Notes: generated by a model from the sequence alone, not told the origin. A stretch of 64,000 nt of DNA from Salinisphaeraceae bacterium (GCA_002683405.1 NYTH01000015.1:1-64000); one strand, 5' to 3'; shown: positions 1-64,000, counted from the stretch's first letter. Translations and numbers: made by a program.

Positions 1-2348
1 GCGGCGGCGATGTCTTCGCCTATCTGCAGGCGGCCCGTCACCGCGCCGGCGCCCGCTACGGGCTGGACCGCAACTTCCGCTCCACACCGGCGCTGATCCG
101 CGCCGTGGAAACGCTATTCCGCGCGCCCGAATCACAGGCCTTTCTGGTCGAAGGCATCGAGTATCAGACGGTGCAAGCCGGCAAGCCGGCTGGCAGGACG
201 CTGCACATCGGCCAGCAGGCACTGGCGCCGATCACCTGCTGGCCGCTGCCGACGGACTGCAGCAAAAAGCCCGAGGCGGAGGCCGCTTGCCAGGCCGGCT
301 GTGTCGAGCAGATCCGGCGCATGCTGCAACCGGATGAGCCGGCACGAATTCGTCGGGTCGATGCCGACGGGACTGCGGAAGAGCGGCCGGTACGGCCCCG
401 CGATATAGCCGTGCTGGTAAACAAGAACGATCAGGCCGCCGAGGTGCAGAGGGCGCTCAGCCGCGTGGGCATCCCGGCGGTTTGCGTGCACCAGCAGAGC
501 GTTCTTACAACGGATGAGGCCGAGGAACTCAGACGGATCCTGCGCGCCATGCATGCCGCCACCGACGAAGCCCTGATTCGCGGCGCGCTGCTCACCCAGC
601 TCATGGGCGTCACGCTCGACTCGCTCACGTCGGCCGACCAGGACGAAAACGTCTGGCAGGCCCGCATCGACACGTTTCAGCGTGCGCAGCAGACCTGGCG
701 CGAGCGGGGTGTGCTCGCCGTCGTGCAGCCGCTCGTCCAGGACGCCGCGCCGCGCCTGCTCGGATTCGAGGACGGCGAGCGCCGCCTCAGCAATTACCTG
801 CAGCTGGCCGAGCTGCTGGCCTCCGGCGAAGCCGAAAGTTTCGGAACCGGCGGCCTGCTGACCTGGCTGCAAAACGGCATGCAGCGAGCTGCCGACGGCG
901 AAACGGCGGACGCCGAGCAGCTTCGACTGGAAAGCGATGAGGCGCTGGTGCGTATCGTCACGGTCCACAAATCCAAGGGCCTGGAATATCCCATCGTATT
1001 CATGCCCTTTGCGCCCTGGCTGGGCACATTCGGCCATCCCGACAAGCCGCCTTTTCGTTTTCATGACGAGGCCGGAGAATCGGTCTTCGACCCGCTGGGC
1101 GACGACGCCAACGCCGCGGCCTCGGTGCGCGAAGCACGTGCAGAGGGCATCCGGCTGCTCTACGTGGCAATGACCCGGGCGGAGCTTGCCGTATTCTTTC
1201 CCTGGGGCGCTTGCAACGGCGTCGCCAACAGCGCTCTCGCCAGCCTGCTGCATCGCGCCGACGACGTGGACCCGACCGGCTGGTGGGCCAGCAACAGCGC
1301 CGGCCCTCTGGATCACGCCGCGACCAACGCCCGCCTCGACGCACTTTCGGCCGAATCGGGGGGCTGCATCGAAGTCGCAGCGCTGCCTGTGACCCAGGGT
1401 AATACCGGCCGGGCGCCCGCCCCGCCGGCAACCACCGCGGGCGCCCGCACGGACCTGCCCGGCCCCTATCATCCCTGGTCGATGTTCAGCTTCACCGGTC
1501 TGCTGCGCACGGCGGCGCCCGCACCGGCGCTGGCCGGCGCCGCGGATGAATTGCCCGCAGCCGGAGACGCGCCGGACAATCCCGTCCGGTCATCCGACAG
1601 GCTTCCGGACCTGCCCGGCGGCACCGGCTTCGGCTCGGCCATTCATGCCGTGCTGGAAACGGCTCGGCCGACCGATTGGCCGGCCGACGGCGCCGTAACC
1701 GATTTCGAATACGCGCAGACCGCAGAGTGCCTCAGACAGTACGGCCTGGTGCTCCCCGATGATGCGCACACCCGCCGGATGATCGAACACTGCGTGCAGC
1801 TGGTGCGTCGCACGCTGCACAGCCCGATTCCGACGCTCGGTCCGCTGGCCGCCATCCCGCCCGAGCGCCAGCGCGTGGAAATGGAGTTCATGTTCCGGCT
1901 CGGCGGATCAGACCTGAAAGCGCTTCTGTCGCTGCTGCGGGCGCACGGCTACGGACCGGAGCACCCCCAGGGCAGCGCGACGCTGCGCGGCCTGATGCAC
2001 GGTTTTATCGACCTGGTCGTGCAGCAGAATGAGTGTTTCCACGTCATCGACTACAAGACCAACCGAATCGGGCCGGGGGCGAATGACTACGCGGCCGCCA
2101 ATCTGCAGCAGGCCATGCGCAGCCATCACTATGACCTGCAGTATCTGATTTACCAGCTGGCCCTGCACCGGCATCTGCGACAACGGCTGCCGGCTTACGA
2201 TCCGACCCGTCAACTGGGCGATGTGTTCTACCTGTTCCTGCGCGGGATGTCCGAGGACCAACCGGGCCACGGCATCTTTCACGACAAGCCCCCGCTTGAG
2301 CTGATCGAGCAGATGGATCAGCTGCTCGACGCCCGCGAGACGCCATGA
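1..2348 (+). CDS. recB: RecBCD subunit beta, 3' part (helicase/nuclease)
   Basis: Large subunit of the RecBCD helicase-nuclease that processes double-strand breaks and degrades foreign linear DNA. The frame is open from base 3, so the gene begins upstream of the window; about 781 residues of a usual ~1180 are present. Visible elements are the SF1 arginine motif LDRNFRS near base 60, helicase motif V (VTVHKSKGLEYP near base 958) and the C-terminal RecB nuclease core, GFIDLV followed by DYKTN near bases 2000-2065, which carries the catalytic Asp, Asp and Lys. The stop overlaps the recD start (ATGA), so the two are translationally coupled. recC is presumably upstream. Confidence 0.95.
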   Translation, partial: GGDVFAYLQAARHRAGARYGLDRNFRSTPALIRAVETLFRAPESQAFLVEGIEYQTVQAGKPAGRTLHIGQQALAPITCWPLPTDCSKKPEAEAACQAGCVEQIRRMLQPDEPARIRRVDADGTAEERPVRPRDIAVLVNKNDQAAEVQRALSRVGIPAVCVHQQSVLTTDEAEELRRILRAMHAATDEALIRGALLTQLMGVTLDSLTSADQDENVWQARIDTFQRAQQTWRERGVLAVVQPLVQDAAPRLLGFEDGERRLSNYLQLAELLASGEAESFGTGGLLTWLQNGMQRAADGETADAEQLRLESDEALVRIVTVHKSKGLEYPIVFMPFAPWLGTFGHPDKPPFRFHDEAGESVFDPLGDDANAAASVREARAEGIRLLYVAMTRAELAVFFPWGACNGVANSALASLLHRADDVDPTGWWASNSAGPLDHAATNARLDALSAESGGCIEVAALPVTQGNTGRAPAPPATTAGARTDLPGPYHPWSMFSFTGLLRTAAPAPALAGAADELPAAGDAPDNPVRSSDRLPDLPGGTGFGSAIHAVLETARPTDWPADGAVTDFEYAQTAECLRQYGLVLPDDAHTRRMIEHCVQLVRRTLHSPIPTLGPLAAIPPERQRVEMEFMFRLGGSDLKALLSLLRAHGYGPEHPQGSATLRGLMHGFIDLVVQQNECFHVIDYKTNRIGPGANDYAAANLQQAMRSHHYDLQYLIYQLALHRHLRQRLPAYDPTRQLGDVFYLFLRGMSEDQPGHGIFHDKPPLELIEQMDQLLDARETP

Positions 2349-4174
2349 ATCCCGATCTCATCCAGCGTTTGCGGCAGGCGGTGTCCGAGGGGCGCGCACA
2401 GCCCCTGGAACTGGCCATGGCGGAGTGGGCCGACCGGCACGGCGGTTCTGCCATCGAGGTCCTGGCGTTTGCCGCCTGCATTCGTGCCGTGGCCGAGGGT
2501 CACAGCTGCCTGCCGCTGGCTGACGAACCCCTCGCGATTCCGGGCGAGGCGCCGTTCTGCCCGGCCGACGAAGCGCTCGACAGCCTGCGGCGTGGGCGCC
2601 TGGTCGGTACGCCGGGCGAGACGCGGCCGCTTGTGCTGGAAAACGAACGCCTTTATCTGCATCGCTACTGGCAATACGAGCAGCAGCTGGCAGAGGGCCT
2701 GCTGGCTTTATTGCGTCATGAACCCACCGTCGTACCGCCTGGGCCTCTGGCGCGCGACGGCGGCGTCTTCGACTACAGCCGGATTCCCGATGGCGCCGTC
2801 CACTGGCAGGCCGTGGCCGCAGCCGTTGCCATGCGACACCGCTTCGCCGTGATCTCAGGCGGACCCGGTACGGGCAAGACCTATACCGTGCTGCGGCTGC
2901 TGCGCGTGCTGATCGAGTCCGCCCGGGCCCGCAACGAAGCCGCCCCGCTGATCCGGCTGGCGGCCCCGACCGGCAAGGCTGCGGCACGCATGGTCGAGTC
3001 GATCAAGACCGGGCTGGCCAGCATGGACTGCGATCGCGCCGTGGCAGACGCGGTCCCGCTGGACGCCCACACGCTGCACCGGCTGGTGGGTATCGGCATG
3101 GGCACGACTCGCGCGCGGTACAACCGCGACAACCCTCTGCCGGCGGACGTGGTTGTCGTGGATGAGGCGTCCATGGTCGACCTGCCGATGATGGCCAAGC
3201 TCACCGATGCACTCGCCCCGCAGGCACGGCTGATCCTGCTGGGCGATCGCTACCAGCTGTCGTCAGTGGAATCCGGATCGGTGCTGGCAGAATTGTGCGA
3301 GTCAACGGGCGTCAACCGATTCAGCCCATCGCAGCAGGCGGCGCTGGGCCCGCTAGCGGTTTCCACGCCGCCGGCCGAGCCGCCGTACCCGCTGGCGGAT
3401 CACGTCGTGACGCTGCAGATCAGCCATCGTTTTGATGCGGGGAGTGACGTCGGGCAGCTGGCGCAGGCCGTGAACGAAGGTGACGAAGCGCGCGTTCTGG
3501 AACTGCTCGCAGACGGCGCAAAGAGTCTTCAGCATGAAGCCGCCAACGGCGATGCCGTTTACGACCGACTGTCTGCGGACATGGCGCAGCATTTCGAGAC
3601 GCTGGGCAGCAGCCAGTCGCCGGCTGATGCGCTGGCGTTTCTCGGCCGGCGTGCCCTGCTCTGCGCGCTGCGTGTGGGCCCCGGCGGCAGCGTCGACATG
3701 AACCGCAGGATCACCGATCACGTCACCCGGCAGGCCGGTCTGGCACCCAACACGCGCTGGTACTCCGGCCGGCCCATCATGGTGCTGCGTAACGATTATC
3801 GCGCGGGGCTTTTCAACGGCGATACCGGCGTGTGCCTGCGTCACGAAACCGGTCAGCTGCGCGCGTGGTTTCACACCGAACAGGGACTGCGCGGCTTCAT
3901 GCCAACCGCTTTGCCGGAGCACGAGACGGCTTACGCCTTTACGGTACACAAGAGCCAGGGCTCGGAATTCGACCAGGTAAATCTCCTGCTGCCGGAGCGG
4001 GACAACGCGCTGCTCACGCGCGAGCTGCTTTACACTGGCCTCACGCGGGCCCGCGATTCGCTGCAGATCATCGGCAGCGAGGCCGTCCTGCTGCAGGCGC
4101 TACGTCGGCGCACGCGCCGCTATTCGGGCCTGCGCGGCCGACTCCTGCAGGCGCGCATCAACCCGAAGTCGTAG
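2345..4174 (+). CDS. recD: RecBCD subunit alpha, 5'-3' helicase RecD
   Basis: SF1B helicase subunit of exonuclease V, 609 aa, the usual length. Walker A GGPGTGKTYT is near residue 173 and Walker B DEASMVD near residue 274. Next come the GDRYQLSSVESGSVL segment and the C-terminal UvrD-like motifs AFTVHKSQGSEFD and LLYTGLTRAR that complete the ATPase site. It acts with RecB and RecC on blunt DNA ends. The start overlaps recB by 4 bp. The last 17 bp overlap the 3' end of the convergent PAAR gene. No changes in key residues were seen. Confidence 0.96.
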   Translation: MNPDLIQRLRQAVSEGRAQPLELAMAEWADRHGGSAIEVLAFAACIRAVAEGHSCLPLADEPLAIPGEAPFCPADEALDSLRRGRLVGTPGETRPLVLENERLYLHRYWQYEQQLAEGLLALLRHEPTVVPPGPLARDGGVFDYSRIPDGAVHWQAVAAAVAMRHRFAVISGGPGTGKTYTVLRLLRVLIESARARNEAAPLIRLAAPTGKAAARMVESIKTGLASMDCDRAVADAVPLDAHTLHRLVGIGMGTTRARYNRDNPLPADVVVVDEASMVDLPMMAKLTDALAPQARLILLGDRYQLSSVESGSVLAELCESTGVNRFSPSQQAALGPLAVSTPPAEPPYPLADHVVTLQISHRFDAGSDVGQLAQAVNEGDEARVLELLADGAKSLQHEAANGDAVYDRLSADMAQHFETLGSSQSPADALAFLGRRALLCALRVGPGGSVDMNRRITDHVTRQAGLAPNTRWYSGRPIMVLRNDYRAGLFNGDTGVCLRHETGQLRAWFHTEQGLRGFMPTALPEHETAYAFTVHKSQGSEFDQVNLLLPERDNALLTRELLYTGLTRARDSLQIIGSEAVLLQALRRRTRRYSGLRGRLLQARINPKS

Positions 4175-4424
4175 CGGGCTGACTGGCCAGCAGGCTGGCC
4201 CCGCAGGCGGTCTTGTCGCCGTGCCGCGCGGCGGGCTGGCCGTCCACGATCAGGCAGGCATCACCACTGACGATCCGGTTGCTGCCGTGCCCGGGAATGG
4301 GACAGGTGACCGCATCACCCACGCGGGCCACGGGGCGTCCGCCGGTGGTCGATGCGGGGCTGCCGGCGAGTACGCGCCCGCCGTGGCTTGTGGCATCACC
4401 CATGACGATCAGGGGTCGACTCAT
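4158..4424 (-). CDS. PAAR-domain spike-tip protein (T6SS)
   Basis: Small PAAR protein, 88 aa, the zinc-stabilised cone that caps the VgrG trimer and sharpens the T6SS needle. The whole protein is one PAAR repeat set, with GDAVTCPIPGHG, SGDACLIVDGQPAA and RHGDKTACG supplying the Cys and His ligands. There is no C-terminal toxin extension, so it is probably structural or an adaptor. Two adjacent ATGs exist; the second (4424) is chosen because GGAGG lies 6 nt upstream of it but only 3 nt from the first (4427). The start abuts the stop of the M15 peptidase gene, indicating coupling. Its tail overlaps convergent recD. Confidence 0.88.
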   Translation of the reverse strand: MSRPLIVMGDATSHGGRVLAGSPASTTGGRPVARVGDAVTCPIPGHGSNRIVSGDACLIVDGQPAARHGDKTACGASLLASQPATTSG

Positions 4425-4427
4425 CAT

Positions 4428-5300
4428 TCACCTCCCGTTTTCTGCGGATGGGTCGCCGGGCGTTTTCGCCCGGCGTGGATTACGCGGATCGGCATGGCCC
4501 GAATCCCGCCATTCGACATGACCGTAGTCGCGCATGCGCCAGGCGCCGCCCCAGGTCAGACCGTATTCGGCGGCGAGGCGGCCATACAGCCGGTAGCCCG
4601 CCAGCGCCCATTCACTGCGGGCGGAAATCACCAGTCGGTCGTCACGCAGAAAAGCGCAGTCGGCGGCCAGGCCGTACTGGTGGTAGCTCGCACCGGCGGC
4701 CGCGCGGGTCACGGTCTTTGCGCCGCGGTGAAGGCGCTGCTGGCGTGCCGGGCTCCGATAGCCTTCCAGCAGGACCATGCGGTAGCCATGCTCGCTGGCC
4801 ATTCGATCGAATACGCGGGCCAGTCGCTGCTGCAGGCCCGGCTTGAGTTGCTGCCAGTCGCGATTGGCGGACGCCGTCCCCGGCCGGACCCGTTCGACCT
4901 CCCGCGTGGTAAACACGCGCGGCGGCGCGGGCTGCGGCATGGCCAGTTGCTCAGCGTCCAGCAGCGCCCGCGCCACGGGATGGTGTCCTTCCGCCGTGGC
5001 GGGAGGGGATGCATGCCGGGCGCCGTTCGACAGCCAGAGCGCGGCCAGCACCGGCGCCAGCAGCAGCGTCATGCCCAGCGCCACCCGTATCGGCGCGGAA
5101 TCCGCAGCCGCCCGGACCGCGCCGGCCGAGTGCGCAGCCACGCGGGTCGGCCAGGGTTTGCGCCGCAGGGCATCGCGCTGCAGGCCAACGGCGGGACCCG
5201 GTTTTCCGGCCGATACGCGGCGGCCTAGAAACAGCCAGAACAGCACGCCCGAAACCGCTGCAAAATAGGCCATAGTCAGCACGAGCCACCACGCGTCCAC
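4428..5300 (-). CDS. Membrane-anchored M15-family peptidoglycan peptidase (TagX-like)
   Basis: 290-aa protein with two N-terminal membrane segments (about residues 4-26 and 72-90) and a periplasmic M15/VanY-type zinc peptidase domain in the C-terminal half. The zinc ligands are visible as His and Asp in SYHQYGLAADC and His in YGHVEW; GYRSPARQQRL is the typical substrate-loop region. M15 enzymes cut D-Ala-D-Ala or L-Ala-D-Glu bonds. In Acinetobacter the M15-type TagX opens the cell wall for T6SS assembly, and the position here between an OmpA-fold protein and PAAR suggests the same job (inference). The start is GTG, 15 bp after the upstream gene. PAAR follows with no gap. Confidence 0.82.
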   Translation of the reverse strand: MDAWWLVLTMAYFAAVSGVLFWLFLGRRVSAGKPGPAVGLQRDALRRKPWPTRVAAHSAGAVRAAADSAPIRVALGMTLLLAPVLAALWLSNGARHASPPATAEGHHPVARALLDAEQLAMPQPAPPRVFTTREVERVRPGTASANRDWQQLKPGLQQRLARVFDRMASEHGYRMVLLEGYRSPARQQRLHRGAKTVTRAAAGASYHQYGLAADCAFLRDDRLVISARSEWALAGYRLYGRLAAEYGLTWGGAWRMRDYGHVEWRDSGHADPRNPRRAKTPGDPSAENGR

Positions 5301-5315
5301 GAACGGCGACCGGGT

Positions 5316-5915
5316 CTATCGCGGCAGGCTGTAGATGATGGCGGACTTGTCCCAGTCCGACCGCGGCGGCACCGCCCCTGACATCGGCACGCAGGTCAGG
5401 CGATCCGCCGCCACGCCGTGCCTCGCCAGCGATTGCGCCACTGATCGCGCGCGCGATATCGCCAGGCTCATCAGGCGGTGGGGCTTTTCGGTATCGCTAT
5501 AGGACGTTCCCACCACGTACAGCGGACCGTCCTGATGATTGGCCAGCAGCGACGCCAGACGCAGTATTTCCGCCTGGGCGCCGGTGTCGGGGGCCCGGGT
5601 TTCATAGGCAGCGAAGCGAATGCGCGTGAGCGCCTGCGCTTGCGGCAGCTCCATTGCGGTTCGACAGCCGTGGGATTGGATCTGGCTGCGCTCGGCATCC
5701 TCGAACAGCGTCGGCCAGACGCCTTCGTCTTCGACCGCCGCCGGACGATTCCCGGCGGCGGGTGACGGCTCGAAGGTCGACCAGGGATCAGCTTCGGCGG
5801 CAGATCGCGCCGCGCTGTCGGCGGCCCCGCCCGTCGAGGCAATCAGGACAAGAATCGTGAAGGCGAACAGGCAGGACAAACCCTTGCGGGCCGGGAGTGT
5901 GGTGCGTTTCAACAT
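5316..5915 (-). CDS. Exported OmpA-fold protein of the T6SS island
   Basis: 199-aa exported protein. The N-terminus beginning MLKRTTLPARKG is a signal peptide ending near STGGAA. The C-terminal ~100 residues resemble an OmpA peptidoglycan-binding domain (VGTSYSDTEKPHRLMSLAIS, then RARSVAQSLARHGVAADRL) but lack the canonical GHTD...N motif, so binding may be weakened. Two cysteines (SHGC, LTC) could form a disulphide. The start at 5915 is chosen over an upstream in-frame ATG because of the signal peptide and a CGGAG 5 nt upstream. It heads a three-gene unit OmpA-M15-PAAR, divergent from the TssM unit. Confidence 0.75.
   Translation of the reverse strand: MLKRTTLPARKGLSCLFAFTILVLIASTGGAADSAARSAAEADPWSTFEPSPAAGNRPAAVEDEGVWPTLFEDAERSQIQSHGCRTAMELPQAQALTRIRFAAYETRAPDTGAQAEILRLASLLANHQDGPLYVVGTSYSDTEKPHRLMSLAISRARSVAQSLARHGVAADRLTCVPMSGAVPPRSDWDKSAIIYSLPR
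5893..5909 (-). repeat. 17-bp dispersed repeat, copy 1
   Basis: AAACGCACCACACTCCC read on the minus strand, within codons 3-8 of the OmpA-like gene. An exact copy lies upstream of vgrG at 14047-14063. Both copies sit beside divergent intergenic regions of the T6SS island and both would encode Lys-Arg-Thr-Thr-Leu-Pro. Confidence 0.6.
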
Positions 5916-6045
5916 GAATGCTCCGGTAATCGGAAGGCAGGCGACAAGCAGACATTTGTGAGGCAGTATTAGCACAAGGTAGTCGCACCACACAGGTTTC
6001 TGGTTCGTTACGGCCGCACCACAACAGCCGCCGAACCGAAAACAC

Positions 6046-7392
6046 ATGCTACTGACAAAGCTAAAAACCGCGCTCATTCTCCTGGCCTGCGTCGCCGGCG
6101 CCTGGCTGGCCGTCATTGCGTTCTGGCGCCTGTCCGGCCGCGACCCCGGCACGCCCGAGATCCTCGGCCTGCTCCTGGCGGCGCCGCTGGCCTGCGGGCT
6201 GATCTGGCTCGCGCTGACGCATCTTTTCACCCGCCTGCAGCGCGATGCGGCGGCCGACGAGGCCAACGCACGCGCTCAATCCCTGCCTGCAGACGACGCC
6301 GCAAACACTTTTACCGTGATTGCGGCCTCGGTTCTGCTGCCTGCCGGCCATGATCCGGACGCCGTGCTGGCGATACTTGAGGCCGACGCCACCCGCCCGG
6401 GACTCACGGAGCAGCTGACCGACGCGCGGGGGTTTCCCGTCTTCGCAGCGCCCTGTCCCGCGCTCCCCGACACGCTCGACCAGCCCGTCGAACTGCCCGA
6501 TCTGCCGCCCCCCGACCAGGGTGAGTGGCGTCTGACCGAGCGGCGCAGCCTGGCCGCGGCGGCCGCGGCGCTGGACGATCTGACCCGGCGGATGGCCGCG
6601 CAGGATTCCGCGGAACCACCGGCGGCAGAACAGGCGATCGGCCTTTCCGTCGGGCTGCCAGCCGGCTGGCCCGATGCCCGGCGGACGCTGGCCTGCGAGT
6701 GGATCGAAACCCGGCTGCGCGGGCAATCCACGGCCGTCCAGCGCGTTCAGCTGCTGCCGGCCGGCGACCCGGCATCCACGCTCGCCGCCATCCAGGGCCT
6801 CGGTCGGACCGACGAGTCGGAGACGCCACTGCCCGACCGGTGGCTCGTGGTAGCGGCCGACTCGGCCCTCTGTCAGGACACGGTTACCCGGTGGGATGAA
6901 TCCAATCAAATGTTTCATCAGGGTCATCCGCGCGGGCTTGTCCCGGCGGAAGGCGCCGCCGCGCTGTGCCTGATACCCGGGGCGCGAACGGATTTCCCCA
7001 ATTACGCCACCCTGCAGCTGATCGAATCCACCCTGGATACCGAAACCGCCGGTACAGCGCCGGCCGCGAGGGCTGAACTGAAGGACGTCCAGCTGGTCTG
7101 CACCGACGCACAGTTGCTGCCTGAACAGCTTTTGCAAACCGAACGTGCGCTCAACCGGCTTTCGGACGCCACGGACACAGTGCCGCCCGCGCTGCATCTT
7201 GGGATCACCTGCGGCCACACCGGAGCGGCCACCACGCTGGCAGTGCTGGGCCTGGCAGCGCACGCCGCGCAGCGGGGGCGCAAGACGCTGTCCCTGCTCG
7301 GCGCAGCCGGGCCGGCGGCTTTGCAGGCTGCGGTGGCCAGTCCCGCCGCGGCCTCCCGCCAGAATGAGGCGGCCGCCGAGCCCACGGCATGA
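6046..7392 (+). CDS. T6SS-associated membrane protein with degenerate ketosynthase-like domain
   Basis: 448-aa protein with two N-terminal transmembrane segments (about residues 7-27 and 42-62) and a large soluble region. The soluble part looks like a decayed beta-ketoacyl-synthase (thiolase-fold) domain: DRWLVVAADSAL, then GLVPAEGAAALCLIPG, then ITCGHTGAATTLAVLGLA match the order and spacing of ketosynthase signature regions. No CxTA-type catalytic Cys motif is apparent, so it is probably not an enzyme. The last codons overlap tssM (ATGA), tying it to the TssM membrane complex. I know no gene name for it; the fold assignment is an inference from motif resemblance. Confidence 0.65.
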   Translation: MLLTKLKTALILLACVAGAWLAVIAFWRLSGRDPGTPEILGLLLAAPLACGLIWLALTHLFTRLQRDAAADEANARAQSLPADDAANTFTVIAASVLLPAGHDPDAVLAILEADATRPGLTEQLTDARGFPVFAAPCPALPDTLDQPVELPDLPPPDQGEWRLTERRSLAAAAAALDDLTRRMAAQDSAEPPAAEQAIGLSVGLPAGWPDARRTLACEWIETRLRGQSTAVQRVQLLPAGDPASTLAAIQGLGRTDESETPLPDRWLVVAADSALCQDTVTRWDESNQMFHQGHPRGLVPAEGAAALCLIPGARTDFPNYATLQLIESTLDTETAGTAPAARAELKDVQLVCTDAQLLPEQLLQTERALNRLSDATDTVPPALHLGITCGHTGAATTLAVLGLAAHAAQRGRKTLSLLGAAGPAALQAAVASPAAASRQNEAAAEPTA

Positions 7393-10300
7393 AAGCACTC
7401 AAGCAGTTTCTCCTGAGTCCGGCGTTCGTGGCCGTCCTCGGGGTCATTTGCCTGGTGAGTTTCGTGCTGCTCACGGCCAGAAACGTGTGGACGGCTGTTG
7501 TGGTGCTGAGCGCATTTGCCCTGGCCGGCCTGCTGACCGCGTTGTTCATATGGCTGCGCCGACGATGGCGCGCAAAACGTCAGGGCGGGCGGATCGACTC
7601 GCTCATGCAGGATCAGGCCCGGGAGGCTGAACGCCGGGCACGCCTGAGTCACCGCGCCGAAATGGCCGAACTGCGCAAGGGATTGCAGCGCGCCATTCGC
7701 AGCCTGCGCAGTGTTGGCGGTGGCTCTTCACGCGAAGCGCTATACCGTCTGCCCTGGTATCTGGTGCTGGGACACCCCGCGGCCGGCAAGAGCAGCGCCA
7801 TTCTTGAAGCCGGACTGGATTTCCCGCTGGACGAGCATTCCGGTCACGCCGTTCAGGGGGTGGGCGGCACGCGCCACTGCGACTGGTTCTTCACGCAGGA
7901 CGGCATTCTCATCGATACAGCGGGCCGTTTCTCGGTGTACCGCGAAGACCGCCGCGAATGGCTCGGCTTTCTCGACCTGCTCCGCAAGTCCCGGCCGCGG
8001 GCGCCGGTCAACGGCCTGATCGTGGTGGTGAGCCTGCCGGAGCTGCTGGCAGACGGCCAGCAGGCGGGCGCCGAGCTGGCGCGACAGCTGCGACAGCGAA
8101 TTCAGGAAACGACCGACCGCCTGGAAATAGCGGCGCCGGTCTACCTGATCTTCACCAAGGCCGACCGCCTGCCCGGCTTCCGCGCATTTTTCCAGACCTT
8201 CGCGCCCGCCGACGCAGACGATATCTGGGGCGCCACCCTGCCCTACGCACCGGCGGCCCCGGAGCATCCCGCACAGCGCTTCAACGCCCAGTTCGATGTG
8301 CTGCTGTCCGGGCTGCGCCAGCGGGCGGGCCAGCGTGCCGGCGACGACAATGCGGCAGTCGGCGCCGGCTTCACGATTGAATTTGCCGCGCTGAGAACAC
8401 CGCTGGCGGCCTTTATTTCCACGCTGTTCGAAGACAATCCGTTTCAGCATCCGCCGGTCTTCCGCGGCTTCTACTTCACCAGCGCCACGCAGGACGCGGC
8501 GCAGTCCGACGCGAGTTCGCATGCCCTGGACGCCGGCAGCGCCACCCTGAGGCCGCCTGCTGCCGCCGAAACGCCGTCTCATAAAGCCCGTCCCTATTTT
8601 CTTCGTGGGCTGTTCCGGAACGTCATATTCGCCGACGCCGGACTCGTGGCGCAGTACAGCAACCCGCGCCGCATGCGGGCCCGGTACGCAGCGTTCGCCG
8701 TGGTCCTCGCGACGCTGGGTCTGCTGTTTGGCGGCTGGACGTGGTCCTATCTGCACAATCAGCGGCTGGCGCTGTCCGTGCGGGCCGATATGGACCGCGC
8801 CCGTGCGGCGCAGGGTAACCAGGTCGATCTGGAATCCCGATTCGAAGCCATGGCAATCCTGCAGCAGCGCATCGAGCAGCTCGAGAATCCGGACCGGCGG
8901 CACCCGCTGACGCACGGGCTCGGCCTGGATCAGACCGCGCCGCTTCGGCAGGCTTTGATAGAGCAATGGTTTGCCGGGGCCCGCGTCGTGATGCTTGCGC
9001 CAGTGCAGCAGACGCTGGAGGACTACCTGGCAGCCGTGGCCACCCACGACGGCGGATGGACCGGGCCGCCCACCACGTCCAGCGCCAGCTCCGCCGATGA
9101 GCGCCCTGGCACGCCGGCGCCGGCGGCCATGTCCCAGGCCTACAACGGCTTGAAGACCTACCTGATGCTGGCCGACCGACGGCGCGCCGACGTGTCCCAC
9201 CTCTACGATCAACTGGCGCGCTTCTGGCGCGGCTGGCTGGAAGCGAATCGCGCCGGTATGTCGCGCGAGTCGCTGGCGCGCAGCGCCGAGAGCGTCATCG
9301 CCTTTCATCTTTCGCGCGCGGGACGGCCTGACTGGCCGGAAATCCAGCCGCGGCAGTCGCTGGTCGACGACGTGCGCGAGAGGCTAGGCGCCGTCATGGC
9401 GGGGCTGCCAGCCCGCGACCGACAGTACGCGCGAATCAAGGCGCGGGCCTCCACGCGATTCCCGCCCATTACGGTCAAATCGCTGCTTGACCAGACCGGT
9501 GAAGCCGACACGCTGGCGTTCACCGGAAGCCACGCCATCTCGGGTGCATTTTCCCGCGACGCCTGGACGGTCTACATCGCCGACGCCTTCGAGGCCGCGG
9601 CGCAAGCCCCCGAGCTCGGACAGGACTGGGTACTGCGTCGCAGCGCCGCACCCGGTACGGCCGGCGCCGGCGTACCCGATGACCTCGAACGCTATCTGCT
9701 GCAGCGCTATCAACAGGAATACCGGGCCGAATGGCAGACATTCCTGCGCGGTCTGAGTGCCCGCGAGTACGGGGGCTTCGATGAGGCCTTGGCCGCCATG
9801 GAGCATCAGGCCAGCCCGCGCGAGTCTCCACTGCGCCGGTTGCTGCAAGGCATCAAGAGTCAGACCGACTGGAACAGCAACAAGAATCCCGTCTCGTCGG
9901 CGCCGATTGATGCTGCGTCAGCGGGCGCGGCCCATCCGCTGGTTGAATGGTTCAAGCGCGTAGTGCTGCGCCGCACGCCTCACCAGCTCAATCGCGCCAG
10001 CTACTACGCCGATCCCGATATCGTGAGGTCTGTCGGCGCGACGGGCGCGAGTGAGGACGATGCCTCGCCCAGCCAAGATATCAGCAAGGCGTTCTCCGGT
10101 ATCGACCGTCTGCTCGAACCCGCCGAGACCGGGAGCCTGCTGGAGCAGTATCTGCAGCGAATTCGCGCGGTGGCTGGTCGGCTGCAGCAGATCGAGCGGG
10201 CCGGCGACCGCGGCCCCGGTAGCAGTCTGCTGATGACGCAAACCCTGAGTGGCCAAGACTCGGAACTGTCCGACGCGCTGCAGTTTGTCGACGCCGAGCT

Positions 10301-11141
10301 GCTGCCCGCACTTGCGGCGGACCAGCGCGACCTGCTGCGACCGCTGTTGCTCCGTCCGCTGATCCAGGTGTTCGCCGCGCTGATTCCTTCCGTGGAGGGA
10401 GAACTCAATCAGCAGTGGAAAAACCAGGTATACGAAAAATTCGATCGCGTTCTGGCCGGCAAGTACCCGATCAGCCCCTCGGCATCCATCGAGGCGTCGC
10501 CTGGCGAAATAAGCGCCGTGTACGGGCCGTCCGGCGCCATCGCCAGATTCGCCAACACAAGCCTGGCCCCGTTCGTGGTTCGCCGCGGCGATACCGTAGT
10601 GGCGCGAACCTGGGCGGATATCGGCTTGAGCCTGACGCCGGCTTTTACACGTCATTTCGCCGGCTGGATATCGTCGCTGGGCGCCCAGGGGGTCCCTGAC
10701 ACCCGGACGGAAGGCGCTTCGACCACCGTCTTCCAGATACTGCCGATGCCGGCCCCCGAGGCGCGTGAGTTCACGCTGGAAATCGATGGCCAGCGGCTGG
10801 TCTACCGCAATACGCCACCCCAGTGGAGCAACTTTGTTTGGCCAAACCCGGCCGGCTCGCCGGGCGTCACCCTGAGCGCCACCGGATTCGATGGTGAACG
10901 CATTGAGCTGATTGACAGCCCGGGGCGTTTCGGCCTGCAGAAGCTGATCGAATCGTCGGAACACCGGCGGCTTGGCGACAATCTCTTCGAACTGGCTTGG
11001 GAACAGGGTGGCGTGCAGGTTCTGGTGCAACTGCGCATCATCAGCAATCCGCAATCCGGAAACTCGGCCGGCAGTATTGCCGCACTGCAGCTACCGCGCG
11101 AAATTGCCGGCAGCGACGACCGAATGGCGGGACACTACTAA
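7389..11141 (+). CDS. tssM: Type VI secretion membrane-complex protein TssM (IcmF)
   Basis: 1250-aa inner-membrane scaffold of the T6SS trans-envelope complex. It has two N-terminal transmembrane segments (about 10-30 and 35-55). A cytoplasmic GTPase-like domain follows, with Walker A GHPAAGKSS at 128-136 and DTAG at 176-179. A third membrane segment lies near 432-452, then a ~800-residue periplasmic part ending in the IcmF C-terminal beta domain (DGQRLVYRNTPPQWSNFVWP). The intact Walker A suggests an NTP-binding subclass of TssM. It is coupled upstream to the ketosynthase-like membrane protein (ATGA) and downstream to tagF (TAATG). TssJ and TssL, its usual partners, are not in the window. 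Confidence 0.95.
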   Translation: MKALKQFLLSPAFVAVLGVICLVSFVLLTARNVWTAVVVLSAFALAGLLTALFIWLRRRWRAKRQGGRIDSLMQDQAREAERRARLSHRAEMAELRKGLQRAIRSLRSVGGGSSREALYRLPWYLVLGHPAAGKSSAILEAGLDFPLDEHSGHAVQGVGGTRHCDWFFTQDGILIDTAGRFSVYREDRREWLGFLDLLRKSRPRAPVNGLIVVVSLPELLADGQQAGAELARQLRQRIQETTDRLEIAAPVYLIFTKADRLPGFRAFFQTFAPADADDIWGATLPYAPAAPEHPAQRFNAQFDVLLSGLRQRAGQRAGDDNAAVGAGFTIEFAALRTPLAAFISTLFEDNPFQHPPVFRGFYFTSATQDAAQSDASSHALDAGSATLRPPAAAETPSHKARPYFLRGLFRNVIFADAGLVAQYSNPRRMRARYAAFAVVLATLGLLFGGWTWSYLHNQRLALSVRADMDRARAAQGNQVDLESRFEAMAILQQRIEQLENPDRRHPLTHGLGLDQTAPLRQALIEQWFAGARVVMLAPVQQTLEDYLAAVATHDGGWTGPPTTSSASSADERPGTPAPAAMSQAYNGLKTYLMLADRRRADVSHLYDQLARFWRGWLEANRAGMSRESLARSAESVIAFHLSRAGRPDWPEIQPRQSLVDDVRERLGAVMAGLPARDRQYARIKARASTRFPPITVKSLLDQTGEADTLAFTGSHAISGAFSRDAWTVYIADAFEAAAQAPELGQDWVLRRSAAPGTAGAGVPDDLERYLLQRYQQEYRAEWQTFLRGLSAREYGGFDEALAAMEHQASPRESPLRRLLQGIKSQTDWNSNKNPVSSAPIDAASAGAAHPLVEWFKRVVLRRTPHQLNRASYYADPDIVRSVGATGASEDDASPSQDISKAFSGIDRLLEPAETGSLLEQYLQRIRAVAGRLQQIERAGDRGPGSSLLMTQTLSGQDSELSDALQFVDAELLPALAADQRDLLRPLLLRPLIQVFAALIPSVEGELNQQWKNQVYEKFDRVLAGKYPISPSASIEASPGEISAVYGPSGAIARFANTSLAPFVVRRGDTVVARTWADIGLSLTPAFTRHFAGWISSLGAQGVPDTRTEGASTTVFQILPMPAPEAREFTLEIDGQRLVYRNTPPQWSNFVWPNPAGSPGVTLSATGFDGERIELIDSPGRFGLQKLIESSEHRRLGDNLFELAWEQGGVQVLVQLRIISNPQSGNSAGSIAALQLPREIAGSDDRMAGHY

Positions 11142-12058
11142 TGCCGCAAGACCGTCGCACTGCGGGTAGCTTCATTGCCATGGGAAAGCTGCCGGCGCAC
11201 GGTGATTTCCTGCGCGAATCGGACAGTCCGCGCCTGCTGGCCCAGGTGGATTACTGGCTGAGCCGCGGCATGAATGCGCTACAGGCGCGGGCGGAATGGC
11301 ACACGCTGTACGATGCTACGCCCCTGCGCGGCTTCGCCCTGTTCAATCAGCGGACGCAGCTTCTGCTGGCCGGGGTTCTGGTGGCCAGCCGTGACCGCAG
11401 CGGGCGGCGTTTTCCGTTTCTGCTGGGCACGGCGCTGCTGGTTAGCGATATCAGTCGTTTCATTGCCTGTGCGCCGCTGGCCCTGTCACGCTTGTGGTTA
11501 TGGCGTCAGCAGGCCCTGGCCCACCTTAGCGCGCGCACGCCAACCCAGATACGGCAAATCGCCGATCTCCCTGTGGCGATCAGCACGACGCCGGCCGATT
11601 TCGACCGACTGCGCAGCGATATCCAGCGGCAGGCGTCGGCAGAGAATATCGAGCGCTGGCTCGCACTGGCCGGTCACCCGCCGGCGTCATCCGCCGAACC
11701 CGCCGACCCGCTTATGCGCCAGTCGCCCGCGAGCTATCAGACCTGTCTGCCGGTGGCCGCAACGCACGTTGAGCGCTTTGCCCTGGCCAGCCTGTGGATG
11801 GCACAACCGGCTCTGTCTCCCCTGGCGCTGGAGCAGCACCTGCTCATGACCATTGACCTGCACGGGGTGCGACCCTGCCTGCGCCTGTCCAGCCAGCCAT
11901 CGGCGGACCGGCTTTTCCGTGATGCGCTGAGCAGCCCGACGACCGGCGAGACGAACGCACGGGCTGCGCTGCCTTCGATTAGCGCATTACAGGTGGACGC
12001 CAACAGCCGCCATGCGGACGGTTGGACCACCGGCCCGGGAGCGAACAAATATGGGTAA
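11141..12058 (+). CDS. tagF: T6SS-associated protein TagF
   Basis: 305-aa TagF-family protein (PF09867, TssM-associated). The diagnostic N-terminus is present: GSFIAMGKLPAHGDFLRE, with YWLSRGMNAL and FPFLLGTALL following. In Pseudomonas TagF is a post-translational repressor of T6SS firing and acts with Fha/TssL; no PppA or PpkA gene lies here, so the regulatory circuit is incomplete in this window. The start ATG shares its A with the tssM stop (TAATG). The gene overlaps the next OmpA-family gene by 8 bp, so the whole unit is probably one transcript. Confidence 0.9.
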   Translation: MPQDRRTAGSFIAMGKLPAHGDFLRESDSPRLLAQVDYWLSRGMNALQARAEWHTLYDATPLRGFALFNQRTQLLLAGVLVASRDRSGRRFPFLLGTALLVSDISRFIACAPLALSRLWLWRQQALAHLSARTPTQIRQIADLPVAISTTPADFDRLRSDIQRQASAENIERWLALAGHPPASSAEPADPLMRQSPASYQTCLPVAATHVERFALASLWMAQPALSPLALEQHLLMTIDLHGVRPCLRLSSQPSADRLFRDALSSPTTGETNARAALPSISALQVDANSRHADGWTTGPGANKYG

Positions 12059-12830
12059 TGGGCAGCGGGCAAAGACCCAATTGCGCATGGCGATCTTTCT
12101 GCTGGCCGCAGCGGCCTGCCTGATAGCGCCGGCGCGGGCCGACGACATGGTGGTCGTGACCGGCGTGGTTCCGGACAAGGCAACCAAGCAGCGCGTCATG
12201 CTGCGGCTCCGGCAGCTGTACGGCGAAACCGGTGTGGTCGACGAGATCACCGTGGGGCACGTCACCGCCACACCGGGATGGGTGGACCAGCTGGATGCCA
12301 TGCTGGTGCCGGGCATGACGCAGATCTCCAACGGCGAGCTGCGAGTCACGGCCGATCGGGCCCGACTTTCGGGCATCGTGCCTCGGCCGAGCGACCGGCA
12401 GGCGTTGCTTGAAACACTGGCGAGCCGAATGGATCGCGGATTCCGGCTCGACCACGAGCTTGCGGTGGCGCAGCCGGGACAGGCCCGGCTGGATGCGGAG
12501 CTCGAGGGCCGGGTTGTTGAATTTCGAAGCGCAAGCGCCGAACTGACTGCGGCCGGCCAGCAGGTGCTTGACGCAATGATGCCGACGCTGCGCGAACTCT
12601 CCGGCCGCGAAATCGAAATCGTCGGACATACGGATAACCGCGGTACCCGCGCGGCCAACCTGGCGCTGAGCGCGGCGCGCGCCGAGTCGGTCAAGACCTA
12701 TCTGGCGGAGGCCGGCATTACCGCGCGGCGCCTGATCAGTCTGGGTGCCGGGGAGCAGCGCCCCGTAGCGAGCAATGACACGCCGGACGGGCGGGCCCGG
12801 AATCGCCGTATCGAGTTCAGGTTGCGCTAG
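12051..12830 (+). CDS. Exported OmpA-family peptidoglycan-binding protein (TagL/ArfA-like)
   Basis: 259-aa exported protein. The signal peptide (AIFLLAAAACLIAPARA) is followed by an N-terminal region that looks like two BON-like segments, as in mycobacterial ArfA. A classical OmpA C-terminal domain completes it: VEFRSASAELTAAGQQVLD, then IEIVGHTDNRG, then RNRRIEF, with the Asp and Arg that bind diaminopimelate. It probably anchors the T6SS membrane complex to the cell wall, replacing the peptidoglycan-binding domain found on TssL/TagL elsewhere (inference). The start at 12051 has GGGAG 9 nt upstream and overlaps the tagF stop. The stop is 11 bp from the stop of convergent tssA. Confidence 0.85.
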   Translation: MGNGQRAKTQLRMAIFLLAAAACLIAPARADDMVVVTGVVPDKATKQRVMLRLRQLYGETGVVDEITVGHVTATPGWVDQLDAMLVPGMTQISNGELRVTADRARLSGIVPRPSDRQALLETLASRMDRGFRLDHELAVAQPGQARLDAELEGRVVEFRSASAELTAAGQQVLDAMMPTLRELSGREIEIVGHTDNRGTRAANLALSAARAESVKTYLAEAGITARRLISLGAGEQRPVASNDTPDGRARNRRIEFRLR

Positions 12831-12841
12831 CGTAGTCTAGC

Positions 12842-13906
12842 CTATTCGCCGCCAGACAGAGTCTCGTTTTCGCCGCCGCCCGGCCGCGATGCGGCTCCGA
12901 GCACTTCTTCCAGATGGGCCAGCTCGCCCTCATCGTGCATGACCTTGCGCAGCCACTGATGCAGCGGCATGTCCGCCCACTCCGCAGCCTTCTCGGCCAG
13001 ATAACCCACCGGGTTATGCGGCTCGCTCTGGCGGAAATACGCGGCGATGTATTTGAGCTGCGTCACCGCCTCGATCCGCGACGCCGGCATCGACGGCCCT
13101 TGCCCGCCCCCGGTAGGCATGTCGGAGAACCGGGTGGCATCGGCCTGCGGCGACTGCTGCGCTGAGTGCGCGCCGGCAGTAGCCATCGCGCTTTGCAGCG
13201 CCTCCAGAGGCTCACGCAGCAGCGCGAAGCTTGGAGGCGTATTCCGCATCCGGGCCGACAGGCACTGTTCCAGGGCCGTCAACGCAGACGATACGGCCTC
13301 GGCCTGACGGCGCAGATTGTGCAGAAAGGCGGCCGGAGTGGCCCTTAATGCCGCCGCATAGTGCCTGAGCTGATCGCGGCCGTCGGACGCCTCGTCACCA
13401 TCGGCCGCGCTGTTCCGGCGGCTTGCATGCCGGGCGGCTTCCAGAGACTGCAGGCTCCAGGCATCGCCCTGGCCCTGCGTCAGTGGCTCGACGCGGACAG
13501 CGTCCCCCGCCATGGCCAGGAAGCGGTCCAGGTGGGACAGCCGGACGTCGTCCTCGTCATCTTCCGGCAGCGGATGCAGCACGTCCCAGTAGCGATCACA
13601 GGTCGTCGTCAGCAGCACCAGACCCTCGGCAATACCGTCGAGACCGGTGTCGTGACGCCAGGCTTCCGTCAGCCAGGTCACCAGCCGCAAATCCTTGCTT
13701 CGGCTCAAAAGCAGATCACTGCAAAGGCTTTCGACCCGGGCCCAGTCGGCGGCCTTGAGCGGCGTTTGCCAGTCCCCCTGCGGCAGGCTTGGGTCGTCGG
13801 CGCGGCGCGCTTCGGCGATCTGATCGAATTCGGGCGACAGGGAGAGATCCTCCCCGGCGGGAGAGGATGGCGCGACGGGCGCGCACAGGGTCGTGATATC
13901 CGGCAT
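12842..13906 (-). CDS. tssA: Type VI secretion protein TssA
   Basis: 354-aa TssA/ImpA-family protein, close to the ~345 aa of the short TssA1 class. The ImpA N-terminal domain is clear from residue 9: APVAPSSPAGEDL, PEFDQIAEARRAD, GDWQTPLKAADW, WRHDTGLDGIAEGL and CDRYWDVLHPLPEDDED. The C-terminal third (EAVTQLKYIAAYFRQSEPHN, PLHQWLRKVM) is the oligomerisation domain that contacts baseplate and sheath. The start at 13906 gives the canonical N-terminus; an upstream in-frame ATG would run into vgrG. The ribosome binding site is weak. It is transcribed divergently from vgrG and convergently with the OmpA-family gene. Confidence 0.92.
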   Translation of the reverse strand: MPDITTLCAPVAPSSPAGEDLSLSPEFDQIAEARRADDPSLPQGDWQTPLKAADWARVESLCSDLLLSRSKDLRLVTWLTEAWRHDTGLDGIAEGLVLLTTTCDRYWDVLHPLPEDDEDDVRLSHLDRFLAMAGDAVRVEPLTQGQGDAWSLQSLEAARHASRRNSAADGDEASDGRDQLRHYAAALRATPAAFLHNLRRQAEAVSSALTALEQCLSARMRNTPPSFALLREPLEALQSAMATAGAHSAQQSPQADATRFSDMPTGGGQGPSMPASRIEAVTQLKYIAAYFRQSEPHNPVGYLAEKAAEWADMPLHQWLRKVMHDEGELAHLEEVLGAASRPGGGENETLSGGE

Positions 13907-14046
13907 GGTGGTGCTTTGCGTTCCGGAAACTGAAGCGTCGAGTGTACCCGGCATTGATCCCGGGCGCTCGGACCACTGCGGCCGGTCGGCAACGGATGGC
14001 TGGTCACACTGGTCAACGGCGGCCGTTTGCGCCATATTCGTACTGC

Positions 14047-14063
14047 AAACGCACCACACTCCC
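14047..14063 (+). repeat. 17-bp dispersed repeat, copy 2
   Basis: AAACGCACCACACTCCC, ending 9 nt before the vgrG ATG in the tssA-vgrG divergent region. It is identical to 5893-5909 on the minus strand. It may be a trace of a duplicated gene start, or a shared regulatory site. Confidence 0.6.
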
Positions 14064-14072
14064 TGAATTGAT

Positions 14073-17000
14073 ATGCAAGGCCTCCCTTCGTTCCCGGCGT
14101 GGGACCGTCTGCTGCGCGACTGGCCGGGGCATCGTCGTTTATACCGACTGACCGGCACCGATGCCGTTGCGCCGCTGCTGGTTGAACACTGGCAGGGGGA
14201 AGACGGCCTCTCTGCCAGCGGTCGGCTGACGGTGACCTGCCTGGCGCCGGCCGGCGTGGCGCTGCTGGACGAGTTGCTCGGCGCGCCGCTCACGCTCCAT
14301 ACGCGATTGGCCGACGGCCACGTCTGCGCCCGCGGCGGGCTGCTTCAGCAGTTCGACATCATCAGCAGCCATGACGCCGTGACACGCTATCGACTGCGTC
14401 TTGTGCCGTGGCTGGAGCAGCTGAAGTACTCGAGACACAACCGCGTATTTCAGGACCGAAGCGTGCCGCAGATCGTGGATCAGCTGCTGGCGCGCTATCG
14501 GCCTGAGGCGGTCTGGTCATTCGATGCCGGCGTGGAGCGGCAGCCGCCCCGCAGCTATTGCGTTCAGTACGAGCAGAGCGATTTCGATTTTCTCGGCCGT
14601 GTGCTGGGGGAGGCGGGATTGGGGTTCAGCCTGGTCCCGACCACGGAGGCGCCGGCCGGTCACGTCCTGCGCATCTTCGACCGGCCCGAAGCGCTGCCCG
14701 AGGATTATTGCTCGGCAACGACCGGCGGCTTGCGGTTTCAGCGGCATGCGGCCATCAGCGCAGAAGACGCCGTCTACGCCTTTTCAAACGGATCCCGGCT
14801 GACGCCCGCCCGCCTCAGCCGGGCCCATTTCCGGTATCGACCCCGGCGCGTATTGACCGGCCAGAGCGAGCTGGCATCGGCGTCGGACCGCCATACCGAC
14901 GAATTCTATGAATTCGAAGCCGACCGGCACACGCCAACAGCCGCTCTGGCGGAGCAGCGGGCCCGGCAACGTCTTGAAGAACTGACCCGTGACCGGCTCT
15001 ACCATAAAGGGCGCTCGGGCGTTCGGTCACTGTGCAGCGGACAGCGCTTCCGGCTTGGCGGTCACGCAGCTGGGCTGCCTTCGGAAGAGGGCCAGTCGAG
15101 CGAGTATCTGCTGACCCACGTCAGCCACGTCGGCATCAACAATTTGCCCTACTCGGCCCGCGCGGATTTTGACCGGCTGCTTGGTTCGGATGATCCGGTA
15201 GCGCTGGTGGATGACGATGCGCTGCTGAATCGAGCCCGAGAAACCGGCTACGCAAATCGTTTTACGGCGCAAGCTGTCGACCGCCCGTGGCGCCCGGACC
15301 CTCCGCCGGCCGCCCGCGCCTGCACGCAGACCGCGCGCGTCACCGGACCGGCCGGCAGCCTGGTCGACACCGATGAAGTGCATGTGGACGATCTGGGCCG
15401 CATACGGGTGCGCTTCCACTGGCAACGCGGCCGCGAAACGGACGACCTGGACAGCTGCTGGCTGCGCTGCACGCAAATGAGCGCTTCCGGGGCGCAATTC
15501 ATACCCAGGGTCGGCCAGGAAGTTCTGGTGGGTTTCCTGGGTGGCCATGCCGACCATCCCGTCGTGCTGGGCGCTGCATATAACGGCGTGGGCAACGGCG
15601 GCGTCGCGCCCACGCCGGGCGGCGATGCGAAAGAAGACGACGACGCCGGCTTTCAGGCAGCGCACGACAGCCGCCCGGCCGGGCAAGGTGCGCGGGTGGC
15701 GGGCGCCACGCCCGCCTGGCACGGCGCCGCCGCAGGGCGCGAAGAACATCGCAACGCAGCTGCGCTGACCGGCTTCAAGTCGCGGGAACTCGGCGGCGCG
15801 GGATTCAGTCAGCTCGTCTTCGACGATACCGATCAGCAGCACCGTGTCCAGATGGCCAACAGCTTCGCGAACAGCGAGCTCAATCTCGGGCACCTGGTTC
15901 ACCAGTCCGACAATTATCGCGGCAGCTTTCGCGGCACCGGTTTCGAGCTGCGCAGCGACGCCTACGGCGCCGTCCGTGCCGAGCGCGGCGTGCTGATCAG
16001 CAGCTTTCCGGCAGACGAGGAGCAGCCTGCCGGCGAAGTCACCGCGGCAACACAACTGCTCGAAAGCGCACGGCAATCCTGCCAGGCACTGTCCGCCCGC
16101 AGGCAGGCCCACGGACTGTCCAGGCTGGTGATTGACGACGCGGAACAAGCGGCAGACACGGTACACAGCCCGCTGGCCGCCCTGCTTCGGTCGCTCCAGG
16201 GCACGCTGGGGCCAGCAGGCGACGCAGCCGCCATACCGGCCGTGGCCGACCCGCTTCTGACGATCGCTTCGCGGGCCGGCATCAGCATGGTCGCCGGACA
16301 GAACCTCTGGCTGCACAGCGGCGAAGCCGGTGCCATCATCGCCGGCGGCAGCCAGCAGCATTCGGCCGGCGGCCAGTGGCGCCTGCAGGCGAATGAGTCA
16401 ATCAGCTGGCTGTCAGGTGCGGGCGAAACGGGAGGCATGACCATTCGCGCAGGCCGCGGCAATGGTGACCTGCAGGCCCAGACCGATGCGCTCCGCCTGA
16501 CCGCCCGCCGCGCCCTCTCTCTGCGCAGCCATTCCGACAGGGTCGAGGCCGGCTCGCCCGAGTCGATCACGCTGAAAAATGGCGCCGGGGCCGCCCTGAC
16601 ACTGCGTGACGGAAACCTGCGCTTCAGCTGCCCCGGCACCCTGACCGTGCATGCCGGCCAGAAGGTATTCGTCGGGCCGGGCGGCGTCACCGAGTGCGCC
16701 AGCCCGCTGGCCAGTCTGGGCAGCAGCATGCCCGACCTGCGGTTGGCGCCAGCGGCCTTCAACCCTGCGGCCCGTGTCGATACACCGGACCCGCCCACGC
16801 TCGCCCGCGTGGCCGCCACCGCGGGAAGCGATGCGCAGGAGGCAGAGCTGACCGAGCCGGCAGTACAGATTATTACCCTGCGTATTGGCGTGTTTTTCGA
16901 CGGCACCGGCAACAACATGGAAAACGCCATCGCCGAGGCCTGCGGGCCAAGGGCGCCGGACTACGAAGGCGAGGAAGTCGATGACATCACGCAGATGTGC

Positions 17001-18302
17001 AGGGATATGGATACGCAGGTGCCGGAGCCGGGCGGGAGCTACGGTAATGCGGTGAGCAATATCGGGCGGCTGTTCGAGCTGTACCGCAACGATGCTCAGA
17101 CGCCGATCAGCCAATCCAGCGACGTGGTCCATCTCAAGACCTACGTGGAAGGCATCGGTACCACTACGGGTCAGGACGACGATCCGCTTGCCATGGCCAC
17201 GGGGATGGGCAGTACCGGGATTATCGCCAAGGCAAGCGAGCCTCCCGAGAAACTCGATCGCCAACTAAAGCTGCTGGTCGCCAACAATGCGTCAGCCAAC
17301 CTGAAGATCCAACGAGTCGAATTCGACATTTTCGGCTTCAGCCGGGGTGCCGCCGCCGCAAGACATTTCGCCAACGAAGTCATCAAGGGACCACAAGGTA
17401 TTCTGGCTCTGCTCTGGCGAGACAGTCCGAAAAGCTTTGTCGACAACTTTTCCGGCCGCTATAGCGATCAGCTTCAGGTGAAATTTGTGGGCCTGCTCGA
17501 TACCGTCCCCGCGGTGGTTGATCTCAACCCACTCAGCCTGGATGTCTCCCCGGCCAACGCCCGCAACGCGGGCGTGCGGCTGTATCTGCCGCCCGGCCAG
17601 ATCGAACGGGTCATACAGCTGCGGGCCGCGGATGAAGAGCGCGAAGCCTTTGCCTTGAGTCAGGTCGTGCCTGACCACGAGGAAATCGTTCTGCCCGGCG
17701 CACACTCGGACATTGGCGGGAGCTACCTGCGTGAAGAGGCCGAGCGCTTGTGGATTACGCGCCCCAGAACCTCCACCGTGAGCCGGACGACCGACCCCAA
17801 AACCAGCGGCGCCTTTCAGCGCGCCCAAAGGGATGTTGACGCCTGGAAACGAGCGCACCCGCAACTCGCTGGGCTGCCCGGCATCCGTGTTCGGGTCTGG
17901 GAAACCAACCTCTCCCGCGGCGGTCGACCCAGGCGCGCCGCGCAAAAACGGGTCAAGGCCGTGGGTTTCCTCGAGCGCCACGTGCGAAGCGAACTGGCGC
18001 TGGTATACCTACGGATCATGCGTGAACTGGCGGTGGACCAGGGCGTGCCGTTCGAAGCGATAGGGACTGAGATCGAACTTGCTTTACCTGCCAGACTAAA
18101 TGTCATGTACCCGAAGTTGCTGCAGGAGGCCCAAACAGGCAACAGCGAGCTCGCCATGGAAGACCAACAGCACCTCTACGAAAACTACATCCACGTCTCG
18201 GCCCATTGGCAGCCGATCAAGTGGTATGCGCCGCTCGCAGCCATGAAGCCCGCCGAAAACTACCAACGTATAGTGCATCCGCATGCGCCCGACCCGATTT
18301 AG
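14073..18302 (+). CDS. vgrG: Evolved VgrG fused to a Tle1-type DUF2235 phospholipase
   Basis: 1409-aa T6SS spike protein carrying its own effector. Residues ~1-380 are the gp27-like base, then a gp5-like OB fold (VDDLGRIRVRFHWQRG, FIPRVGQEVLVGFLGGHADH). DUF2345 needle repeats occupy about 580-880. The C-terminal ~480 residues are a DUF2235 alpha/beta-hydrolase: FFDGTGNNME near 940, nucleophile elbow FGFSRGAAAA near 1088, LLDTVPAVVD, and LPGAHSDIGGSY near 1208 with the catalytic His/Asp region. DUF2235 includes Tle1, a T6SS phospholipase A2 that attacks target-cell membranes. Two lipoprotein genes follow directly, the first overlapping by 20 bp, as expected for immunity proteins. The ribosome binding site is weak. 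Confidence 0.93.
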   Translation: MQGLPSFPAWDRLLRDWPGHRRLYRLTGTDAVAPLLVEHWQGEDGLSASGRLTVTCLAPAGVALLDELLGAPLTLHTRLADGHVCARGGLLQQFDIISSHDAVTRYRLRLVPWLEQLKYSRHNRVFQDRSVPQIVDQLLARYRPEAVWSFDAGVERQPPRSYCVQYEQSDFDFLGRVLGEAGLGFSLVPTTEAPAGHVLRIFDRPEALPEDYCSATTGGLRFQRHAAISAEDAVYAFSNGSRLTPARLSRAHFRYRPRRVLTGQSELASASDRHTDEFYEFEADRHTPTAALAEQRARQRLEELTRDRLYHKGRSGVRSLCSGQRFRLGGHAAGLPSEEGQSSEYLLTHVSHVGINNLPYSARADFDRLLGSDDPVALVDDDALLNRARETGYANRFTAQAVDRPWRPDPPPAARACTQTARVTGPAGSLVDTDEVHVDDLGRIRVRFHWQRGRETDDLDSCWLRCTQMSASGAQFIPRVGQEVLVGFLGGHADHPVVLGAAYNGVGNGGVAPTPGGDAKEDDDAGFQAAHDSRPAGQGARVAGATPAWHGAAAGREEHRNAAALTGFKSRELGGAGFSQLVFDDTDQQHRVQMANSFANSELNLGHLVHQSDNYRGSFRGTGFELRSDAYGAVRAERGVLISSFPADEEQPAGEVTAATQLLESARQSCQALSARRQAHGLSRLVIDDAEQAADTVHSPLAALLRSLQGTLGPAGDAAAIPAVADPLLTIASRAGISMVAGQNLWLHSGEAGAIIAGGSQQHSAGGQWRLQANESISWLSGAGETGGMTIRAGRGNGDLQAQTDALRLTARRALSLRSHSDRVEAGSPESITLKNGAGAALTLRDGNLRFSCPGTLTVHAGQKVFVGPGGVTECASPLASLGSSMPDLRLAPAAFNPAARVDTPDPPTLARVAATAGSDAQEAELTEPAVQIITLRIGVFFDGTGNNMENAIAEACGPRAPDYEGEEVDDITQMCRDMDTQVPEPGGSYGNAVSNIGRLFELYRNDAQTPISQSSDVVHLKTYVEGIGTTTGQDDDPLAMATGMGSTGIIAKASEPPEKLDRQLKLLVANNASANLKIQRVEFDIFGFSRGAAAARHFANEVIKGPQGILALLWRDSPKSFVDNFSGRYSDQLQVKFVGLLDTVPAVVDLNPLSLDVSPANARNAGVRLYLPPGQIERVIQLRAADEEREAFALSQVVPDHEEIVLPGAHSDIGGSYLREEAERLWITRPRTSTVSRTTDPKTSGAFQRAQRDVDAWKRAHPQLAGLPGIRVRVWETNLSRGGRPRRAAQKRVKAVGFLERHVRSELALVYLRIMRELAVDQGVPFEAIGTEIELALPARLNVMYPKLLQEAQTGNSELAMEDQQHLYENYIHVSAHWQPIKWYAPLAAMKPAENYQRIVHPHAPDPI

Positions 18303-19035
18303 TCGCGGATTTCTTCACCTCCTTCTGCTCGGCCTAGCGGCGCTAACCGCCTGCGCCGGCGGTCTGCCGGCTCACTGTGATGGCCTGCCTGCGAATACGC
18401 CGCCGGCCGACCGCAACGTGCTGGGCTGCTCGCCCGAAGTCAGTATCCCGGACGACTTGCCCTACCAGGCCTGGGAGCTGCGCTTTGCGCATCCACCGTA
18501 CATGGAGATCTGGATCGAAAACTCGCAGGTACTTGATATCGACAATCGCCTTTTGCCACGCGCCGGCGGCGGAACGATCTCTTTCGGCGATCTCGGCGAT
18601 GTCGATGCGGCGGGCTGGCTGAATGCATCCGGCAACCCGCCATACGGGGCTGGGAGGGCCCTTACCGGGCTAAACGTCCCGCAAAAGATTTATGTTCGCT
18701 GGCAGTCTCGGGTGGAACCACAAACCTACAAGGCGCTTTTCAATTTTCCGGCCTGGGCGAGAGAGAAGATGGTAATCGCGGAGGCAGCTCGCTGTCCTGG
18801 ACAGAAAGCCACAGAGCAACAGTATCGAGACATCATCACGCTGGGTCTGGCGCCAGGGGGAACGGTAAAGGTCTGGCTGCGCGGCGTCTGTCTCGACGCC
18901 ATCGAAGTCATGACCGTACAAGCCGATATTGAGCCGAAGGGGCCGTCAACAACCGACGGAAAACACAAGCCGCTATCTGAGCCCGCCCGACTGTATGTCG
19001 AAAAACACGGTATTCCCTACGAGAGCTGGAAATAG
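18283..19035 (+). CDS. DUF2931-like lipoprotein 1, probable immunity protein
   Basis: 250-aa predicted lipoprotein. The hydrophobic signal LHLLLLGLAALTAC ends in a good lipobox (LTAC), predicting release to the periplasmic face of a membrane. The core IYVRWQSRVEPQTYKALF and ITLGLAPGGTVKVW resembles DUF2931 (recalled, not searched). It overlaps the vgrG-phospholipase 3' end by 20 bp, the usual place for an immunity gene protecting the periplasm from a Tle-type lipase (inference). The N-terminal ~150 residues are almost identical to the next gene, while residues ~165-245 differ strongly. Confidence 0.75.
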   Translation: MRPTRFSRGFLHLLLLGLAALTACAGGLPAHCDGLPANTPPADRNVLGCSPEVSIPDDLPYQAWELRFAHPPYMEIWIENSQVLDIDNRLLPRAGGGTISFGDLGDVDAAGWLNASGNPPYGAGRALTGLNVPQKIYVRWQSRVEPQTYKALFNFPAWAREKMVIAEAARCPGQKATEQQYRDIITLGLAPGGTVKVWLRGVCLDAIEVMTVQADIEPKGPSTTDGKHKPLSEPARLYVEKHGIPYESWK

Positions 19036-19545
19036 CTATCTTCTTGCACCGCCCCGTGCCTCTCACCCTATCTAACCGCAGATTTCTTCACCTCCTTCTG
19101 CTCGGCCTAGCGGCGCTAACCGCCTGCGCCGGCGGTCTGCCGGATCACTGTGATGGCCTGCCTGCGAATACGCCGCCGGCCGACCGCAACGTGCTGGGCT
19201 GCTCGCCCGAAGTCAATATCCCGGACGACTTGCCCTACCAGGCCTGGGAGCTGCGCTTTGCGCATCCGCCGTACATGGAGATCTGGATCGAAAACTCGCA
19301 GGTGCTTGATATCGACAATCGCCTGCTGCCACGCGCCGGCGGCGGGACGATCTCTTTCGGCGATCTCGGCGATGTCGATGCGGCGGGCTGGCTGAATGAA
19401 TCCGGCAAACCGCCGTATGGAGCAGGCAGAGCACTTACCGGCCTGAACCTGCCCAAGCGGCTTTACGTGCGCTGGCAGTCCCTGGTGGAGCCGCAAACCT
19501 ACAAGGCGCTTTTCGATTTTCCGGCCTGGGCGAGAGAGAAGATGG
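18306..19545 (+). repeat. Tandem direct gene repeat (two ~460-bp copies)
   Basis: Bases about 18306-18770 are repeated with few differences at about 19080-19545; these are the signal-peptide and N-terminal regions of the two lipoprotein genes. The 3' parts of the genes are not conserved at this level. Confidence 0.85.
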
Positions 19546-19808
19546 TAGAGCCCATCCAAGTGGATTGCGTCTTTGGCGGACAGAAGACGGATTACCGCCG
19601 ATGGGTCACTTTAGGACTGGCGCCGGGCGGAACGGTGAAGGTCTGGATTCGCAACCCTTGCTCCGAAGCCATCGAAATCATGACGGTGCAGGCACAGGTT
19701 GTGAAAGAAGGCCCTTATCTGGGAAAGGCAGAGCAGTACGTGACTGCTACGCCTGAGGCCAAGGCCCACGTCGAGAAACACGGCATCCCCTACGAGAGCT
19801 GGAAATAA
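19044..19808 (+). CDS. DUF2931-like lipoprotein 2, tandem paralogue
   Basis: 254-aa lipoprotein with the same LTAC lipobox and core (LYVRWQSLVEPQTYKALF, VTLGLAPGGTVKVW) as the preceding gene, 8 bp after its stop. The predicted start is TTG at 19044; GTG at 19056 is an alternative, since both paralogues align only from FLHLLLLG. It ends in the same HGIPYESWK tail. Middle-to-C-terminal changes and different Cys positions (VDCVFGG versus ARCPGQ) suggest it recognises a variant effector. Nucleotide identity is very high from about 19080 to 19545, pointing to a recent duplication or gene conversion. Confidence 0.75.
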   Translation: MHRPVPLTLSNRRFLHLLLLGLAALTACAGGLPDHCDGLPANTPPADRNVLGCSPEVNIPDDLPYQAWELRFAHPPYMEIWIENSQVLDIDNRLLPRAGGGTISFGDLGDVDAAGWLNESGKPPYGAGRALTGLNLPKRLYVRWQSLVEPQTYKALFDFPAWAREKMVEPIQVDCVFGGQKTDYRRWVTLGLAPGGTVKVWIRNPCSEAIEIMTVQAQVVKEGPYLGKAEQYVTATPEAKAHVEKHGIPYESWK

Positions 19809-20238
19809 TCGCCAGAAAAGAGCGGAACCCGCTTGTCCACAGAACCTCTGAATAAGGCTGTGGATAACCCTTGATAACTCGGCCTCGCAGGTGATTCAAA
19901 GGTGTCCGCCTGCGGGGTGGTCAATCATTGACCAGCGCGGTTTCATCGGCCCAGGAGCGACACTACAAAACCGCCTCTGCAAGTTCATGCTCCGTCCGGC
20001 CTACGGACTGACCGCGCCGCCCAGGCTAGCCAACATGATGCGAACCGGTGTAACGAGGTTTGAAAATCTGCTTGGCACATCCGGGGGCCGGCAGACCGGT
20101 AACAACGGGGCGATACGGAATTGGACGATTCGTCCGCGACGAAACGGCACGCACGCAGCGGGGCCGGAGGGCCGGGAAAGGTCATCCGCGATCTGACGCA
20201 AAGGATAACGGTAAAGGGGTGGGAACGGCGAACGAATA
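19809..20238. other. Intergenic region without a convincing gene
   Basis: About 430 bp between the T6SS island and tRNA-Ser. It contains a pair of DnaA-box-like 9-mers near its left end (listed separately). A 101-codon frame at 19891-20196 lacks a ribosome binding site and recognisable motifs, so it is not called. No transposase remnant or tRNA 3'-end repeat was seen. Confidence 0.6.
19833..19867. promoter_or_regulatory. Inverted pair of DnaA-box-like 9-mers
   Basis: TTGTCCACA at 19833-19841 (one mismatch to TTATCCACA) and TGTGGATAA at 19859-19867 (exact reverse complement of the consensus DnaA box), separated by 17 bp, just downstream of the last T6SS gene. They could bind DnaA. There is no AT-rich unwinding region or replication gene beside them, so this is not an origin call. 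Confidence 0.4.
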
Positions 20239-20331
20239 TGGCGGAGAGGGAGGGATTCGAACCCTCGAAGAGGCTATAAACCCCTTACTCCCTTAGCAGG
20301 GGAGCGCCTTCAGCCACTCGGCCACCTCTCC
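20239..20331 (-). tRNA. tRNA-Ser (anticodon GCU)
   Basis: 93-nt class II tRNA. The acceptor stem is GGAGAGG/CCTCTCC with discriminator G and an encoded CCA (20239-20241). The D-arm begins TGGCCGAGTGGCTGA, the anticodon loop CTGCTAA gives anticodon GCT, a long variable arm follows, and the T-arm contains GGTTCGAATCC. In E. coli serV and in Pseudomonas the same isoacceptor lies beside csrA, as here. A TACAAT -10-like box lies 11 nt upstream of the mature 5' end. Confidence 0.97.
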
Positions 20332-20486
20332 GCAGAGAACTCATTGTAACCTGCCAGCAAGAACCACCGCCGCGTGCTTTCCCGGGCGCGATTCATTAGC
20401 GGGTCGCGCCTTGCTCGTCTCATCCATGAGACTCGGGCCTGACGGCCTGCGCTTGCAGCGCACCCGATTTGTTCCCGGTAAATAGG

Positions 20487-20506
20487 TCAGCCTCGGCCGC
20501 CTCTCC
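20487..20506 (-). pseudogene. tRNA-Ser 5' fragment (degenerate copy)
   Basis: Minus-strand copy of the first ~22 nt of tRNA-Ser with one substitution and a 2-nt deletion in the D-arm. The rest of the tRNA is absent, so it cannot fold into a tRNA. Confidence 0.8.
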
Positions 20507-20661
20507 GCGGAAACCTCATTGTAACCTGCCAGCACGGGCCACCGCCGCGTGCTTTCCCGGGCGCGATTCATTGACGGGTCGCGCCTTGCTCGTCTCATCC
20601 ATGAGAATCGGGCCTGACGGCCTGCGCTTGCAGCGCACTCGATTTGTTCCCGACAAATCGG

Positions 20662-20683
20662 TCAGCCACTCGGCCACCTCTCC
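20662..20683 (-). pseudogene. tRNA-Ser 5' fragment (perfect 22-nt copy)
   Basis: Identical to the first 22 nt of the tRNA-Ser at 20239-20331, then replaced by a strong hairpin (CGATTTGT-CGGGA-ACAAATCG). It follows its own copy of the -10-like TACAAT, so a short RNA starting with a tRNA 5' end is possible. Confidence 0.8.
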
Positions 20684-20867
20684 GCAGAGAACTCATTGTA
20701 ACCTGCCAGCACGAGCCACCGCCGCGCGATTTCGCAAGCGCAGCTCACATTCGGGCCGAGCCTTGCTTGCCTGATCATCGAGCCTGAACCTGCCGTCGTT
20801 AAGTTAGCCATCGACGATCGTCAGGAGCATCAGCGGCAACGGAACTCTGCCTATCGCCGCGAGGGCA

Positions 20868-20895
20868 GACAAACAAAAAGCGCCCCGTCGGCGCT
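20868..20895 (-). terminator. Rho-independent terminator of csrA
   Basis: On the minus strand AGCGCC (20895-20890), 5-nt loop GACGG, GGCGCT (20884-20879), then TTTTTGTTTG. It lies about 45 bp after the csrA stop and separates csrA from the tRNA-leader repeats. Confidence 0.85.
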
Positions 20896-20939
20896 CACGT
20901 TGGCGACAGGATAACGAGGAAGCTTTTGGAGGTAAAGCG

Positions 20940-21176
20940 CTACTTGCGGGCGTGACCGTTGACACGGCTGGGAGCCGCCTTGGCCGTGGCGGCATCGCCT
21001 GAATCCGTTTCGGATTCCTCACAGATGCGCTTGTAGATTTCTTCGCGATGAACATCGACGTCGCGCGGCGCGGCCACACCCAGCCGCACCTGGTTTCCCT
21101 TTACGCCGAGAACCGTGACCGCGACATCGTCCCCGATCATCACGGCCTCACCTACTCTCCTTGTAAGAATCAACAT
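20940..21176 (-). CDS. csrA: Carbon storage regulator CsrA/RsmA
   Basis: 78-aa RNA-binding post-transcriptional regulator that binds GGA motifs in mRNA leaders. The N-terminus [20 protein letters not shown] and the [19 protein letters not shown] segment, with the RNA-contact residues and conserved Arg, are canonical. The start at 21176 matches the family; a frame six codons longer is ignored. Family members are usually ~61 aa; this one has a ~17-residue Ala/Ser-rich basic tail (after EESETDSG). The neighbours lysC and alaS upstream and tRNA-Ser downstream match the Pseudomonas order. Confidence 0.96.
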
Positions 21177-21281
21177 AGCTCGACTGCCTGGCACTGGATC
21201 TTTGTATTTATCTCCAGTGAGTATCGACTGTCCGGCACAAAAACTTAGCCCGGAACGCCCGTTTCACCGCGAATCCGATAG

Positions 21282-22553
21282 CTACTGTTCGGCCTGCGGC
21301 GTGAGCTCGCTATCCACTTCCTCGGGCTCCTTGTCCAGGTCGAACGCGCTGTGCAGCGCTCGCACCGCGAGCTCCATGTACTTCTCTTCCAGCACGATGG
21401 AAATCTTGATTTCGGTCGTGGAGATCATCCGGATGTTGATGTTCTCGTCCGAGAGCGCCTTGAACATGCGAGCCGCCACGTTGGCGTGAGAACGCATGCC
21501 CACACCCACCAGCGATACCTTGCTGATGTCTGTCCGCCCCGCCACTTCGCGGGCGCCATGCTCCTTCGCCGCCTTCTCGAGCAGTTCGCGCGCGCGCTCG
21601 TAATCGGCCCGATGCACGGTAAACGTGAAATCGGTCAGCGTGTAGTCACTGCTCGAATCACCCGACACGTTCTGCAGAATCATGTCGACCTCTATATTGG
21701 CCTCGCCGATCGGGCCCAGCAGCGCATACGCGATACCCGGCCGGTCAGGGACGCCCAGCACCGTCAGCTGCGCCTCGTCGTGCGTGAACGCAATGCCCGA
21801 AACTATCGGCTTTTCCATGGCTTCCTCCAGAGTGATCAAAGTACCCGGCCCGGGTTCGACGCTGTGCAGCACACGCAGCGGTACGCCGTATTTGCCGGCA
21901 AATTCCACGGCCCTGATCTGCAGCACCTTCGACCCCAGGCTGGCCATTTCCAGCATTTCCTCGAAGGTGATCTGATCGAGCCGGCGCGCGTTGGCCACAA
22001 CGCGCGGGTCGGTCGTGTACACGCCGTCCACATCGGTATAGATCTGGCACTCATCCGCCTTGAGCGCGGCCGCCAGCGCAACGGCCGTGGTGTCTGATCC
22101 ACCGCGGCCCAGCGTCGTGATGTCGTTGCTCGGGCTGATGCCCTGGAACCCGGCCACCACGGCCACCTTGCCGGCATCAAGTTCAGCGTGTAGGTGCTCG
22201 GCATCAATCGATTCGATACGGGCCTTGCCGTGCGCGCCGTCCGACTTGATGGGCACCTGCCAGCCGGTGAATGAAATGGCGTCAACGCCGATTTTCTGCA
22301 GCGCCATAGACAGCAGCGAGATGGTCACCTGCTCCCCGGTCGAGAGCAACACGTCCATTTCGCGTAGCGGCGGTTTCTTGCCTACCTGGTCCGCGAGGTC
22401 GACCAGACGATCGGTTTCGCCGCCCATAGCGGACACGACAACCACCACGCTGTCGCCGCGGTCCCGGAAACCCTTGATCTTTTCTGCCACACCGCGAATT
22501 TTTTCAACGGACCCCACCGAGGTGCCGCCGAATTTCTGCACGATTAAAGCCAT
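21282..22553 (-). CDS. lysC: Aspartate kinase
   Basis: 423-aa aspartokinase, first step (aspartate to aspartyl-4-phosphate) of lysine, threonine and methionine synthesis. The kinase domain starts VQKFGGTSVGSVEKI and has GRGGSDTTAVALAAAL and TDVDGVYTTDPR. Two C-terminal ACT domains (about residues 265-410) contain VLGVPDRPGIAYALLGPI and VGVGMRSHANVAARMF, the allosteric lysine/threonine sites. This is the monofunctional, Pseudomonas-type enzyme. AAGGAAC precedes the ATG. It lies between alaS and csrA as in Pseudomonas, about 100 bp from each. Confidence 0.97.
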   Translation of the reverse strand: MALIVQKFGGTSVGSVEKIRGVAEKIKGFRDRGDSVVVVVSAMGGETDRLVDLADQVGKKPPLREMDVLLSTGEQVTISLLSMALQKIGVDAISFTGWQVPIKSDGAHGKARIESIDAEHLHAELDAGKVAVVAGFQGISPSNDITTLGRGGSDTTAVALAAALKADECQIYTDVDGVYTTDPRVVANARRLDQITFEEMLEMASLGSKVLQIRAVEFAGKYGVPLRVLHSVEPGPGTLITLEEAMEKPIVSGIAFTHDEAQLTVLGVPDRPGIAYALLGPIGEANIEVDMILQNVSGDSSSDYTLTDFTFTVHRADYERARELLEKAAKEHGAREVAGRTDISKVSLVGVGMRSHANVAARMFKALSDENINIRMISTTEIKISIVLEEKYMELAVRALHSAFDLDKEPEEVDSELTPQAEQ

Positions 22554-22655
22554 GTTGTTCCTTGCGTTCGTAAATGCGGATGAGCGCTGTCCGATCTCAG
22601 GACAGCGGCCGGGCGCCTGATCGTCAGGGCCGGCGAAGAGGAGCGAGCAGGTCGG

Positions 22656-25286
22656 TCAAGCCGACTCGCTCTGGCTGCGGGCCGATATCCAGTCTTTAAC
22701 GCTGGCCAGCGCAGCATCCAGTGACGACGGATCGGTCCCGCCGGCCTGCGCCATGTCCTTGCGCCCGCCGCCCTTGCCGCCTACCTGACTCGCCACATGA
22801 TTCACGAGTTCGCCGGCAGGCATGGCGTCGGCGTGATCGTCGGTCACCCCAGCGATGAGGGCCACCTTACCGTCTTCGACCGACGCCAGCACGATCACGG
22901 CCGAGCCCAGCTTGTTCTTGAGCGCATCGACCGACTCGCGCAGCGTTTTGCGATCAACATTGTCCAGTCGCCTGGCCACCAGTTTCACGCCGTTGACGCT
23001 TTCCGCCGCATCGCTCAGCCCGCCGCCCTTGGCCGTGGCGATCTGCTTGCCCAACTGCTCCACCTGTTTCTCCAGGCGACCGGACTTTTGCAGCAGACGC
23101 TCGAGCTTGTCTTCGAATTCACTGGGCGCGGCCTTCAGTCTGTCCGCTGCGCGCCTCAATCGACTTTCCAGTTCGTGCACGTTGTCCAGAGCCGCCGCGC
23201 CCGTCAGCGCCTCGATGCGACGCACGCCGGATGCCACGCCGCGCTCTTCGGTCAGCCGGAACAGGCCGATTTCGCCGCTGGCCCCGACATGCGTGCCACC
23301 GCACAGTTCCACCGAGTAGTCGCCGTAGCGCACCACGCGAACCACGTCGCCGTACTTCTCGCCAAAAAACGCCAGCGCGCCTTCCGCGATGGCCTCATCG
23401 TAGCTGCGTTCGTAGAACTCGCCGCGAATGTCGGCCCGTACCTGTTCGTTGACCCGCTTTTCGATATCGGCAAGCAGGTCGGGCGTGACCGGTTCGTAGT
23501 GGGAAAAGTCGAAGCGCAAGCGGTCGGGCGCCACCATGGACCCCTTCTGGCCCACATGGGCGCCCAGAATCTCCCGCAGCGCGGCGTGCACCAGGTGAGT
23601 GCCGGTATGGTTCAGCTCGATGGCCGTCCGGCGCGCGGCGTCCACGGCGGCGCGCACGGTCTGCCCCGCCGCCATTTCACCCGCTTCCACGCGTCCGTAG
23701 TGCATGAAGCGACCGTCCTGCTTGCGCGTATCGGTGACGCGGAAACGCCCGGCCGCGGATTCGATCAGTCCGGTGTCGCCCAGCTGGCCACCTGATTCCG
23801 CGTAGAACGGCGTGTTGTCGAGCACGACGATGCCCTCGACACCCTCGTCAAGGCGATCCACCGACTCACCGCTGGTGGCTACCAGCGCCACCACGCAGCC
23901 CTCGTCTTCCACGCGTTCGTAGCCGCTGAAGTGCGTCTTGCCGGCGTCGATATCCAGATTGCTGCTGTAGTCTGCGGCAAAGCTGCTGGCGGCCCGCGCC
24001 CGCTCCCGCTGCGCCTCCATGGCCTGCTGAAAGCCGCTTTCGTCGATCCCCAGGCCGCGCTCGCGGGCCACGTCGTTCGTCAGGTCCGCGGGAAAGCCGT
24101 AGGTGTCGTAGAGCTTGAAGACGATGTCGCCGGGGATGACCTTGCCGTGAAGCCCGCTGATCGCGTCTTCCAGAATGCGCATCCCCTGCGCCAGCGTTTC
24201 GGCGAAGCGGCTTTCCTCCTGTTCAACCACGCGCCGCACATGATCACGGGCCTTCGCCAGTTCCGGATAGGCCTCGCCCATCTCCTCGCACAGCGGATCG
24301 ACGAGCGCGTGCATGAAACTGCCCTGCGCGCCCAGCTTGTGACCGTGCCGTATGGCCCGCCGCATGATGCGCCGAAGCACGTAACCGCGGCCCTCGTTGC
24401 CCGGCAGCACCCCATCCACAATCAGAAACGCCGTGGCGCGAATATGGTCGGCAATGACTTTCAGCGAGTTGCTCTGCTCATCGGCCGCCCCGGTCGCGCG
24501 CGCAGCCGCCCGGATGAGCGTGGCAAACAGGTCGGTGCGGTAATTGTCGTGCGTGCCCTGCATGACCGCGGCGATACGCTCCAGCCCCATGCCCGTATCC
24601 ACGGACGGGCTGGGCAGGTCCTCCAGTGTGCCGTCGGGCTGGCGGTTGTACTGCATGAAAACCAGATTCCAGACCTCGACGTAGCGGTCTCCGTCTTCGT
24701 CCGGACTGCCCGGCGGGCCACCGGGAATGTGATCGCCATGGTCGTAGAAAATCTCGGAGCAGGGGCCGCAGGGGCCGGTATCGCCCATGGACCAGAAGTT
24801 GTCCTTGGCGCCGATACGCGAAAACCGGGTTTCGGACACGCCCATGTCCTTCAGCCAGATGTCCTCGGCCTCCTGGTCGTCCTCGAACACCGTAATCCAG
24901 AGCCGGTCGGCCTGCAGGCCCAGTTCAACCGTCAGAAATTCCCAGGCAAAGCCAATAGCTTCGCGCTTGAAATAGTCGCCGAAGCTGAAGTTGCCGAGCA
25001 TCTCGAAAAAGGTGTGATGCCGGGCCGTGTAGCCCACGTTTTCCAGGTCGTTGTGCTTGCCGCCAGCCCGCACGCAGCGCTGCGCGCTGGCCGCGCGTTG
25101 ATAGTCGCGGTGCTCACGGCCCAGAAAGACGTCCTTGAACGGCACCATGCCCGCATTGGTGAACAGGAGCGTCGGATCGGTGCCGGGTATGAGCGAGGAA
25201 GAGGCCACGCTCTGATGCCCATGTTTGGCAAAGTACTCGAGAAAACGCGACCTGAGCGCGTTCGTGCTCGACTGTGAGCTCGACAT
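22656..25286 (-). CDS. alaS: Alanyl-tRNA synthetase
   Basis: 876-aa class II synthetase charging tRNA-Ala, the normal length. In order: catalytic domain (RSRFLEYFAKHGHQ, DPTLLFTNAGMVPFKD, RHHTFFEMLGNFSFGDYFK motif 2), tRNA-recognition region, and editing domain with zinc-site motifs HTGTHLVHAALR near 570 and CGGTHV near 670. A C-terminal oligomerisation/C-Ala domain rich in GGKGGGRKDMAQAGG closes it. Key editing His and Cys are present. It lies 97 bp after recX on the same strand. Confidence 0.98.
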   Translation of the reverse strand: MSSSQSSTNALRSRFLEYFAKHGHQSVASSSLIPGTDPTLLFTNAGMVPFKDVFLGREHRDYQRAASAQRCVRAGGKHNDLENVGYTARHHTFFEMLGNFSFGDYFKREAIGFAWEFLTVELGLQADRLWITVFEDDQEAEDIWLKDMGVSETRFSRIGAKDNFWSMGDTGPCGPCSEIFYDHGDHIPGGPPGSPDEDGDRYVEVWNLVFMQYNRQPDGTLEDLPSPSVDTGMGLERIAAVMQGTHDNYRTDLFATLIRAAARATGAADEQSNSLKVIADHIRATAFLIVDGVLPGNEGRGYVLRRIMRRAIRHGHKLGAQGSFMHALVDPLCEEMGEAYPELAKARDHVRRVVEQEESRFAETLAQGMRILEDAISGLHGKVIPGDIVFKLYDTYGFPADLTNDVARERGLGIDESGFQQAMEAQRERARAASSFAADYSSNLDIDAGKTHFSGYERVEDEGCVVALVATSGESVDRLDEGVEGIVVLDNTPFYAESGGQLGDTGLIESAAGRFRVTDTRKQDGRFMHYGRVEAGEMAAGQTVRAAVDAARRTAIELNHTGTHLVHAALREILGAHVGQKGSMVAPDRLRFDFSHYEPVTPDLLADIEKRVNEQVRADIRGEFYERSYDEAIAEGALAFFGEKYGDVVRVVRYGDYSVELCGGTHVGASGEIGLFRLTEERGVASGVRRIEALTGAAALDNVHELESRLRRAADRLKAAPSEFEDKLERLLQKSGRLEKQVEQLGKQIATAKGGGLSDAAESVNGVKLVARRLDNVDRKTLRESVDALKNKLGSAVIVLASVEDGKVALIAGVTDDHADAMPAGELVNHVASQVGGKGGGRKDMAQAGGTDPSSLDAALASVKDWISARSQSESA

Positions 25287-25383
25287 GGTTGCTTTGGTTC
25301 CCCGGATAAGGCTTTAGGAATAATCGCCGTATGGTACCGGAGCCACCGCATGGCGGCTACACGACCGCATGGCAACGGCAGAG

Positions 25384-25860
25384 TCACTCATCGTCCTGAT
25401 CGCTCATCGCCAGCCGCATGTGCCGGGCGTCGAAACCGCGCTGCTGCAGGAAGCGCCGCTGCTTCTGCTGCGCGGAGAAATCCGTCGGCACAGGTCGACC
25501 AAAGCGCTTGATACGCGCCTCACGGGCCAGTTCGGCCCAATCCACGCCCACCTCTGTCAGCGCCTGCTCCACGATTTCCTGAGCAATGCGCCGGGCGCCC
25601 AGTTCGGCGCGAATCAGCAACGGACCCTTGCCCCGGCCCACGCGCGCGCGCACGAAGCTTTCCGCGAACCGCGCGGGGCTGAGCAGATTGTCGGCCTCCA
25701 GCTGCGCCAGCGCCTGTTCGACGGCCTGCGATTCGTGGCCACGCTCACCAAGCTTGCGGCTCAACTCCATCGGCGCATGCTCACGACGCGCCAGCAACTT
25801 GATGGCCTGCTCGCGCGCCGCGCGAACCGCAGCCTCGTACTCGACATCATCCGACGACAA
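25384..25860 (-). CDS. recX: RecA regulatory protein RecX
   Basis: 158-aa RecX, a modulator that caps or inhibits RecA filaments. Three-helix tandem repeats are evident (ALKLLARREHAPMEL-type start, LGERGHESQAVEQALAQLE, DNLLSPARFAESFVRARV, KGPLLIRAELGARRI). The predicted start is TTG at 25860, directly beyond a GC-rich hairpin; no in-frame ATG lies before residue 31. It follows recA by 24 bp, so recX is probably expressed by read-through from recA. Confidence 0.93.
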   Translation of the reverse strand: MSSDDVEYEAAVRAAREQAIKLLARREHAPMELSRKLGERGHESQAVEQALAQLEADNLLSPARFAESFVRARVGRGKGPLLIRAELGARRIAQEIVEQALTEVGVDWAELAREARIKRFGRPVPTDFSAQQKQRRFLQQRGFDARHMRLAMSDQDDE

Positions 25861-25865
25861 GACGG

Positions 25866-25883
25866 CCCGCCCTCATCGGCGGG
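25866..25883 (-). terminator. recA-recX intergenic hairpin (possible attenuator)
   Basis: CCCGCC (minus strand 25883-25878), 6-nt loop, GGCGGG (25871-25866) immediately after the recA stop. No U-tract follows, so it is at most a weak terminator limiting recX expression. Confidence 0.35.
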
Positions 25884-25884
25884 G

Positions 25885-26943
25885 CTAGCTCCCGGAGCTC
25901 TCCGGCGACTCGGCTTCGGCCTCGGCCTCGCTTGCCGCCTCGGCCTTCGATTTCTTCTTGGGCAGCAGAATATCTCTCAAAGCACTTTCAATATTCGCCG
26001 CAATATCCGGATTTTCCTTGAGAAATCCACGCACGTTGTCCTTGCCCTGGCCGATGCGATCGCCGTTATAGCTGTACCAGGAGCCGGCCTTTTCGATCAT
26101 ATTGTGCGCGACACCCATCTCGATGATCTCGCCTTCACGGGAGATTCCCTCTCCGTAAAGTATCTCGAACTCGGCCTTGCGAAACGGTGGCGCCAGCTTG
26201 TTCTTGACTACCTTCACGCGGGTTTCGTTACCAATGACCTCATCGCCCCGCTTCACCGAACCGATACGACGGATATCCAGCCGGACGGACGCGTAGAACT
26301 TGAGCGCGTTGCCGCCACTCGTGGTTTCCGGGCTGCCGAACATCACGCCGATCTTCATGCGAATCTGGTTGATGAAGATCACCAGCGTGCCCGACCGCTT
26401 GATGTTGGCGGTGAGCTTGCGCAGCGCCTGACTCATCAGACGCGCCTGCAGACCCACGTGCGAATCGCCCATCTCGCCCTCGATTTCCGCCTTGGGCGTC
26501 AGCGCCGCGACCGAGTCGACCACCACGACGTCCACCGCACCTGACCGGACCAGCATGTCCGCGATCTCGAGCGCCTGTTCGCCGGTATCCGGTTGGGAAA
26601 CAAGCAGGTCGTCCACATTGACGCCCAGTGCCTCGGCGTAGGTCGGATCAAGCGCGTGCTCGGCGTCAATGAATGCCGCGGTGCCGCCCTGCGCCTGCGC
26701 CGCCGCTATGGCCTGCAGCGTCAGGGTGGTCTTGCCGGACGATTCCGGCCCGTAAATCTCGACCACGCGACCGCGTGGATAACCGCCAATGCCCAGCGCC
26801 GTATCCAGCGCCAGTGACCCGGATGAAATGGCCGCAATACTGGTGGCTTCGGCGTCGCCCATGCGCATGACCGAACCCTTGCCGAACTGTCGTTCGATCT
26901 GCGTCAGCGCGGCGGCGAGCGCCTTCTTTCTGTCTTCGTTCAT
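25885..26943 (-). CDS. recA: Recombinase RecA
   Basis: 352-aa recombinase for homologous repair and SOS co-protease activity. Walker [11 protein letters not shown] is near residue 66, [15 protein letters not shown] and Walker [13 protein letters not shown] near 140, L2 loop with [15 protein letters not shown] near 200, and an acidic tail ([18 protein letters not shown]) as in other gammaproteobacteria. It is preceded by thpR and pncC and followed by recX, the common gammaproteobacterial order. The 104-bp leader contains two inverted repeats (listed separately) and no classical CTGT-N8-ACAG LexA box that I can see. Confidence 0.98.
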
Positions 26944-26988
26944 GAGTGCCTGTCTGCTTGAATGCCGTGTGGTGCGAAAAGTGTTCTA

Positions 26989-27045
26989 GGTGCGATCGCG
27001 TCGGGCGCCATCGCACCCGCGCATTATTCCACACTCGACCGTGTG
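26989..27045 (-). promoter_or_regulatory. recA leader inverted repeats
   Basis: Proximal: GGTGCGAT (minus strand 27017-27010), 13-nt loop, ATCGCACC (26996-26989), an 8-bp perfect stem 46 nt before the recA ATG. Distal: CACAC-N6-GTGTG at 27030-27045, overlapping the thpR 3' end. Either could be an operator, and the proximal one could act in the mRNA leader. Their function is unknown. Confidence 0.4.
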
Positions 27046-27047
27046 AT

Positions 27048-27587
27048 TCAGACGCCCGCGCTGCTCATCGGCCAGGTAGCAAGCGCGCGGTAGCGAACAC
27101 CTTCGGCCGTGAGCCGGCTTTGCACCAGGGAAAAGTCCGCAACCTGCCAGATAACCGGACGCGACGGCTGGCACGCCGGGGCGTCGGCATGCCGCGCAAC
27201 GGTGACATGGGGCCGCCAGCGCGGCTCATCCGGCTTTTGAATGTTCAACGTGGAGCACAAGCCGTCCAGCATTCGAACCAGTGCACGCAGTGCGTCTGGC
27301 GTCTCGCTCGGACCCAGCCAGGCGATGCGGGGCCGCCGAAAATAGCCGGCGGTGTCCAACCTCAGCCGACAGCCGCGGGCCGACAGTTCAGCCGCACCCG
27401 CTTTCAGCTGATCGACCCGGGCAACAGACTGATCACCCAGGAAGGCCAGCGTAAGATGCAAATTCGCCAGCGGCACCCGGCGACCATCGGACAGACAGTT
27501 GTCGGCGGCGCGCAAAAGCGCCGAACCAACGGGGTTCGGCATCATGCAGGCAAAGAAAACGCGTTGGCGCGAACTCGGCTCAGGCAA
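27048..27587 (-). CDS. thpR: RNA 2',3'-cyclic phosphodiesterase (LigT family)
   Basis: 179-aa 2H phosphoesterase. The two catalytic HxT motifs are HLTLAFLG (near residue 44) and HVTVAR (near residue 130). The family hydrolyses 2',3'-cyclic ends of RNA to 2'-phosphomonoesters and can ligate tRNA halves in vitro. The start is taken as TTG at 27587, overlapping the pncC stop by 8 bp, because the next ATG (ACMMPN) would remove the first beta strand. A longer upstream frame would lie inside pncC. It forms a coupled pair with pncC ahead of recA. Confidence 0.85.
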   Translation of the reverse strand: MPEPSSRQRVFFACMMPNPVGSALLRAADNCLSDGRRVPLANLHLTLAFLGDQSVARVDQLKAGAAELSARGCRLRLDTAGYFRRPRIAWLGPSETPDALRALVRMLDGLCSTLNIQKPDEPRWRPHVTVARHADAPACQPSRPVIWQVADFSLVQSRLTAEGVRYRALATWPMSSAGV

Positions 27588-28068
27588 GCCGCTGCAGCAA
27601 ACCGTCCAGCGCAGCCGCCACCGAAGCCTGCCTGACCTCGTCGCGACTGCCGTCAAAGACAAAGCGCTGCGAATCCAGTAGCGATTGCGGCCCGGCCCAG
27701 GCGATCCACACCGTGCCGACCGGCTTGTCGGGCGTCCCGCCATCGGGCCCGGCAATACCACTGATGGCCAGCGCCCACTGCGCGTCACTGGCCCGAACCG
27801 CGCCTGCGGCCATGGCTTCCACCACCGCAGCGCTCACCGCGCCCCCTGACTCGAACGCAGAATCCGGCACGCCGAGCAGGGCCTGCTTGGCCCGGTTGGT
27901 GTACGTGACAAACCCGCAGTCGAACCAGCGCGAGCTGCCGGGCACGCCGGTCATGACCTTGCCGACCCAGCCGCCCGTGCACGACTCGGCCACCGCCACG
28001 CGGTGCTGCCGTTCGATCAGCGCATCACCGAGAATGCGGGCCTGTGTGTACAAATCACTGTCATCCAT
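27580..28068 (-). CDS. pncC: Nicotinamide-nucleotide amidohydrolase PncC (CinA C-terminal domain)
   Basis: 162-aa single-domain CinA-C protein that deamidates NMN to NaMN in pyridine-nucleotide recycling. Signature segments are VAVAESCTGGWVG (nucleophile Ser and GG), WFDCGFVTYTNRAK, AISGIAGPDGGTPDKPVGTVW and a terminal AALDGLLQRL helix. The N-terminal MoCF-like half found in long CinA is absent, as in E. coli YgaD/PncC. Located directly upstream of thpR-recA. It is divergent from the DUF1207 gene with only 50 bp between starts. Confidence 0.93.
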   Translation of the reverse strand: MDDSDLYTQARILGDALIERQHRVAVAESCTGGWVGKVMTGVPGSSRWFDCGFVTYTNRAKQALLGVPDSAFESGGAVSAAVVEAMAAGAVRASDAQWALAISGIAGPDGGTPDKPVGTVWIAWAGPQSLLDSQRFVFDGSRDEVRQASVAAALDGLLQRLA

Positions 28069-28118
28069 TCCCGTATACTACGCGCCCGGGGCCGGTCTGG
28101 ATAAAGGATATTTTCTGC

Positions 28119-29195
28119 ATGAAGCGCCCGCTTGCCCTCTTGATCGCCGCCCTGCTGCTGACAGGCCTGTCCCCCGCCCAGGCGGAAGAGCCGGGATTCA
28201 TGCGCGGCTACGCCCAGGCGCTGCTGGATGCCGATCACGCCGCGCTGGGTCTGGAAGCGCGTGAACAGGAGCCGCCGGGCAGCATCGTGGTGTCCAGCAG
28301 CGCCTGCCTGGACGCCGAGCAGCAGCAGTCAATCCGCGAACGGCTGACGGCGACCGGACCGATAGTTGGCGTTGAGTTCGATCCTCCCTGCGACGACGCC
28401 ATCGCCGCCGCGCCCGTCAGTGCACCGGCACCCGACCCGGCGGATGTCGAGGGCTGGACCCTGCTGCCTGAAACGGACGTATTCCGACCGCTCCAGGCCG
28501 ATCCTCGCGAGCCGCGCTTCGCGCTCGGGCTGCAGTATTACGAGTTGGGCAACGACGATTTTGTGGTCGGCGAAGTCACCGCGGGTGAAACCGTCTCGCT
28601 GGTGGAAGGGCCGCTCGGCGAAGGCACCTGGCAAATCGGCGTTCAGGGCGGTGTGTTCTCCATTTTCGACCAGGAGCGCGAAAGCAACGATCTGCTCAAC
28701 GTCGACTATCTGGTCGCCCTCCCCGTCTCCTATCGGCGTAACGAATGGTCGGCGCGGGGCCGCATCTACCACATAAGCTCCCATCTGGGTGACGAACTCA
28801 TCCTCAATCAGAACGTCCGGGAGCGCCTGGATATCAGCTACGAGGCGGTCGACCTGCTGGTCAGTCGCGACTTCGAGCGGCTGCGACTGTATGGCGGCGG
28901 CGGCTACATCATTCGCACCACCGAAGGGATTGACCGCAGCATGCTCCAGGGCGGCACCGAATGGCTCAAGCCGCGCGCCATATGGGGCCTCGACCTGGCG
29001 CTGGGCGCCGACCTGAAAGCCTGGGATGCCCAGGACTGGACGCTCAACCAGAGCTACCAGGCCGCCCTGATTCTCACGCGTAATCAGCAGGAAATACGCT
29101 TTCTTGCCGAGTACTACCGCGGGGATTCGTTCAACGGCCAGTTCCTGTTCGACGAGCTTGAATACCTCGGTCTGGGCGTGCGATTCGGCCTGTAA
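28119..29195 (+). CDS. Exported DUF1207 protein 1
   Basis: 358-aa exported protein: signal peptide ending SPAQA, then a small N-terminal domain (GYAQALLDADH, IVVSSSACL, IRERLTATGPI), then the DUF1207 region. That region begins FRPLQADPREPRFALGLQYY and includes YHISSHLGDELIL and a C-terminal Phe/Leu ending typical of outer-membrane barrels (YLGLGVRFGL). The fold is probably a beta-barrel in the outer membrane (inference); the substrate is unknown. AAGGA lies upstream of the start at 28119. It is followed 88 bp later by a paralogue. Confidence 0.8.
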   Translation: MKRPLALLIAALLLTGLSPAQAEEPGFMRGYAQALLDADHAALGLEAREQEPPGSIVVSSSACLDAEQQQSIRERLTATGPIVGVEFDPPCDDAIAAAPVSAPAPDPADVEGWTLLPETDVFRPLQADPREPRFALGLQYYELGNDDFVVGEVTAGETVSLVEGPLGEGTWQIGVQGGVFSIFDQERESNDLLNVDYLVALPVSYRRNEWSARGRIYHISSHLGDELILNQNVRERLDISYEAVDLLVSRDFERLRLYGGGGYIIRTTEGIDRSMLQGGTEWLKPRAIWGLDLALGADLKAWDAQDWTLNQSYQAALILTRNQQEIRFLAEYYRGDSFNGQFLFDELEYLGLGVRFGL

Positions 29196-29283
29196 TGAAG
29201 CGGCCGGCGCCTGTGCTAAGCTCGCCGCCATCAATGGGGACTCCAAATCGACGCACGACGCCTGCGTGCGCACGCGATCACTG

Positions 29284-30357
29284 ATGAAAAGAATCACCAG
29301 AGTCGAAGCGCTGACCGCCTTCCTGCTGGCCAGCCTGACCAGCCTGGGCTGTCTGGCCGGAGAAGGTGATTACCTCAGCGGCTACGCCCAGGGTGTACTG
29401 GACGCGCGCTTCAGCGAGTTCGCGCTCGAAACAGCGCCGCACGACAATCCGGCCAGCGTGCTTGTGCGGTCCAGCCACTGCCCGCGCGACGAGATTCGCC
29501 AGCGCGTGGCCGCCAGCCTGACGCGCACCGGGCGCATCAGCGAAGTGGTCTGGCAGGATCGCTGCGGCCAGCCGGACGCCAGCGCCGTCGCGGCTGGCAA
29601 GTCCGATCGGAGCCGCTGGCTACCCGACAGCACGCTGTTCCGTCCGCTGCAGGCCGACCCGCGCGAGCCGCGGCTGGCGATCAGCTATCAGGAATACTCC
29701 GGCGAAAACCGCGATTTCAACGCGGCGGATTTTCACGTTGGCGAGACCTTCGAGTTCTACCGCGGCGAACTGGCGGGCGGCCTCTGGCAGATCGGGTTGA
29801 CGGGCGGCGTATTCACCGCCGTGGACATGGACGCCAAGAACAAGGACCTGTTCAACGTCGACTACCTGATCGGCCTGCCGTTCACCTGGCGGCGGGATGA
29901 CTGGTCCACGAGGCTGCGCTATTACCATTCCAGTTCGCACCTCACGGACGAATACATCTTCAACAACGGCATCACCTTCCCCGACCGCCTGGATATCAGC
30001 TACGACGTCATCGACCTGCTGGTCAGCCATGACTGGAACCAGTGGCGGGTGTATGGCGGAACCGGCTACATCTTCCGCTCCACCGAGGAGCTGGACGAAA
30101 TGCTCGGCCAGGCCGGCCTGGAGTGGCGCAACTTCACCTGGCTGGACAATCTGGGGCTGTCCTTTGCGGCCGATCTGCAGGGCCAGGCCGAACTTGACTG
30201 GGAGCTGCAGCAGAGCCTGCAGGTGGCGCTCATCTCCCGCTCGGGCGACCGGGAAGTGCATTATTTCCTGGAGTACTTCAACGGCCCGTCGCCGAACGGG
30301 CAGTTCTTCTACGACGAAGTCGACTATTTCGGTCTTGGCGTTCGCCTGGGGCTGTAG
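29284..30357 (+). CDS. Exported DUF1207 protein 2 (tandem paralogue)
   Basis: 357-aa paralogue of the preceding gene with the same plan: signal peptide (TAFLLASLTSLGCLAG), GYAQGVLDARF, VLVRSSHCPRDEIRQRV, then FRPLQADPREPRLAISYQEY, YYHSSSHLTDEYIFNNGITF and the terminal YFGLGVRLGL. The two N-terminal-domain Cys residues (SSHC and DRC) are conserved with copy 1 (SSAC and PPC) and may form a disulphide. SLGC is a poor lipobox, so a lipoprotein is not assumed. It ends 48 bp before mutS. Confidence 0.8.
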   Translation: MKRITRVEALTAFLLASLTSLGCLAGEGDYLSGYAQGVLDARFSEFALETAPHDNPASVLVRSSHCPRDEIRQRVAASLTRTGRISEVVWQDRCGQPDASAVAAGKSDRSRWLPDSTLFRPLQADPREPRLAISYQEYSGENRDFNAADFHVGETFEFYRGELAGGLWQIGLTGGVFTAVDMDAKNKDLFNVDYLIGLPFTWRRDDWSTRLRYYHSSSHLTDEYIFNNGITFPDRLDISYDVIDLLVSHDWNQWRVYGGTGYIFRSTEELDEMLGQAGLEWRNFTWLDNLGLSFAADLQGQAELDWELQQSLQVALISRSGDREVHYFLEYFNGPSPNGQFFYDEVDYFGLGVRLGL

Positions 30358-30405
30358 TCCCGGGTGCAGCGCTCCGGGCCACCGCAAGCCACACGAAGAG
30401 CAGGC

Positions 30406-32997
30406 GTGAGCAAGACTGCCGACAAACAGTCCGCCCACACTCCGATGATGCAGCAGTACCTGGCCATCAAGGCCGAGTACCCCGACATGCTGCTGTTCTA
30501 TCGCATGGGCGATTTCTACGAATTGTTCTTCGAGGACGCCCGGCGGGCAGCCGGCCTGCTGGACATCACGCTGACCCGACGCGGCGAATCGGCAGGTGAG
30601 CCGATCCCCATGGCCGGCGTGCCCTATCACGCGGCCGAGCAGTATCTCGCCCGCCTGATCCGGCGCGGCGAATCCGTGGCGATCTGTGAACAGATGGAAG
30701 CCCCCGGGGCCAGCAAGGGCCCGGTGCGGCGCGAGGTGGTGCGCGTGGTCACGCCGGGCACCGTGACCGACGAAGCCCTGCTGGAGGAACGGCGCTCCAA
30801 CCTGCTGGTCGCCGTCAGCCAGGGCCGGGCCGGATTCGGCGTCGCCGCGCTGGAGCTGGCCCGCGGCGACCTGGCGGTCATGCAGCTTGATTCGGAGGAC
30901 GCGCTCCGATCCGAACTCGCCCGACTGCAGCCGGCCGAGCTGATCATCGAGGACCGGGAGACCGGCCTGGCGTTCGACAATATCGCCGTGCAGCGCCGTC
31001 CGCCCTGGGAGTTCGACAGCGTCGCCGCGCGCCGCAATCTGCTGGATCGGTTCGCGGTGCACAGTCTCTCGGCCTACGGCTGCGATGATCTGCCGCTGGC
31101 GATCGCCGCCGCCCACGCGCTGCTGGCCTACGCAGAACAGACCCAGCGACAGGCCCTGCCACATATCGCGGGCCTGCGCACCGAGCAGCGGGAGGATGCG
31201 CTGATCCTCGACGCGGCCAGCCGCCGTAATCTCGAGATCGAGCACAGCGTATCGGGCCGGCAGGAGCTGACCCTGCTGGGCATACTTGATCGCTGTCGCA
31301 CCGCCATGGGCAGCCGCGCCCTGCGCCGCTGGGCCGGCCGCCCACCGCGTGATGCGGCGGTGGTACGACAGCGCTATCAGGCGATCGGCAGCCTGCAGGG
31401 CACCGCGGGCGACACGTTGCAGCAAGCGCTCGACACCGTGCCCGACATGGAGCGCATTCTCACCCGTATCGCGCTGCGCAGCGCCCGGCCGCGTGATCTG
31501 ACCGGCCTGCGCGCAGCGCTCGAGGGGCTGCCCGCCGTCAAGGCCGTGCTCGGCGAACTCGACAGCCCGCTGCTCTCGCAGCTTGACGCACAGCTGCAGG
31601 ACCACGCCGGCGAGGCCGAACTGCTGGCTCGCGCCGTCAAGGACGAGCCGCCGCAATGGCTGCGTGACGGCGGCGTGCTCAGGGACGATTACGACCCGGA
31701 ACTGCAGCGGCTGCGTAACCTCTCCGAAAACGCGGACGGCTTTCTGACCGACCTGGAACAGCGCGAGCGCAAGCGCAGCGGCATCGACAGCCTGAAAGTC
31801 GGCTATAACCGGGTGCACGGGTACTACATCGAAGTGGGCAGAACGCACGCGAACAAGGTGCCGTCCGACTACAACCGGCGCCAGACGCTCAAGGCAACCG
31901 AACGCTACATCACCGAGGAGCTCAAGGGATTCGAGGATCAGGTCCTCTCAGCCCGCGACAAGGCCCTGGCCCGCGAGAAACAGCTCTACGCGGCCCTGCT
32001 CGATACCCTCGCCGCCACCCTGCCCGACCTGCAGCAGACTGCCGCGGCGCTGGCCGACATTGACGTGCTGGCCAATCTGGCCGAACGCGCGGAAACACTG
32101 AACCTGACCGCGCCGTCACTGACCGAGGCGCCGGGCCTGGAAATCACGGGCGGCCGGCATCTGGTTGTAGAGCAGGTGCTGGCCGCGCCTTTTGTCGCCA
32201 ATGATCTGGCGCTGGATGATGCCCAGCGGATGCTCATGATCACCGGGCCCAACATGGGCGGCAAATCCACCTATATGCGGCAGAACGCGCTGATCGTGCT
32301 CATGGCCTACATGGGCAGCTATGTACCGGCCGAATCGGCGACCCTCGGCCCGGTGGACCGCATATTCACCCGTATCGGCGCGGGCGATGACCTCGCCTCC
32401 GGCCAGAGCACCTTCATGGTCGAAATGACCGAGGCCGCACATATTCTTCACCACGCCACTGATCTCAGCCTGGTGCTGCTGGATGAAATCGGCCGGGGCA
32501 CCAGCACCTACGACGGCCTGGCCCTGGCGCGGGCCTGCGCGGAACGGCTGGCCCGCGACAACCGCGCCTTCACGCTGTTTGCCACCCATTATTTCGAGCT
32601 GACGGGGGTCGCCCAGGACCTGCCCGGGGTGGCCAACATGCATTTCGACGCCACGGAATACAGCAGCGCGCAGGGGGAGGAACTCATTTTTCTGCACGCG
32701 CTGAAATCCGGCCCGGCGTCCCGGAGTTTCGGTCTGCAGGTGGCTGCGCTGGCAGGCGTCCCCAGACCGGTGCTGCGCGCCGCCCGTGGCTATCTGAACG
32801 AGCTGGAATCACGAAGCCTGGCCGACCGGGGTGCCGGCAACCAGCTCTCCCTCCTGGAAAGTCCGGTCAGCCCGCCGCCGGACGAGCCGCATCCGCTCAT
32901 CGCCGCCGTGGAATCACTCGATCCGGACGCATTGTCCCCGCGCGAGGCGCTGGACACGCTGTACCGGCTGCGCGAGCTGCTCGACGCTGCCAACTGA
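30406..32997 (+). CDS. mutS: DNA mismatch repair protein MutS
   Basis: 863-aa mismatch sensor. The mismatch-binding Phe-x-Glu is in GDFYELF (Phe37, Glu39). Clamp and connector domains follow, then the ABC-type ATPase with Walker [14 protein letters not shown] near residue 614 and [20 protein letters not shown] start at 30406 gives the family N-terminus [11 protein letters not shown] with AGCAGG upstream; a frame 14 codons longer is ignored. The stop directly abuts the stop of the convergent DUF2970 gene (shared TGATCA). mutL is not in the window. Confidence 0.97.
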
Positions 32998-33231
32998 TCA
33001 GGCGCTGGCCAACAACAGCTTCACAAGCCCGACCAGTATCAGCACGAACGCGACGGTAAAGCCCAGGCCCATCAGGATGAAGTGCACCGGTTTGCCGTGC
33101 CGGAAATCACGCTCGCGATTGGCGCGGCTCTGAACACCGAAAAAGGCCGCCGCCACGCTGCCCAGCATCTGCAGGAAGCCCGGCCGGCTCGAGGCGTCGG
33201 GCGATTCGGGCTTCCGGTCGCGTTCGACCAT
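32998..33231 (-). CDS. Small DUF2970-like membrane protein
   Basis: 77-aa protein starting MVERDRKPESPDASSRPG. It has a central FLQMLGSVAAAFFGVQS segment and a C-terminal transmembrane helix (LMGLGFTVAFVLILVGLVKLLL). The length and FGVQS motif match DUF2970 (recalled). The start at 33231 has TGAGG about 9 nt upstream and lies 11 bp after the DUF2505 gene, with which it is probably co-transcribed. Function unknown. Confidence 0.75.
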   Translation of the reverse strand: MVERDRKPESPDASSRPGFLQMLGSVAAAFFGVQSRANRERDFRHGKPVHFILMGLGFTVAFVLILVGLVKLLLASA

Positions 33232-33242
33232 GCGGCAAGGCC

Positions 33243-33731
33243 TCAATAATCCGCCAGCATGGCGGTGCTGGTTTCCACATCGTCCCGCATGCGCCGCGCC
33301 ACGTCCGCCCGCACGAAATCCGCGACCTTGCCGCCCACAACCGGCACCCGCGCCTCCACGTCGTAGCCCAGCGTGAACAGACAACCGTCCGCATTGTCTT
33401 CCAGCCGCATGTTGATCGTAATCGTCACGGGCGTGCCCCGAATGACGATATCGATCCGCCCCTCGCCCAGACCGGGCTGCCAGCTGTCGCGCTGGTCGAG
33501 ATTCAGCCGGTCGCCGAGGACACGCTTGATGAAGCCGGGAAACGGCGCGTTCTGCGGCGCGGCGTGCAGTACGCGGATGGAAAATCGGTCATCTTCATCG
33601 ATCAGGTCAACAACTTCGATGTCGAGACTGCCCATACGCTCGTACTTGCGCACGAAGTAGTCGCGATCCGTGAACATGCGCAGCACGGTCTCCCGGTTGC
33701 GGGGAAACTGAAAGGTTTCGACGTTGGCCAT
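33243..33731 (-). CDS. DUF2505 (SRPBCC-like) protein
   Basis: 162-aa cytosolic protein matching DUF2505 in length and pattern: METF-like beta start (VETFQFPRNRETVLRMFTD), KYERMGSLDIEV, RVLGDRLNLDQRDSW, and a C-terminal helix beginning VADFVRADVARRMRDDVET. DUF2505 belongs to the START/SRPBCC fold, which usually binds hydrophobic ligands; the actual ligand is unknown. AGGA precedes the ATG. It is separated from the upstream DUF1329 gene by a strong terminator. Confidence 0.75.
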   Translation of the reverse strand: MANVETFQFPRNRETVLRMFTDRDYFVRKYERMGSLDIEVVDLIDEDDRFSIRVLHAAPQNAPFPGFIKRVLGDRLNLDQRDSWQPGLGEGRIDIVIRGTPVTITINMRLEDNADGCLFTLGYDVEARVPVVGGKVADFVRADVARRMRDDVETSTAMLADY

Positions 33732-33748
33732 TCGGCTTTCCTGACAGT

Positions 33749-33779
33749 AAAAGGCCGCTGCAGAAAGACTGCAGCGGCC
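33749..33779 (-). terminator. Rho-independent terminator of the DUF1329 gene
   Basis: Perfect 11-bp stem GGCCGCTGCAG / CTGCAGCGGCC with a 5-nt loop (33753-33779), followed on the minus strand by TTTTACTG. It lies 17 bp after the DUF1329 stop. Confidence 0.88.
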
Positions 33780-33796
33780 AGACCAGACTCGACCCG

Positions 33797-35170
33797 TTAG
33801 CGGGAGGTACGCCGCTTCAGAGACTGCGGCGAAAAGTACTGATCGTCGTAGGCCTGCGAGAAGTCGTTGGGCTGGCCCTCGTTGATCATGGCCGTGGCGA
33901 AGTACAGACCGGATTGCAGGTCGTAGATCATCTCCGGCACGCCGCCCGCGACCAGCAGGACCGGCGACAGCACGTTGGCGGCTTCCTGGAACTTCCAGAG
34001 CTGATCACGATTGTCATAGGCGTCCACGGCGACAATATTCCAGCCGTCCTCGTCAATGTAGAAGGTCCGACGCTTGAACTGATGGCTGGTGCCGTCCCGT
34101 AGCGTGGCATCCACCACCCACACGCGATGCAGCTCGTAGCGCATGAGGTCCTGGTTCATGTGCTCCTTGCCCAGCACTTCGCCCTCGTAGCTGCGGTCGG
34201 GATCGTTGATGGAGAAGTTGTTGTACGGAATGTACATTTCCTTCTTGCCGACCAGCTTGTAGTCGTAGCGATCCATGGCGCCGTTATACATGTCCACCTG
34301 GTCATAGAACTGCTGACCGTCGGTGTTCTCGTAGGGGTTATCGTACTGCACGTTGGGCGCGCGCCGCACGCGACGCAGACCCGGGTTGTACAGCCAGGCG
34401 GAGCGGTAGCCCACGTGCTCCCACGCCAGCAGGAACTGACCGGCGTTGCGCGGCGGCGCGACGGTCTCCGACTGGTAGTAGATCATGATGTCGTCTTTGT
34501 TGTTGATCGCCTGACGTTCGCCCTTGTCCAGCAGCGTGTAGGGGAACTTGACGTTCTCGATCAGCTTGGTGATCTGCGTGGAGCCGCTCTGCTGCACGAT
34601 GGCCTGATCGTTGTTGCGCTTGACCGTCTCGCCGCGCCAGCGCAGACGATGATTCCACATGGCCTCGGCGCCGTTCTTGGGAATGGGAAACGGGAAGCCG
34701 AACTCGGCATCGCGCAGACAATCGTTACAGCCGTCCAGATGCGCCGTAGTGGCGTTCTGTTTGGTGGTCTTGTACACCTCTTCCGGATAACCCACGTTGC
34801 GATGGGTCTTGTAGACCTCCATCTTGTAGTCCGGATACAGTTCGAACAGCGCCTTGTGACCCTCGGTCAGCTTGTCGGCATGCTGTTTGTAGTTGTCCTT
34901 GCTGATGGTCATCTTCGGCTTTTCTTCCAGGATCTTGCCGATGGTGTCCGGGAAGTTCTCGGCGGTCAGATCCTCGCCCTCCAGATCACCGCGCTTGCTC
35001 CACGGGTCCCAGGCCGGAATGCTGCCGTCGCTGTTACCCGACTTCACCGCGCCGACGGGCGTAAGCTCGCCGCCCAGCTTGGCGGCCTCATCGGAACTGA
35101 CCTTGGCGTGGGCCGACAACGTCAGCGCAAGACTGGTTGCACCGACTATGAGTGCTGCTCTGTTCAACAT
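33797..35170 (-). CDS. Exported DUF1329 protein
   Basis: 457-aa exported protein. The signal peptide (MLNRAALIVG to SAHA) precedes the DUF1329 domain: LTPVGAVKSGNSDGSIPAW, AMWNHRLRWRG, FDQVDMYNGAMDRYDYKLVG-like segments, RYELHRVWVVDATLR and RRTFYIDEDGWNIVAVDAYD. DUF1329 proteins are related to outer-membrane lipoprotein-sorting folds and often accompany RND pumps in steroid or hydrocarbon degraders; function unproven. A CNDC motif near residue 145 is absent from the second DUF1329 in this window. AGGAG lies upstream of the start at 35170; a longer frame would lack a signal peptide. Confidence 0.88.
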   Translation of the reverse strand: MLNRAALIVGATSLALTLSAHAKVSSDEAAKLGGELTPVGAVKSGNSDGSIPAWDPWSKRGDLEGEDLTAENFPDTIGKILEEKPKMTISKDNYKQHADKLTEGHKALFELYPDYKMEVYKTHRNVGYPEEVYKTTKQNATTAHLDGCNDCLRDAEFGFPFPIPKNGAEAMWNHRLRWRGETVKRNNDQAIVQQSGSTQITKLIENVKFPYTLLDKGERQAINNKDDIMIYYQSETVAPPRNAGQFLLAWEHVGYRSAWLYNPGLRRVRRAPNVQYDNPYENTDGQQFYDQVDMYNGAMDRYDYKLVGKKEMYIPYNNFSINDPDRSYEGEVLGKEHMNQDLMRYELHRVWVVDATLRDGTSHQFKRRTFYIDEDGWNIVAVDAYDNRDQLWKFQEAANVLSPVLLVAGGVPEMIYDLQSGLYFATAMINEGQPNDFSQAYDDQYFSPQSLKRRTSR

Positions 35171-35334
35171 GAAAAATGCTCCTGGTAGGCCTGGGAGAGA
35201 TAGGACAGCTTGTAGCGACCCGGCCGTGAACGCCAACTGAACAGTTGATGCCGGCAGGCGACCAGCGAGGATACCGGGCCGGCCGTGCGCTCGGATTCGC
35301 GACAGCTTGGCTTGATTGCCACCACGGGCGCTAT

Positions 35335-35375
35335 TATTTCATATATCAGGAAATATGACTTGTCGGATTAATCCG
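35335..35375. promoter_or_regulatory. AT-rich palindromes upstream of the DUF1329 gene
   Basis: TATTTC-N9-GAAATA at 35335-35355 and the perfect 12-bp palindrome CGGATTAATCCG at 35364-35375, within an AT-rich island of the 225-bp gap between aarF-like and DUF1329 genes. Likely promoter/operator region of the DUF1329 gene; the second palindrome could also belong to the aarF-like 3' end. Confidence 0.4.
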
Positions 35376-35395
35376 GATATCTACGGACCCTGGAG

Positions 35396-36778
35396 TCAGT
35401 CGGCGGCCTGCTCGATATAGCCGGCCAACAACGATCGGGCCTTCAGCTGCGCATTCAGCACCGCGAGCAGTACGAATACACCGCCCATGCGTCGGTGCAG
35501 GAACACGATTTCACGCGGGGGCAGCCGGAACCAGCGGGAGATTGCGGCGCGGGACACGGCGCGCGACACCCGCCAGGGCAGGTCTGAGTCGCCCCAGCAG
35601 TAGGCGCCGTCATCGGTCAGCAGTTCGTCAGGCGGATCTTCGGCAAACGGCTCGATCATGAGCATGCCGACCTGCGCGAACGCCTCGAACACATGATCCG
35701 GCGAGTGTTCGCGCAACAGCTGAATCCCGACCGCGCCCTCGATGAGCATGTCCACATCCCGGATCAGCGCGCCGCGCACGATATCCGTGTAGGCGCCCAG
35801 AAAACGCGGCGCGAACTCGCGCGTGGCGCCAAAATCCAGCAGCACGAGCTGGTCCCGACCGTTCTCGTTCACGCGCACCTTGTAATTGCCGAAATGCGGG
35901 TCGGTCTGGACCAGCGCCCAGTTGAAGAACTCGTTGAAGAACAGATCCAGCGCGGCGTAACCCAGCTGGTTGCGCCGATCCTGCGACAGCGCCTGTACCG
36001 TGTCGGACTGAACATGCAGCGCCGATTCGAAGGACGTGACGAGGACCTGGCTGGTCGAGTACTCGGGAAACACGCGCGGCACCACGAAGCGATCGTCGCC
36101 TTCCAGGCGCTTGCAGTACTCCTGGGTCATCTTCAGTTCGCGCACGTAGTCCACCTCGCGGTAGATCATCTCGCGAACTTCTTCCATCACCGCCGACAGG
36201 TCGATGCCCTTGGGCGCGAGACGGCTCAAGCGCACGATGTGCGTCATGGTCCGGATGTCGCTGTCGATGGCATCCGCCAGCTGTGGATACTGAATCTTGA
36301 CGCACAGCTCGAGACCATCCGACTTGCGCACGGCGCGATGCACCTGGCCCAGCGAGGCGGCGGCCAGGGGCTCCGGATTGATGTCCAGTTCGGCGAGGCG
36401 TTCCGGACCCAGCCGCTCCTTGAGCACCGGCTGCAGGTCTTCCCAGGCCACCGGCGGGCTGTCGTCCTGGAGGCTGCGCAGGACTTCGATGGCCTCGGGC
36501 GGCATGAAATACTGCCCGTAGACCGACAGCATCTGACCCACCTTCATGACGCTGCCTTTCAACCGGCCCAGCTCATCGGCTAGATAGGCCGCCTGTTCCC
36601 GATAGAACTCGCGGTTGCGTTCCTCGCGCGAGGACTTGCTGCGAAAAAGATTGGATACGGTGTGCCCGGCCATGCTCGTACCGGCCACCAGCCCCATGCG
36701 CGCCATGGCGAAGTTGCGATCAAACGAACGGGTCTTGAGCTTGAGCGGCTTCTTCCGGCGGCCGTCGTCGTCAGCCAT
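35396..36778 (-). CDS. ABC1/AarF-family atypical kinase (UbiB-like)
   Basis: 460-aa ABC1 (ADCK/UbiB) protein. Family marks are the KxGQ helix (RLKGSVMKVGQMLSVYGQ), the Ala-rich nucleotide loop (PLAAASLGQVHRA), the Lys in ELCVKIQYP, VQTDPHFGNYKV (catalytic-loop region) and LLDFGATREF (DFG). The family supports ubiquinone synthesis and lipid homeostasis, probably as an ATPase. No C-terminal tandem membrane helices typical of UbiB are obvious. The start at 36778 is chosen because the N-terminal KTRSFDRNFAMARMG is conserved in this subfamily; the frame extends further upstream but without support. Confidence 0.85.
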   Translation of the reverse strand: MADDDGRRKKPLKLKTRSFDRNFAMARMGLVAGTSMAGHTVSNLFRSKSSREERNREFYREQAAYLADELGRLKGSVMKVGQMLSVYGQYFMPPEAIEVLRSLQDDSPPVAWEDLQPVLKERLGPERLAELDINPEPLAAASLGQVHRAVRKSDGLELCVKIQYPQLADAIDSDIRTMTHIVRLSRLAPKGIDLSAVMEEVREMIYREVDYVRELKMTQEYCKRLEGDDRFVVPRVFPEYSTSQVLVTSFESALHVQSDTVQALSQDRRNQLGYAALDLFFNEFFNWALVQTDPHFGNYKVRVNENGRDQLVLLDFGATREFAPRFLGAYTDIVRGALIRDVDMLIEGAVGIQLLREHSPDHVFEAFAQVGMLMIEPFAEDPPDELLTDDGAYCWGDSDLPWRVSRAVSRAAISRWFRLPPREIVFLHRRMGGVFVLLAVLNAQLKARSLLAGYIEQAAD

Positions 36779-36839
36779 GCGGCGTGTCTCCGGGCTGGGA
36801 ATGAACGGCGATTGTAGCAGCCGTCCGGACCGGGCCCGT

Positions 36840-37163
36840 CTAATGTTCCGCCGGAAACTGCCCTTCCAGCATCCGCAGTCGGCTCCGCAGCTCGCTGATC
36901 TCTTCCAGCAGCTCCAGCGCCAGACCGGCACCGGCGCGATTCACGCCCAGATCACGCTGCAGGCGACGCACGATCTGAACGCGGCGGACACACACGCCGC
37001 TGAAGCGCGGAGCCCGCGCGGCCGGGTCCAGCGGCTCGACGATGCCGTCGTCCACCAGTTCCATGATCCACTCGGCGCTGACGCCGCACAGGCGGCACAG
37101 ATCCGCCAGATGCAGCGCCTCGTCGGCATCCAGCAATTCGGCCAGCGTTGCCTTGCGGGTCAT
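36840..37163 (-). CDS. cbpM: Chaperone modulator CbpM
   Basis: 107-aa MerR-type helix-turn-helix protein that binds the J domain of CbpA and inhibits its DnaK co-chaperone and DNA-binding activity. Typical features are LADLCRLCGVSAEWIMELVDDG, the aromatic/Arg segment around PRFSGVCVRRVQIVRRLQRDL and the C-terminal helix LLEEISELRSRLRML. The start overlaps the cbpA stop (ATGA), the standard cbpA-cbpM arrangement. Confidence 0.88.
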   Translation of the reverse strand: MTRKATLAELLDADEALHLADLCRLCGVSAEWIMELVDDGIVEPLDPAARAPRFSGVCVRRVQIVRRLQRDLGVNRAGAGLALELLEEISELRSRLRMLEGQFPAEH

Positions 37164-38092
37164 GATCGGCCTCCTGTCTCCCGCGGATCGAATCCGGTGA
37201 CCTCCGCCAGATTGCGATAAGCCGCCTCCACGGCCTCGCTGTCGGCCGGCGGCGTTGCCATGCGCAGGGTGACATACAGGTCACCGGGTTGTTTACCGGG
37301 CAGTCCCCGGCCCTTCAGCCGCATGCGCTTGCCGGACTCGGCGCCGGGCGGAACGCGCAGCCCCACCCGACCGCTCGGCGTATCCAGTTCGATTCGCTCG
37401 CCCAGCGCCGCCTCCCAGGGCGCAATCGGAAGCGTCATGTGCAGATCACGCCCCTCGACCGAAAACACCGGGTGCGGCGTAATGGCCACCTCCAGCAGGA
37501 TATCGCCGGCCTCGGCGCCGCCACGCCCCGCACCGCCCTGCCCCCGCAGCCGAATCTGCTGGCCCTGGCCCACACCGGCCGGGATACGCACATTCAGACT
37601 GCGCTGGCGTGGCTGCCCATCCGGCCCCGTTTCGCTGACCTTGATCTGCCGTGTGCCGCCCTTGAACGCCGTCTCCAGATCAATGCGTATCACCGCGCGC
37701 TGATCGGCTCCGCGGGTCGACATGTTCCAGCCGCCACCGCGGCCGCCGAACAGGGTTTCGAAAAAGTCGCTGAACTGGGAGGCATCGCCCTGGGTAAAAC
37801 CACCGCCACCGAAACCGAAACCCCGTTCGAAACCCGGCGGAGGCTGCCAGCTGCCACCGGGGCCGCCGAATCCGCCCGGGTTCGACCGGACCTGATCAAA
37901 GGCCGCGCGCTTCTCCGGGTCCTTGAGCACCTCATACGCTTCGCTGATGTCCTTGAAGCGGGACTCTGCGTCGGACTCCTTTGACACGTCCGGGTGATAC
38001 TTGCGGGCGAGTTTGCGATAGACGCGGCGAATCTCGTCCTGATCCGCGTCCGGCTCCACGCCGAGTATCTTGTAGTAATCCCTGAATTCCAT
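37160..38092 (-). CDS. cbpA: Curved-DNA-binding DnaJ-like co-chaperone CbpA
   Basis: 310-aa class B J protein. The J domain occupies residues ~4-68 with HPD in RKYHPDVS. A Gly/Phe-rich linker (~75-130, GGFGGPGGSW) and two C-terminal beta-sandwich domains (VRIPAGVGQGQQIRLRGQG, VGLRVPPGAESGKRMRLKG) follow. There is no zinc-finger domain, which distinguishes it from DnaJ. It partners with DnaK and is a nucleoid protein in stationary phase in E. coli. Coupled to cbpM. Confidence 0.93.
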   Translation of the reverse strand: MEFRDYYKILGVEPDADQDEIRRVYRKLARKYHPDVSKESDAESRFKDISEAYEVLKDPEKRAAFDQVRSNPGGFGGPGGSWQPPPGFERGFGFGGGGFTQGDASQFSDFFETLFGGRGGGWNMSTRGADQRAVIRIDLETAFKGGTRQIKVSETGPDGQPRQRSLNVRIPAGVGQGQQIRLRGQGGAGRGGAEAGDILLEVAITPHPVFSVEGRDLHMTLPIAPWEAALGERIELDTPSGRVGLRVPPGAESGKRMRLKGRGLPGKQPGDLYVTLRMATPPADSEAVEAAYRNLAEVTGFDPRETGGRS

Positions 38093-38160
38093 TGTCCTCG
38101 CCGGCCTGTACGGTTGCCTTGCGCGCTTAATTTTGGGGAATTTCGAGCCGATTCAAGCGC

Positions 38161-38925
38161 TCAGTCTCCGTCCGGGCTGACGTCGTCAATCAGGCTCTGA
38201 ACGCGCTCACGCGAGCGCGCCGGGAAATTGGTAATCAGGCGGGTGGCGCCCAGCCGCAGCGCCCGCCGCAGCTGCGCCCGGCTGTCGCAGGTATAGGCGT
38301 GCAGCGGCAGACCCGGGGCCTGCAGCCGCGCCTTGTGCCGCAGCCCGAAGCGGTTGATGCCGATGTCCAGTGCGTGGATGCCCGCCATGCCGGGCGAGAG
38401 CCGACGCAGCTCTCGCGGACCGCCCACATTGCGCACGCAGTGCAGCGCCGGCACTGCATCGGCCGCCCAGGCCAGCGCTTCATCGTGAAAGGACAGCAGG
38501 CTGACGCGGTCAACGCCGTTCAGTTTTGCCGCCACCTGCTCGCACAGCTGCCGGTGCCGATCGACGGCGGCGCCTTCAGTGAGCTTGATCTCCACGCACA
38601 GCTGCGTGCGGCCTGCAAACGCAGTCAGGACCTCATCCAGCGTCGGCACACGCAGCCCTGCGTGCTGCGCGGAAAACCAGCCTCCCGCATCCAGGGCCTG
38701 CAGCTCAGCCGCCGTACGGTCCGCAATGCGGGCCCGGCGCTCACCGAGCTTGCCCAGATGCTCGTCGTGAAAAACCATCACCACGCCGTCGCTGGACAAC
38801 TGCACGTCCAGCTCCAGGCCGTCCGCCCCTTCCGCCAGTCCCGCGTTAAAGGCCGCCATGGTATTTTCAGGCCAGGCGTGGCTGGCGCCCCGATGCGCGA
38901 TGATCTCGGGCATGGCGATCGGCAT
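38161..38925 (-). CDS. Glycerophosphodiester phosphodiesterase
   Basis: 254-aa GDPD (UgpQ/GlpQ-type TIM barrel) hydrolysing glycerophosphodiesters to glycerol-3-phosphate and an alcohol. Catalytic motifs: IIAHRGASHAWPENT (first His, Arg, Glu), ELDVQLSSDGVVMVFHDE (Glu, Asp, second His) and CVEIKL. There is no signal peptide, so it is probably cytosolic. The start is 3 bp after the TPR-DUF1329 stop, making it the last gene of the TonB-like operon; ATG at 38913 is an alternative. Its presence hints at phospholipid or lysophospholipid turnover connected with the operon. Confidence 0.9.
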   Translation of the reverse strand: MPIAMPEIIAHRGASHAWPENTMAAFNAGLAEGADGLELDVQLSSDGVVMVFHDEHLGKLGERRARIADRTAAELQALDAGGWFSAQHAGLRVPTLDEVLTAFAGRTQLCVEIKLTEGAAVDRHRQLCEQVAAKLNGVDRVSLLSFHDEALAWAADAVPALHCVRNVGGPRELRRLSPGMAGIHALDIGINRFGLRHKARLQAPGLPLHAYTCDSRAQLRRALRLGATRLITNFPARSRERVQSLIDDVSPDGD

Positions 38926-38928
38926 CGT

Positions 38929-41523
38929 TTAGCGAAGCCGTCGACGAATCGAGGCCGGCTGAAAATCCTCCGGCGCGTACTGGCCGGTGGAAAAACGCGT
39001 CTGTCCGGACTCGTTGGTCAAACGCTCGGCCAGGTAGCGGCCATCGCGCAGATCGAAGATGAACACCGGCGCCGTGAAGCTCAAACGCGACCCGGCGTAC
39101 TGCGCGATATGACCCTCCTGGAAGCGCCACAGCTCGCCGGCCTCGTCGTAGTTGTCCACCATGAGAATCGACCAGCTGTCCTCGTCCAGATAGAACACCC
39201 GCTTACCGAACTGATGATCGGCGCCGCCGCGTTCAGTGGCCTCGATGACCCAGACCCGGTGCCGCTCGTAGCGCATGGCCTGCGGATCGGGGAAGCGCCC
39301 CTGCAGCAGCGTCGAATAGGTCAGCGACGGATCAAGCAGCTTGTACCCGTTGTAGGGCACGATCATTTCCCGGCGGCCCACCAGCCGCCATACATAGCGG
39401 TCGAACGAGCCGTTGTACATGTCGATCTGGTCGACGAACTGCAGGTTTTCCGTATTCGGCATGGGGTTGTCGTAGCCCACCGGCGGAATACGGAACAGCC
39501 GCTGCGTGCCGGGTACGCCAAACCAGATGCGCCGCTCGCCTTCCCGCTTGTTCATGGTCTCGTGCACCAGCGCCGTCCCGGTTGGCCGGCCATCGACATT
39601 CAGATAAGCCAGATACAGGGCGATGATGTTGTCATCGATGTCGGCCGGTCGGTTCAGGTTGCCGTAGCCAAACAACACCTCTTCCACGCTGTTGTACAGG
39701 CGAACATCGCCGTTTGGCGCGACCACGGCCTTCCTGGAACGCGATTCGAAGTCGCTGCCGCGATACCGCAAGCGATGGTTCCACATGGCCTCCACGCCGG
39801 TATTGGGCCGTCTGAACGGCACGCCCAGCCGCGCCCCGGTGAGCGAATCGGGATCGAGCAGACGGGCCCGCGACTGATTCGCCAGGCTGGCGCGGTAGAT
39901 CGCGTCGGGAAATGCCGCGCTGCGACGCGTGGGATAGACCGGCATGCGGTAATCGGGATAGCGCCGGAACAGGGCCAGATGCCCTGCCGAGAGCTGGTCG
40001 CGATGGGCGTCCAGGTTATCCCGCGTGATGGTGAACGCGGGCGAGTCCGCGCCATGGGGATTGCTTCCCGGCCCGGCAGATCGGTCTGCCGCCAGCCCGC
40101 CGCGCCAGGGAGGAATGCTGCCGCTGGCGTTGCCGGCCAGCACGGCGCCCACCGGGGTGAGATGGTCGCCGGCATCCGGCACACCCTCCGGCAGCGCGAC
40201 CGGCGCCGTCTCGCCGGTTGCCGACGTCTGCTGCGCCCCGCTCTCGCCGTTTGCCGCATCCGGAATACCACCGGATTGACCGCCGCCGGCCAGACCGCGA
40301 TCGTCGCTGGCGCCAGCCATCCCGGCGAGACCGGCAATTTCCACGGGCGCGAATCCTTCCGGACGCGCGTCCAGGAACTCGAGCCACTGACCCGCAAGAC
40401 TCGCCACTTTGGAATAGCCGCGCGCCTTCGAGAACGCGCCACGGGCTTCGGCATCCTGCGACAGCTGGTAGTGCGCCAGCGCCTTGGACATGTACAACTC
40501 GCCGGTACGGCTGCCAATCCCGCCACGATTCAATGCCGCCTGAAAGGCCTCCACGGCCTTGTCCCAGTTCGCCAGATCCATATGCAGCTGGCCGAGCTGG
40601 CTGAACAGTTCGGCGCTGCCGGTCAGATTGGCTGCCTGCTTGAGCGGTGCCAGCGCCTGACCGAATTCCTCGGCTTCCGACCAGGCGGCCGCCAGCAGCT
40701 GGTAATTGTCGGCCGCAGCGGGGATCTGGCCGGACGACATCCAGCCCTCGAGGCGCTCCGCAGCCACGTACGGCACGCCGGCCTCCATGTAGGCGCGGAT
40801 AAGTTGCAGCCGTCGGTCGGAAGAATTCAGCAGGCCCAGCCGTTCGGCCACCTGCAGCGTGGCGGCCGCTCGGGCGTCGTTGCCGGCGCGGGTTTCGATG
40901 GCAGCCAGTTGCAGCAGATAGCCCGGGTCACCAGGATCGAGCTCCAGCAGCTTTCGCAGCACGCCGGCGGCCTTGTCGTAGTTGCCGGACTTCATGAACA
41001 CGGCCAGCTGGAGGCGATAGAGCGCCTCGCCCCGGCTCCCGGGCACCGAGGCGTACTGTAGCGGGCGCACGGCCTTGTCCCACTGCCCCAGCTGCGCGTA
41101 GGCGTTGCCCAGCGCCAGCCAGGCCTCGCCGTCGATCCCGTCGGGCTTGCCACCACCCCGCAGCAGGGGCGCCATGACGTCCACGACCTTGCGGTGCTGG
41201 CCGTCGGCTGCGTACAGCCGGCCGAGGGTGGCGCGAATTTCCTCGTTGGCCGCGCCGGACAACGCATCGGTATCCAGCGCCTGCTGCAGATAGTTTCTGG
41301 CCTTGCCCGTGTCGCCGCTACTGGCCGCCTCGCTGGCGAGATGGCGCAGCGTCAGCGCGCGGGCGTAGCTGTCGCCCGGCATGTTCTGCAGTTCGCGCTC
41401 CAGGTCGGCTGCAGTTTTCTGCTCGGCCTCGCTGGCGGGCACCTCCTGCACCTGTGTGCGGTACTGCTGCGCCAGCACGGGGCTAGCGGCAAGCAGCAGC
41501 AGTGTGAGGAAAAGAAGCCGCAT
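38929..41523 (-). CDS. Periplasmic TPR protein fused to a DUF1329 domain
   Basis: 864-aa exported fusion. Signal peptide ending SPVLA; tetratricopeptide-type repeats about residues 35-385 (AWLALGNAYAQLGQWDKAV, LFSQLGQLHMDLANWDKAV); a flexible Gly/Ala/Ser linker about 395-450; then a full DUF1329 domain from ~452. That domain carries LTPVGAVLAGNASGSIPPW, AMWNHRLRYRG, RYERHRVWVIEATE and RVFYLDEDSWSILMVDNYD. TonB2-type operons usually end with a stand-alone TPR protein; here it is joined to DUF1329. The start overlaps the tonB stop (TGATG). Probably it connects the TonB machine with a lipid- or hydrophobe-handling outer-membrane partner (inference). Confidence 0.88.
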   Translation of the reverse strand: MRLLFLTLLLLAASPVLAQQYRTQVQEVPASEAEQKTAADLERELQNMPGDSYARALTLRHLASEAASSGDTGKARNYLQQALDTDALSGAANEEIRATLGRLYAADGQHRKVVDVMAPLLRGGGKPDGIDGEAWLALGNAYAQLGQWDKAVRPLQYASVPGSRGEALYRLQLAVFMKSGNYDKAAGVLRKLLELDPGDPGYLLQLAAIETRAGNDARAAATLQVAERLGLLNSSDRRLQLIRAYMEAGVPYVAAERLEGWMSSGQIPAAADNYQLLAAAWSEAEEFGQALAPLKQAANLTGSAELFSQLGQLHMDLANWDKAVEAFQAALNRGGIGSRTGELYMSKALAHYQLSQDAEARGAFSKARGYSKVASLAGQWLEFLDARPEGFAPVEIAGLAGMAGASDDRGLAGGGQSGGIPDAANGESGAQQTSATGETAPVALPEGVPDAGDHLTPVGAVLAGNASGSIPPWRGGLAADRSAGPGSNPHGADSPAFTITRDNLDAHRDQLSAGHLALFRRYPDYRMPVYPTRRSAAFPDAIYRASLANQSRARLLDPDSLTGARLGVPFRRPNTGVEAMWNHRLRYRGSDFESRSRKAVVAPNGDVRLYNSVEEVLFGYGNLNRPADIDDNIIALYLAYLNVDGRPTGTALVHETMNKREGERRIWFGVPGTQRLFRIPPVGYDNPMPNTENLQFVDQIDMYNGSFDRYVWRLVGRREMIVPYNGYKLLDPSLTYSTLLQGRFPDPQAMRYERHRVWVIEATERGGADHQFGKRVFYLDEDSWSILMVDNYDEAGELWRFQEGHIAQYAGSRLSFTAPVFIFDLRDGRYLAERLTNESGQTRFSTGQYAPEDFQPASIRRRLR

Positions 41524-42239
41524 CAGTCCCAGTTCAGCTTGCAGTCCTTGAGCTCGAATTCGAACTTCCAGGACACGCCAAAGGCCTTGCCCTTGTCGTT
41601 CTTCTGATAAAGCCAGTGCTGCAGGCTCTCGATCATGGGCTGTTCAAACAGCCCGCGGGGTTTGGCATCGATGATGCGAATGTTGGTGACCCGGCCACGG
41701 TCGGTCACATTGAAATTCGCCACCGCATAACCTTCCACGTTGCGCTCGCAGGCCTCGCGCGGAATCTGTGGCCGGGCCGTGGATAGCGGCACGAGATCGG
41801 GCCCGCCGCTGCCCGAGCCCTCGCCGCGGCCGTAGCCTCCGCCGCTGCCGCCGCCAGAGCCGCCACCCGATCCGCCCGAGCCAAAGCCGCCAAAACTCTT
41901 GCCCAGGGCGCCCGAGGCCGACACGCGCGCGTCGAACTCGATATCCGGCAGGGCATAGTCGGAATCCGCCCGCGGCGCCGGCACGGGGATGCCGCTGGGC
42001 CGGTCGAGACCGGGCACCGGGGGCGGATCACGCGGGGCCGGGCTGCCGCCGCCACCAGCGGTGGTCTGCGCGGGGTCAGTCTGCGGCGCCGGCGGCTTGT
42101 CCAGCCGCATGATCTTGACGGCCGGCTTGTCCTTCTTCTGCTCATCCTCGCGATCGGGCGGGGCCACCAGCCACTGCATGAGCCAGAACAGCCCCAGTGC
42201 GACCAGCAGCGCAGCGCCCAGCGACAGGCCGAAGCGCAT
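41523..42239 (-). CDS. tonB: TonB-family energy transducer
   Basis: 238-aa TonB-like protein: an N-terminal membrane anchor (LGAALLVALGLFWLMQWLV), a Pro-rich then strikingly Gly/Ser-rich spacer (residues ~120-150), and the C-terminal TonB fold (ERNVEGYAVANFNVTDRGRV, LFEQPMIESLQHWLYQ). It transmits proton-motive force from ExbB/ExbD to outer-membrane partners. The short, glycine-rich spacer and the downstream TPR gene match the TonB2/TtpC-type system rather than siderophore TonB1. A 58-bp gap separates it from exbD. Confidence 0.9.
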   Translation of the reverse strand: MRFGLSLGAALLVALGLFWLMQWLVAPPDREDEQKKDKPAVKIMRLDKPPAPQTDPAQTTAGGGGSPAPRDPPPVPGLDRPSGIPVPAPRADSDYALPDIEFDARVSASGALGKSFGGFGSGGSGGGSGGGSGGGYGRGEGSGSGGPDLVPLSTARPQIPREACERNVEGYAVANFNVTDRGRVTNIRIIDAKPRGLFEQPMIESLQHWLYQKNDKGKAFGVSWKFEFELKDCKLNWD

Positions 42240-42297
42240 CAGCGACGCTCTCCCGCGCCCCGGGTCGGCCGGTCAGTGAACGAGGCCAGAAAAAACA

Positions 42298-42708
42298 TCA
42301 CTCCGGCTTCGCGGCGATGGCCATGTCGTCAATGCCCGCCAGCCGGACCTGATCCATCACGCGCACCAGCAGACCGCTGGGGGCCTGTTCGTCGGCCTGG
42401 ATGATCACGGCCGCATCCGGTGTTTCCGCCTTCAGCCGCTCGACGGTGGCGCGCACGGCGCGCACGTCAACCGCGCGCCGGTCGATCCAGACTTCACCCG
42501 CCGGGTTCAGGCCGATAAGGATATTGTTGGATTCGCGCTGCTCGGTCGTGGCCGCCGTGGGCTGATCCACCGTAATGCCAGACTCCTTGACGAAAGACGT
42601 CGTCACGATGAAGAAGATCAGCATGATGAAGACGATGTCCAGCATCGGCGTCATGTTGATCTCGCTCTCCTCGCTCTCGTCCGCGTCGATACTCCGGCGG
42701 CGCCTCAT
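42298..42708 (-). CDS. exbD: ExbD/TolR-family proton-channel subunit
   Basis: 136-aa protein with one N-terminal transmembrane helix. The membrane Asp essential for proton movement is in INMTPMLDIVFIMLIFFIVT. A periplasmic domain (GIPLPVE-like region replaced by GITVDQPTAATTEQR, then IGLNPAGEVWIDRR, AVIIQADEQAPSGLLVRVMD) follows. It overlaps the exbB stop by 4 bp (ATGA). Confidence 0.94.
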   Translation of the reverse strand: MRRRRSIDADESEESEINMTPMLDIVFIMLIFFIVTTSFVKESGITVDQPTAATTEQRESNNILIGLNPAGEVWIDRRAVDVRAVRATVERLKAETPDAAVIIQADEQAPSGLLVRVMDQVRLAGIDDMAIAAKPE

Positions 42709-43289
42709 GAACCGAGCCTCCCGGCCGCCTGTCGGCCATAGGGCAGGCGGTCGGCCAGACGCCGCGCTTCCCGGTTGGCGAGACGGGGAAAACGGCTCGC
42801 GAAATACAGACCCGACAGCGCCACCACCATGCCGGCCATGGTGGGTACGGTGGCCTGGGAGACGCCGGCCGCCATGGCGCGCGCATCGGACGTGCCCTTG
42901 AGCGCAACCACGTCGAATACAGCAACCATGCCGGTCACGGTCCCGAGCAGACCCAGCAGCGGGCAGATTGCCACCAGCATCTGGATGGCCGGCAGACCGG
43001 CGCGCAGCTCCACGCGGGACTGCGAGATGAGCAGCCGGCGAATGGCCTGCGCCCGCCAGGATTGATGATCACTGCGCGACTGCCATTCGGTTTCGCGTCG
43101 CCGGTTGCGCCGCGGCGCGATGAACCGGAAGAAGAACAACCGCTCGAGAATCAGGGTCCACAACAGCAGCGTGACCGCCAGGATGGCCCACAGCGTCGGC
43201 CCGCCGGTGTCGATGAAACCGGCGAACCACTCCGGCAGCGGCGGCAGCAACGCCAGCCAGCCCAGCAGCGGCTGCAGGCTCTCATTCAT
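42705..43289 (-). CDS. exbB: ExbB/TolQ-family proton-channel subunit
   Basis: 194-aa MotA/TolQ/ExbB protein with three membrane segments: WAILAVTLLLWTLILERLFF, IQMLVAICPLLGLLGTVTGM and ATVPTMAGMVVALSGLYF. It forms the inner-membrane motor with ExbD. The start at 43289 overlaps the TtpC-like gene by 8 bp; an ATG six codons upstream is possible. It is smaller than ExbB1 and has the periplasmic N-terminus expected for ExbB2. Confidence 0.92.
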   Translation of the reverse strand: MNESLQPLLGWLALLPPLPEWFAGFIDTGGPTLWAILAVTLLLWTLILERLFFFRFIAPRRNRRRETEWQSRSDHQSWRAQAIRRLLISQSRVELRAGLPAIQMLVAICPLLGLLGTVTGMVAVFDVVALKGTSDARAMAAGVSQATVPTMAGMVVALSGLYFASRFPRLANREARRLADRLPYGRQAAGRLGS

Positions 43290-44631
43290 GCTGATCACGC
43301 CCCGCATCCGGTGTTTCCAGATAGCGCGCCAGCAGACCGGCGCTCTGTTCGTCCAGCACCTGAATCAGCCCGCGGCTGCGGGCCACCAGCAGACTGTGGG
43401 CAAACAGCAGGGGAATGGCCGCGATCAGCCCGAGTACCGTGGTCACCAGCGCCTGCGAAATGCCGCCCGCCATGAGCTTCGGGTCTCCCGTGCCGAACAG
43501 CGTAATGGCCTGGAAGGTCGCAATCATGCCGACCACCGTGCCCAGCAGACCCAGCAGTGGCGCGACGGCCGCCAGCAGCTTGACCAGCCCCTGGCCGCGC
43601 TGCAGACGGGGTACCTCGCGTAGCACGGCCTCGTCGAGCATCAGCTCGAGTGTCTCGGCGTCTTCGGTGTTCGCCTCACGGGCCGACTGCAGCACGCGGC
43701 CCAGGGGATTACCGGGCCTGGGGTCGGACAGCGATTTCAGCTGGGCCCGCACCCGTGCACCGGTGATCACCAGACGCACCAGCTGCAGCAGCGCCAGCAC
43801 CACGCCCAGCAGCCCCAGGCCGATGATGACGGCGCCGACTCCCCCGCCCTGCCTGACCCGCTCAATCAGGCCGGGCTTTTCAACCAGCAGCTCGAGCACC
43901 GAGCCGCGGGTCGGATCGATGGCCAGGCGCTGCAGGCCCTGCTCGGCCTCATGGAAGGCTTCGGCTTGCGCACGAACACCGGCGCCCGGCTGGCGCGCCA
44001 GCACCTTCAGCCCCGCGCCGGGCAGGTATTGCAGATAGTCCGCCCCCACGACGGCCGTGAAGGGGCCTACCCGCGCCACCGGCCTGGACTCGGCGTTACC
44101 TTCAACACCGATGACATCGGCTTCAAAGCGGCTGACCTTGCCGGTCTCGGTCATTTCCTGCTGCAGCAGGTACCACATGTCCTCAAGTTCGGTGGCGGTC
44201 GGAATCTGGTCACCCGCGGCCAGTTCGGACAACCGGCCGACACGCGCCGGAAACTCGGCCGAAATGATGGAGTCGTCCGCCACGGCCTGCAGATCACCCG
44301 CTGCCTGGCGAACTACGGCCACCAGCTGATTGAGATCACCCGCCTCCTCGTTGAGCCGATTCGACAGTGTCGTCAGTTCCTTCTGCAGGGCATCGAATTC
44401 GCCCTGCAGCGACTGGCTGCGCTTTTCCTGTACGCCGAGTTCGGCGCGGGCCTTGCGGAGCAGTTCCGCCTGCTCGTTCCGATTATTGACGAAGCGCCGC
44501 TCCCGCTCGGTATTCACCTGCTGCTGCTGTTTCTGCGTCTGGCGTATCTCGCCCAGCAGGGCGTCCAGGTCGGGGGCGGCCTGGGCCGTCAGGCTCGTCG
44601 TCAGCAGTAGCGCCGTTACCCAGGCCTTCAT
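43282..44631 (-). CDS. TtpC-like MotA/TolQ/ExbB protein with periplasmic coiled coil
   Basis: 449-aa protein: signal peptide (MKAWVTALLLTTSLTAQA), a periplasmic coiled-coil region about residues 20-115 (ERRFVNNRNEQAELLRKA), a globular segment, and a C-terminal ExbB-type channel domain with three membrane segments (GGVGAVIIGLGLLGVVLALLQ, LAAVAPLLGLLGTVVGMIAT, ALVTTVLGLIAAIPLLFAH). This matches Vibrio TtpC, the obligatory extra subunit of TonB2 systems. The start overlaps the DUF3450 stop (ATGA); the end overlaps exbB. Confidence 0.88.
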   Translation of the reverse strand: MKAWVTALLLTTSLTAQAAPDLDALLGEIRQTQKQQQQVNTERERRFVNNRNEQAELLRKARAELGVQEKRSQSLQGEFDALQKELTTLSNRLNEEAGDLNQLVAVVRQAAGDLQAVADDSIISAEFPARVGRLSELAAGDQIPTATELEDMWYLLQQEMTETGKVSRFEADVIGVEGNAESRPVARVGPFTAVVGADYLQYLPGAGLKVLARQPGAGVRAQAEAFHEAEQGLQRLAIDPTRGSVLELLVEKPGLIERVRQGGGVGAVIIGLGLLGVVLALLQLVRLVITGARVRAQLKSLSDPRPGNPLGRVLQSAREANTEDAETLELMLDEAVLREVPRLQRGQGLVKLLAAVAPLLGLLGTVVGMIATFQAITLFGTGDPKLMAGGISQALVTTVLGLIAAIPLLFAHSLLVARSRGLIQVLDEQSAGLLARYLETPDAGRDQHE

Positions 44632-45437
44632 GGCTGCTCACCGTCGTCCGCCACGCGCGGCGCCGGCACGGCAATCTCGACGAGCTGCGGCGCCGCCACG
44701 TCGCGGGCGACGCGGATGCCGCGCCGGATCGCGTCGCGGTAATCACCATCGAGCACGCGCCATTCGCCGGCTTCGCGATCCCAGTAACCGGCTTCGGCCT
44801 CGTCCGGCGTCAGATAAAACAGCATGACCCGACCCACGCGCAGGAATTCGACCAGACGGCTGCCTTCGCCGCTTGTCCGCGGAATTTCGCCGCGATAAGT
44901 GCCCATGGTGCGGCCGTATTCAGCCTCGGCCTGATAGGCCTCCAGCACCTTCCGATATTTTTCGGCCAGCGAGGTCTCGGGGTCGCTCATGGTCTGGCGC
45001 AGGTCGTCGATTCGCGCCTGGCGCTCGCCGGCGCGAAAAGGCAGATCGGCTTCGATGAAGCGCGCCAGTCCGTCGATCATGCGCAGCGTCAGCGGCTCGA
45101 TTTCCTCGCCCAGACCGCCCACGTCCTCAATACGCGCGGCCAGCCGGTCGCGCCGGCCACGCTGCTCCGAGACGATCCGCTCGAGCTCGCGGTTGTAGAC
45201 CTGAAGCTGCTGTGTCTTGCGAATGGCCTGCCGGTAGTTCTCCAGCATCTCGCGCGTCTGCTCGGACAACTGGTCGATCTTCTGCTGTGATCGCGCCGAC
45301 GACTGCACCGTATCGGACGCCGTATCCAGACTTTTCTGGACGTCGCTCTGCGCCACCGCTGTCAGCGGCCAGGCACAACTGCTTGCGAGCAGCAGCACCG
45401 AGGCTGTCGAACGGATTCGCCTCTGGAAATCAGGCAA
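44628..45437 (-). CDS. Periplasmic DUF3450 coiled-coil protein
   Basis: 269-aa exported protein, first gene of the TonB2-like operon. Signal peptide (RSTASVLLLASSCAWPLTAVAQ), a long coiled coil (about residues 25-100, DQLSEQTREMLENYRQAIRK, LERIVSEQRGRRDRLAARIE), then the DUF3450 core (MIDGLARFIEADLPFRAGER, RVGRVMLFYLTPDEAEAGYW). A TTG start at 45437 is chosen because AGGAGAGGAG lies 7 nt upstream; ATG at 45458 has no ribosome binding site. DUF3450 regularly precedes ttpC-exbB-exbD-tonB in gammaproteobacteria; its exact job is unknown. Confidence 0.85.
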   Translation of the reverse strand: MPDFQRRIRSTASVLLLASSCAWPLTAVAQSDVQKSLDTASDTVQSSARSQQKIDQLSEQTREMLENYRQAIRKTQQLQVYNRELERIVSEQRGRRDRLAARIEDVGGLGEEIEPLTLRMIDGLARFIEADLPFRAGERQARIDDLRQTMSDPETSLAEKYRKVLEAYQAEAEYGRTMGTYRGEIPRTSGEGSRLVEFLRVGRVMLFYLTPDEAEAGYWDREAGEWRVLDGDYRDAIRRGIRVARDVAAPQLVEIAVPAPRVADDGEQP

Positions 45438-45534
45438 TGGGGTTCTCCTCTCCTGCATGCCGACCGCCGCCACGATCAGCCCGTCATCCGGCGTCAATCT
45501 TAACAGTTTGCTTTCCCGATTTAGGACAGCGCTA

Positions 45535-45802
45535 GCCCGGATATTTCATGGGGGATCGCGAGTGAATTGCGAATTCGCAGCAAGTAGCGCGCCGGCCTGG
45601 AGCGTAAAGCCTAGCGCCAGCTAGGGTTTTAGCGAAGGCCAAGCGATACGCCGCGCCCCCGTAATCCACACGGCGCAAAGCGCTGCGATAGATTGGCGCG
45701 GAATCCACACTGTACCGACCAAAATGCTCCTAAAACTGCTTATTTCGGAGGCGTATCAGTTGTTTACACGCCCGCGCCAATCGCCCTCGTGAATATCCGG
45801 GC
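45535..45802. mobile_element. MITE-like element with terminal inverted repeats
   Basis: 268 bp bounded by GCCCGGATATTTCATG (from 45535) and its inverted counterpart ending GAATATCCGGGC at 45802; the outer 11 bp match exactly and the similarity continues imperfectly. A TA dinucleotide flanks both sides (45533-45534 and 45803-45804), as expected for IS630/Tc1-type target duplication. There is no coding capacity; an internal palindrome GCGAATTCGC lies at 45569-45578. It fills the 364-bp gap between the RND gene and the DUF3450 operon, and its right end with the flanking TA forms the RND stop codon. Confidence 0.7.
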
Positions 45803-48495
45803 TAATGCCGCAAACGTTCGGTCACCTGCGCCAGGCGCTGCGCCTGAATGCGATTCAGGTTGCGAAACGCCAGGGCCGCCGTGCGGGGGCTTCGCTTGCG
45901 CAGGCGTTCGAGATCACGCGCGCCAAAGCGCAGCAGGCGGCCGTCGGTCACGGCCTCGACATTGGCGGTGCGACGGCTGGAAAAATGGCCCACTTCACCG
46001 AGCACGGCGCCGCGCTGCAGGCGCGCCAGCTCTATCGCCTGACCCTCGCGATCCACCCAGACACGCAGTTCGCCGTCGATCACGACATACATCTCGCTGC
46101 CCTGCTCACCCTCACGCAGTACGCACTCTCCCGCCCGCACCGGCTCCAGGTTCGCAATGAGCGCGAACAGGCGTGCCCGACGCAGGCTCATGTCCTCGAA
46201 CAGTGGAATCGACGCCTGTGGCCGCTCACCCAGGTCCAGGCGCAACACGTCCCAAAGCGTGACGATCCGCACGCCCGCCGCCAGCGCCGGCGTGAAGGTG
46301 ACGTCGATGATCCACGCAATTCCCAGCGTGAATGCGGCCAACGCGCCGAACTGGGCCTGGTTCTGCAGGCTGCTGAAGCTCAGCGCGATGAAGCCGGCTA
46401 TGAGCGCCGCAGAGCTGTAGGTCACCGGCCGAAGCACGCTGCGCAGCGCGCTCACGGTGGCGCGGCTTTCGCTGGCCAGCCGCCGCGCATCCTGGTTGAA
46501 GCGGGCGAAGTAGTAGAGCGTGTCGTCCACCGCAATCCCCAGCACGATGCAGGCGACCAGGCTGGTGGTCGGGTTGAGCGGAATACCCGAATAGCCCAGC
46601 ACGCCGAAATACACCAGCACCGGAATGACGTTTGGCACCAGCGCCAGCGCACCGCTGCGGGCCGATGTGAACAGCCCCCACAGCAGCAGGAACACCACCG
46701 CCAGCGCGACGCCCACGGTCAGGAACTGGCCCCCGGTAATCGCGTCCACCGCATCGCTGACCAGCACGGGCGTCCCCGTGACCCGGCCGCTCATCTCCGG
46801 ATCCAGCCCTGCCAGTTCCGATTCCACCGCATCCACCAGGCTTGCGATGCTGGCGCTGTCGCTCACTCGAGCGTTGAGCAGGATATGCGCCTTGCCAAAG
46901 CCGCGGTCCACGAAGGTCGACAGCGCATCCGTGCTGCCGAACAGCAGGGTCTGGCGCACGGCGGTTTCCGTGTCGGGGATGCGATAGTGCGCCGCCTCGC
47001 CATCATGCAGCGCGCGATTGAGCACCTTGACCATGTCCGCCACGGATCGGCTGTAACCCACGTCGGGATGCTCGGCCAGCCGCGCCTGCAGATCGGCCAG
47101 GCGACGCAGCTTGTCCGGCTGGGCGAAGCCGCCGGAGTCGCTGGTTTCCAGCATGATGGACAGCGGCGTCGCGCCCGAAAAATCGCGATTGATCGTTTCG
47201 TGATCCACCCGCACCGGCGCGTCGGCGGCAAAGCCGCGAATATAGTCGGTGTTGGCCGTAATGCCCGGCATGCCCAGCAGAGCAATCACGCAGACAATTG
47301 CGCCGGCGGCCAGTATGGTCTGCCGATAGCGGGCGTTGAAATGCCCCAGCCGGACCGCCAGCCGCATGAACTGCCGCCGACCGGGCGGGCGCTTGAGCGC
47401 GCGGCAGCCGGACAGGCTGAACAGGGCCGGCAGCAGCGTCAGCGACAGCAGCGCCGTGAGCACAATGCCAACCGCGGCGAGCCAGGCGAAATCGCGCACG
47501 GCGGTCAGCGGTGACAAGGCGAGCGCCAGAAACCCCGCTGCGGTGGTCATGGCGGTGATCAGAAGCGGCACGGCCACTTCCCCGATAGCGTTGCGCACCG
47601 GCCGGTCGTGGTCGGCATGGCGCAGGATGCTGTTGACCATGTGCAGGCTGTAGGCGAGCCCGATCGTGATGACCACCGGTGGCACCATGGCGGTAATCAG
47701 ATTCAGCTTCCGCCCGGTCAGCACGATGAAGGCCAGCATGAGCCACAGCGCCAGGCCCAGCGTCGCCATGGGAATCACCAGGCCCCGTACGCTGCGGAAG
47801 CCGACTGCCAGGAATAGCGCGATAAAAACGAAGATGGCCGGAATCACGCGCCGCAGTTCGCGCACCAGCGCGTCCGACGTGGCCGCCTTGAGCACCGGCG
47901 GGCCGGCATACCGCGCCGCCATGCCGGGCGCCTTGTCCGCCACGATTTCACGCACCTGCGACAGCAGCAGGCCGCCGGCCTCGTTCGCTTTGCTCAGATA
48001 GACCACGATCGTGGTGGCGTCACCCTGACGAGTGACCAGGCTGTCGCGATAAAGCGGGTTGTCCAGCGCAGCACGCTTGAGCGCGCCGGGCTCGAGCGCG
48101 GCCTGCGTGAAGGGCGTCATGTTCAGCTCGTCATCGCGCGCGGCCAGCACGGGAGCCGTATCCAGTGACCAGACGCGCGCCACGCCCGGCAATGTCTGAA
48201 GCGCCTGCGTGATCTGCCCGATCGCCTGAAGGCTCGCAGCGCCGAACAGCTCGTCCGGATACAACGCCACGATGATCGCCTCGGTCTCCCCGAAATGACG
48301 ATTGACGCGGTCCAGGTTATCGCGCGCCTGGCCGGACACCGGTAGCAGGGCCTGCACCGACGGATTGATGCTCAGCCGCCACTGACCTTCGGCCCAGTCG
48401 TACAGCGCCAGGGTGGCCAGCGCGCCCAGCAGGCACCAGGTCACCAGCACGACCACCGGCCGCGAGTCAATCCATTGCGCGAGATACTGCCCCAT
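45802..48495 (-). CDS. MMPL/RND-family transporter with C-terminal cyclic-nucleotide-binding domain
   Basis: 897-aa inner-membrane pump. Residues ~1-750 form two SSD/MMPL repeats, each with one leading transmembrane helix, a periplasmic loop and a five-helix bundle (FIALFLAVGFRSVRGLVIPM; LVACIVLGIAVDDTLYYFARF, with paired Asp that could carry protons). Residues ~765-885 are a Crp-type cNMP-binding domain: VLREGEQGSEMYVVIDGEL and a phosphate-binding cassette with Gly833-Glu834 and Arg841/Arg842-Thr-Ala. Relatives move hydrophobic cargo and are often paired with LolA-like proteins. It lies 22 bp after the LolA-like gene, downstream of a nucleotide cyclase. Transport gating by cNMP is inference. 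Confidence 0.88.
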   Translation of the reverse strand: MGQYLAQWIDSRPVVVLVTWCLLGALATLALYDWAEGQWRLSINPSVQALLPVSGQARDNLDRVNRHFGETEAIIVALYPDELFGAASLQAIGQITQALQTLPGVARVWSLDTAPVLAARDDELNMTPFTQAALEPGALKRAALDNPLYRDSLVTRQGDATTIVVYLSKANEAGGLLLSQVREIVADKAPGMAARYAGPPVLKAATSDALVRELRRVIPAIFVFIALFLAVGFRSVRGLVIPMATLGLALWLMLAFIVLTGRKLNLITAMVPPVVITIGLAYSLHMVNSILRHADHDRPVRNAIGEVAVPLLITAMTTAAGFLALALSPLTAVRDFAWLAAVGIVLTALLSLTLLPALFSLSGCRALKRPPGRRQFMRLAVRLGHFNARYRQTILAAGAIVCVIALLGMPGITANTDYIRGFAADAPVRVDHETINRDFSGATPLSIMLETSDSGGFAQPDKLRRLADLQARLAEHPDVGYSRSVADMVKVLNRALHDGEAAHYRIPDTETAVRQTLLFGSTDALSTFVDRGFGKAHILLNARVSDSASIASLVDAVESELAGLDPEMSGRVTGTPVLVSDAVDAITGGQFLTVGVALAVVFLLLWGLFTSARSGALALVPNVIPVLVYFGVLGYSGIPLNPTTSLVACIVLGIAVDDTLYYFARFNQDARRLASESRATVSALRSVLRPVTYSSAALIAGFIALSFSSLQNQAQFGALAAFTLGIAWIIDVTFTPALAAGVRIVTLWDVLRLDLGERPQASIPLFEDMSLRRARLFALIANLEPVRAGECVLREGEQGSEMYVVIDGELRVWVDREGQAIELARLQRGAVLGEVGHFSSRRTANVEAVTDGRLLRFGARDLERLRKRSPRTAALAFRNLNRIQAQRLAQVTERLRH

Positions 48496-48517
48496 CTGTC
48501 GCGGTGCTGACGCCGTT

Positions 48518-49333
48518 TCAGTACTGCGGCAGCAGCCAGCCTACCGTGGCCGCGAGATAGAAACTCGCCCGGTTGAATATGGCGTTCGAGACGCCCTCGT
48601 CGTATTCCACATCCAGCAGGGTCATCAGGGTGTGGGTATTGCGCACGTGATCGTCCATTCGCAGTTCACGCGCCATCCAGCGCCCTTCGATTTCCTGCAG
48701 GGAATCCACCCTGGCGGCCAGCGTCTTCACATGCCGCGCACCCGGCTCGTAGAACTCGGCCTCGAGCGCCACGCAGGTCTGCTGATCCACGGCAAACACG
48801 ATGCGGTCATAGCCGCTGTCGTCATTCTCGCCCGGCCGCAGCTCCAGCCGATGCACGGCGCGACCGTCCATCTCGGCGTTGTCCAGCAGCGTGACCTCAC
48901 CGCCGGCAGACACAGCCCGCAGCTGCTTGATGTCCTCATAGCTGAAGTCGGTGTTGAGCATGCCGCTGGAGGCCTGCTTGCCGGAGATACGCCGCGTGCG
49001 GCCCACCGTGGGCAAATACAGATGCAGCGCGTCGTGATTCTTCCTGTCGATCATGAGATAGCTCACGCCCTCCAGCTCCAGCGGGGCGCGCACCTGCAAT
49101 GTGGCCCGCGTTTCGTCCGCCGAATAGCGCTTGAGGAAGAAGCGACTGCGGATGCGCTGACTGTTGCCGTCCACGTCCACGGCCCGCATCTCGACGTTCT
49201 GCACCATGGTGGATTCCGGCAGATTGGCCCGCGAACAGGTCCGAACCTCCTCGGCCGTGCGCGGCTTCGCCGGCGCGTGGGCGCTGACGAGCATGCCCGC
49301 CACAACGGTAGCCAGGGTGATGATCTTGTTCAT
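48518..49333 (-). CDS. Exported LolA-like (outer-membrane lipoprotein-sorting) protein
   Basis: 271-aa exported protein: signal peptide MNKIITLATVVAGMLVSAHA, then a LolA/LolB-type beta fold of the COG2834 class. Visible elements are VEMRAVDVDGNSQRIRSRFF, LHLYLPTVGRTRRISGKQ, SGMLNTDFSYEDIKQL and a C-terminal VRNTHTLMTLLDVEYDEG. Such proteins accompany MMPL-type RND pumps and are thought to accept lipid or lipoprotein cargo in the periplasm. The start overlaps the cyclase stop by 4 bp (ATGA); the RND gene follows after 22 bp. Confidence 0.85.
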   Translation of the reverse strand: MNKIITLATVVAGMLVSAHAPAKPRTAEEVRTCSRANLPESTMVQNVEMRAVDVDGNSQRIRSRFFLKRYSADETRATLQVRAPLELEGVSYLMIDRKNHDALHLYLPTVGRTRRISGKQASSGMLNTDFSYEDIKQLRAVSAGGEVTLLDNAEMDGRAVHRLELRPGENDDSGYDRIVFAVDQQTCVALEAEFYEPGARHVKTLAARVDSLQEIEGRWMARELRMDDHVRNTHTLMTLLDVEYDEGVSNAIFNRASFYLAATVGWLLPQY

Positions 49334-52300
49334 GCAGTATCCAGTTTTTCCGCCTGTTCCAGAGCCAGCCGTGCCCGCGCCGGCGCGCCGAACTGTTCAA
49401 ACAGCGACGCTGCCTGTGCGAACGCCGTGCGCGCGGCGGCGCGATCCCCCGCCTGCATATGGTACTCGGCTCGAAGCAGGTGCATCGGGGCGATAAAGAA
49501 TCGGGCGCCGGTACGCGTCAGCAAAGTCGTAATGGACTTCTGCAGCGTGATCAGTTGCGCCGCGTCCGTTTCCGTCGCCAGCAGGCAGTCCGCAAGCACC
49601 AGTCGGGCGCGCAGGGCCCAGAGGTCGGCGGCCATCGCGTCGGCCTGCTCGACAGCCTGCCTGGCGTGCATCAACGCGCTGTCCTTGCGCCCGGCCTTCA
49701 GCAGCACGGCTGCGCGCAAGGCCTGCAGCAGTGGGGCGAAGGGGTGGCCCTGGCGACCGGGGGTCGCATATGCATCGCCCCGGTCAAGCGCGTCGAGCGC
49801 CTGCTCGAAATCACCCCGCAGATAACAGGCGGAGGCCTGCGCCCGCCAGGCCAGCGCAAGAAACAGCGGGCTGCCGAAGGCTTCGGCTTCCTCAATCGCC
49901 ACGCGCGCATCGTCCGCGGCGCCGTCGGGATCGCGGGCGAGGTAGGCCAGATCGACCCGGTTCGAATGAATCCAGCTGCTGCGCTGCTCCTCCCGGCGGG
50001 CCACGGTGAGCGCATCGGCCATATCACGGCGGGCGGTGCGCAGATCACCCCGGGCGGCAAGGAACATGGCACGCAGCGCGCGCGACAGGAAATTTTCCTG
50101 CGTCAGCGGGCCACGGCTCCAGGCTTCGGGGCTGAGCTGCTCCAGCGCGTCCAGACCGGACTGCAGCGCGCCCGCGACGAAGAACACGTTGAGTAGCGGC
50201 AGGCGAAACCGGCCCAGCAAGGCCCGGCCTTCGGGCCCCGTCGCGGTGGCGATGGCCTGCCTTACCCGCATCAGCGCCTGGTCGGTGTGGCCGCGATTGA
50301 GCAGCACCGACGCGCGCGAGAGCAGCAGCTCGGCGTACTCGTTGGGCCGCGCATGATCGGCACAGAGCGCCTCGGCGACCTGCCAGGCCTGATCGACCTC
50401 GTCCGGCTCGACACCAATCAGTGCGGCCACACGGTTGATGCCGGCCCGGGCCCGGATCCTGTGGGCGGTTGCCGAGGCGGCGTGCGCCGCCGCATCGGCC
50501 CATTCGCGTGCCCGGCGGTAACACTCCAGCGAGACGCGCAAATCCTGCTGACCGGCCAGCAGACCCGCCTCGATCGACCAGGCCGCAGCGATCTCCGGCC
50601 GCCCCGCCAGCCCATTGTGCCGGGCAATCTGCGCGGCTTCATCTGCCATGAGCTGTCTGTCCGCTATCGTTTCTTCAAGCCAGACGGCAGCCTGCAGATG
50701 CAGCGCGCGCCGGGCGCTTTCCAGCTGACCGTCATAGGCGACCTCCCGCAGCAGTGGATGCACGAACTGCAGCCGGCCCGGGCGAGCGCGTTGCAGAAAA
50801 CCACCGTCAAGCAGCGCCGCCAGACAGTGTTCCGTTTCCGGGGCCAGCGCCGAGAGCATCCGGCTGTCGGGCTCCATACCCAGCACCGACGCCACATACA
50901 GCACGCCGCGCGGCGCCGGATCGAGACGGTCGATGCGCGCTGCCAGCAGGGCCTGAATGGAGGGCGGCAATGTATCCGGCACGTCGCCGTCCCGCAGGTC
51001 TCTCGCGCCGATGGGCCCGGCGAGCAGGCCCCGGCTTTCCAGGTCGCGAATACATTCCTCTACATAGAGCGGGTTGCCGGCGGCCCGCTTCACGATGCGC
51101 TCGCCCAGGGCCTGCAGAGCGGGTGCCGGGCCCAGCAGCCGGGTGGCCAGCTGGCGACAGTCGTCATCGCCGAGAGCCGAAAGACGAATCACGTCGTCTG
51201 CCGCGCGGGACGCCCAGACCAGCGTCGCGTCGGGGCGGTGGTTGTAGATCAGCAGCAGCGGGGCCTGAAGTCCCCGTTCCGAAAGATGCCGGAAGAACAT
51301 TCCGCTCTGGGCATCCGCCCACTGCAGGTCATCCACCACGATCACGGCTGCGGCATGCCGATGCACGAGCACCTGACTGCACAGCGCCAGCAGGCGGGCC
51401 ATCCGGTCCTCGGGCGCCACCGAGGGCGCGTCCGAATCGGCCGCTTGCAAACCCAGAAACTCGTGCAGCAGCGGCGCTACGCCCGGCTGGGTGTGGCCTT
51501 CCGATGACAGCGCATCGGTAATCTTGCGCCGGGCACGCGCCGGCGGATCATCCCGGTCGATATCGAAAAAGCCGCGCACAAGCTGCTGCACCGGACCGTA
51601 GGCGAGCGCCTGTTCAAAGGGTGGACAGGTCACGTGAATGGTGCGCGCGCCGTCGCGCCGCGCGAGCTCCGTAAATCGGCGGCACAGCCGGCTCTTGCCG
51701 ATACCGGCCTCGCCCTCCAAGACGACCAATCGTCCACGCCGGCCTTGCCGCAGGCAAGACAAATGATCGGCGAGCTGTTCAAGCTCGTGGTCGCGCCCGG
51801 TAAACGGCGAGAGCCCTCGCCGCTCGGCCCACTGCAGCCGATCGCTCAGGGCATGCTGCCCGGTCAGCTCGAAGACGGCCTGCGGCTGCGCCACGCCCTC
51901 CAGTCGCATCGGGCCCAGTTCGCGCATCAGGAAATACCCGTCCAGCCAGGCGGCCGTGTGATCGGTCAGATAGACGCTGCCCGGTTCGGCCATGGCTTCC
52001 ATTCGGGCGGCCAGGTTTACCGTATGGCCCTGAGCGGTGTAGTCCATGCGCAAATCATCGCCGATGGCGCCCACCACAACACCGCCGGAATTCAGGCCGA
52101 TGCGCAGCGAAAGCGTCAGGCCGCTTTGCGGCTGCAGATCCTCGGCGTAGCGGCGAACGGCATCGCGGATGGCCAGAGCCGCCGCGGCCGCGCGGCGCGC
52201 GTGTTCCTCCAGTGCCAGCGGCGCACCGAACAGGGCCATGATGCCATCGCCGGTGTATTGATTGACCGTGCCACCGGCCCGATGCACCTCGGCGGTCAGA

Positions 52301-52593
52301 ATCCTGAATAGCCCGTCGAGGATGGCGTGCCAATGCTCGGCGCCGGCCCGTTCGGCCAGTCGGGTTGAGCCCACCACATCGGCAAACAGCACGGTGACCT
52401 GTTTGTGCTCGCCCTGCGTGACCGCCGTGCGCTGGCGCAGATGATTCCGCAGGTGCGCCGGCGTATAGACCATCTGCGCCGGTCGCGGCGCGCCGCCGCC
52501 CAGGCTCACGCCGCACTGATTGCAGAAGCGCGCATCACCGGGATTGTCGTGCCGACAGGCTTCACAGCGAACGGTCACAACCGCATCAGGCAT
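49330..52593 (-). CDS. Class III nucleotide cyclase with zinc ribbon, AAA ATPase and TPR domains
   Basis: 1087-aa signalling protein. Residues 10-27 form a CX2C-X10-CX2C zinc ribbon. The class III cyclase domain is ~62-245 with metal Asp72 (LFADVVGSTRL) and Asp116 (YTGDGIMALFG). Thr186 stands at the position of the usual purine-selecting Asp (class IIIb hallmark) and Gln112 where Lys is common. An AAA/STAND-type ATPase follows (Walker A GEAGIGKS 294-301, Walker B VIVVDDLQWADA), then ~500 residues of TPR-like helices. It probably senses a ligand or partner through the TPRs and makes cAMP. Translationally coupled to the LolA-like and RND-cNMP genes, so the product may act on the pump (inference). 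Confidence 0.87.
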   Translation of the reverse strand: MPDAVVTVRCEACRHDNPGDARFCNQCGVSLGGGAPRPAQMVYTPAHLRNHLRQRTAVTQGEHKQVTVLFADVVGSTRLAERAGAEHWHAILDGLFRILTAEVHRAGGTVNQYTGDGIMALFGAPLALEEHARRAAAAALAIRDAVRRYAEDLQPQSGLTLSLRIGLNSGGVVVGAIGDDLRMDYTAQGHTVNLAARMEAMAEPGSVYLTDHTAAWLDGYFLMRELGPMRLEGVAQPQAVFELTGQHALSDRLQWAERRGLSPFTGRDHELEQLADHLSCLRQGRRGRLVVLEGEAGIGKSRLCRRFTELARRDGARTIHVTCPPFEQALAYGPVQQLVRGFFDIDRDDPPARARRKITDALSSEGHTQPGVAPLLHEFLGLQAADSDAPSVAPEDRMARLLALCSQVLVHRHAAAVIVVDDLQWADAQSGMFFRHLSERGLQAPLLLIYNHRPDATLVWASRAADDVIRLSALGDDDCRQLATRLLGPAPALQALGERIVKRAAGNPLYVEECIRDLESRGLLAGPIGARDLRDGDVPDTLPPSIQALLAARIDRLDPAPRGVLYVASVLGMEPDSRMLSALAPETEHCLAALLDGGFLQRARPGRLQFVHPLLREVAYDGQLESARRALHLQAAVWLEETIADRQLMADEAAQIARHNGLAGRPEIAAAWSIEAGLLAGQQDLRVSLECYRRAREWADAAAHAASATAHRIRARAGINRVAALIGVEPDEVDQAWQVAEALCADHARPNEYAELLLSRASVLLNRGHTDQALMRVRQAIATATGPEGRALLGRFRLPLLNVFFVAGALQSGLDALEQLSPEAWSRGPLTQENFLSRALRAMFLAARGDLRTARRDMADALTVARREEQRSSWIHSNRVDLAYLARDPDGAADDARVAIEEAEAFGSPLFLALAWRAQASACYLRGDFEQALDALDRGDAYATPGRQGHPFAPLLQALRAAVLLKAGRKDSALMHARQAVEQADAMAADLWALRARLVLADCLLATETDAAQLITLQKSITTLLTRTGARFFIAPMHLLRAEYHMQAGDRAAARTAFAQAASLFEQFGAPARARLALEQAEKLDTA

Positions 52594-52704
52594 GTCTACA
52601 CTCGCGACGCTGCCGGCCAGAGGCTTTCATTTGGCCCGTCCCCCATGACGTTGCAACTGGCTTTACCGCAGAATACGTCACCTTGGAAACCGCGGACAGG
52701 CGTC

Positions 52705-53064
52705 ATGGTCGAACAAACGGTTCTTGGGGTGTTCTTTTTTCTGCTGGTGGGGCACGCGCTGGGCGACTTTGCCCTCCAGACCGACTGGATGGTGCGGCAC
52801 AAGAATCATCGCGAGCCGCCGCCAGAGAACAGCTGCCGGCATCCCCGCCACATCTGGATTCACCTGTTGACTGCGCACGCGCTTGTGCACGGCGGCGCGG
52901 TGGCGCTGACTACCGGCATGGTCGGCCTGGGCATTGCCGAAACATTGGCGCACTGGCTTATCGATTACGGCAAGTCCGATGGCCGCTACGGCTTTCACGT
53001 CGACCAGTTGCTCCACCTGGGCTGCAAGGCGGTCTGGCTGATGATCTGGATCGTGGCTGGCTGA
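52705..53064 (+). CDS. DUF3307 small membrane protein
   Basis: 119-aa protein with three or four hydrophobic segments (VLGVFFFLLVGHALGDFALQ, IHLLTAHALVHGGAVALTTG, LLHLGCKAVWLMIWIVAG). It has the conserved polar pattern of DUF3307: HALGDF, HLLTAHALVH, HWLIDYGKSD, DQLLH. The start at 52705 has GGACAGG upstream. It is divergent from the large cyclase gene (111 bp between starts) and 10 bp ahead of the membrane cyclase, so it is probably co-transcribed with the latter. Function unknown. Confidence 0.8.
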   Translation: MVEQTVLGVFFFLLVGHALGDFALQTDWMVRHKNHREPPPENSCRHPRHIWIHLLTAHALVHGGAVALTTGMVGLGIAETLAHWLIDYGKSDGRYGFHVDQLLHLGCKAVWLMIWIVAG

Positions 53065-53074
53065 GGAGGCGCCG

Positions 53075-54352
53075 ATGCTGGTGATCATGCCCGATATTCG
53101 CGCCTTCTGGCGCCGCCAGGTGCTGCGCGGCACCCGCAACAGCATGGACTACCCTGCGCGGCGCCGCGTCATCCTGGTTAACCAGGGCGCTTTGCTAGGC
53201 ATCCTGATTTCGCTGTTCTACACGCTGGCGGCGGCGACCTACTCGCCGCGGGTACTGTGGCCGCTGATTCTTTTCATTCCGCTGGAGATGGCGGGCTTTG
53301 CGCTGGTGCTTTGGCTCAACAAGCGCTACTGGCATACCGCCGCGCGGGCGGCCTCGATTTTCGTGCCGGCGGCCCTGATCGTCATGGCCGCCTGGATGCT
53401 GGGCAACGGCGTAGGCGCGCAGCTGTACTTCTTCGTGCTCTGGACGGTGGCTTTCCTGCTCTACAGCCGCGAAGAGCGCTGGCTGTTTCTTCTGGCCGCC
53501 AGCATCTGGATCGGCAGCTACATCTGGATTCAGCTGTCCTTCGGTACACCCTATCTCACGTTGCCCGAAGCGGAGCGCTTCAGCGCCATTGTCTTCACGT
53601 TGAATGCCATCGGCAGTTTCGCCCTGCTGGGCGCCGTGCTGTCGCTGTTCTACGGCGAAATCCGCCGCACGGAGACCGAACTGCAGCGGCAGTACCGGCT
53701 TTCCGAGGATCTGCTGGCCAACATCCTGCCCGCCCGCATCGCCGAGCAGCTCAAGGACGGACCGGAAACCGTGGCGCAAGGCTTTTCCAACGTGACGCTG
53801 CTGTTCGCCGATATCGTCGGGTTCACTCGCCTGGCCGAAAAACTCTCGCCGCGGGAAGTGGTCGACCTGCTCAACCAGATCTTCTCCCGCTTTGACCTGC
53901 TGACCGAGCGCCTGGGCCTGGAGAAGATAAAGACCATCGGTGACGAGTACATGCTGGCAGGCGGGCTGCCCGAGCCCCGTCGCGGGCACGCCGCGGCGGT
54001 GGCCGAGGCTGCGCTGCAGATGATGGAGGCCATCGAAACTATCAACCGCAAGACCGGTCGCAACCTGGACCTGCGTATCGGCATTCACAGCGGCGAAGTC
54101 GTGGCGGGGGTGATCGGCTCGAGGAAATTCAGCTATGACGTCTGGGGCGACACCGTGAACACCGCCTCACGCATGCAGTCGCAATCGGTCCCGGGGCGCA
54201 TCCAGGTATCGCAAGCCGCCTACGAGCGCCTGCAGCATGCCTTCGAGTTCAAGCCCCGCGGCAGCCTCCGGGTACGCGGCAAGGGCCGCATGAAGACCTG
54301 GTATCTGGAGGCACGCAAGGTCGAACTGGACGAGCCCGCCGTCAGCGAGTGA
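53075..54352 (+). CDS. Membrane-bound class III adenylate cyclase
   Basis: 425-aa protein with about six N-terminal transmembrane helices (residues ~35-195), a short coiled linker (RRTETELQRQYRLSEDLLANI) and a catalytic class III domain. Metal residues are Asp246 (LFADIVGFTRL) and Asp290 (TIGDEYML). Lys286 and the Asp of YDVWGDTVNTASRM select ATP, and the Asn/Arg of that motif stabilise the transition state. All catalytic residues are present, so it should make cAMP as a homodimer. The ribosome binding site GAGGAGG is strong. The stop abuts the convergent unknown gene within TGATCA. Confidence 0.92.
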   Translation: MLVIMPDIRAFWRRQVLRGTRNSMDYPARRRVILVNQGALLGILISLFYTLAAATYSPRVLWPLILFIPLEMAGFALVLWLNKRYWHTAARAASIFVPAALIVMAAWMLGNGVGAQLYFFVLWTVAFLLYSREERWLFLLAASIWIGSYIWIQLSFGTPYLTLPEAERFSAIVFTLNAIGSFALLGAVLSLFYGEIRRTETELQRQYRLSEDLLANILPARIAEQLKDGPETVAQGFSNVTLLFADIVGFTRLAEKLSPREVVDLLNQIFSRFDLLTERLGLEKIKTIGDEYMLAGGLPEPRRGHAAAVAEAALQMMEAIETINRKTGRNLDLRIGIHSGEVVAGVIGSRKFSYDVWGDTVNTASRMQSQSVPGRIQVSQAAYERLQHAFEFKPRGSLRVRGKGRMKTWYLEARKVELDEPAVSE

Positions 54353-55195
54353 TCAACGCGGCAGTGTGGCCGCCCGCGCCAGTACCGCTTCCGGCTCGAT
54401 GTCGCCGGGAGCATCACCGTAGAGCAGTGCGTCCGACCCCAGCTCGGAGAAATCCTCCCCCTGCCAGAATGCAGCGGACAGGCCGCCACCCAGCCGCGTG
54501 CCGCCGTCGCTGAAACCGTTGGCGAAGGCGCCAGGCGGCAGCTGCGGCAACAGCAGCAGATCCACCGACGCCTCGGCTGCGGTGGACGGTGCCATGCCCC
54601 CGTCGACACGCAGCATGCTGTGCCAGCGATAATGCCGTGCCGTGGACACAATGGCGCCGAGGGTGTCGAGCTCGTCCTCGGCCTCGGCTTCACTGGCCTC
54701 GCTGCGAAGCATGATCCCGCTGAATTTCTGTTCGGAGAACTGCCGCAGAAAATTGGCCAGCGCAGCGCCCGCGTCGTCCATGTCGTCAAAGCCCAGTGGC
54801 TCGTCGCCGGCGGCGCCGCAGCGCCGCAAAAGCGTAGCGGGAGACGGCAGCCCCAGCACCAGATCAACCCGACCGCCCAGCGTGTGCTCGGCGGCCTTGG
54901 CGATGTCCTGTGCCGACCGGATGACCGCATCGGACTCAAGCAGATCCTCGGCAGCCGAGAGCGGATCATCGGCATCCGGCGTCAGCGCATCCCCCAGCAG
55001 CAGGGCGGACAGATCGACGGTCAGCACGGCCGATTTCAGCGCCGCGTTGGCCTGAGACAGATTGGCGACCACCGACGAGGTATCGGCCATCCAGTCGGCG
55101 TCGCCGCCGGCAAACGCCTTGGCGGCGTAACCGGCCGGCTCGATCCAGACCAGCGGCCCCCGCTTGCCTTCGAGAAAATCCGACAATGCGCTCAT
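54353..55195 (-). CDS. Unrecognised protein, last gene of the acyl-CoA operon
   Basis: 280-aa soluble protein that I cannot place. It is acidic, with alternating hydrophobic strands and helices (VDLVLGLPSPATLLRRCG, FSGIMLRSEASEAE, HSMLRVDGGMAPSTAAE, DLLLLPQLPPGAFANGFSDG), faintly reminiscent of a TIM barrel of the UroD/MtaA type, but without recognisable active-site motifs. AGGAG is upstream of the start at 55195, which lies 52 bp after the crotonase stop. Co-transcription suggests a role in the same acyl-CoA pathway. Confidence 0.7.
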   Translation of the reverse strand: MSALSDFLEGKRGPLVWIEPAGYAAKAFAGGDADWMADTSSVVANLSQANAALKSAVLTVDLSALLLGDALTPDADDPLSAAEDLLESDAVIRSAQDIAKAAEHTLGGRVDLVLGLPSPATLLRRCGAAGDEPLGFDDMDDAGAALANFLRQFSEQKFSGIMLRSEASEAEAEDELDTLGAIVSTARHYRWHSMLRVDGGMAPSTAAEASVDLLLLPQLPPGAFANGFSDGGTRLGGGLSAAFWQGEDFSELGSDALLYGDAPGDIEPEAVLARAATLPR

Positions 55196-55247
55196 GTAAT
55201 TCCTGCTCCTCGACTTATTGACTGCTGCCGGGTTATCGCCGACCCGG

Positions 55248-56042
55248 TTACGGGCGCCCGGAAAAGACCGGCTTGCGCTTCTCAAGAAACGCGCTTATGC
55301 CTTCCCGACCATCGGCGCCGCCGCCCACGGCACAGATGTTGTCGCTCTCCGACTGGAGCTGTTCAGACCGATCCCGGCCAGTGCTTTGCTCGAGCAGACG
55401 CTTGACTCGCCCGAAGGCCTGCGTCGGCCCCTGCGCCAGCCTGCCGGCCACGGTCGCGACAGTTTCCTCCAGCGCCTGCGCGTCGGCCACGCAGTCGTTG
55501 AGCAGACCCCAGTCCGCCGCTTCCGGCGCAGAGAGCGACCGATTGGTGAGCATCAGCTCCCGGGCGCGGCGCCAGCCGACCAGCCGGGGCAAAAAGTAGG
55601 TGGCGCCACCATCTGGCGTCAGACCCGCCGCGGTGTAGGCCATCGAAAACCGGGACTGTTCGGTGGCATAGGCCATGTCGGCGGCGGCCAGTAGCGACAA
55701 GCCGGCGCCGGACGCCGCCCCATCCACCGCAGCGATGACCGGGGCGTTCATCGTGGCCATCACGTGCAGGCCGGCGTGAAATTCCTTGATCAGCTCGCGC
55801 AGCGCCTCGGGCAGGGCATCACCCGATGAGGCGAAATATCCCAGATCGCCGCCGGCGCACCAGATCTTGCCTTCGCCCTTGATGACCACCGCCCGCACGC
55901 TCTCGTCGCCAGCGAAGTCCGCCATCTGCCTGTGAAACGCGGCCGCAAAGGGAATGTGAATCGAATTGGCGCGGTCGGGGCGGCACAACGTCATCGTCAC
56001 CAGCCCCTGGTCCGCTTCCACGCGGAAGAATTCTTCGCTCAT
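55248..56042 (-). CDS. Enoyl-CoA hydratase/isomerase family protein
   Basis: 264-aa crotonase-fold enzyme. The oxyanion-hole segments are GEGKIWCAGGDLGYF and AAVDGAASGAGLSLLAAAD. The second active-site region reads GLTPDGGATYFLPRLVG with Asp as in PaaG-type isomerases, instead of a Glu as in classical hydratases. That suggests an isomerase or hydratase on an unusual acyl-CoA. It lies between the MDR reductase (91 bp) and the unknown gene in the fatty/aromatic acid operon. Confidence 0.9.
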   Translation of the reverse strand: MSEEFFRVEADQGLVTMTLCRPDRANSIHIPFAAAFHRQMADFAGDESVRAVVIKGEGKIWCAGGDLGYFASSGDALPEALRELIKEFHAGLHVMATMNAPVIAAVDGAASGAGLSLLAAADMAYATEQSRFSMAYTAAGLTPDGGATYFLPRLVGWRRARELMLTNRSLSAPEAADWGLLNDCVADAQALEETVATVAGRLAQGPTQAFGRVKRLLEQSTGRDRSEQLQSESDNICAVGGGADGREGISAFLEKRKPVFSGRP

Positions 56043-56133
56043 GCCTCGTCCTTGTTGATCGGTCTACGGGTTTGAAAACACGCCGACCCTAGGCCGACGC
56101 GTCGCCCGAAGCGCCCCACCCCGGTTGGGTGTG

Positions 56134-57144
56134 TCAGGCGGCCACCCGGACCATCATCTTGCCGGCATTCTCGCCCGAGAACAGCTTGCGGAAAGCGGAC
56201 AGCAGGCTCTCTATGCCCTCGTCCTCCTCAAGCTTCCAGTTCAGCTTGCCCTGGCTGCGCAGCCCGGCCATGTGCTCGTAAGCCTCGGGGTAACGGTCGA
56301 TGTGGTCGAGCACGATGAAACCCTGAATCTTGATTCGGCGAACCACGATGTTCAGATAGTTATAGGGCCCGGGCTGCGGCGCATCCGCGTTGTACATGGA
56401 GATGGCCCCGCATTGCGCCACCCGGCCGAAATTGTTCATTCGGCCCAGCACCTCATCCAGAATACTGCCGCCGACGTTGTCGAAGAAGCAGTCCACGCCC
56501 TCCGGGCAGAGCGCATCCAGACGCTCACCCACGTCCTCGTTCTTGTAGTCGATGGCGCCATCCATGCCGTAATTGTCGGTGACCCAGCCGCACTTCTGCT
56601 CGCCACCGGCAATGCCGATGACCCGGGCACCCGCCGCCTTGGCCAGCTGGCCGGCAATGGACCCGACGGCGCCCGCTGCGCCCGAAACGACCACCGTCTC
56701 GCCCGCGCGGGGTTCGCAGATGTCGTGAATGCCGAAATAGGCGGTCGGGCCGACGAGATAAAACACGCCGAAGACATCCCGGCCGGGAATGCCCGGCATG
56801 TCGGGCAGCGGCTGGAACGCATCCGCGGGCACCGCCGCGTACTCCGCCCAGCGACCCAGCCCGACAACCCGGTCACCGGGGCTGAAGCGGTCGCTTGCCG
56901 ACTCGACCACTTCGCCCATCGCCAGGCCGTACATAGGCCCGCCCACGGGCACGGGATCCATGTACGTGGGCGTCTCGTTCATCCAGGCGCGATTGGCCGG
57001 ATCAAGCGAGAGCCAGAGGGTGCGAATCACGATCTCGCCCTCGGCCGGCTTCGGGATGGCGCCGGTTTCCAAAACAATATCGCTGTCGCGAACGGCGCCT
57101 TCCGGACGTTTTTTCAGTATCCACTGCCGGTTCGATTCACTCAC
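56134..57144 (-). CDS. Zinc-independent NADP-dependent MDR reductase (CurA-like)
   Basis: 336-aa medium-chain reductase of the curcumin/leukotriene-B4 reductase group. Markers are SNRQWILKKRPEG at the N-terminus, LSLDPANRAWM, the Rossmann motif VVVSGAAGAVGSIAGQLAKAAG, and CFFDNVGGSILDEVL. It lacks zinc-binding Cys clusters. It probably reduces an alpha,beta-unsaturated ketone or acyl intermediate with NADPH. A GTG start at 57144 is preferred, since AGGAGG is 8 nt upstream; ATG at 57168 would place that site inside the gene. Confidence 0.88.
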   Translation of the reverse strand: MSESNRQWILKKRPEGAVRDSDIVLETGAIPKPAEGEIVIRTLWLSLDPANRAWMNETPTYMDPVPVGGPMYGLAMGEVVESASDRFSPGDRVVGLGRWAEYAAVPADAFQPLPDMPGIPGRDVFGVFYLVGPTAYFGIHDICEPRAGETVVVSGAAGAVGSIAGQLAKAAGARVIGIAGGEQKCGWVTDNYGMDGAIDYKNEDVGERLDALCPEGVDCFFDNVGGSILDEVLGRMNNFGRVAQCGAISMYNADAPQPGPYNYLNIVVRRIKIQGFIVLDHIDRYPEAYEHMAGLRSQGKLNWKLEEDEGIESLLSAFRKLFSGENAGKMMVRVAA

Positions 57145-57205
57145 GGCCTCTGCCTCCTGTGTGTGCATACCGCAGCGGCCGCTGTTCGCGGCCGGCGGCA
57201 GGCGT

Positions 57206-58762
57206 TCAGATTTTCTTGTCCTGCCCCGCCCAGTATTCGTCCCGCAGGTCGCGCTTGAGCACCTTGCCGTTGGGGCTGCGGGGCAGGCTTCGGAATTCTA
57301 CGGATTTTGGCGACTTGACGCTGCCCAGCGCCTGTTTGCAGAGCGTGATCAGCTCGTCGGCCTCCACCGATCCACCAGGGGCAAGTTCGACCACGGCGAC
57401 CACCTGCTCCCCCCAGTCCTCGTGCGGCACGCCGATGACGGCGCAATCCTCCACGGCGGCGTGGCCCCAGATCACCTGCTCGACCTCCTGCGGGTACACG
57501 TTCAGCCCGCCGGTGATGATCATGTCCTTCTTGCGATCGACGATGCGCAGCCAGCCGTCGGCATCCTGGACGCCGATATCGCCGGTGTGAAGCCAGCCGT
57601 CCACAATGGTCTCGGCCGTCTTGTCGGGCTGCTTGTAGTACCCCGCCATGACCATGTCGCCCCGCACGCAGATTTCGCCCTTTTCTCCCGCAGGGACTTC
57701 AGCCCCGTCCTCATCGAGGATGCGCACCTCCAGGAACGGGGTAGGAAACCCGCAGGCAGCAAGCCGGCTGTCCGGCGCGGGTTGCCCGCCGGGCATGTGC
57801 TCCTGCGGCGAGAAGAAGGCAATCAAGGCCGGACATTCGGCCTGCCCGTACATTTGCGTCATGCAGGGTCCGAACACGCTGAGCGCACGCTTGAGCTTCT
57901 CCACGGACATCGGCGCGGCGGCGTAGACGAAGTACTTGAGCGAGCGATAGTCACGTGACTCCACGTCCGGATGCTCCAGCATCCGGTAGATCACCGTGGG
58001 CGGCAGAAAGAATTCAGTCACCTGCTGGCGCTCGATGATGTCGAGCATCAGACCGACGTCGGGTTTGGGCAGGATGATGGTGCGCCCGCCGCGCAGCATG
58101 GTGGCGTAGCTGATGATGCCCGCGGCGTGCGTCAGCGGCGCCGCCGCCATGTTGACCGGCTGTTCCGCCTGGTCGTAGCACATGGTGGTGCAGTAGGCGG
58201 CCACAAAATTGTGAATGACCCGGCCGGTCATCTGAACGCCCTTGGATCGGCCGGTCGTGCCGCCCGTGGGGAACAGGATCACCACGTCGTCGGGCGAGCG
58301 CGGCAGGTCGGGATCGGTTGCCTCTGCCCCCTCGAGCCACTGCGTCAGCGACGGCATGTCGTCCAGCGGCTCATCCAGGCAAACGTACTCACGCACGCCA
58401 GGCAGCTGGGGTTTCAGGCTGCGGATGAGCGGCGCGAACCCCGACTGGAAGAACAGCACCCGGCAATCCATGAAATCGAACAGATACTGGCTGTCGTCCT
58501 CGCTGTTGCGGGGATTGGCCGGGAGCCAGGCCAGGCCGGCGCGCGACAGGCCGAAGGTGCAGGCAAAGGCGGTGCAGTCGTTGAAGGCCAGCACGCTCCC
58601 GACTTCACCCGGGGCAAAACCCAGACTGATGAGCTTGTTGGCGATCCGGCAGCTCAGCTCCCGGACCTCGGCAAAACGCATGGCCTCGCCATCAGCCGAT
58701 ACCAGGCATTCGCCCTGGGGATTTCGGAGCGTGCCGCGGTCCAGATAATCGATCAGTGCCAT
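57206..58762 (-). CDS. Acyl-CoA synthetase (AMP-forming)
   Basis: 518-aa ANL-superfamily ligase activating a carboxylic acid to its acyl-CoA. Conserved motifs: P-loop FPTGGTTGRSKGVQMT, QMYGQAECP (A5), GWLHTGDIGVQDADGW (A7), IVDRKKDMIITGGLNVYPQE (A8, hinge) and the C-terminal catalytic Lys in SPNGKVLKRDLR. The subclass resembles medium-chain or aromatic-acid ligases; the substrate cannot be read from sequence. GGGAAG precedes the start at 58762, 28 bp after the thiolase stop. Confidence 0.92.
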   Translation of the reverse strand: MALIDYLDRGTLRNPQGECLVSADGEAMRFAEVRELSCRIANKLISLGFAPGEVGSVLAFNDCTAFACTFGLSRAGLAWLPANPRNSEDDSQYLFDFMDCRVLFFQSGFAPLIRSLKPQLPGVREYVCLDEPLDDMPSLTQWLEGAEATDPDLPRSPDDVVILFPTGGTTGRSKGVQMTGRVIHNFVAAYCTTMCYDQAEQPVNMAAAPLTHAAGIISYATMLRGGRTIILPKPDVGLMLDIIERQQVTEFFLPPTVIYRMLEHPDVESRDYRSLKYFVYAAAPMSVEKLKRALSVFGPCMTQMYGQAECPALIAFFSPQEHMPGGQPAPDSRLAACGFPTPFLEVRILDEDGAEVPAGEKGEICVRGDMVMAGYYKQPDKTAETIVDGWLHTGDIGVQDADGWLRIVDRKKDMIITGGLNVYPQEVEQVIWGHAAVEDCAVIGVPHEDWGEQVVAVVELAPGGSVEADELITLCKQALGSVKSPKSVEFRSLPRSPNGKVLKRDLRDEYWAGQDKKI

Positions 58763-58790
58763 GTTGCTTCCCGTAACTGGTGGATTTGAT

Positions 58791-60023
58791 TCAGTGCATG
58801 CGTCCCAGGATTGAAACCACGGCCGTGGCTTCCTCGACGCCGTAAAGCCCGCCGCCGTTCTCGGCAATGGCATAACGCGGGTCCGCCACCTGACGCGCCC
58901 CCGCCTGGCCTCGCAGCTGCAGCGTCAGCTCGTGAATCTGCGCCAGCCCCGTGGCGCCGATTGGATGGCCTCTGGACTCCAGCCCGCCGGAGACATTGAC
59001 CGGCACCCGGCCACCCAATTCGGTTTCGCCGCGTTCGGCGGCCGGCCCGCCGTCCGCGCGCTCGCACAGCCGCAGGTTTTCCGTGTTGAGCAGCTCGCCA
59101 AAGGCGGTCGCGTCATGCACCTCGGCCAGCGTCATCTGCGCCGGCGTCAGTCCGGCCTGCCGATAGGCCTGATCGGCCGCGATACGCGTGATGTGACGGT
59201 CCCAGTCGCGCGGATCGCGGTTGACGCCCGCACACTGCGCGATGGCGTGCACCCGGACCGGATCGTTCGCCTGCTTCAGCGCATCCAGCCCGGCGCGGCT
59301 GCATAGCACGGCGGCGGCGGCCCCGTCCGAATAGGGTGAGCACATGGGGACGGTCAGCGGGTAGCTCAGGGCGCGCCCGGCCAGCACTTCATCCACCGTG
59401 AACTGCTTCTGAAACTGGCATAGCGGATTCATGCCCGCATGCCGATGATTCTTCGAGGCAATGGCAGCCAACTGGCGCTGGGTACTGCCGAAATCGCGCA
59501 TGTGGGCCCGGGCCCAGTAGCCGTAGATATCCATGAACACGGAGCGGTGGCCGCTCACGGCCGGCGCCTCGATACCCTCGGCCATGCGGGCCAGCCCGGC
59601 CATGACGGCCTGCCGGTCGTGCACGTCCATGGCGCCGTTGAAAATGCGGTCCCGGGCGGCGGTGTCTTCGGTCGAGAGTTTCTCCACGCCTACCGCCAGC
59701 GCGATGTCCGCCTGGCCGGCCAGAATCTGCGTGGCCGCAATGTAGAACGCCGTGGACGCCGACGCGCAGGCGTTTTCAACATTGGTGATCGGAACGGCCT
59801 CGAAACCGAGCGGCCGTAGCGCCATCTGACCCGGCGTGGTGGCCTGCCCTTCGAGGATGCCCTGGCCCACATTGGCAAAAACCGCTGCGCCAACCCGCCC
59901 CGCCGCTGCCCCGGCATCGTCGAGCGCCTGTCCCACGGCATCCGCCACCATGGACTTGATGCTGCGATCCGGCATCAGGCCGAACGCCGTCATGCCGACA
60001 CCGGCCACATACAGGTTGTCCAT
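58791..60023 (-). CDS. Thiolase-family protein (SCP-x/lipid-transfer type)
   Basis: 410-aa thiolase of the SCP-x-like branch. The nucleophile Cys is in ITNVENACASASTAFY; the second-half motifs are VHDATAFGELLNTENL and SRGHPIGATGLAQIHEL (catalytic His); the third Cys motif of classical thiolases is replaced by AENGGGLYG, typical of this branch. Enzymes of this kind cleave the CoA thioesters of steroid or branched side chains. It is the first gene of a five-gene minus-strand operon and divergent from the Crp/Fnr regulator (285 bp between starts). GGAG precedes the start at 60023. Confidence 0.9.
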   Translation of the reverse strand: MDNLYVAGVGMTAFGLMPDRSIKSMVADAVGQALDDAGAAAGRVGAAVFANVGQGILEGQATTPGQMALRPLGFEAVPITNVENACASASTAFYIAATQILAGQADIALAVGVEKLSTEDTAARDRIFNGAMDVHDRQAVMAGLARMAEGIEAPAVSGHRSVFMDIYGYWARAHMRDFGSTQRQLAAIASKNHRHAGMNPLCQFQKQFTVDEVLAGRALSYPLTVPMCSPYSDGAAAAVLCSRAGLDALKQANDPVRVHAIAQCAGVNRDPRDWDRHITRIAADQAYRQAGLTPAQMTLAEVHDATAFGELLNTENLRLCERADGGPAAERGETELGGRVPVNVSGGLESRGHPIGATGLAQIHELTLQLRGQAGARQVADPRYAIAENGGGLYGVEEATAVVSILGRMH

Positions 60024-60217
60024 GATGTCTCCACCTCGCACCGACCCTGCGGGAACGCAGCGGCCTGATTTATTGCTTGCCCAAGTCCCCGCCGGAGCCT
60101 CGCACAGCGCCCTGTCGGGAAAACCACCCCGACGGGCGGTAATGCAGCGGCGCCCCGACTACCCGTATCTCCCGACCCCGCCTGAACTCGTGATGGCGCG
60201 CGGCGCGAACCAGCATT

Positions 60218-60233
60218 ATTAAACTGTTTTAAT
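60218..60233. promoter_or_regulatory. Palindromic candidate operator (Crp/Fnr type)
   Basis: ATTAAACTGTTTTAAT: a perfect 6-bp inverted repeat with a 4-bp spacer, the symmetry of Fnr-family sites (TTGAT-N4-ATCAA) though not that sequence. It is the only AT-rich patch in the 285-bp divergent region between the thiolase operon and the Crp/Fnr gene, 76 bp before the latter's start. A target of the adjacent regulator is likely but unproven. Confidence 0.5.
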
Positions 60234-60308
60234 GACCCTGCCGGAACGTTGCCATTAGGGTGCGCGCGAACCTGAACCACCGCTTTTTTTCCGATTCTGG
60301 ACCTCTTC

Positions 60309-61067
60309 ATGTCGTCTTCGAGCTGCCTGATCAAGAAACTCAGCCACTATGTCGAGTTGTCGCAGCACGACCGCGACCTGCTGCAGGATCTGGAGAAATC
60401 GTCCACGGCCGTATCGGCCGGCACGCATCTGCGGGAAGGCGGCCAGGCCTATGACGACCTGTTCGTGCTGTCCGAGGGCTGGCTGTATTCGTTCACCATA
60501 CTCCCGGACGGTCGCCGTCAGGTGCTGCAGGTATTTGTGCCCGGCGACATCGTCGGTATTTACGACACGCCCTTCGCGCACGCCACCCATGATCTGGCTG
60601 CCGCGACCGATGCGGTGGTCTGCCCGTTCCCCAAGGACGGGCTGGACCCGATCTTTTCGGAATCTCCGGCGCTGACGGGTCTGATGTTCACCTTTGCGCT
60701 CATCGACCAGGCCGTCTTTCTTGACCGGCTGCGCGCGCTGGGCCGCATGGACGCGGTCACTCGCGTGGGGCACTTCCTGTTCACGGTGATCTCGCGTCTG
60801 CGGCTCACCGACCACGACACCGAAAACGGGCACTACTTCCCCCTGACGCAAAGCGACGTGGCCGACGCGACGGGCCTGACCAACGTCTCGGTCAGCAAGG
60901 CTGCATCAGTGCTGCGCGAAAAGGGTTTCGCCAAATGGAGCAACCGTCGTCTCACGATTCTGGACGAGACGCGGCTGGTGGAGTTTGCGTCGTTCATCAA
61001 TCGCTACGAGAACATCGACATCAGCTGGTTCCCGCAGCCGGGCCGGCTGCACCTGGGGCGCTCATGA
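60309..61067 (+). CDS. Crp/Fnr-family transcriptional regulator
   Basis: 252-aa regulator with an N-terminal effector beta-roll (SAGTHLREGGQAYDDLFVLS, LQVFVPGDIVGIYD) and a C-terminal winged helix (LTQSDVADATGLTNVSVSKA, VLREKGFAKWSNRRLTI). The cNMP phosphate-binding Arg is missing, so it is not a Crp-like cAMP receptor. The Fnr four-Cys Fe-S signature is absent too (only Cys6 and one more in this half). The recognition helix lacks the usual Glu-x-x-x-Arg pair. The effector is therefore unknown. The stop overlaps the LuxR-type gene (ATGA). Confidence 0.88.
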   Translation: MSSSSCLIKKLSHYVELSQHDRDLLQDLEKSSTAVSAGTHLREGGQAYDDLFVLSEGWLYSFTILPDGRRQVLQVFVPGDIVGIYDTPFAHATHDLAAATDAVVCPFPKDGLDPIFSESPALTGLMFTFALIDQAVFLDRLRALGRMDAVTRVGHFLFTVISRLRLTDHDTENGHYFPLTQSDVADATGLTNVSVSKAASVLREKGFAKWSNRRLTILDETRLVEFASFINRYENIDISWFPQPGRLHLGRS

Positions 61068-61717
61068 ACCGCGACCTGCACAGTGCTCCCGATCACCGGC
61101 CCTGCGCCGGCACCATTCACCTGCTGCATGGTGGTTCCCGCTTTCGTCGCGACCTGCACAGCTTTGCGCGAGAGCGGCAGCAGACGGTCTGCGTCTACGA
61201 CACGGAATCCGGTGGACGGCAGACCGACGCAGACGGCACGCCGGGCTGTCTGATCGTGGACTATCACGCCTTCGGGCGGCAGGCGCTGCTCGACCTGTTG
61301 GCCGAACGGGCGGGACCGGCGCCCTTCCCGCCGACGATCTGCACGTATCGCCATGCATCTGCCGAAGACGCCAAGTCCGCCATGCGGGCCGGCGCGCTTG
61401 CCTTCATCCGGCAGCCGGGTGAATGGCAGGAGCTGGAGTCCTATATCGGCATCGCGATGAGCCTGTCGCGCCTGGCCAGCGGGCGGCAGGCCATGCGGCG
61501 CGCCAGCGACAACGTAACGGCGCTCATTTCCGGTCGCGAGGAAGAAGTACTGCGTCTGATCGCGTCGGGACTGTCGAGCCGCCAGGCGGCCGAATCCATG
61601 AACATCAGCGCCCGCACGGTGGAATCGCATCGTGCCAACATGATCAAGAAGCTCGGCCTGCGCACCACGGCCGACCTGCTGCGCCACTTCTACTACTTCT
61701 ACGAAACCGTCAATTAG
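61064..61717 (+). CDS. LuxR/FixJ-type regulator with degenerate receiver
   Basis: 217-aa protein with a receiver-like N-terminal domain (~15-135) and a C-terminal LuxR helix-turn-helix (LISGREEEVLRLIASGLSSR, AAESMNISARTVESHRANMI). The candidate phospho-acceptor Asp is in CLIVDYHAFG, but the acidic pair expected near the N-terminus is not visible and the conserved Lys is replaced by Arg (AFIRQPG). Phosphorylation is thus doubtful. Translationally coupled to the Crp/Fnr gene, so both probably control the divergent acyl-CoA operon. Convergent with the next gene (6 bp). Confidence 0.87.
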   Translation: MNRDLHSAPDHRPCAGTIHLLHGGSRFRRDLHSFARERQQTVCVYDTESGGRQTDADGTPGCLIVDYHAFGRQALLDLLAERAGPAPFPPTICTYRHASAEDAKSAMRAGALAFIRQPGEWQELESYIGIAMSLSRLASGRQAMRRASDNVTALISGREEEVLRLIASGLSSRQAAESMNISARTVESHRANMIKKLGLRTTADLLRHFYYFYETVN

Positions 61718-61723
61718 CGCCGC

Positions 61724-62455
61724 TCAGACGGGCGAAAGCTCGGCGACCGGCGATCCCAGCGGCTGGTAGGGATGCGCCTGTGCCAGCGCCATCCAGGTTG
61801 AAAAGGGCAGATCACGCGGTTCCACCGGCGCCGGCCGAACCACGGACAGGCCGGCCGGACTCGCCACAATGACGCCGCATTCGTCGGGTATATCCGCGCA
61901 GCCGCCGACGCCCTCCCCCAGCACGTAGTAGCAGCGGCTGGCGGTGAGCAGATAGCCGCCCCGCTTGTCCGGCCGATTCAGATCGGCCAGCAGATCGCTG
62001 CGCTTGACCTTGATCTCGTAAACCGCCGGTTCCAGATACGCTGGCCGGGTGGTCCGTCGCAGGCTGAAGATATCCGGTCGCAGGCGAAGCCAGCGCTCAC
62101 TCGGCCTGGCGCGCAGAGCCAGTCCGCAAAAGCAGATCCGCCCCTGTTGCGACAGCCACTCGGCAGTCTGCAGGACCAGATCTTCGTGAGGATCGCGGCG
62201 ACGCCGATTGCCGTCCAGCCATCGCGACAGCGCTTCAATACCCGGATCAGTAAGCCGCAGATGCACCGGCCGGCTGCCGGCCTTCACGCGCTCGAGCAGG
62301 CCGGCCGCCAGCAGATCGAGCTCGATGTTGTCCTCACAGGGCCAGCCGGCGGAGCGGTACATCCGACGCAAGCGCTGCCAGTGGGCTCGACCCAGCCCGG
62401 TTGTGATCAGGTCCGAATTTGACGGTGCGGATTGCGCGGCGGCGTGGCGGGTCAT
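61724..62455 (-). CDS. MmcB-like PD-(D/E)XK nuclease-fold protein
   Basis: 243-aa protein. The N-terminal part looks like a winged helix (LDLLAAGLLERVKAG, HLRLTDPGIEALSRWL). The C-terminal part has a PD-(D/E)XK pattern: Glu in HEDLVLQTAEWL, Pro-Asp in RLRPDIFSLRR, and Glu-x-Lys in VYEIKVKRSDLLADL, followed by YLLTASRCYYVLGEG. The arrangement resembles MmcB-family DNA-repair proteins. No partner helicase, methylase or toxin is adjacent, so its role is open. It is a stand-alone gene 73 bp after the aminotransferase on the same strand. Confidence 0.72.
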   Translation of the reverse strand: MTRHAAAQSAPSNSDLITTGLGRAHWQRLRRMYRSAGWPCEDNIELDLLAAGLLERVKAGSRPVHLRLTDPGIEALSRWLDGNRRRRDPHEDLVLQTAEWLSQQGRICFCGLALRARPSERWLRLRPDIFSLRRTTRPAYLEPAVYEIKVKRSDLLADLNRPDKRGGYLLTASRCYYVLGEGVGGCADIPDECGVIVASPAGLSVVRPAPVEPRDLPFSTWMALAQAHPYQPLGSPVAELSPV

Positions 62456-62528
62456 CCGCCTAGGCTACCGGCGCCGCAGGCTCAAATCGCGAGCCTGCGG
62501 GGTACGGCGACGGTCGATTCGGTTCGAT

Positions 62529-63797
62529 TCAGGCCGCCGTGGCGTCCAGCGCCGCGGCGAAGATGCCCACCGCCTCTTCGATGTGCTCGAAATCGACCAC
62601 CAGCGGCGGTAGCCAGCGCACCACGTTCTTGTCGGCGCCGCAGCGGAGCATGAGCAGCCCGCGATTTTCGCATTCCGCAAGAATCCGCCCCGCGCGACCG
62701 CCGTCCGCGTTGAAATCGTCATCCACGATCTCGACACCCAGCATGAGCCCCTTGCCGCGCACGTCGCCCATGCAGGGGTGGTTCTGCTGCAGGGTCTCCA
62801 GCTTGGCCATGAGATCACCGCCGGTGTGCTCGGCGCGCTCCACCAGGTTTTCTTCCTCGATCACGTCAAGCGTCGCCAGCGCCGCGGCACAGGCCACGGC
62901 GTTGCCGCCGTAGGTGCCACCCTGCGAGCCCATGAAGCCCTTCGACATCAATTCGTTCGACGCCGCCAGCCCCGACAACGGGAAACCGCTCGCAAGCCCC
63001 TTGGCGGTCATGATGACATCAGGGACCACGTCGTAATGCTGGTGGCCCCAGAACCGGCCGGTCCGCCCGTAGCCGGCCTGCACTTCGTCCATGACCAGCA
63101 GGATGCCGTGCTTGTCGGCCCGCTCGCGAAGGCCCTCCAGGAAACCCGGTGTCGCCGGCACGTAGCCGCCCTCACCCTGGACCGGTTCGACCAGCATGGC
63201 AGCCGTTTCGTCGGGATGACTGTAGGTCTTGAAGATGTAGTCGAGTTCGTCCAGACAGAATTCGGTGCAGGCCCCCTCGTCCCAGCCGTAGCGAAACGCA
63301 TTGGGGAACGGAGCAACCACGACGCCGCCCATCATGGGCTGCAGGCCGTTGCGCAGGCCCACACTCGAGGTCGTCAGCGAGAGCGCGCCCATCGTGCGGC
63401 CGTGAAAGCCGCCGTGAAACACGATCAGATTCTGGCGGCCGGTGGCCTGCCGCGCCAGGCGAATCCCGGCTTCCGCCACTTCCGTGCCGGCGCTGGCATA
63501 AAAGAGCGTATCGATGTCGCCCGGCATTTTCTCGCCCAGCCGCTCGGTGAGCCGAAGCAGCGGCTCGTGCATGACCGTGGTGTACTGCGCATGGATAACC
63601 TTCGCGATCTGCTCCTGCGCGGCGGCCACCACTCGAGGATGGCAATGCCCGGTGCTGGTCACGCCTATACCGGAGGTGAAATCCAGATACTGCTTGCCGT
63701 CGCTGTCGAACAGGTAGCAGCCCTCACCCCGCTCGACGCGGACATGGGTGGCCTGCTGCAGCAGCGGGGACAGACGGCCTGGCGCGTTCTGGGTCAT
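62529..63797 (-). CDS. Class III PLP-dependent aminotransferase
   Basis: 422-aa omega-aminotransferase (GabT/ArgD group). YLDFTSGIGVTSTGHCHP near residue 37, FHGGFHGRTMGALSLT (PLP ring contact), LLVMDEVQAGYGRTG (PLP-pyridine Asp) and the Schiff-base Lys in IMTAKGLASGFPLSG are all present. The substrate (4-aminobutyrate, acetylornithine or another omega-amino acid) cannot be decided. AGGAG lies upstream of the ATG. No gabD or other pathway gene is seen beside it. Confidence 0.9.
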   Translation of the reverse strand: MTQNAPGRLSPLLQQATHVRVERGEGCYLFDSDGKQYLDFTSGIGVTSTGHCHPRVVAAAQEQIAKVIHAQYTTVMHEPLLRLTERLGEKMPGDIDTLFYASAGTEVAEAGIRLARQATGRQNLIVFHGGFHGRTMGALSLTTSSVGLRNGLQPMMGGVVVAPFPNAFRYGWDEGACTEFCLDELDYIFKTYSHPDETAAMLVEPVQGEGGYVPATPGFLEGLRERADKHGILLVMDEVQAGYGRTGRFWGHQHYDVVPDVIMTAKGLASGFPLSGLAASNELMSKGFMGSQGGTYGGNAVACAAALATLDVIEEENLVERAEHTGGDLMAKLETLQQNHPCMGDVRGKGLMLGVEIVDDDFNADGGRAGRILAECENRGLLMLRCGADKNVVRWLPPLVVDFEHIEEAVGIFAAALDATAA

Positions 63798-63947
63798 TTC
63801 ACGGACTCCTGGTGAATTCGTAGGCGTGGCAGTCTACAGGGGGCCGGTAAGCCGCTTCAATTCGCGGCACTGTTAGACTGGCAGCCTTTCACGACCTGCT
63901 TTTTCCACGACTTTTCCCGCCGTGCGTACCACGCGTGGCCCGGATGA

Positions 63948-64000
63948 ATGATGCGCAAAACCCTGCTCGCCACCCTACTGGTCCTCGCGTTCTGTGCCGC
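63948..64000 (+). CDS. Start of an exported protein (cut by window end)
   Basis: Open frame of 17 codons reading MMRKTLLATLLVLAFCA, a typical signal peptide, running off the window. CCGGA lies just upstream. The first two Met codons are alternatives. It is transcribed divergently from the aminotransferase. The product is unknown. Confidence 0.5.
   Translation, partial: MMRKTLLATLLVLAFCA

Follow-up and report, generated by a model that had tools for sequence, protein, structure and literature searches.

An operon in a Salinisphaeraceae bacterium (GCA_002683405.1 NYTH01000015.1:1-64000) encodes a class III nucleotide cyclase, a LolA-like carrier and an RND pump that ends in a predicted cyclic-nucleotide-binding domain (CNBD). 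This conserved operon suggests an undescribed class of pump under direct control of a second messenger, and there is a real chance that it represents a novel principle in the regulation of RND pumps, the control of which is usually ascribed to gene expression and substrate. We refer to the whole 64,000-nucleotide stretch of DNA analyzed as the window.

In the mechanism that we favor, the soluble cyclase, switched through its AAA/TPR part by some ligand or protein, would make a cytosolic cyclic nucleotide (probably cAMP). The nucleotide would bind the CNBD, which would follow the final transmembrane helix of the pump on the cytosolic side, and transport would go up or down. The proton-driven pump would extract lipids or other hydrophobic molecules from the inner membrane, for uptake by the LolA-like protein in the periplasm. 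We consider it probable that the locus is such a signalling-plus-transport module, a cNMP-regulated exporter of lipids or hydrophobes that varies the HAE3-LolA theme; the gene order, domain content, conserved motifs and conserved linkage are observed, and catalysis, binding and gating by the nucleotide, and the nature and direction of the cargo are inferred. If this is true, lipid and hydrophobe transport in the envelope would come under post-translational second-messenger control, and bacterial cAMP would gain a direct membrane target besides the Crp-type regulators.

Organization of the locus

Three minus-strand ORFs lie in a row from 52593 to 45802: the cyclase (1087 aa; 49330..52593), the LolA-like protein (271 aa; 48518..49333) and the RND pump (897 aa; 45802..48495). 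The cyclase and LolA-like genes share 4 bp, and the pump gene begins 22 bp past the LolA-like gene. The ORFs and Pfam matches thus bear out the order proposed in the initial annotation, namely a cyclase/AAA/TPR protein, a LolA-like protein with a 4-bp overlap and an MMPL-type RND pump. The LolA-like protein matches PF17131 (LolA_like; E 5.4e-39, 134.2 bits against a Pfam cut-off of 30) and has a signal peptide, read from sequence, at its N terminus (MNKIITLATVVAGMLVSAHA). Its putative role as a lipid or lipoprotein carrier is a name given by homology alone. The pairing of a LolA-like gene with an RND pump is in itself ordinary; no outer-membrane DUF1302 partner was seen at the window locus.

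Two genes diverge from the operon on the plus strand. The nearer is a DUF3307 gene (52591..53064; Pfam, synteny), the membership of which in the system is uncertain. The second (53075..54352) encodes another class III cyclase, of a membrane MASE7 sensor type by Pfam, in which the aligned motifs KTIGDE and YDVWGDTVN contain the Lys and Asp that typify classical adenylyl cyclases; an orthologue (43% identity) occupies the same locus in a genome of another family (G018). A DUF3450-ExbB-ExbB-ExbD-TonB-TPR set lies 3' of the pump on the same strand. The stretch 45300-53200 contained no match to a sigma-70-type promoter consensus, a result to which we give little weight because the genome is GC-rich.

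Conservation and recurrence of the cyclase-pump linkage

We examined 61 related genomes of the bacterial order, from six families, and scored full-length tailed pumps at E below 1e-60. The order is probably Nevskiales, judging from the named relatives (Solimonas, Nevskia, Sinimarinibacterium, Hydrocarboniphaga and Salinisphaerales MAGs). A full-length tailed pump occurs in 42 of the 61 genomes, and 46 loci were fetched, comprising the 42 main loci and second copies (4 or more). The LolA-like gene adjoins the pump in all 46, including every main locus. The same cyclase lies directly upstream in 17 of the 42 main loci, drawn from five of the six families (f1, f2, f3, f5 and f6); the remaining 25 have no adjacent cyclase, and their tail is still intact. 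Named hits for the linked operon include Sinimarinibacterium flocculans (L119) and Solimonas soli (L089). Cyclases stand in tandem at two loci and probably at a third (G027), which is divided between two contigs.

Other neighbors are mostly less persistent. The ketopantoate reductase (KPR), SDR, GreB and SelO genes are confined to f2 or to f2 and f5, and the DUF3307 gene keeps its position in four families (f1, f3, f5 and f6). Because five of six families retain the linked cyclase and most other neighbors occur in one or two, so that its linkage outlasts most other synteny, we reject a chance neighborhood within the order.

The joint presence of cyclase and pump across genomes carries less weight. 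The cyclase is present in 24 of 42 genomes with the pump versus 1 of 19 without it (p ~1e-4), an association mostly due to the window's own family, in which both are absent from 16 of 16 other genomes; with that family excluded, p = 0.58, and we do not use the correlation as strong evidence. In six genomes cyclase copies lie away from the pump, and inspection of the neighborhoods of unlinked copies (L204-L207, L209 and L210) revealed no other pump or CNBD partner. Linked and unlinked copies intermingle in a quick tree of the cyclases, as would be expected from repeated relocation or loss.

Linkage recurs, with different cyclases, in an alphaproteobacterial order, where 3 of 12 loci have a cyclase upstream of LolA and a tailed pump. 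A Rhodospirillales MAG (L123; pump 29% identical) encodes a CHASE2-type class III cyclase, a LolA-like gene and the pump in immediate succession. A second locus (L218; pump 61% identical) has the same arrangement, and the linked cyclase of the third (L220; pump 45%) has a different N-terminal part; the nine other tailed pumps of this order have no linked cyclase. The genomes involved contain 4 to 11 class III cyclases each, and by our own estimate immediate same-strand adjacency of a cyclase would arise by chance at ~0.1% per locus. Looser arrangements were also seen: a CHASE2 cyclase lies ~1.1 kb downstream of the pump gene in a Desulfosarcina MAG (L117) and ~3.5 kb upstream of LolA at another locus (L085). 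It counts against a tie to the tail that, among about 60 pumps without one, two (L184, L197) also have a cyclase ~2.4 kb upstream.

For 19 tailed pumps sampled in the phylum's other classes, no same-strand cyclase lies nearby and one lies on the opposite strand, which rules out a pan-bacterial rule that a tailed pump adjoins a cyclase. Most tailed pumps in Desulfobacterota and Myxococcota likewise have no cyclase nearby. The linkage is lineage-specific. The initial annotation had made its proposal depend on tailed pumps having cyclase neighbors, and such neighbors exist, at 17 of the 42 main loci and, of unrelated kinds, in alphaproteobacteria. The co-occurrence of the domain sets, which it offered as a check, is seen in two clades, and most tailed pumps outside them have no adjacent cyclase; its messenger-controlled exporter is partly supported, by the linkage and by conserved CNBD and cyclase motifs. 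We give even odds to the broader proposition that these loci form a class of RND exporters, not described before, in which a cyclic nucleotide is the direct switch and every exporter has a dedicated cyclase. Nevskiales and the alphaproteobacterial clade would have brought unrelated cyclases to one and the same LolA-pump pair. The messenger would then control lipid or hydrophobe delivery to the outer membrane without a transcription factor.

This distribution bears most directly on the strongest alternative, which we regard as unlikely: that the tail binds cyclic nucleotide as a sensor of the general pool, to which the neighboring cyclase is one supplier, the linkage being historical. Such a sensor fits the retention of the tail where no cyclase adjoins the pump, and its presence in Desulfobacterota, Myxococcota and further lineages; it also fits the 4 to 11 class III cyclases that each relative carries. 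Against it, the linkage recurs with unrelated cyclases besides outlasting most synteny, and the window's genome offers few other sources of messenger. A class III search of this genome gave three matches, of which the two strong ones are both at this locus and the third is a weak interrupted fragment; no class I cyclase was found. There is one match to CYTH, a domain that is more often a triphosphatase.

Candidate receptors are similarly few. The other PF00027 proteins of the genome are a patatin-like protein, an Fe-S cluster oxidoreductase and a Crp/Fnr-type protein (60309-61067) with a cassette that lacks the Glu and Arg; the PF00027 matches include no Crp-like protein whose cassette is intact. 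Because the Crp-like protein lacks these residues, the genome is left with three candidate cAMP receptors, of which the pump is one, and with so few candidates the question is directly testable.

The pump, its tail and the cyclase

Pfam places MMPL (3e-37) in two stretches of the pump and cNMP_binding (PF00027; 2.3e-18) at residues 785–868 (45892..46143, minus strand). The closest NCBIfam model is HAE3 (TIGR00921), at 189.9 bits under a cut-off of 351.9, which makes HAE3 the nearest subfamily with membership unconfirmed; the curated HpnN model gives 106.6 bits, below its cut-off of 751.85. An AF2 model of the whole pump (pLDDT 90) has the RND fold with two MMPL repeats and aligns with MmpL4/5 over ~680 residues at 3.0–3.7 Å (Z ~43). 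Residues 1–750 of the model also align with AcrB-type pumps and NPC1-like proteins. The motif V656-D657-D658-T659, the likely proton relay, is kept in the membrane part of the second repeat.

The tail follows the last RND helix and, by known RND topology, would lie on the cytosolic side. Its AF2 model (residues 740–897; mean pLDDT 88) has at its C-terminal end a long helix like that of CRP dimers. The best Foldseek matches are cAMP receptor proteins, including Thermus CAP (1.6 Å over 135 columns), with further matches to GlxR, M. tuberculosis CRP and Clr. A profile search with the tail finds the domains of PKA and PKG, CRP, and the bacterial cNMP-gated channels MlotiK1 and SthK. The phosphate-binding cassette, R828-G829 ... 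G833-E834 ... R841-R842-T843-A844 (45964..46011, minus strand), contains the Gly-Glu and Arg-Arg-Thr-Ala that had been taken as signs of an intact site, with the refinement that in the window and close relatives the Glu-to-Arg stretch lacks one residue relative to canonical CRP, PKA or HCN domains; the spacing is normal in distant tailed pumps. The tail is found at all 46 homologous loci of the order, with the motif GE-x7-RTA or near it. Across several phyla, all of 81 tailed pumps have the cassette Arg, and at least 90% of them the Glu. Fold and cassette together predict a cAMP- or cGMP-binding domain.

These same features might instead describe a structural or dimerization module that has lost nucleotide binding, the cyclase acting elsewhere and being co-transcribed without coupling. 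The short cassette and the CRP-like C-terminal helix would suit such a module, as would the replacement of RTA by RMA or RLA in second pump copies of some genomes and the Asp found for the cassette Glu in a few tailed pumps. We nevertheless think it improbable, since an invariant Arg and a near-invariant Glu over 81 sequences are unexpected in a domain without ligand.

The cyclase of the operon should be catalytically active, judging from its residues. Its Pfam matches are Guanylate_cyc (PF00211, 1.2e-25; residues 60–236, 51886..52416, minus strand), AAA_16 (3.2e-24; residues 263–449, 51247..51807, minus strand) and a weak N-terminal zinc ribbon; the AAA_16 domain is further marked by invariant columns and has a Walker A motif, G297-x-G299-K300-S301. 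The C terminus is TPR-like by its own sequence character and by a weak profile match to TPR chains, and we would expect no membrane span in the 1087-residue protein. The catalytic domain has the class III residues, two metal Asp (D72, D116) and the transition-state Asn/Arg pair (N193, R197). In an alignment of the 17 linked cyclases, D72, D116, Q112, T186 and R197 are invariant; N193, present in the window protein, is variable. The substrate-selecting Lys and Asp positions are Gln and Thr (Q112, T186) in 17 of 17, and the substrate may be ATP or GTP.

That the AAA/TPR part is instead the business end of a protein that regulates transcription or assembly of the operon, in the manner of MalT/LuxR-type STAND proteins and with cyclase activity secondary, accords with the large STAND-like C terminus and the Gln at the expected Lys, and is nonetheless very unlikely, given that the Pfam search found no DNA-binding domain, that the catalytic Asp pair and Arg are invariant, and that the alphaproteobacterial linked cyclases differ widely in their sensor parts, which leaves the cyclase domain as the shared element.

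Relation to known systems

Like the initial annotation, we know of no characterized system of this kind: a search of the literature on MMPL or RND proteins with cNMP or adenylate cyclase, with subscription journals mostly outside its reach, yielded no account of an RND pump that carries a tail of this type or is paired with a cyclase. Parts of the module have precedents. In AmeABCD of Castellaniella, AmeB, a member of the LolA superfamily (DUF1329), has its gene next to that of the pump AmeD (PMC6394551). AmeABCD and the hopanoid pump HpnN share with the window a pump of the same superfamily, a LolA-superfamily partner and, as is proposed for the window pump, hydrophobic cargo; the window LolA relative is PF17131, whereas AmeB is DUF1329. 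No cyclic-nucleotide domain or cyclase has been described for either system, whereas the window has both. MlotiK1 and SthK, like the window pump, are membrane transport proteins with a C-terminal CNBD, but they are ion channels and the window pump is of a proton-driven type.

The cyclase has relatives of its own. In the TOMM kinase/cyclase family of NCBIfam, ATPase and TPR parts likewise come after the cyclase domain. The same succession occurs in mycobacterial Rv0386, which also has Gln at the Lys position, as does the window protein (Q112), and ends in a LuxR DNA-binding domain. To our knowledge, no linkage to a transporter is known for cyclase-AAA-TPR proteins such as these.

An ATPase and TPR-like parts are present in mammalian soluble cyclase too, and the profile of the linked cyclases matches soluble adenylyl cyclase weakly (3e-7 over 46 residues). 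SLC9C1 is a CNBD-bearing exchanger with gating shifted by cAMP (PMC6052114), and it is coupled to soluble adenylyl cyclase (PMC6660944). As would be the case for the window module, a transporter with a cytosolic CNBD is there paired with a soluble class III cyclase. SLC9C1 is eukaryotic, has an unrelated transporter fold and includes a voltage sensor, so the likeness is one of wiring, not homology. By this analogy, SLC9C1 with soluble adenylyl cyclase would be the closest known wiring to that proposed here.

Genes flanking the operon in the window

A DUF3307 gene (window 52591-53064) lies beside the cyclase gene, and its divergent placement is kept in four families. Downstream of the pump is a DUF3450-ExbB-ExbB-ExbD-TonB-TPR set (window 38929-45497). 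The same set begins approximately 100 bp or less from the end of the pump in three loci of family f5 (L040, L058, L072), and it is also close to the pump in some f2 loci. Elsewhere in the window, a Crp/Fnr-type protein (60309-61067), the gene for which is followed by a LuxR-type HTH ORF, has a cassette region that lacks the cNMP-binding Glu and Arg.

Pumps with variant cassettes or no tail

In some genomes, the phosphate-binding cassette of the second pump copy (L073, L075, L076, L077) reads RMA or RLA rather than RTA; these copies have no cyclase alongside. The HAE3 pumps of L184 and L197 are tail-less, with a LolA-like gene present and a same-strand class III cyclase (~360 aa) located ~2.4 kb upstream.

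Other arrangements of the cNMP-binding domain (CNBD)

In the alphaproteobacterial clade, small stand-alone CNBD proteins (L218:9321-9857, L219:6376-6819, L123:16354-16641) occur near the LolA-pump pair. Two tailed pumps from Desulfobacterales (L107:4493-7816, L117:8755-12012) carry a GGDEF-like domain, with a degenerate signature, C-terminal to the CNBD. Judged by their domain content, each of these pumps possibly combines two second-messenger domains in a single protein.
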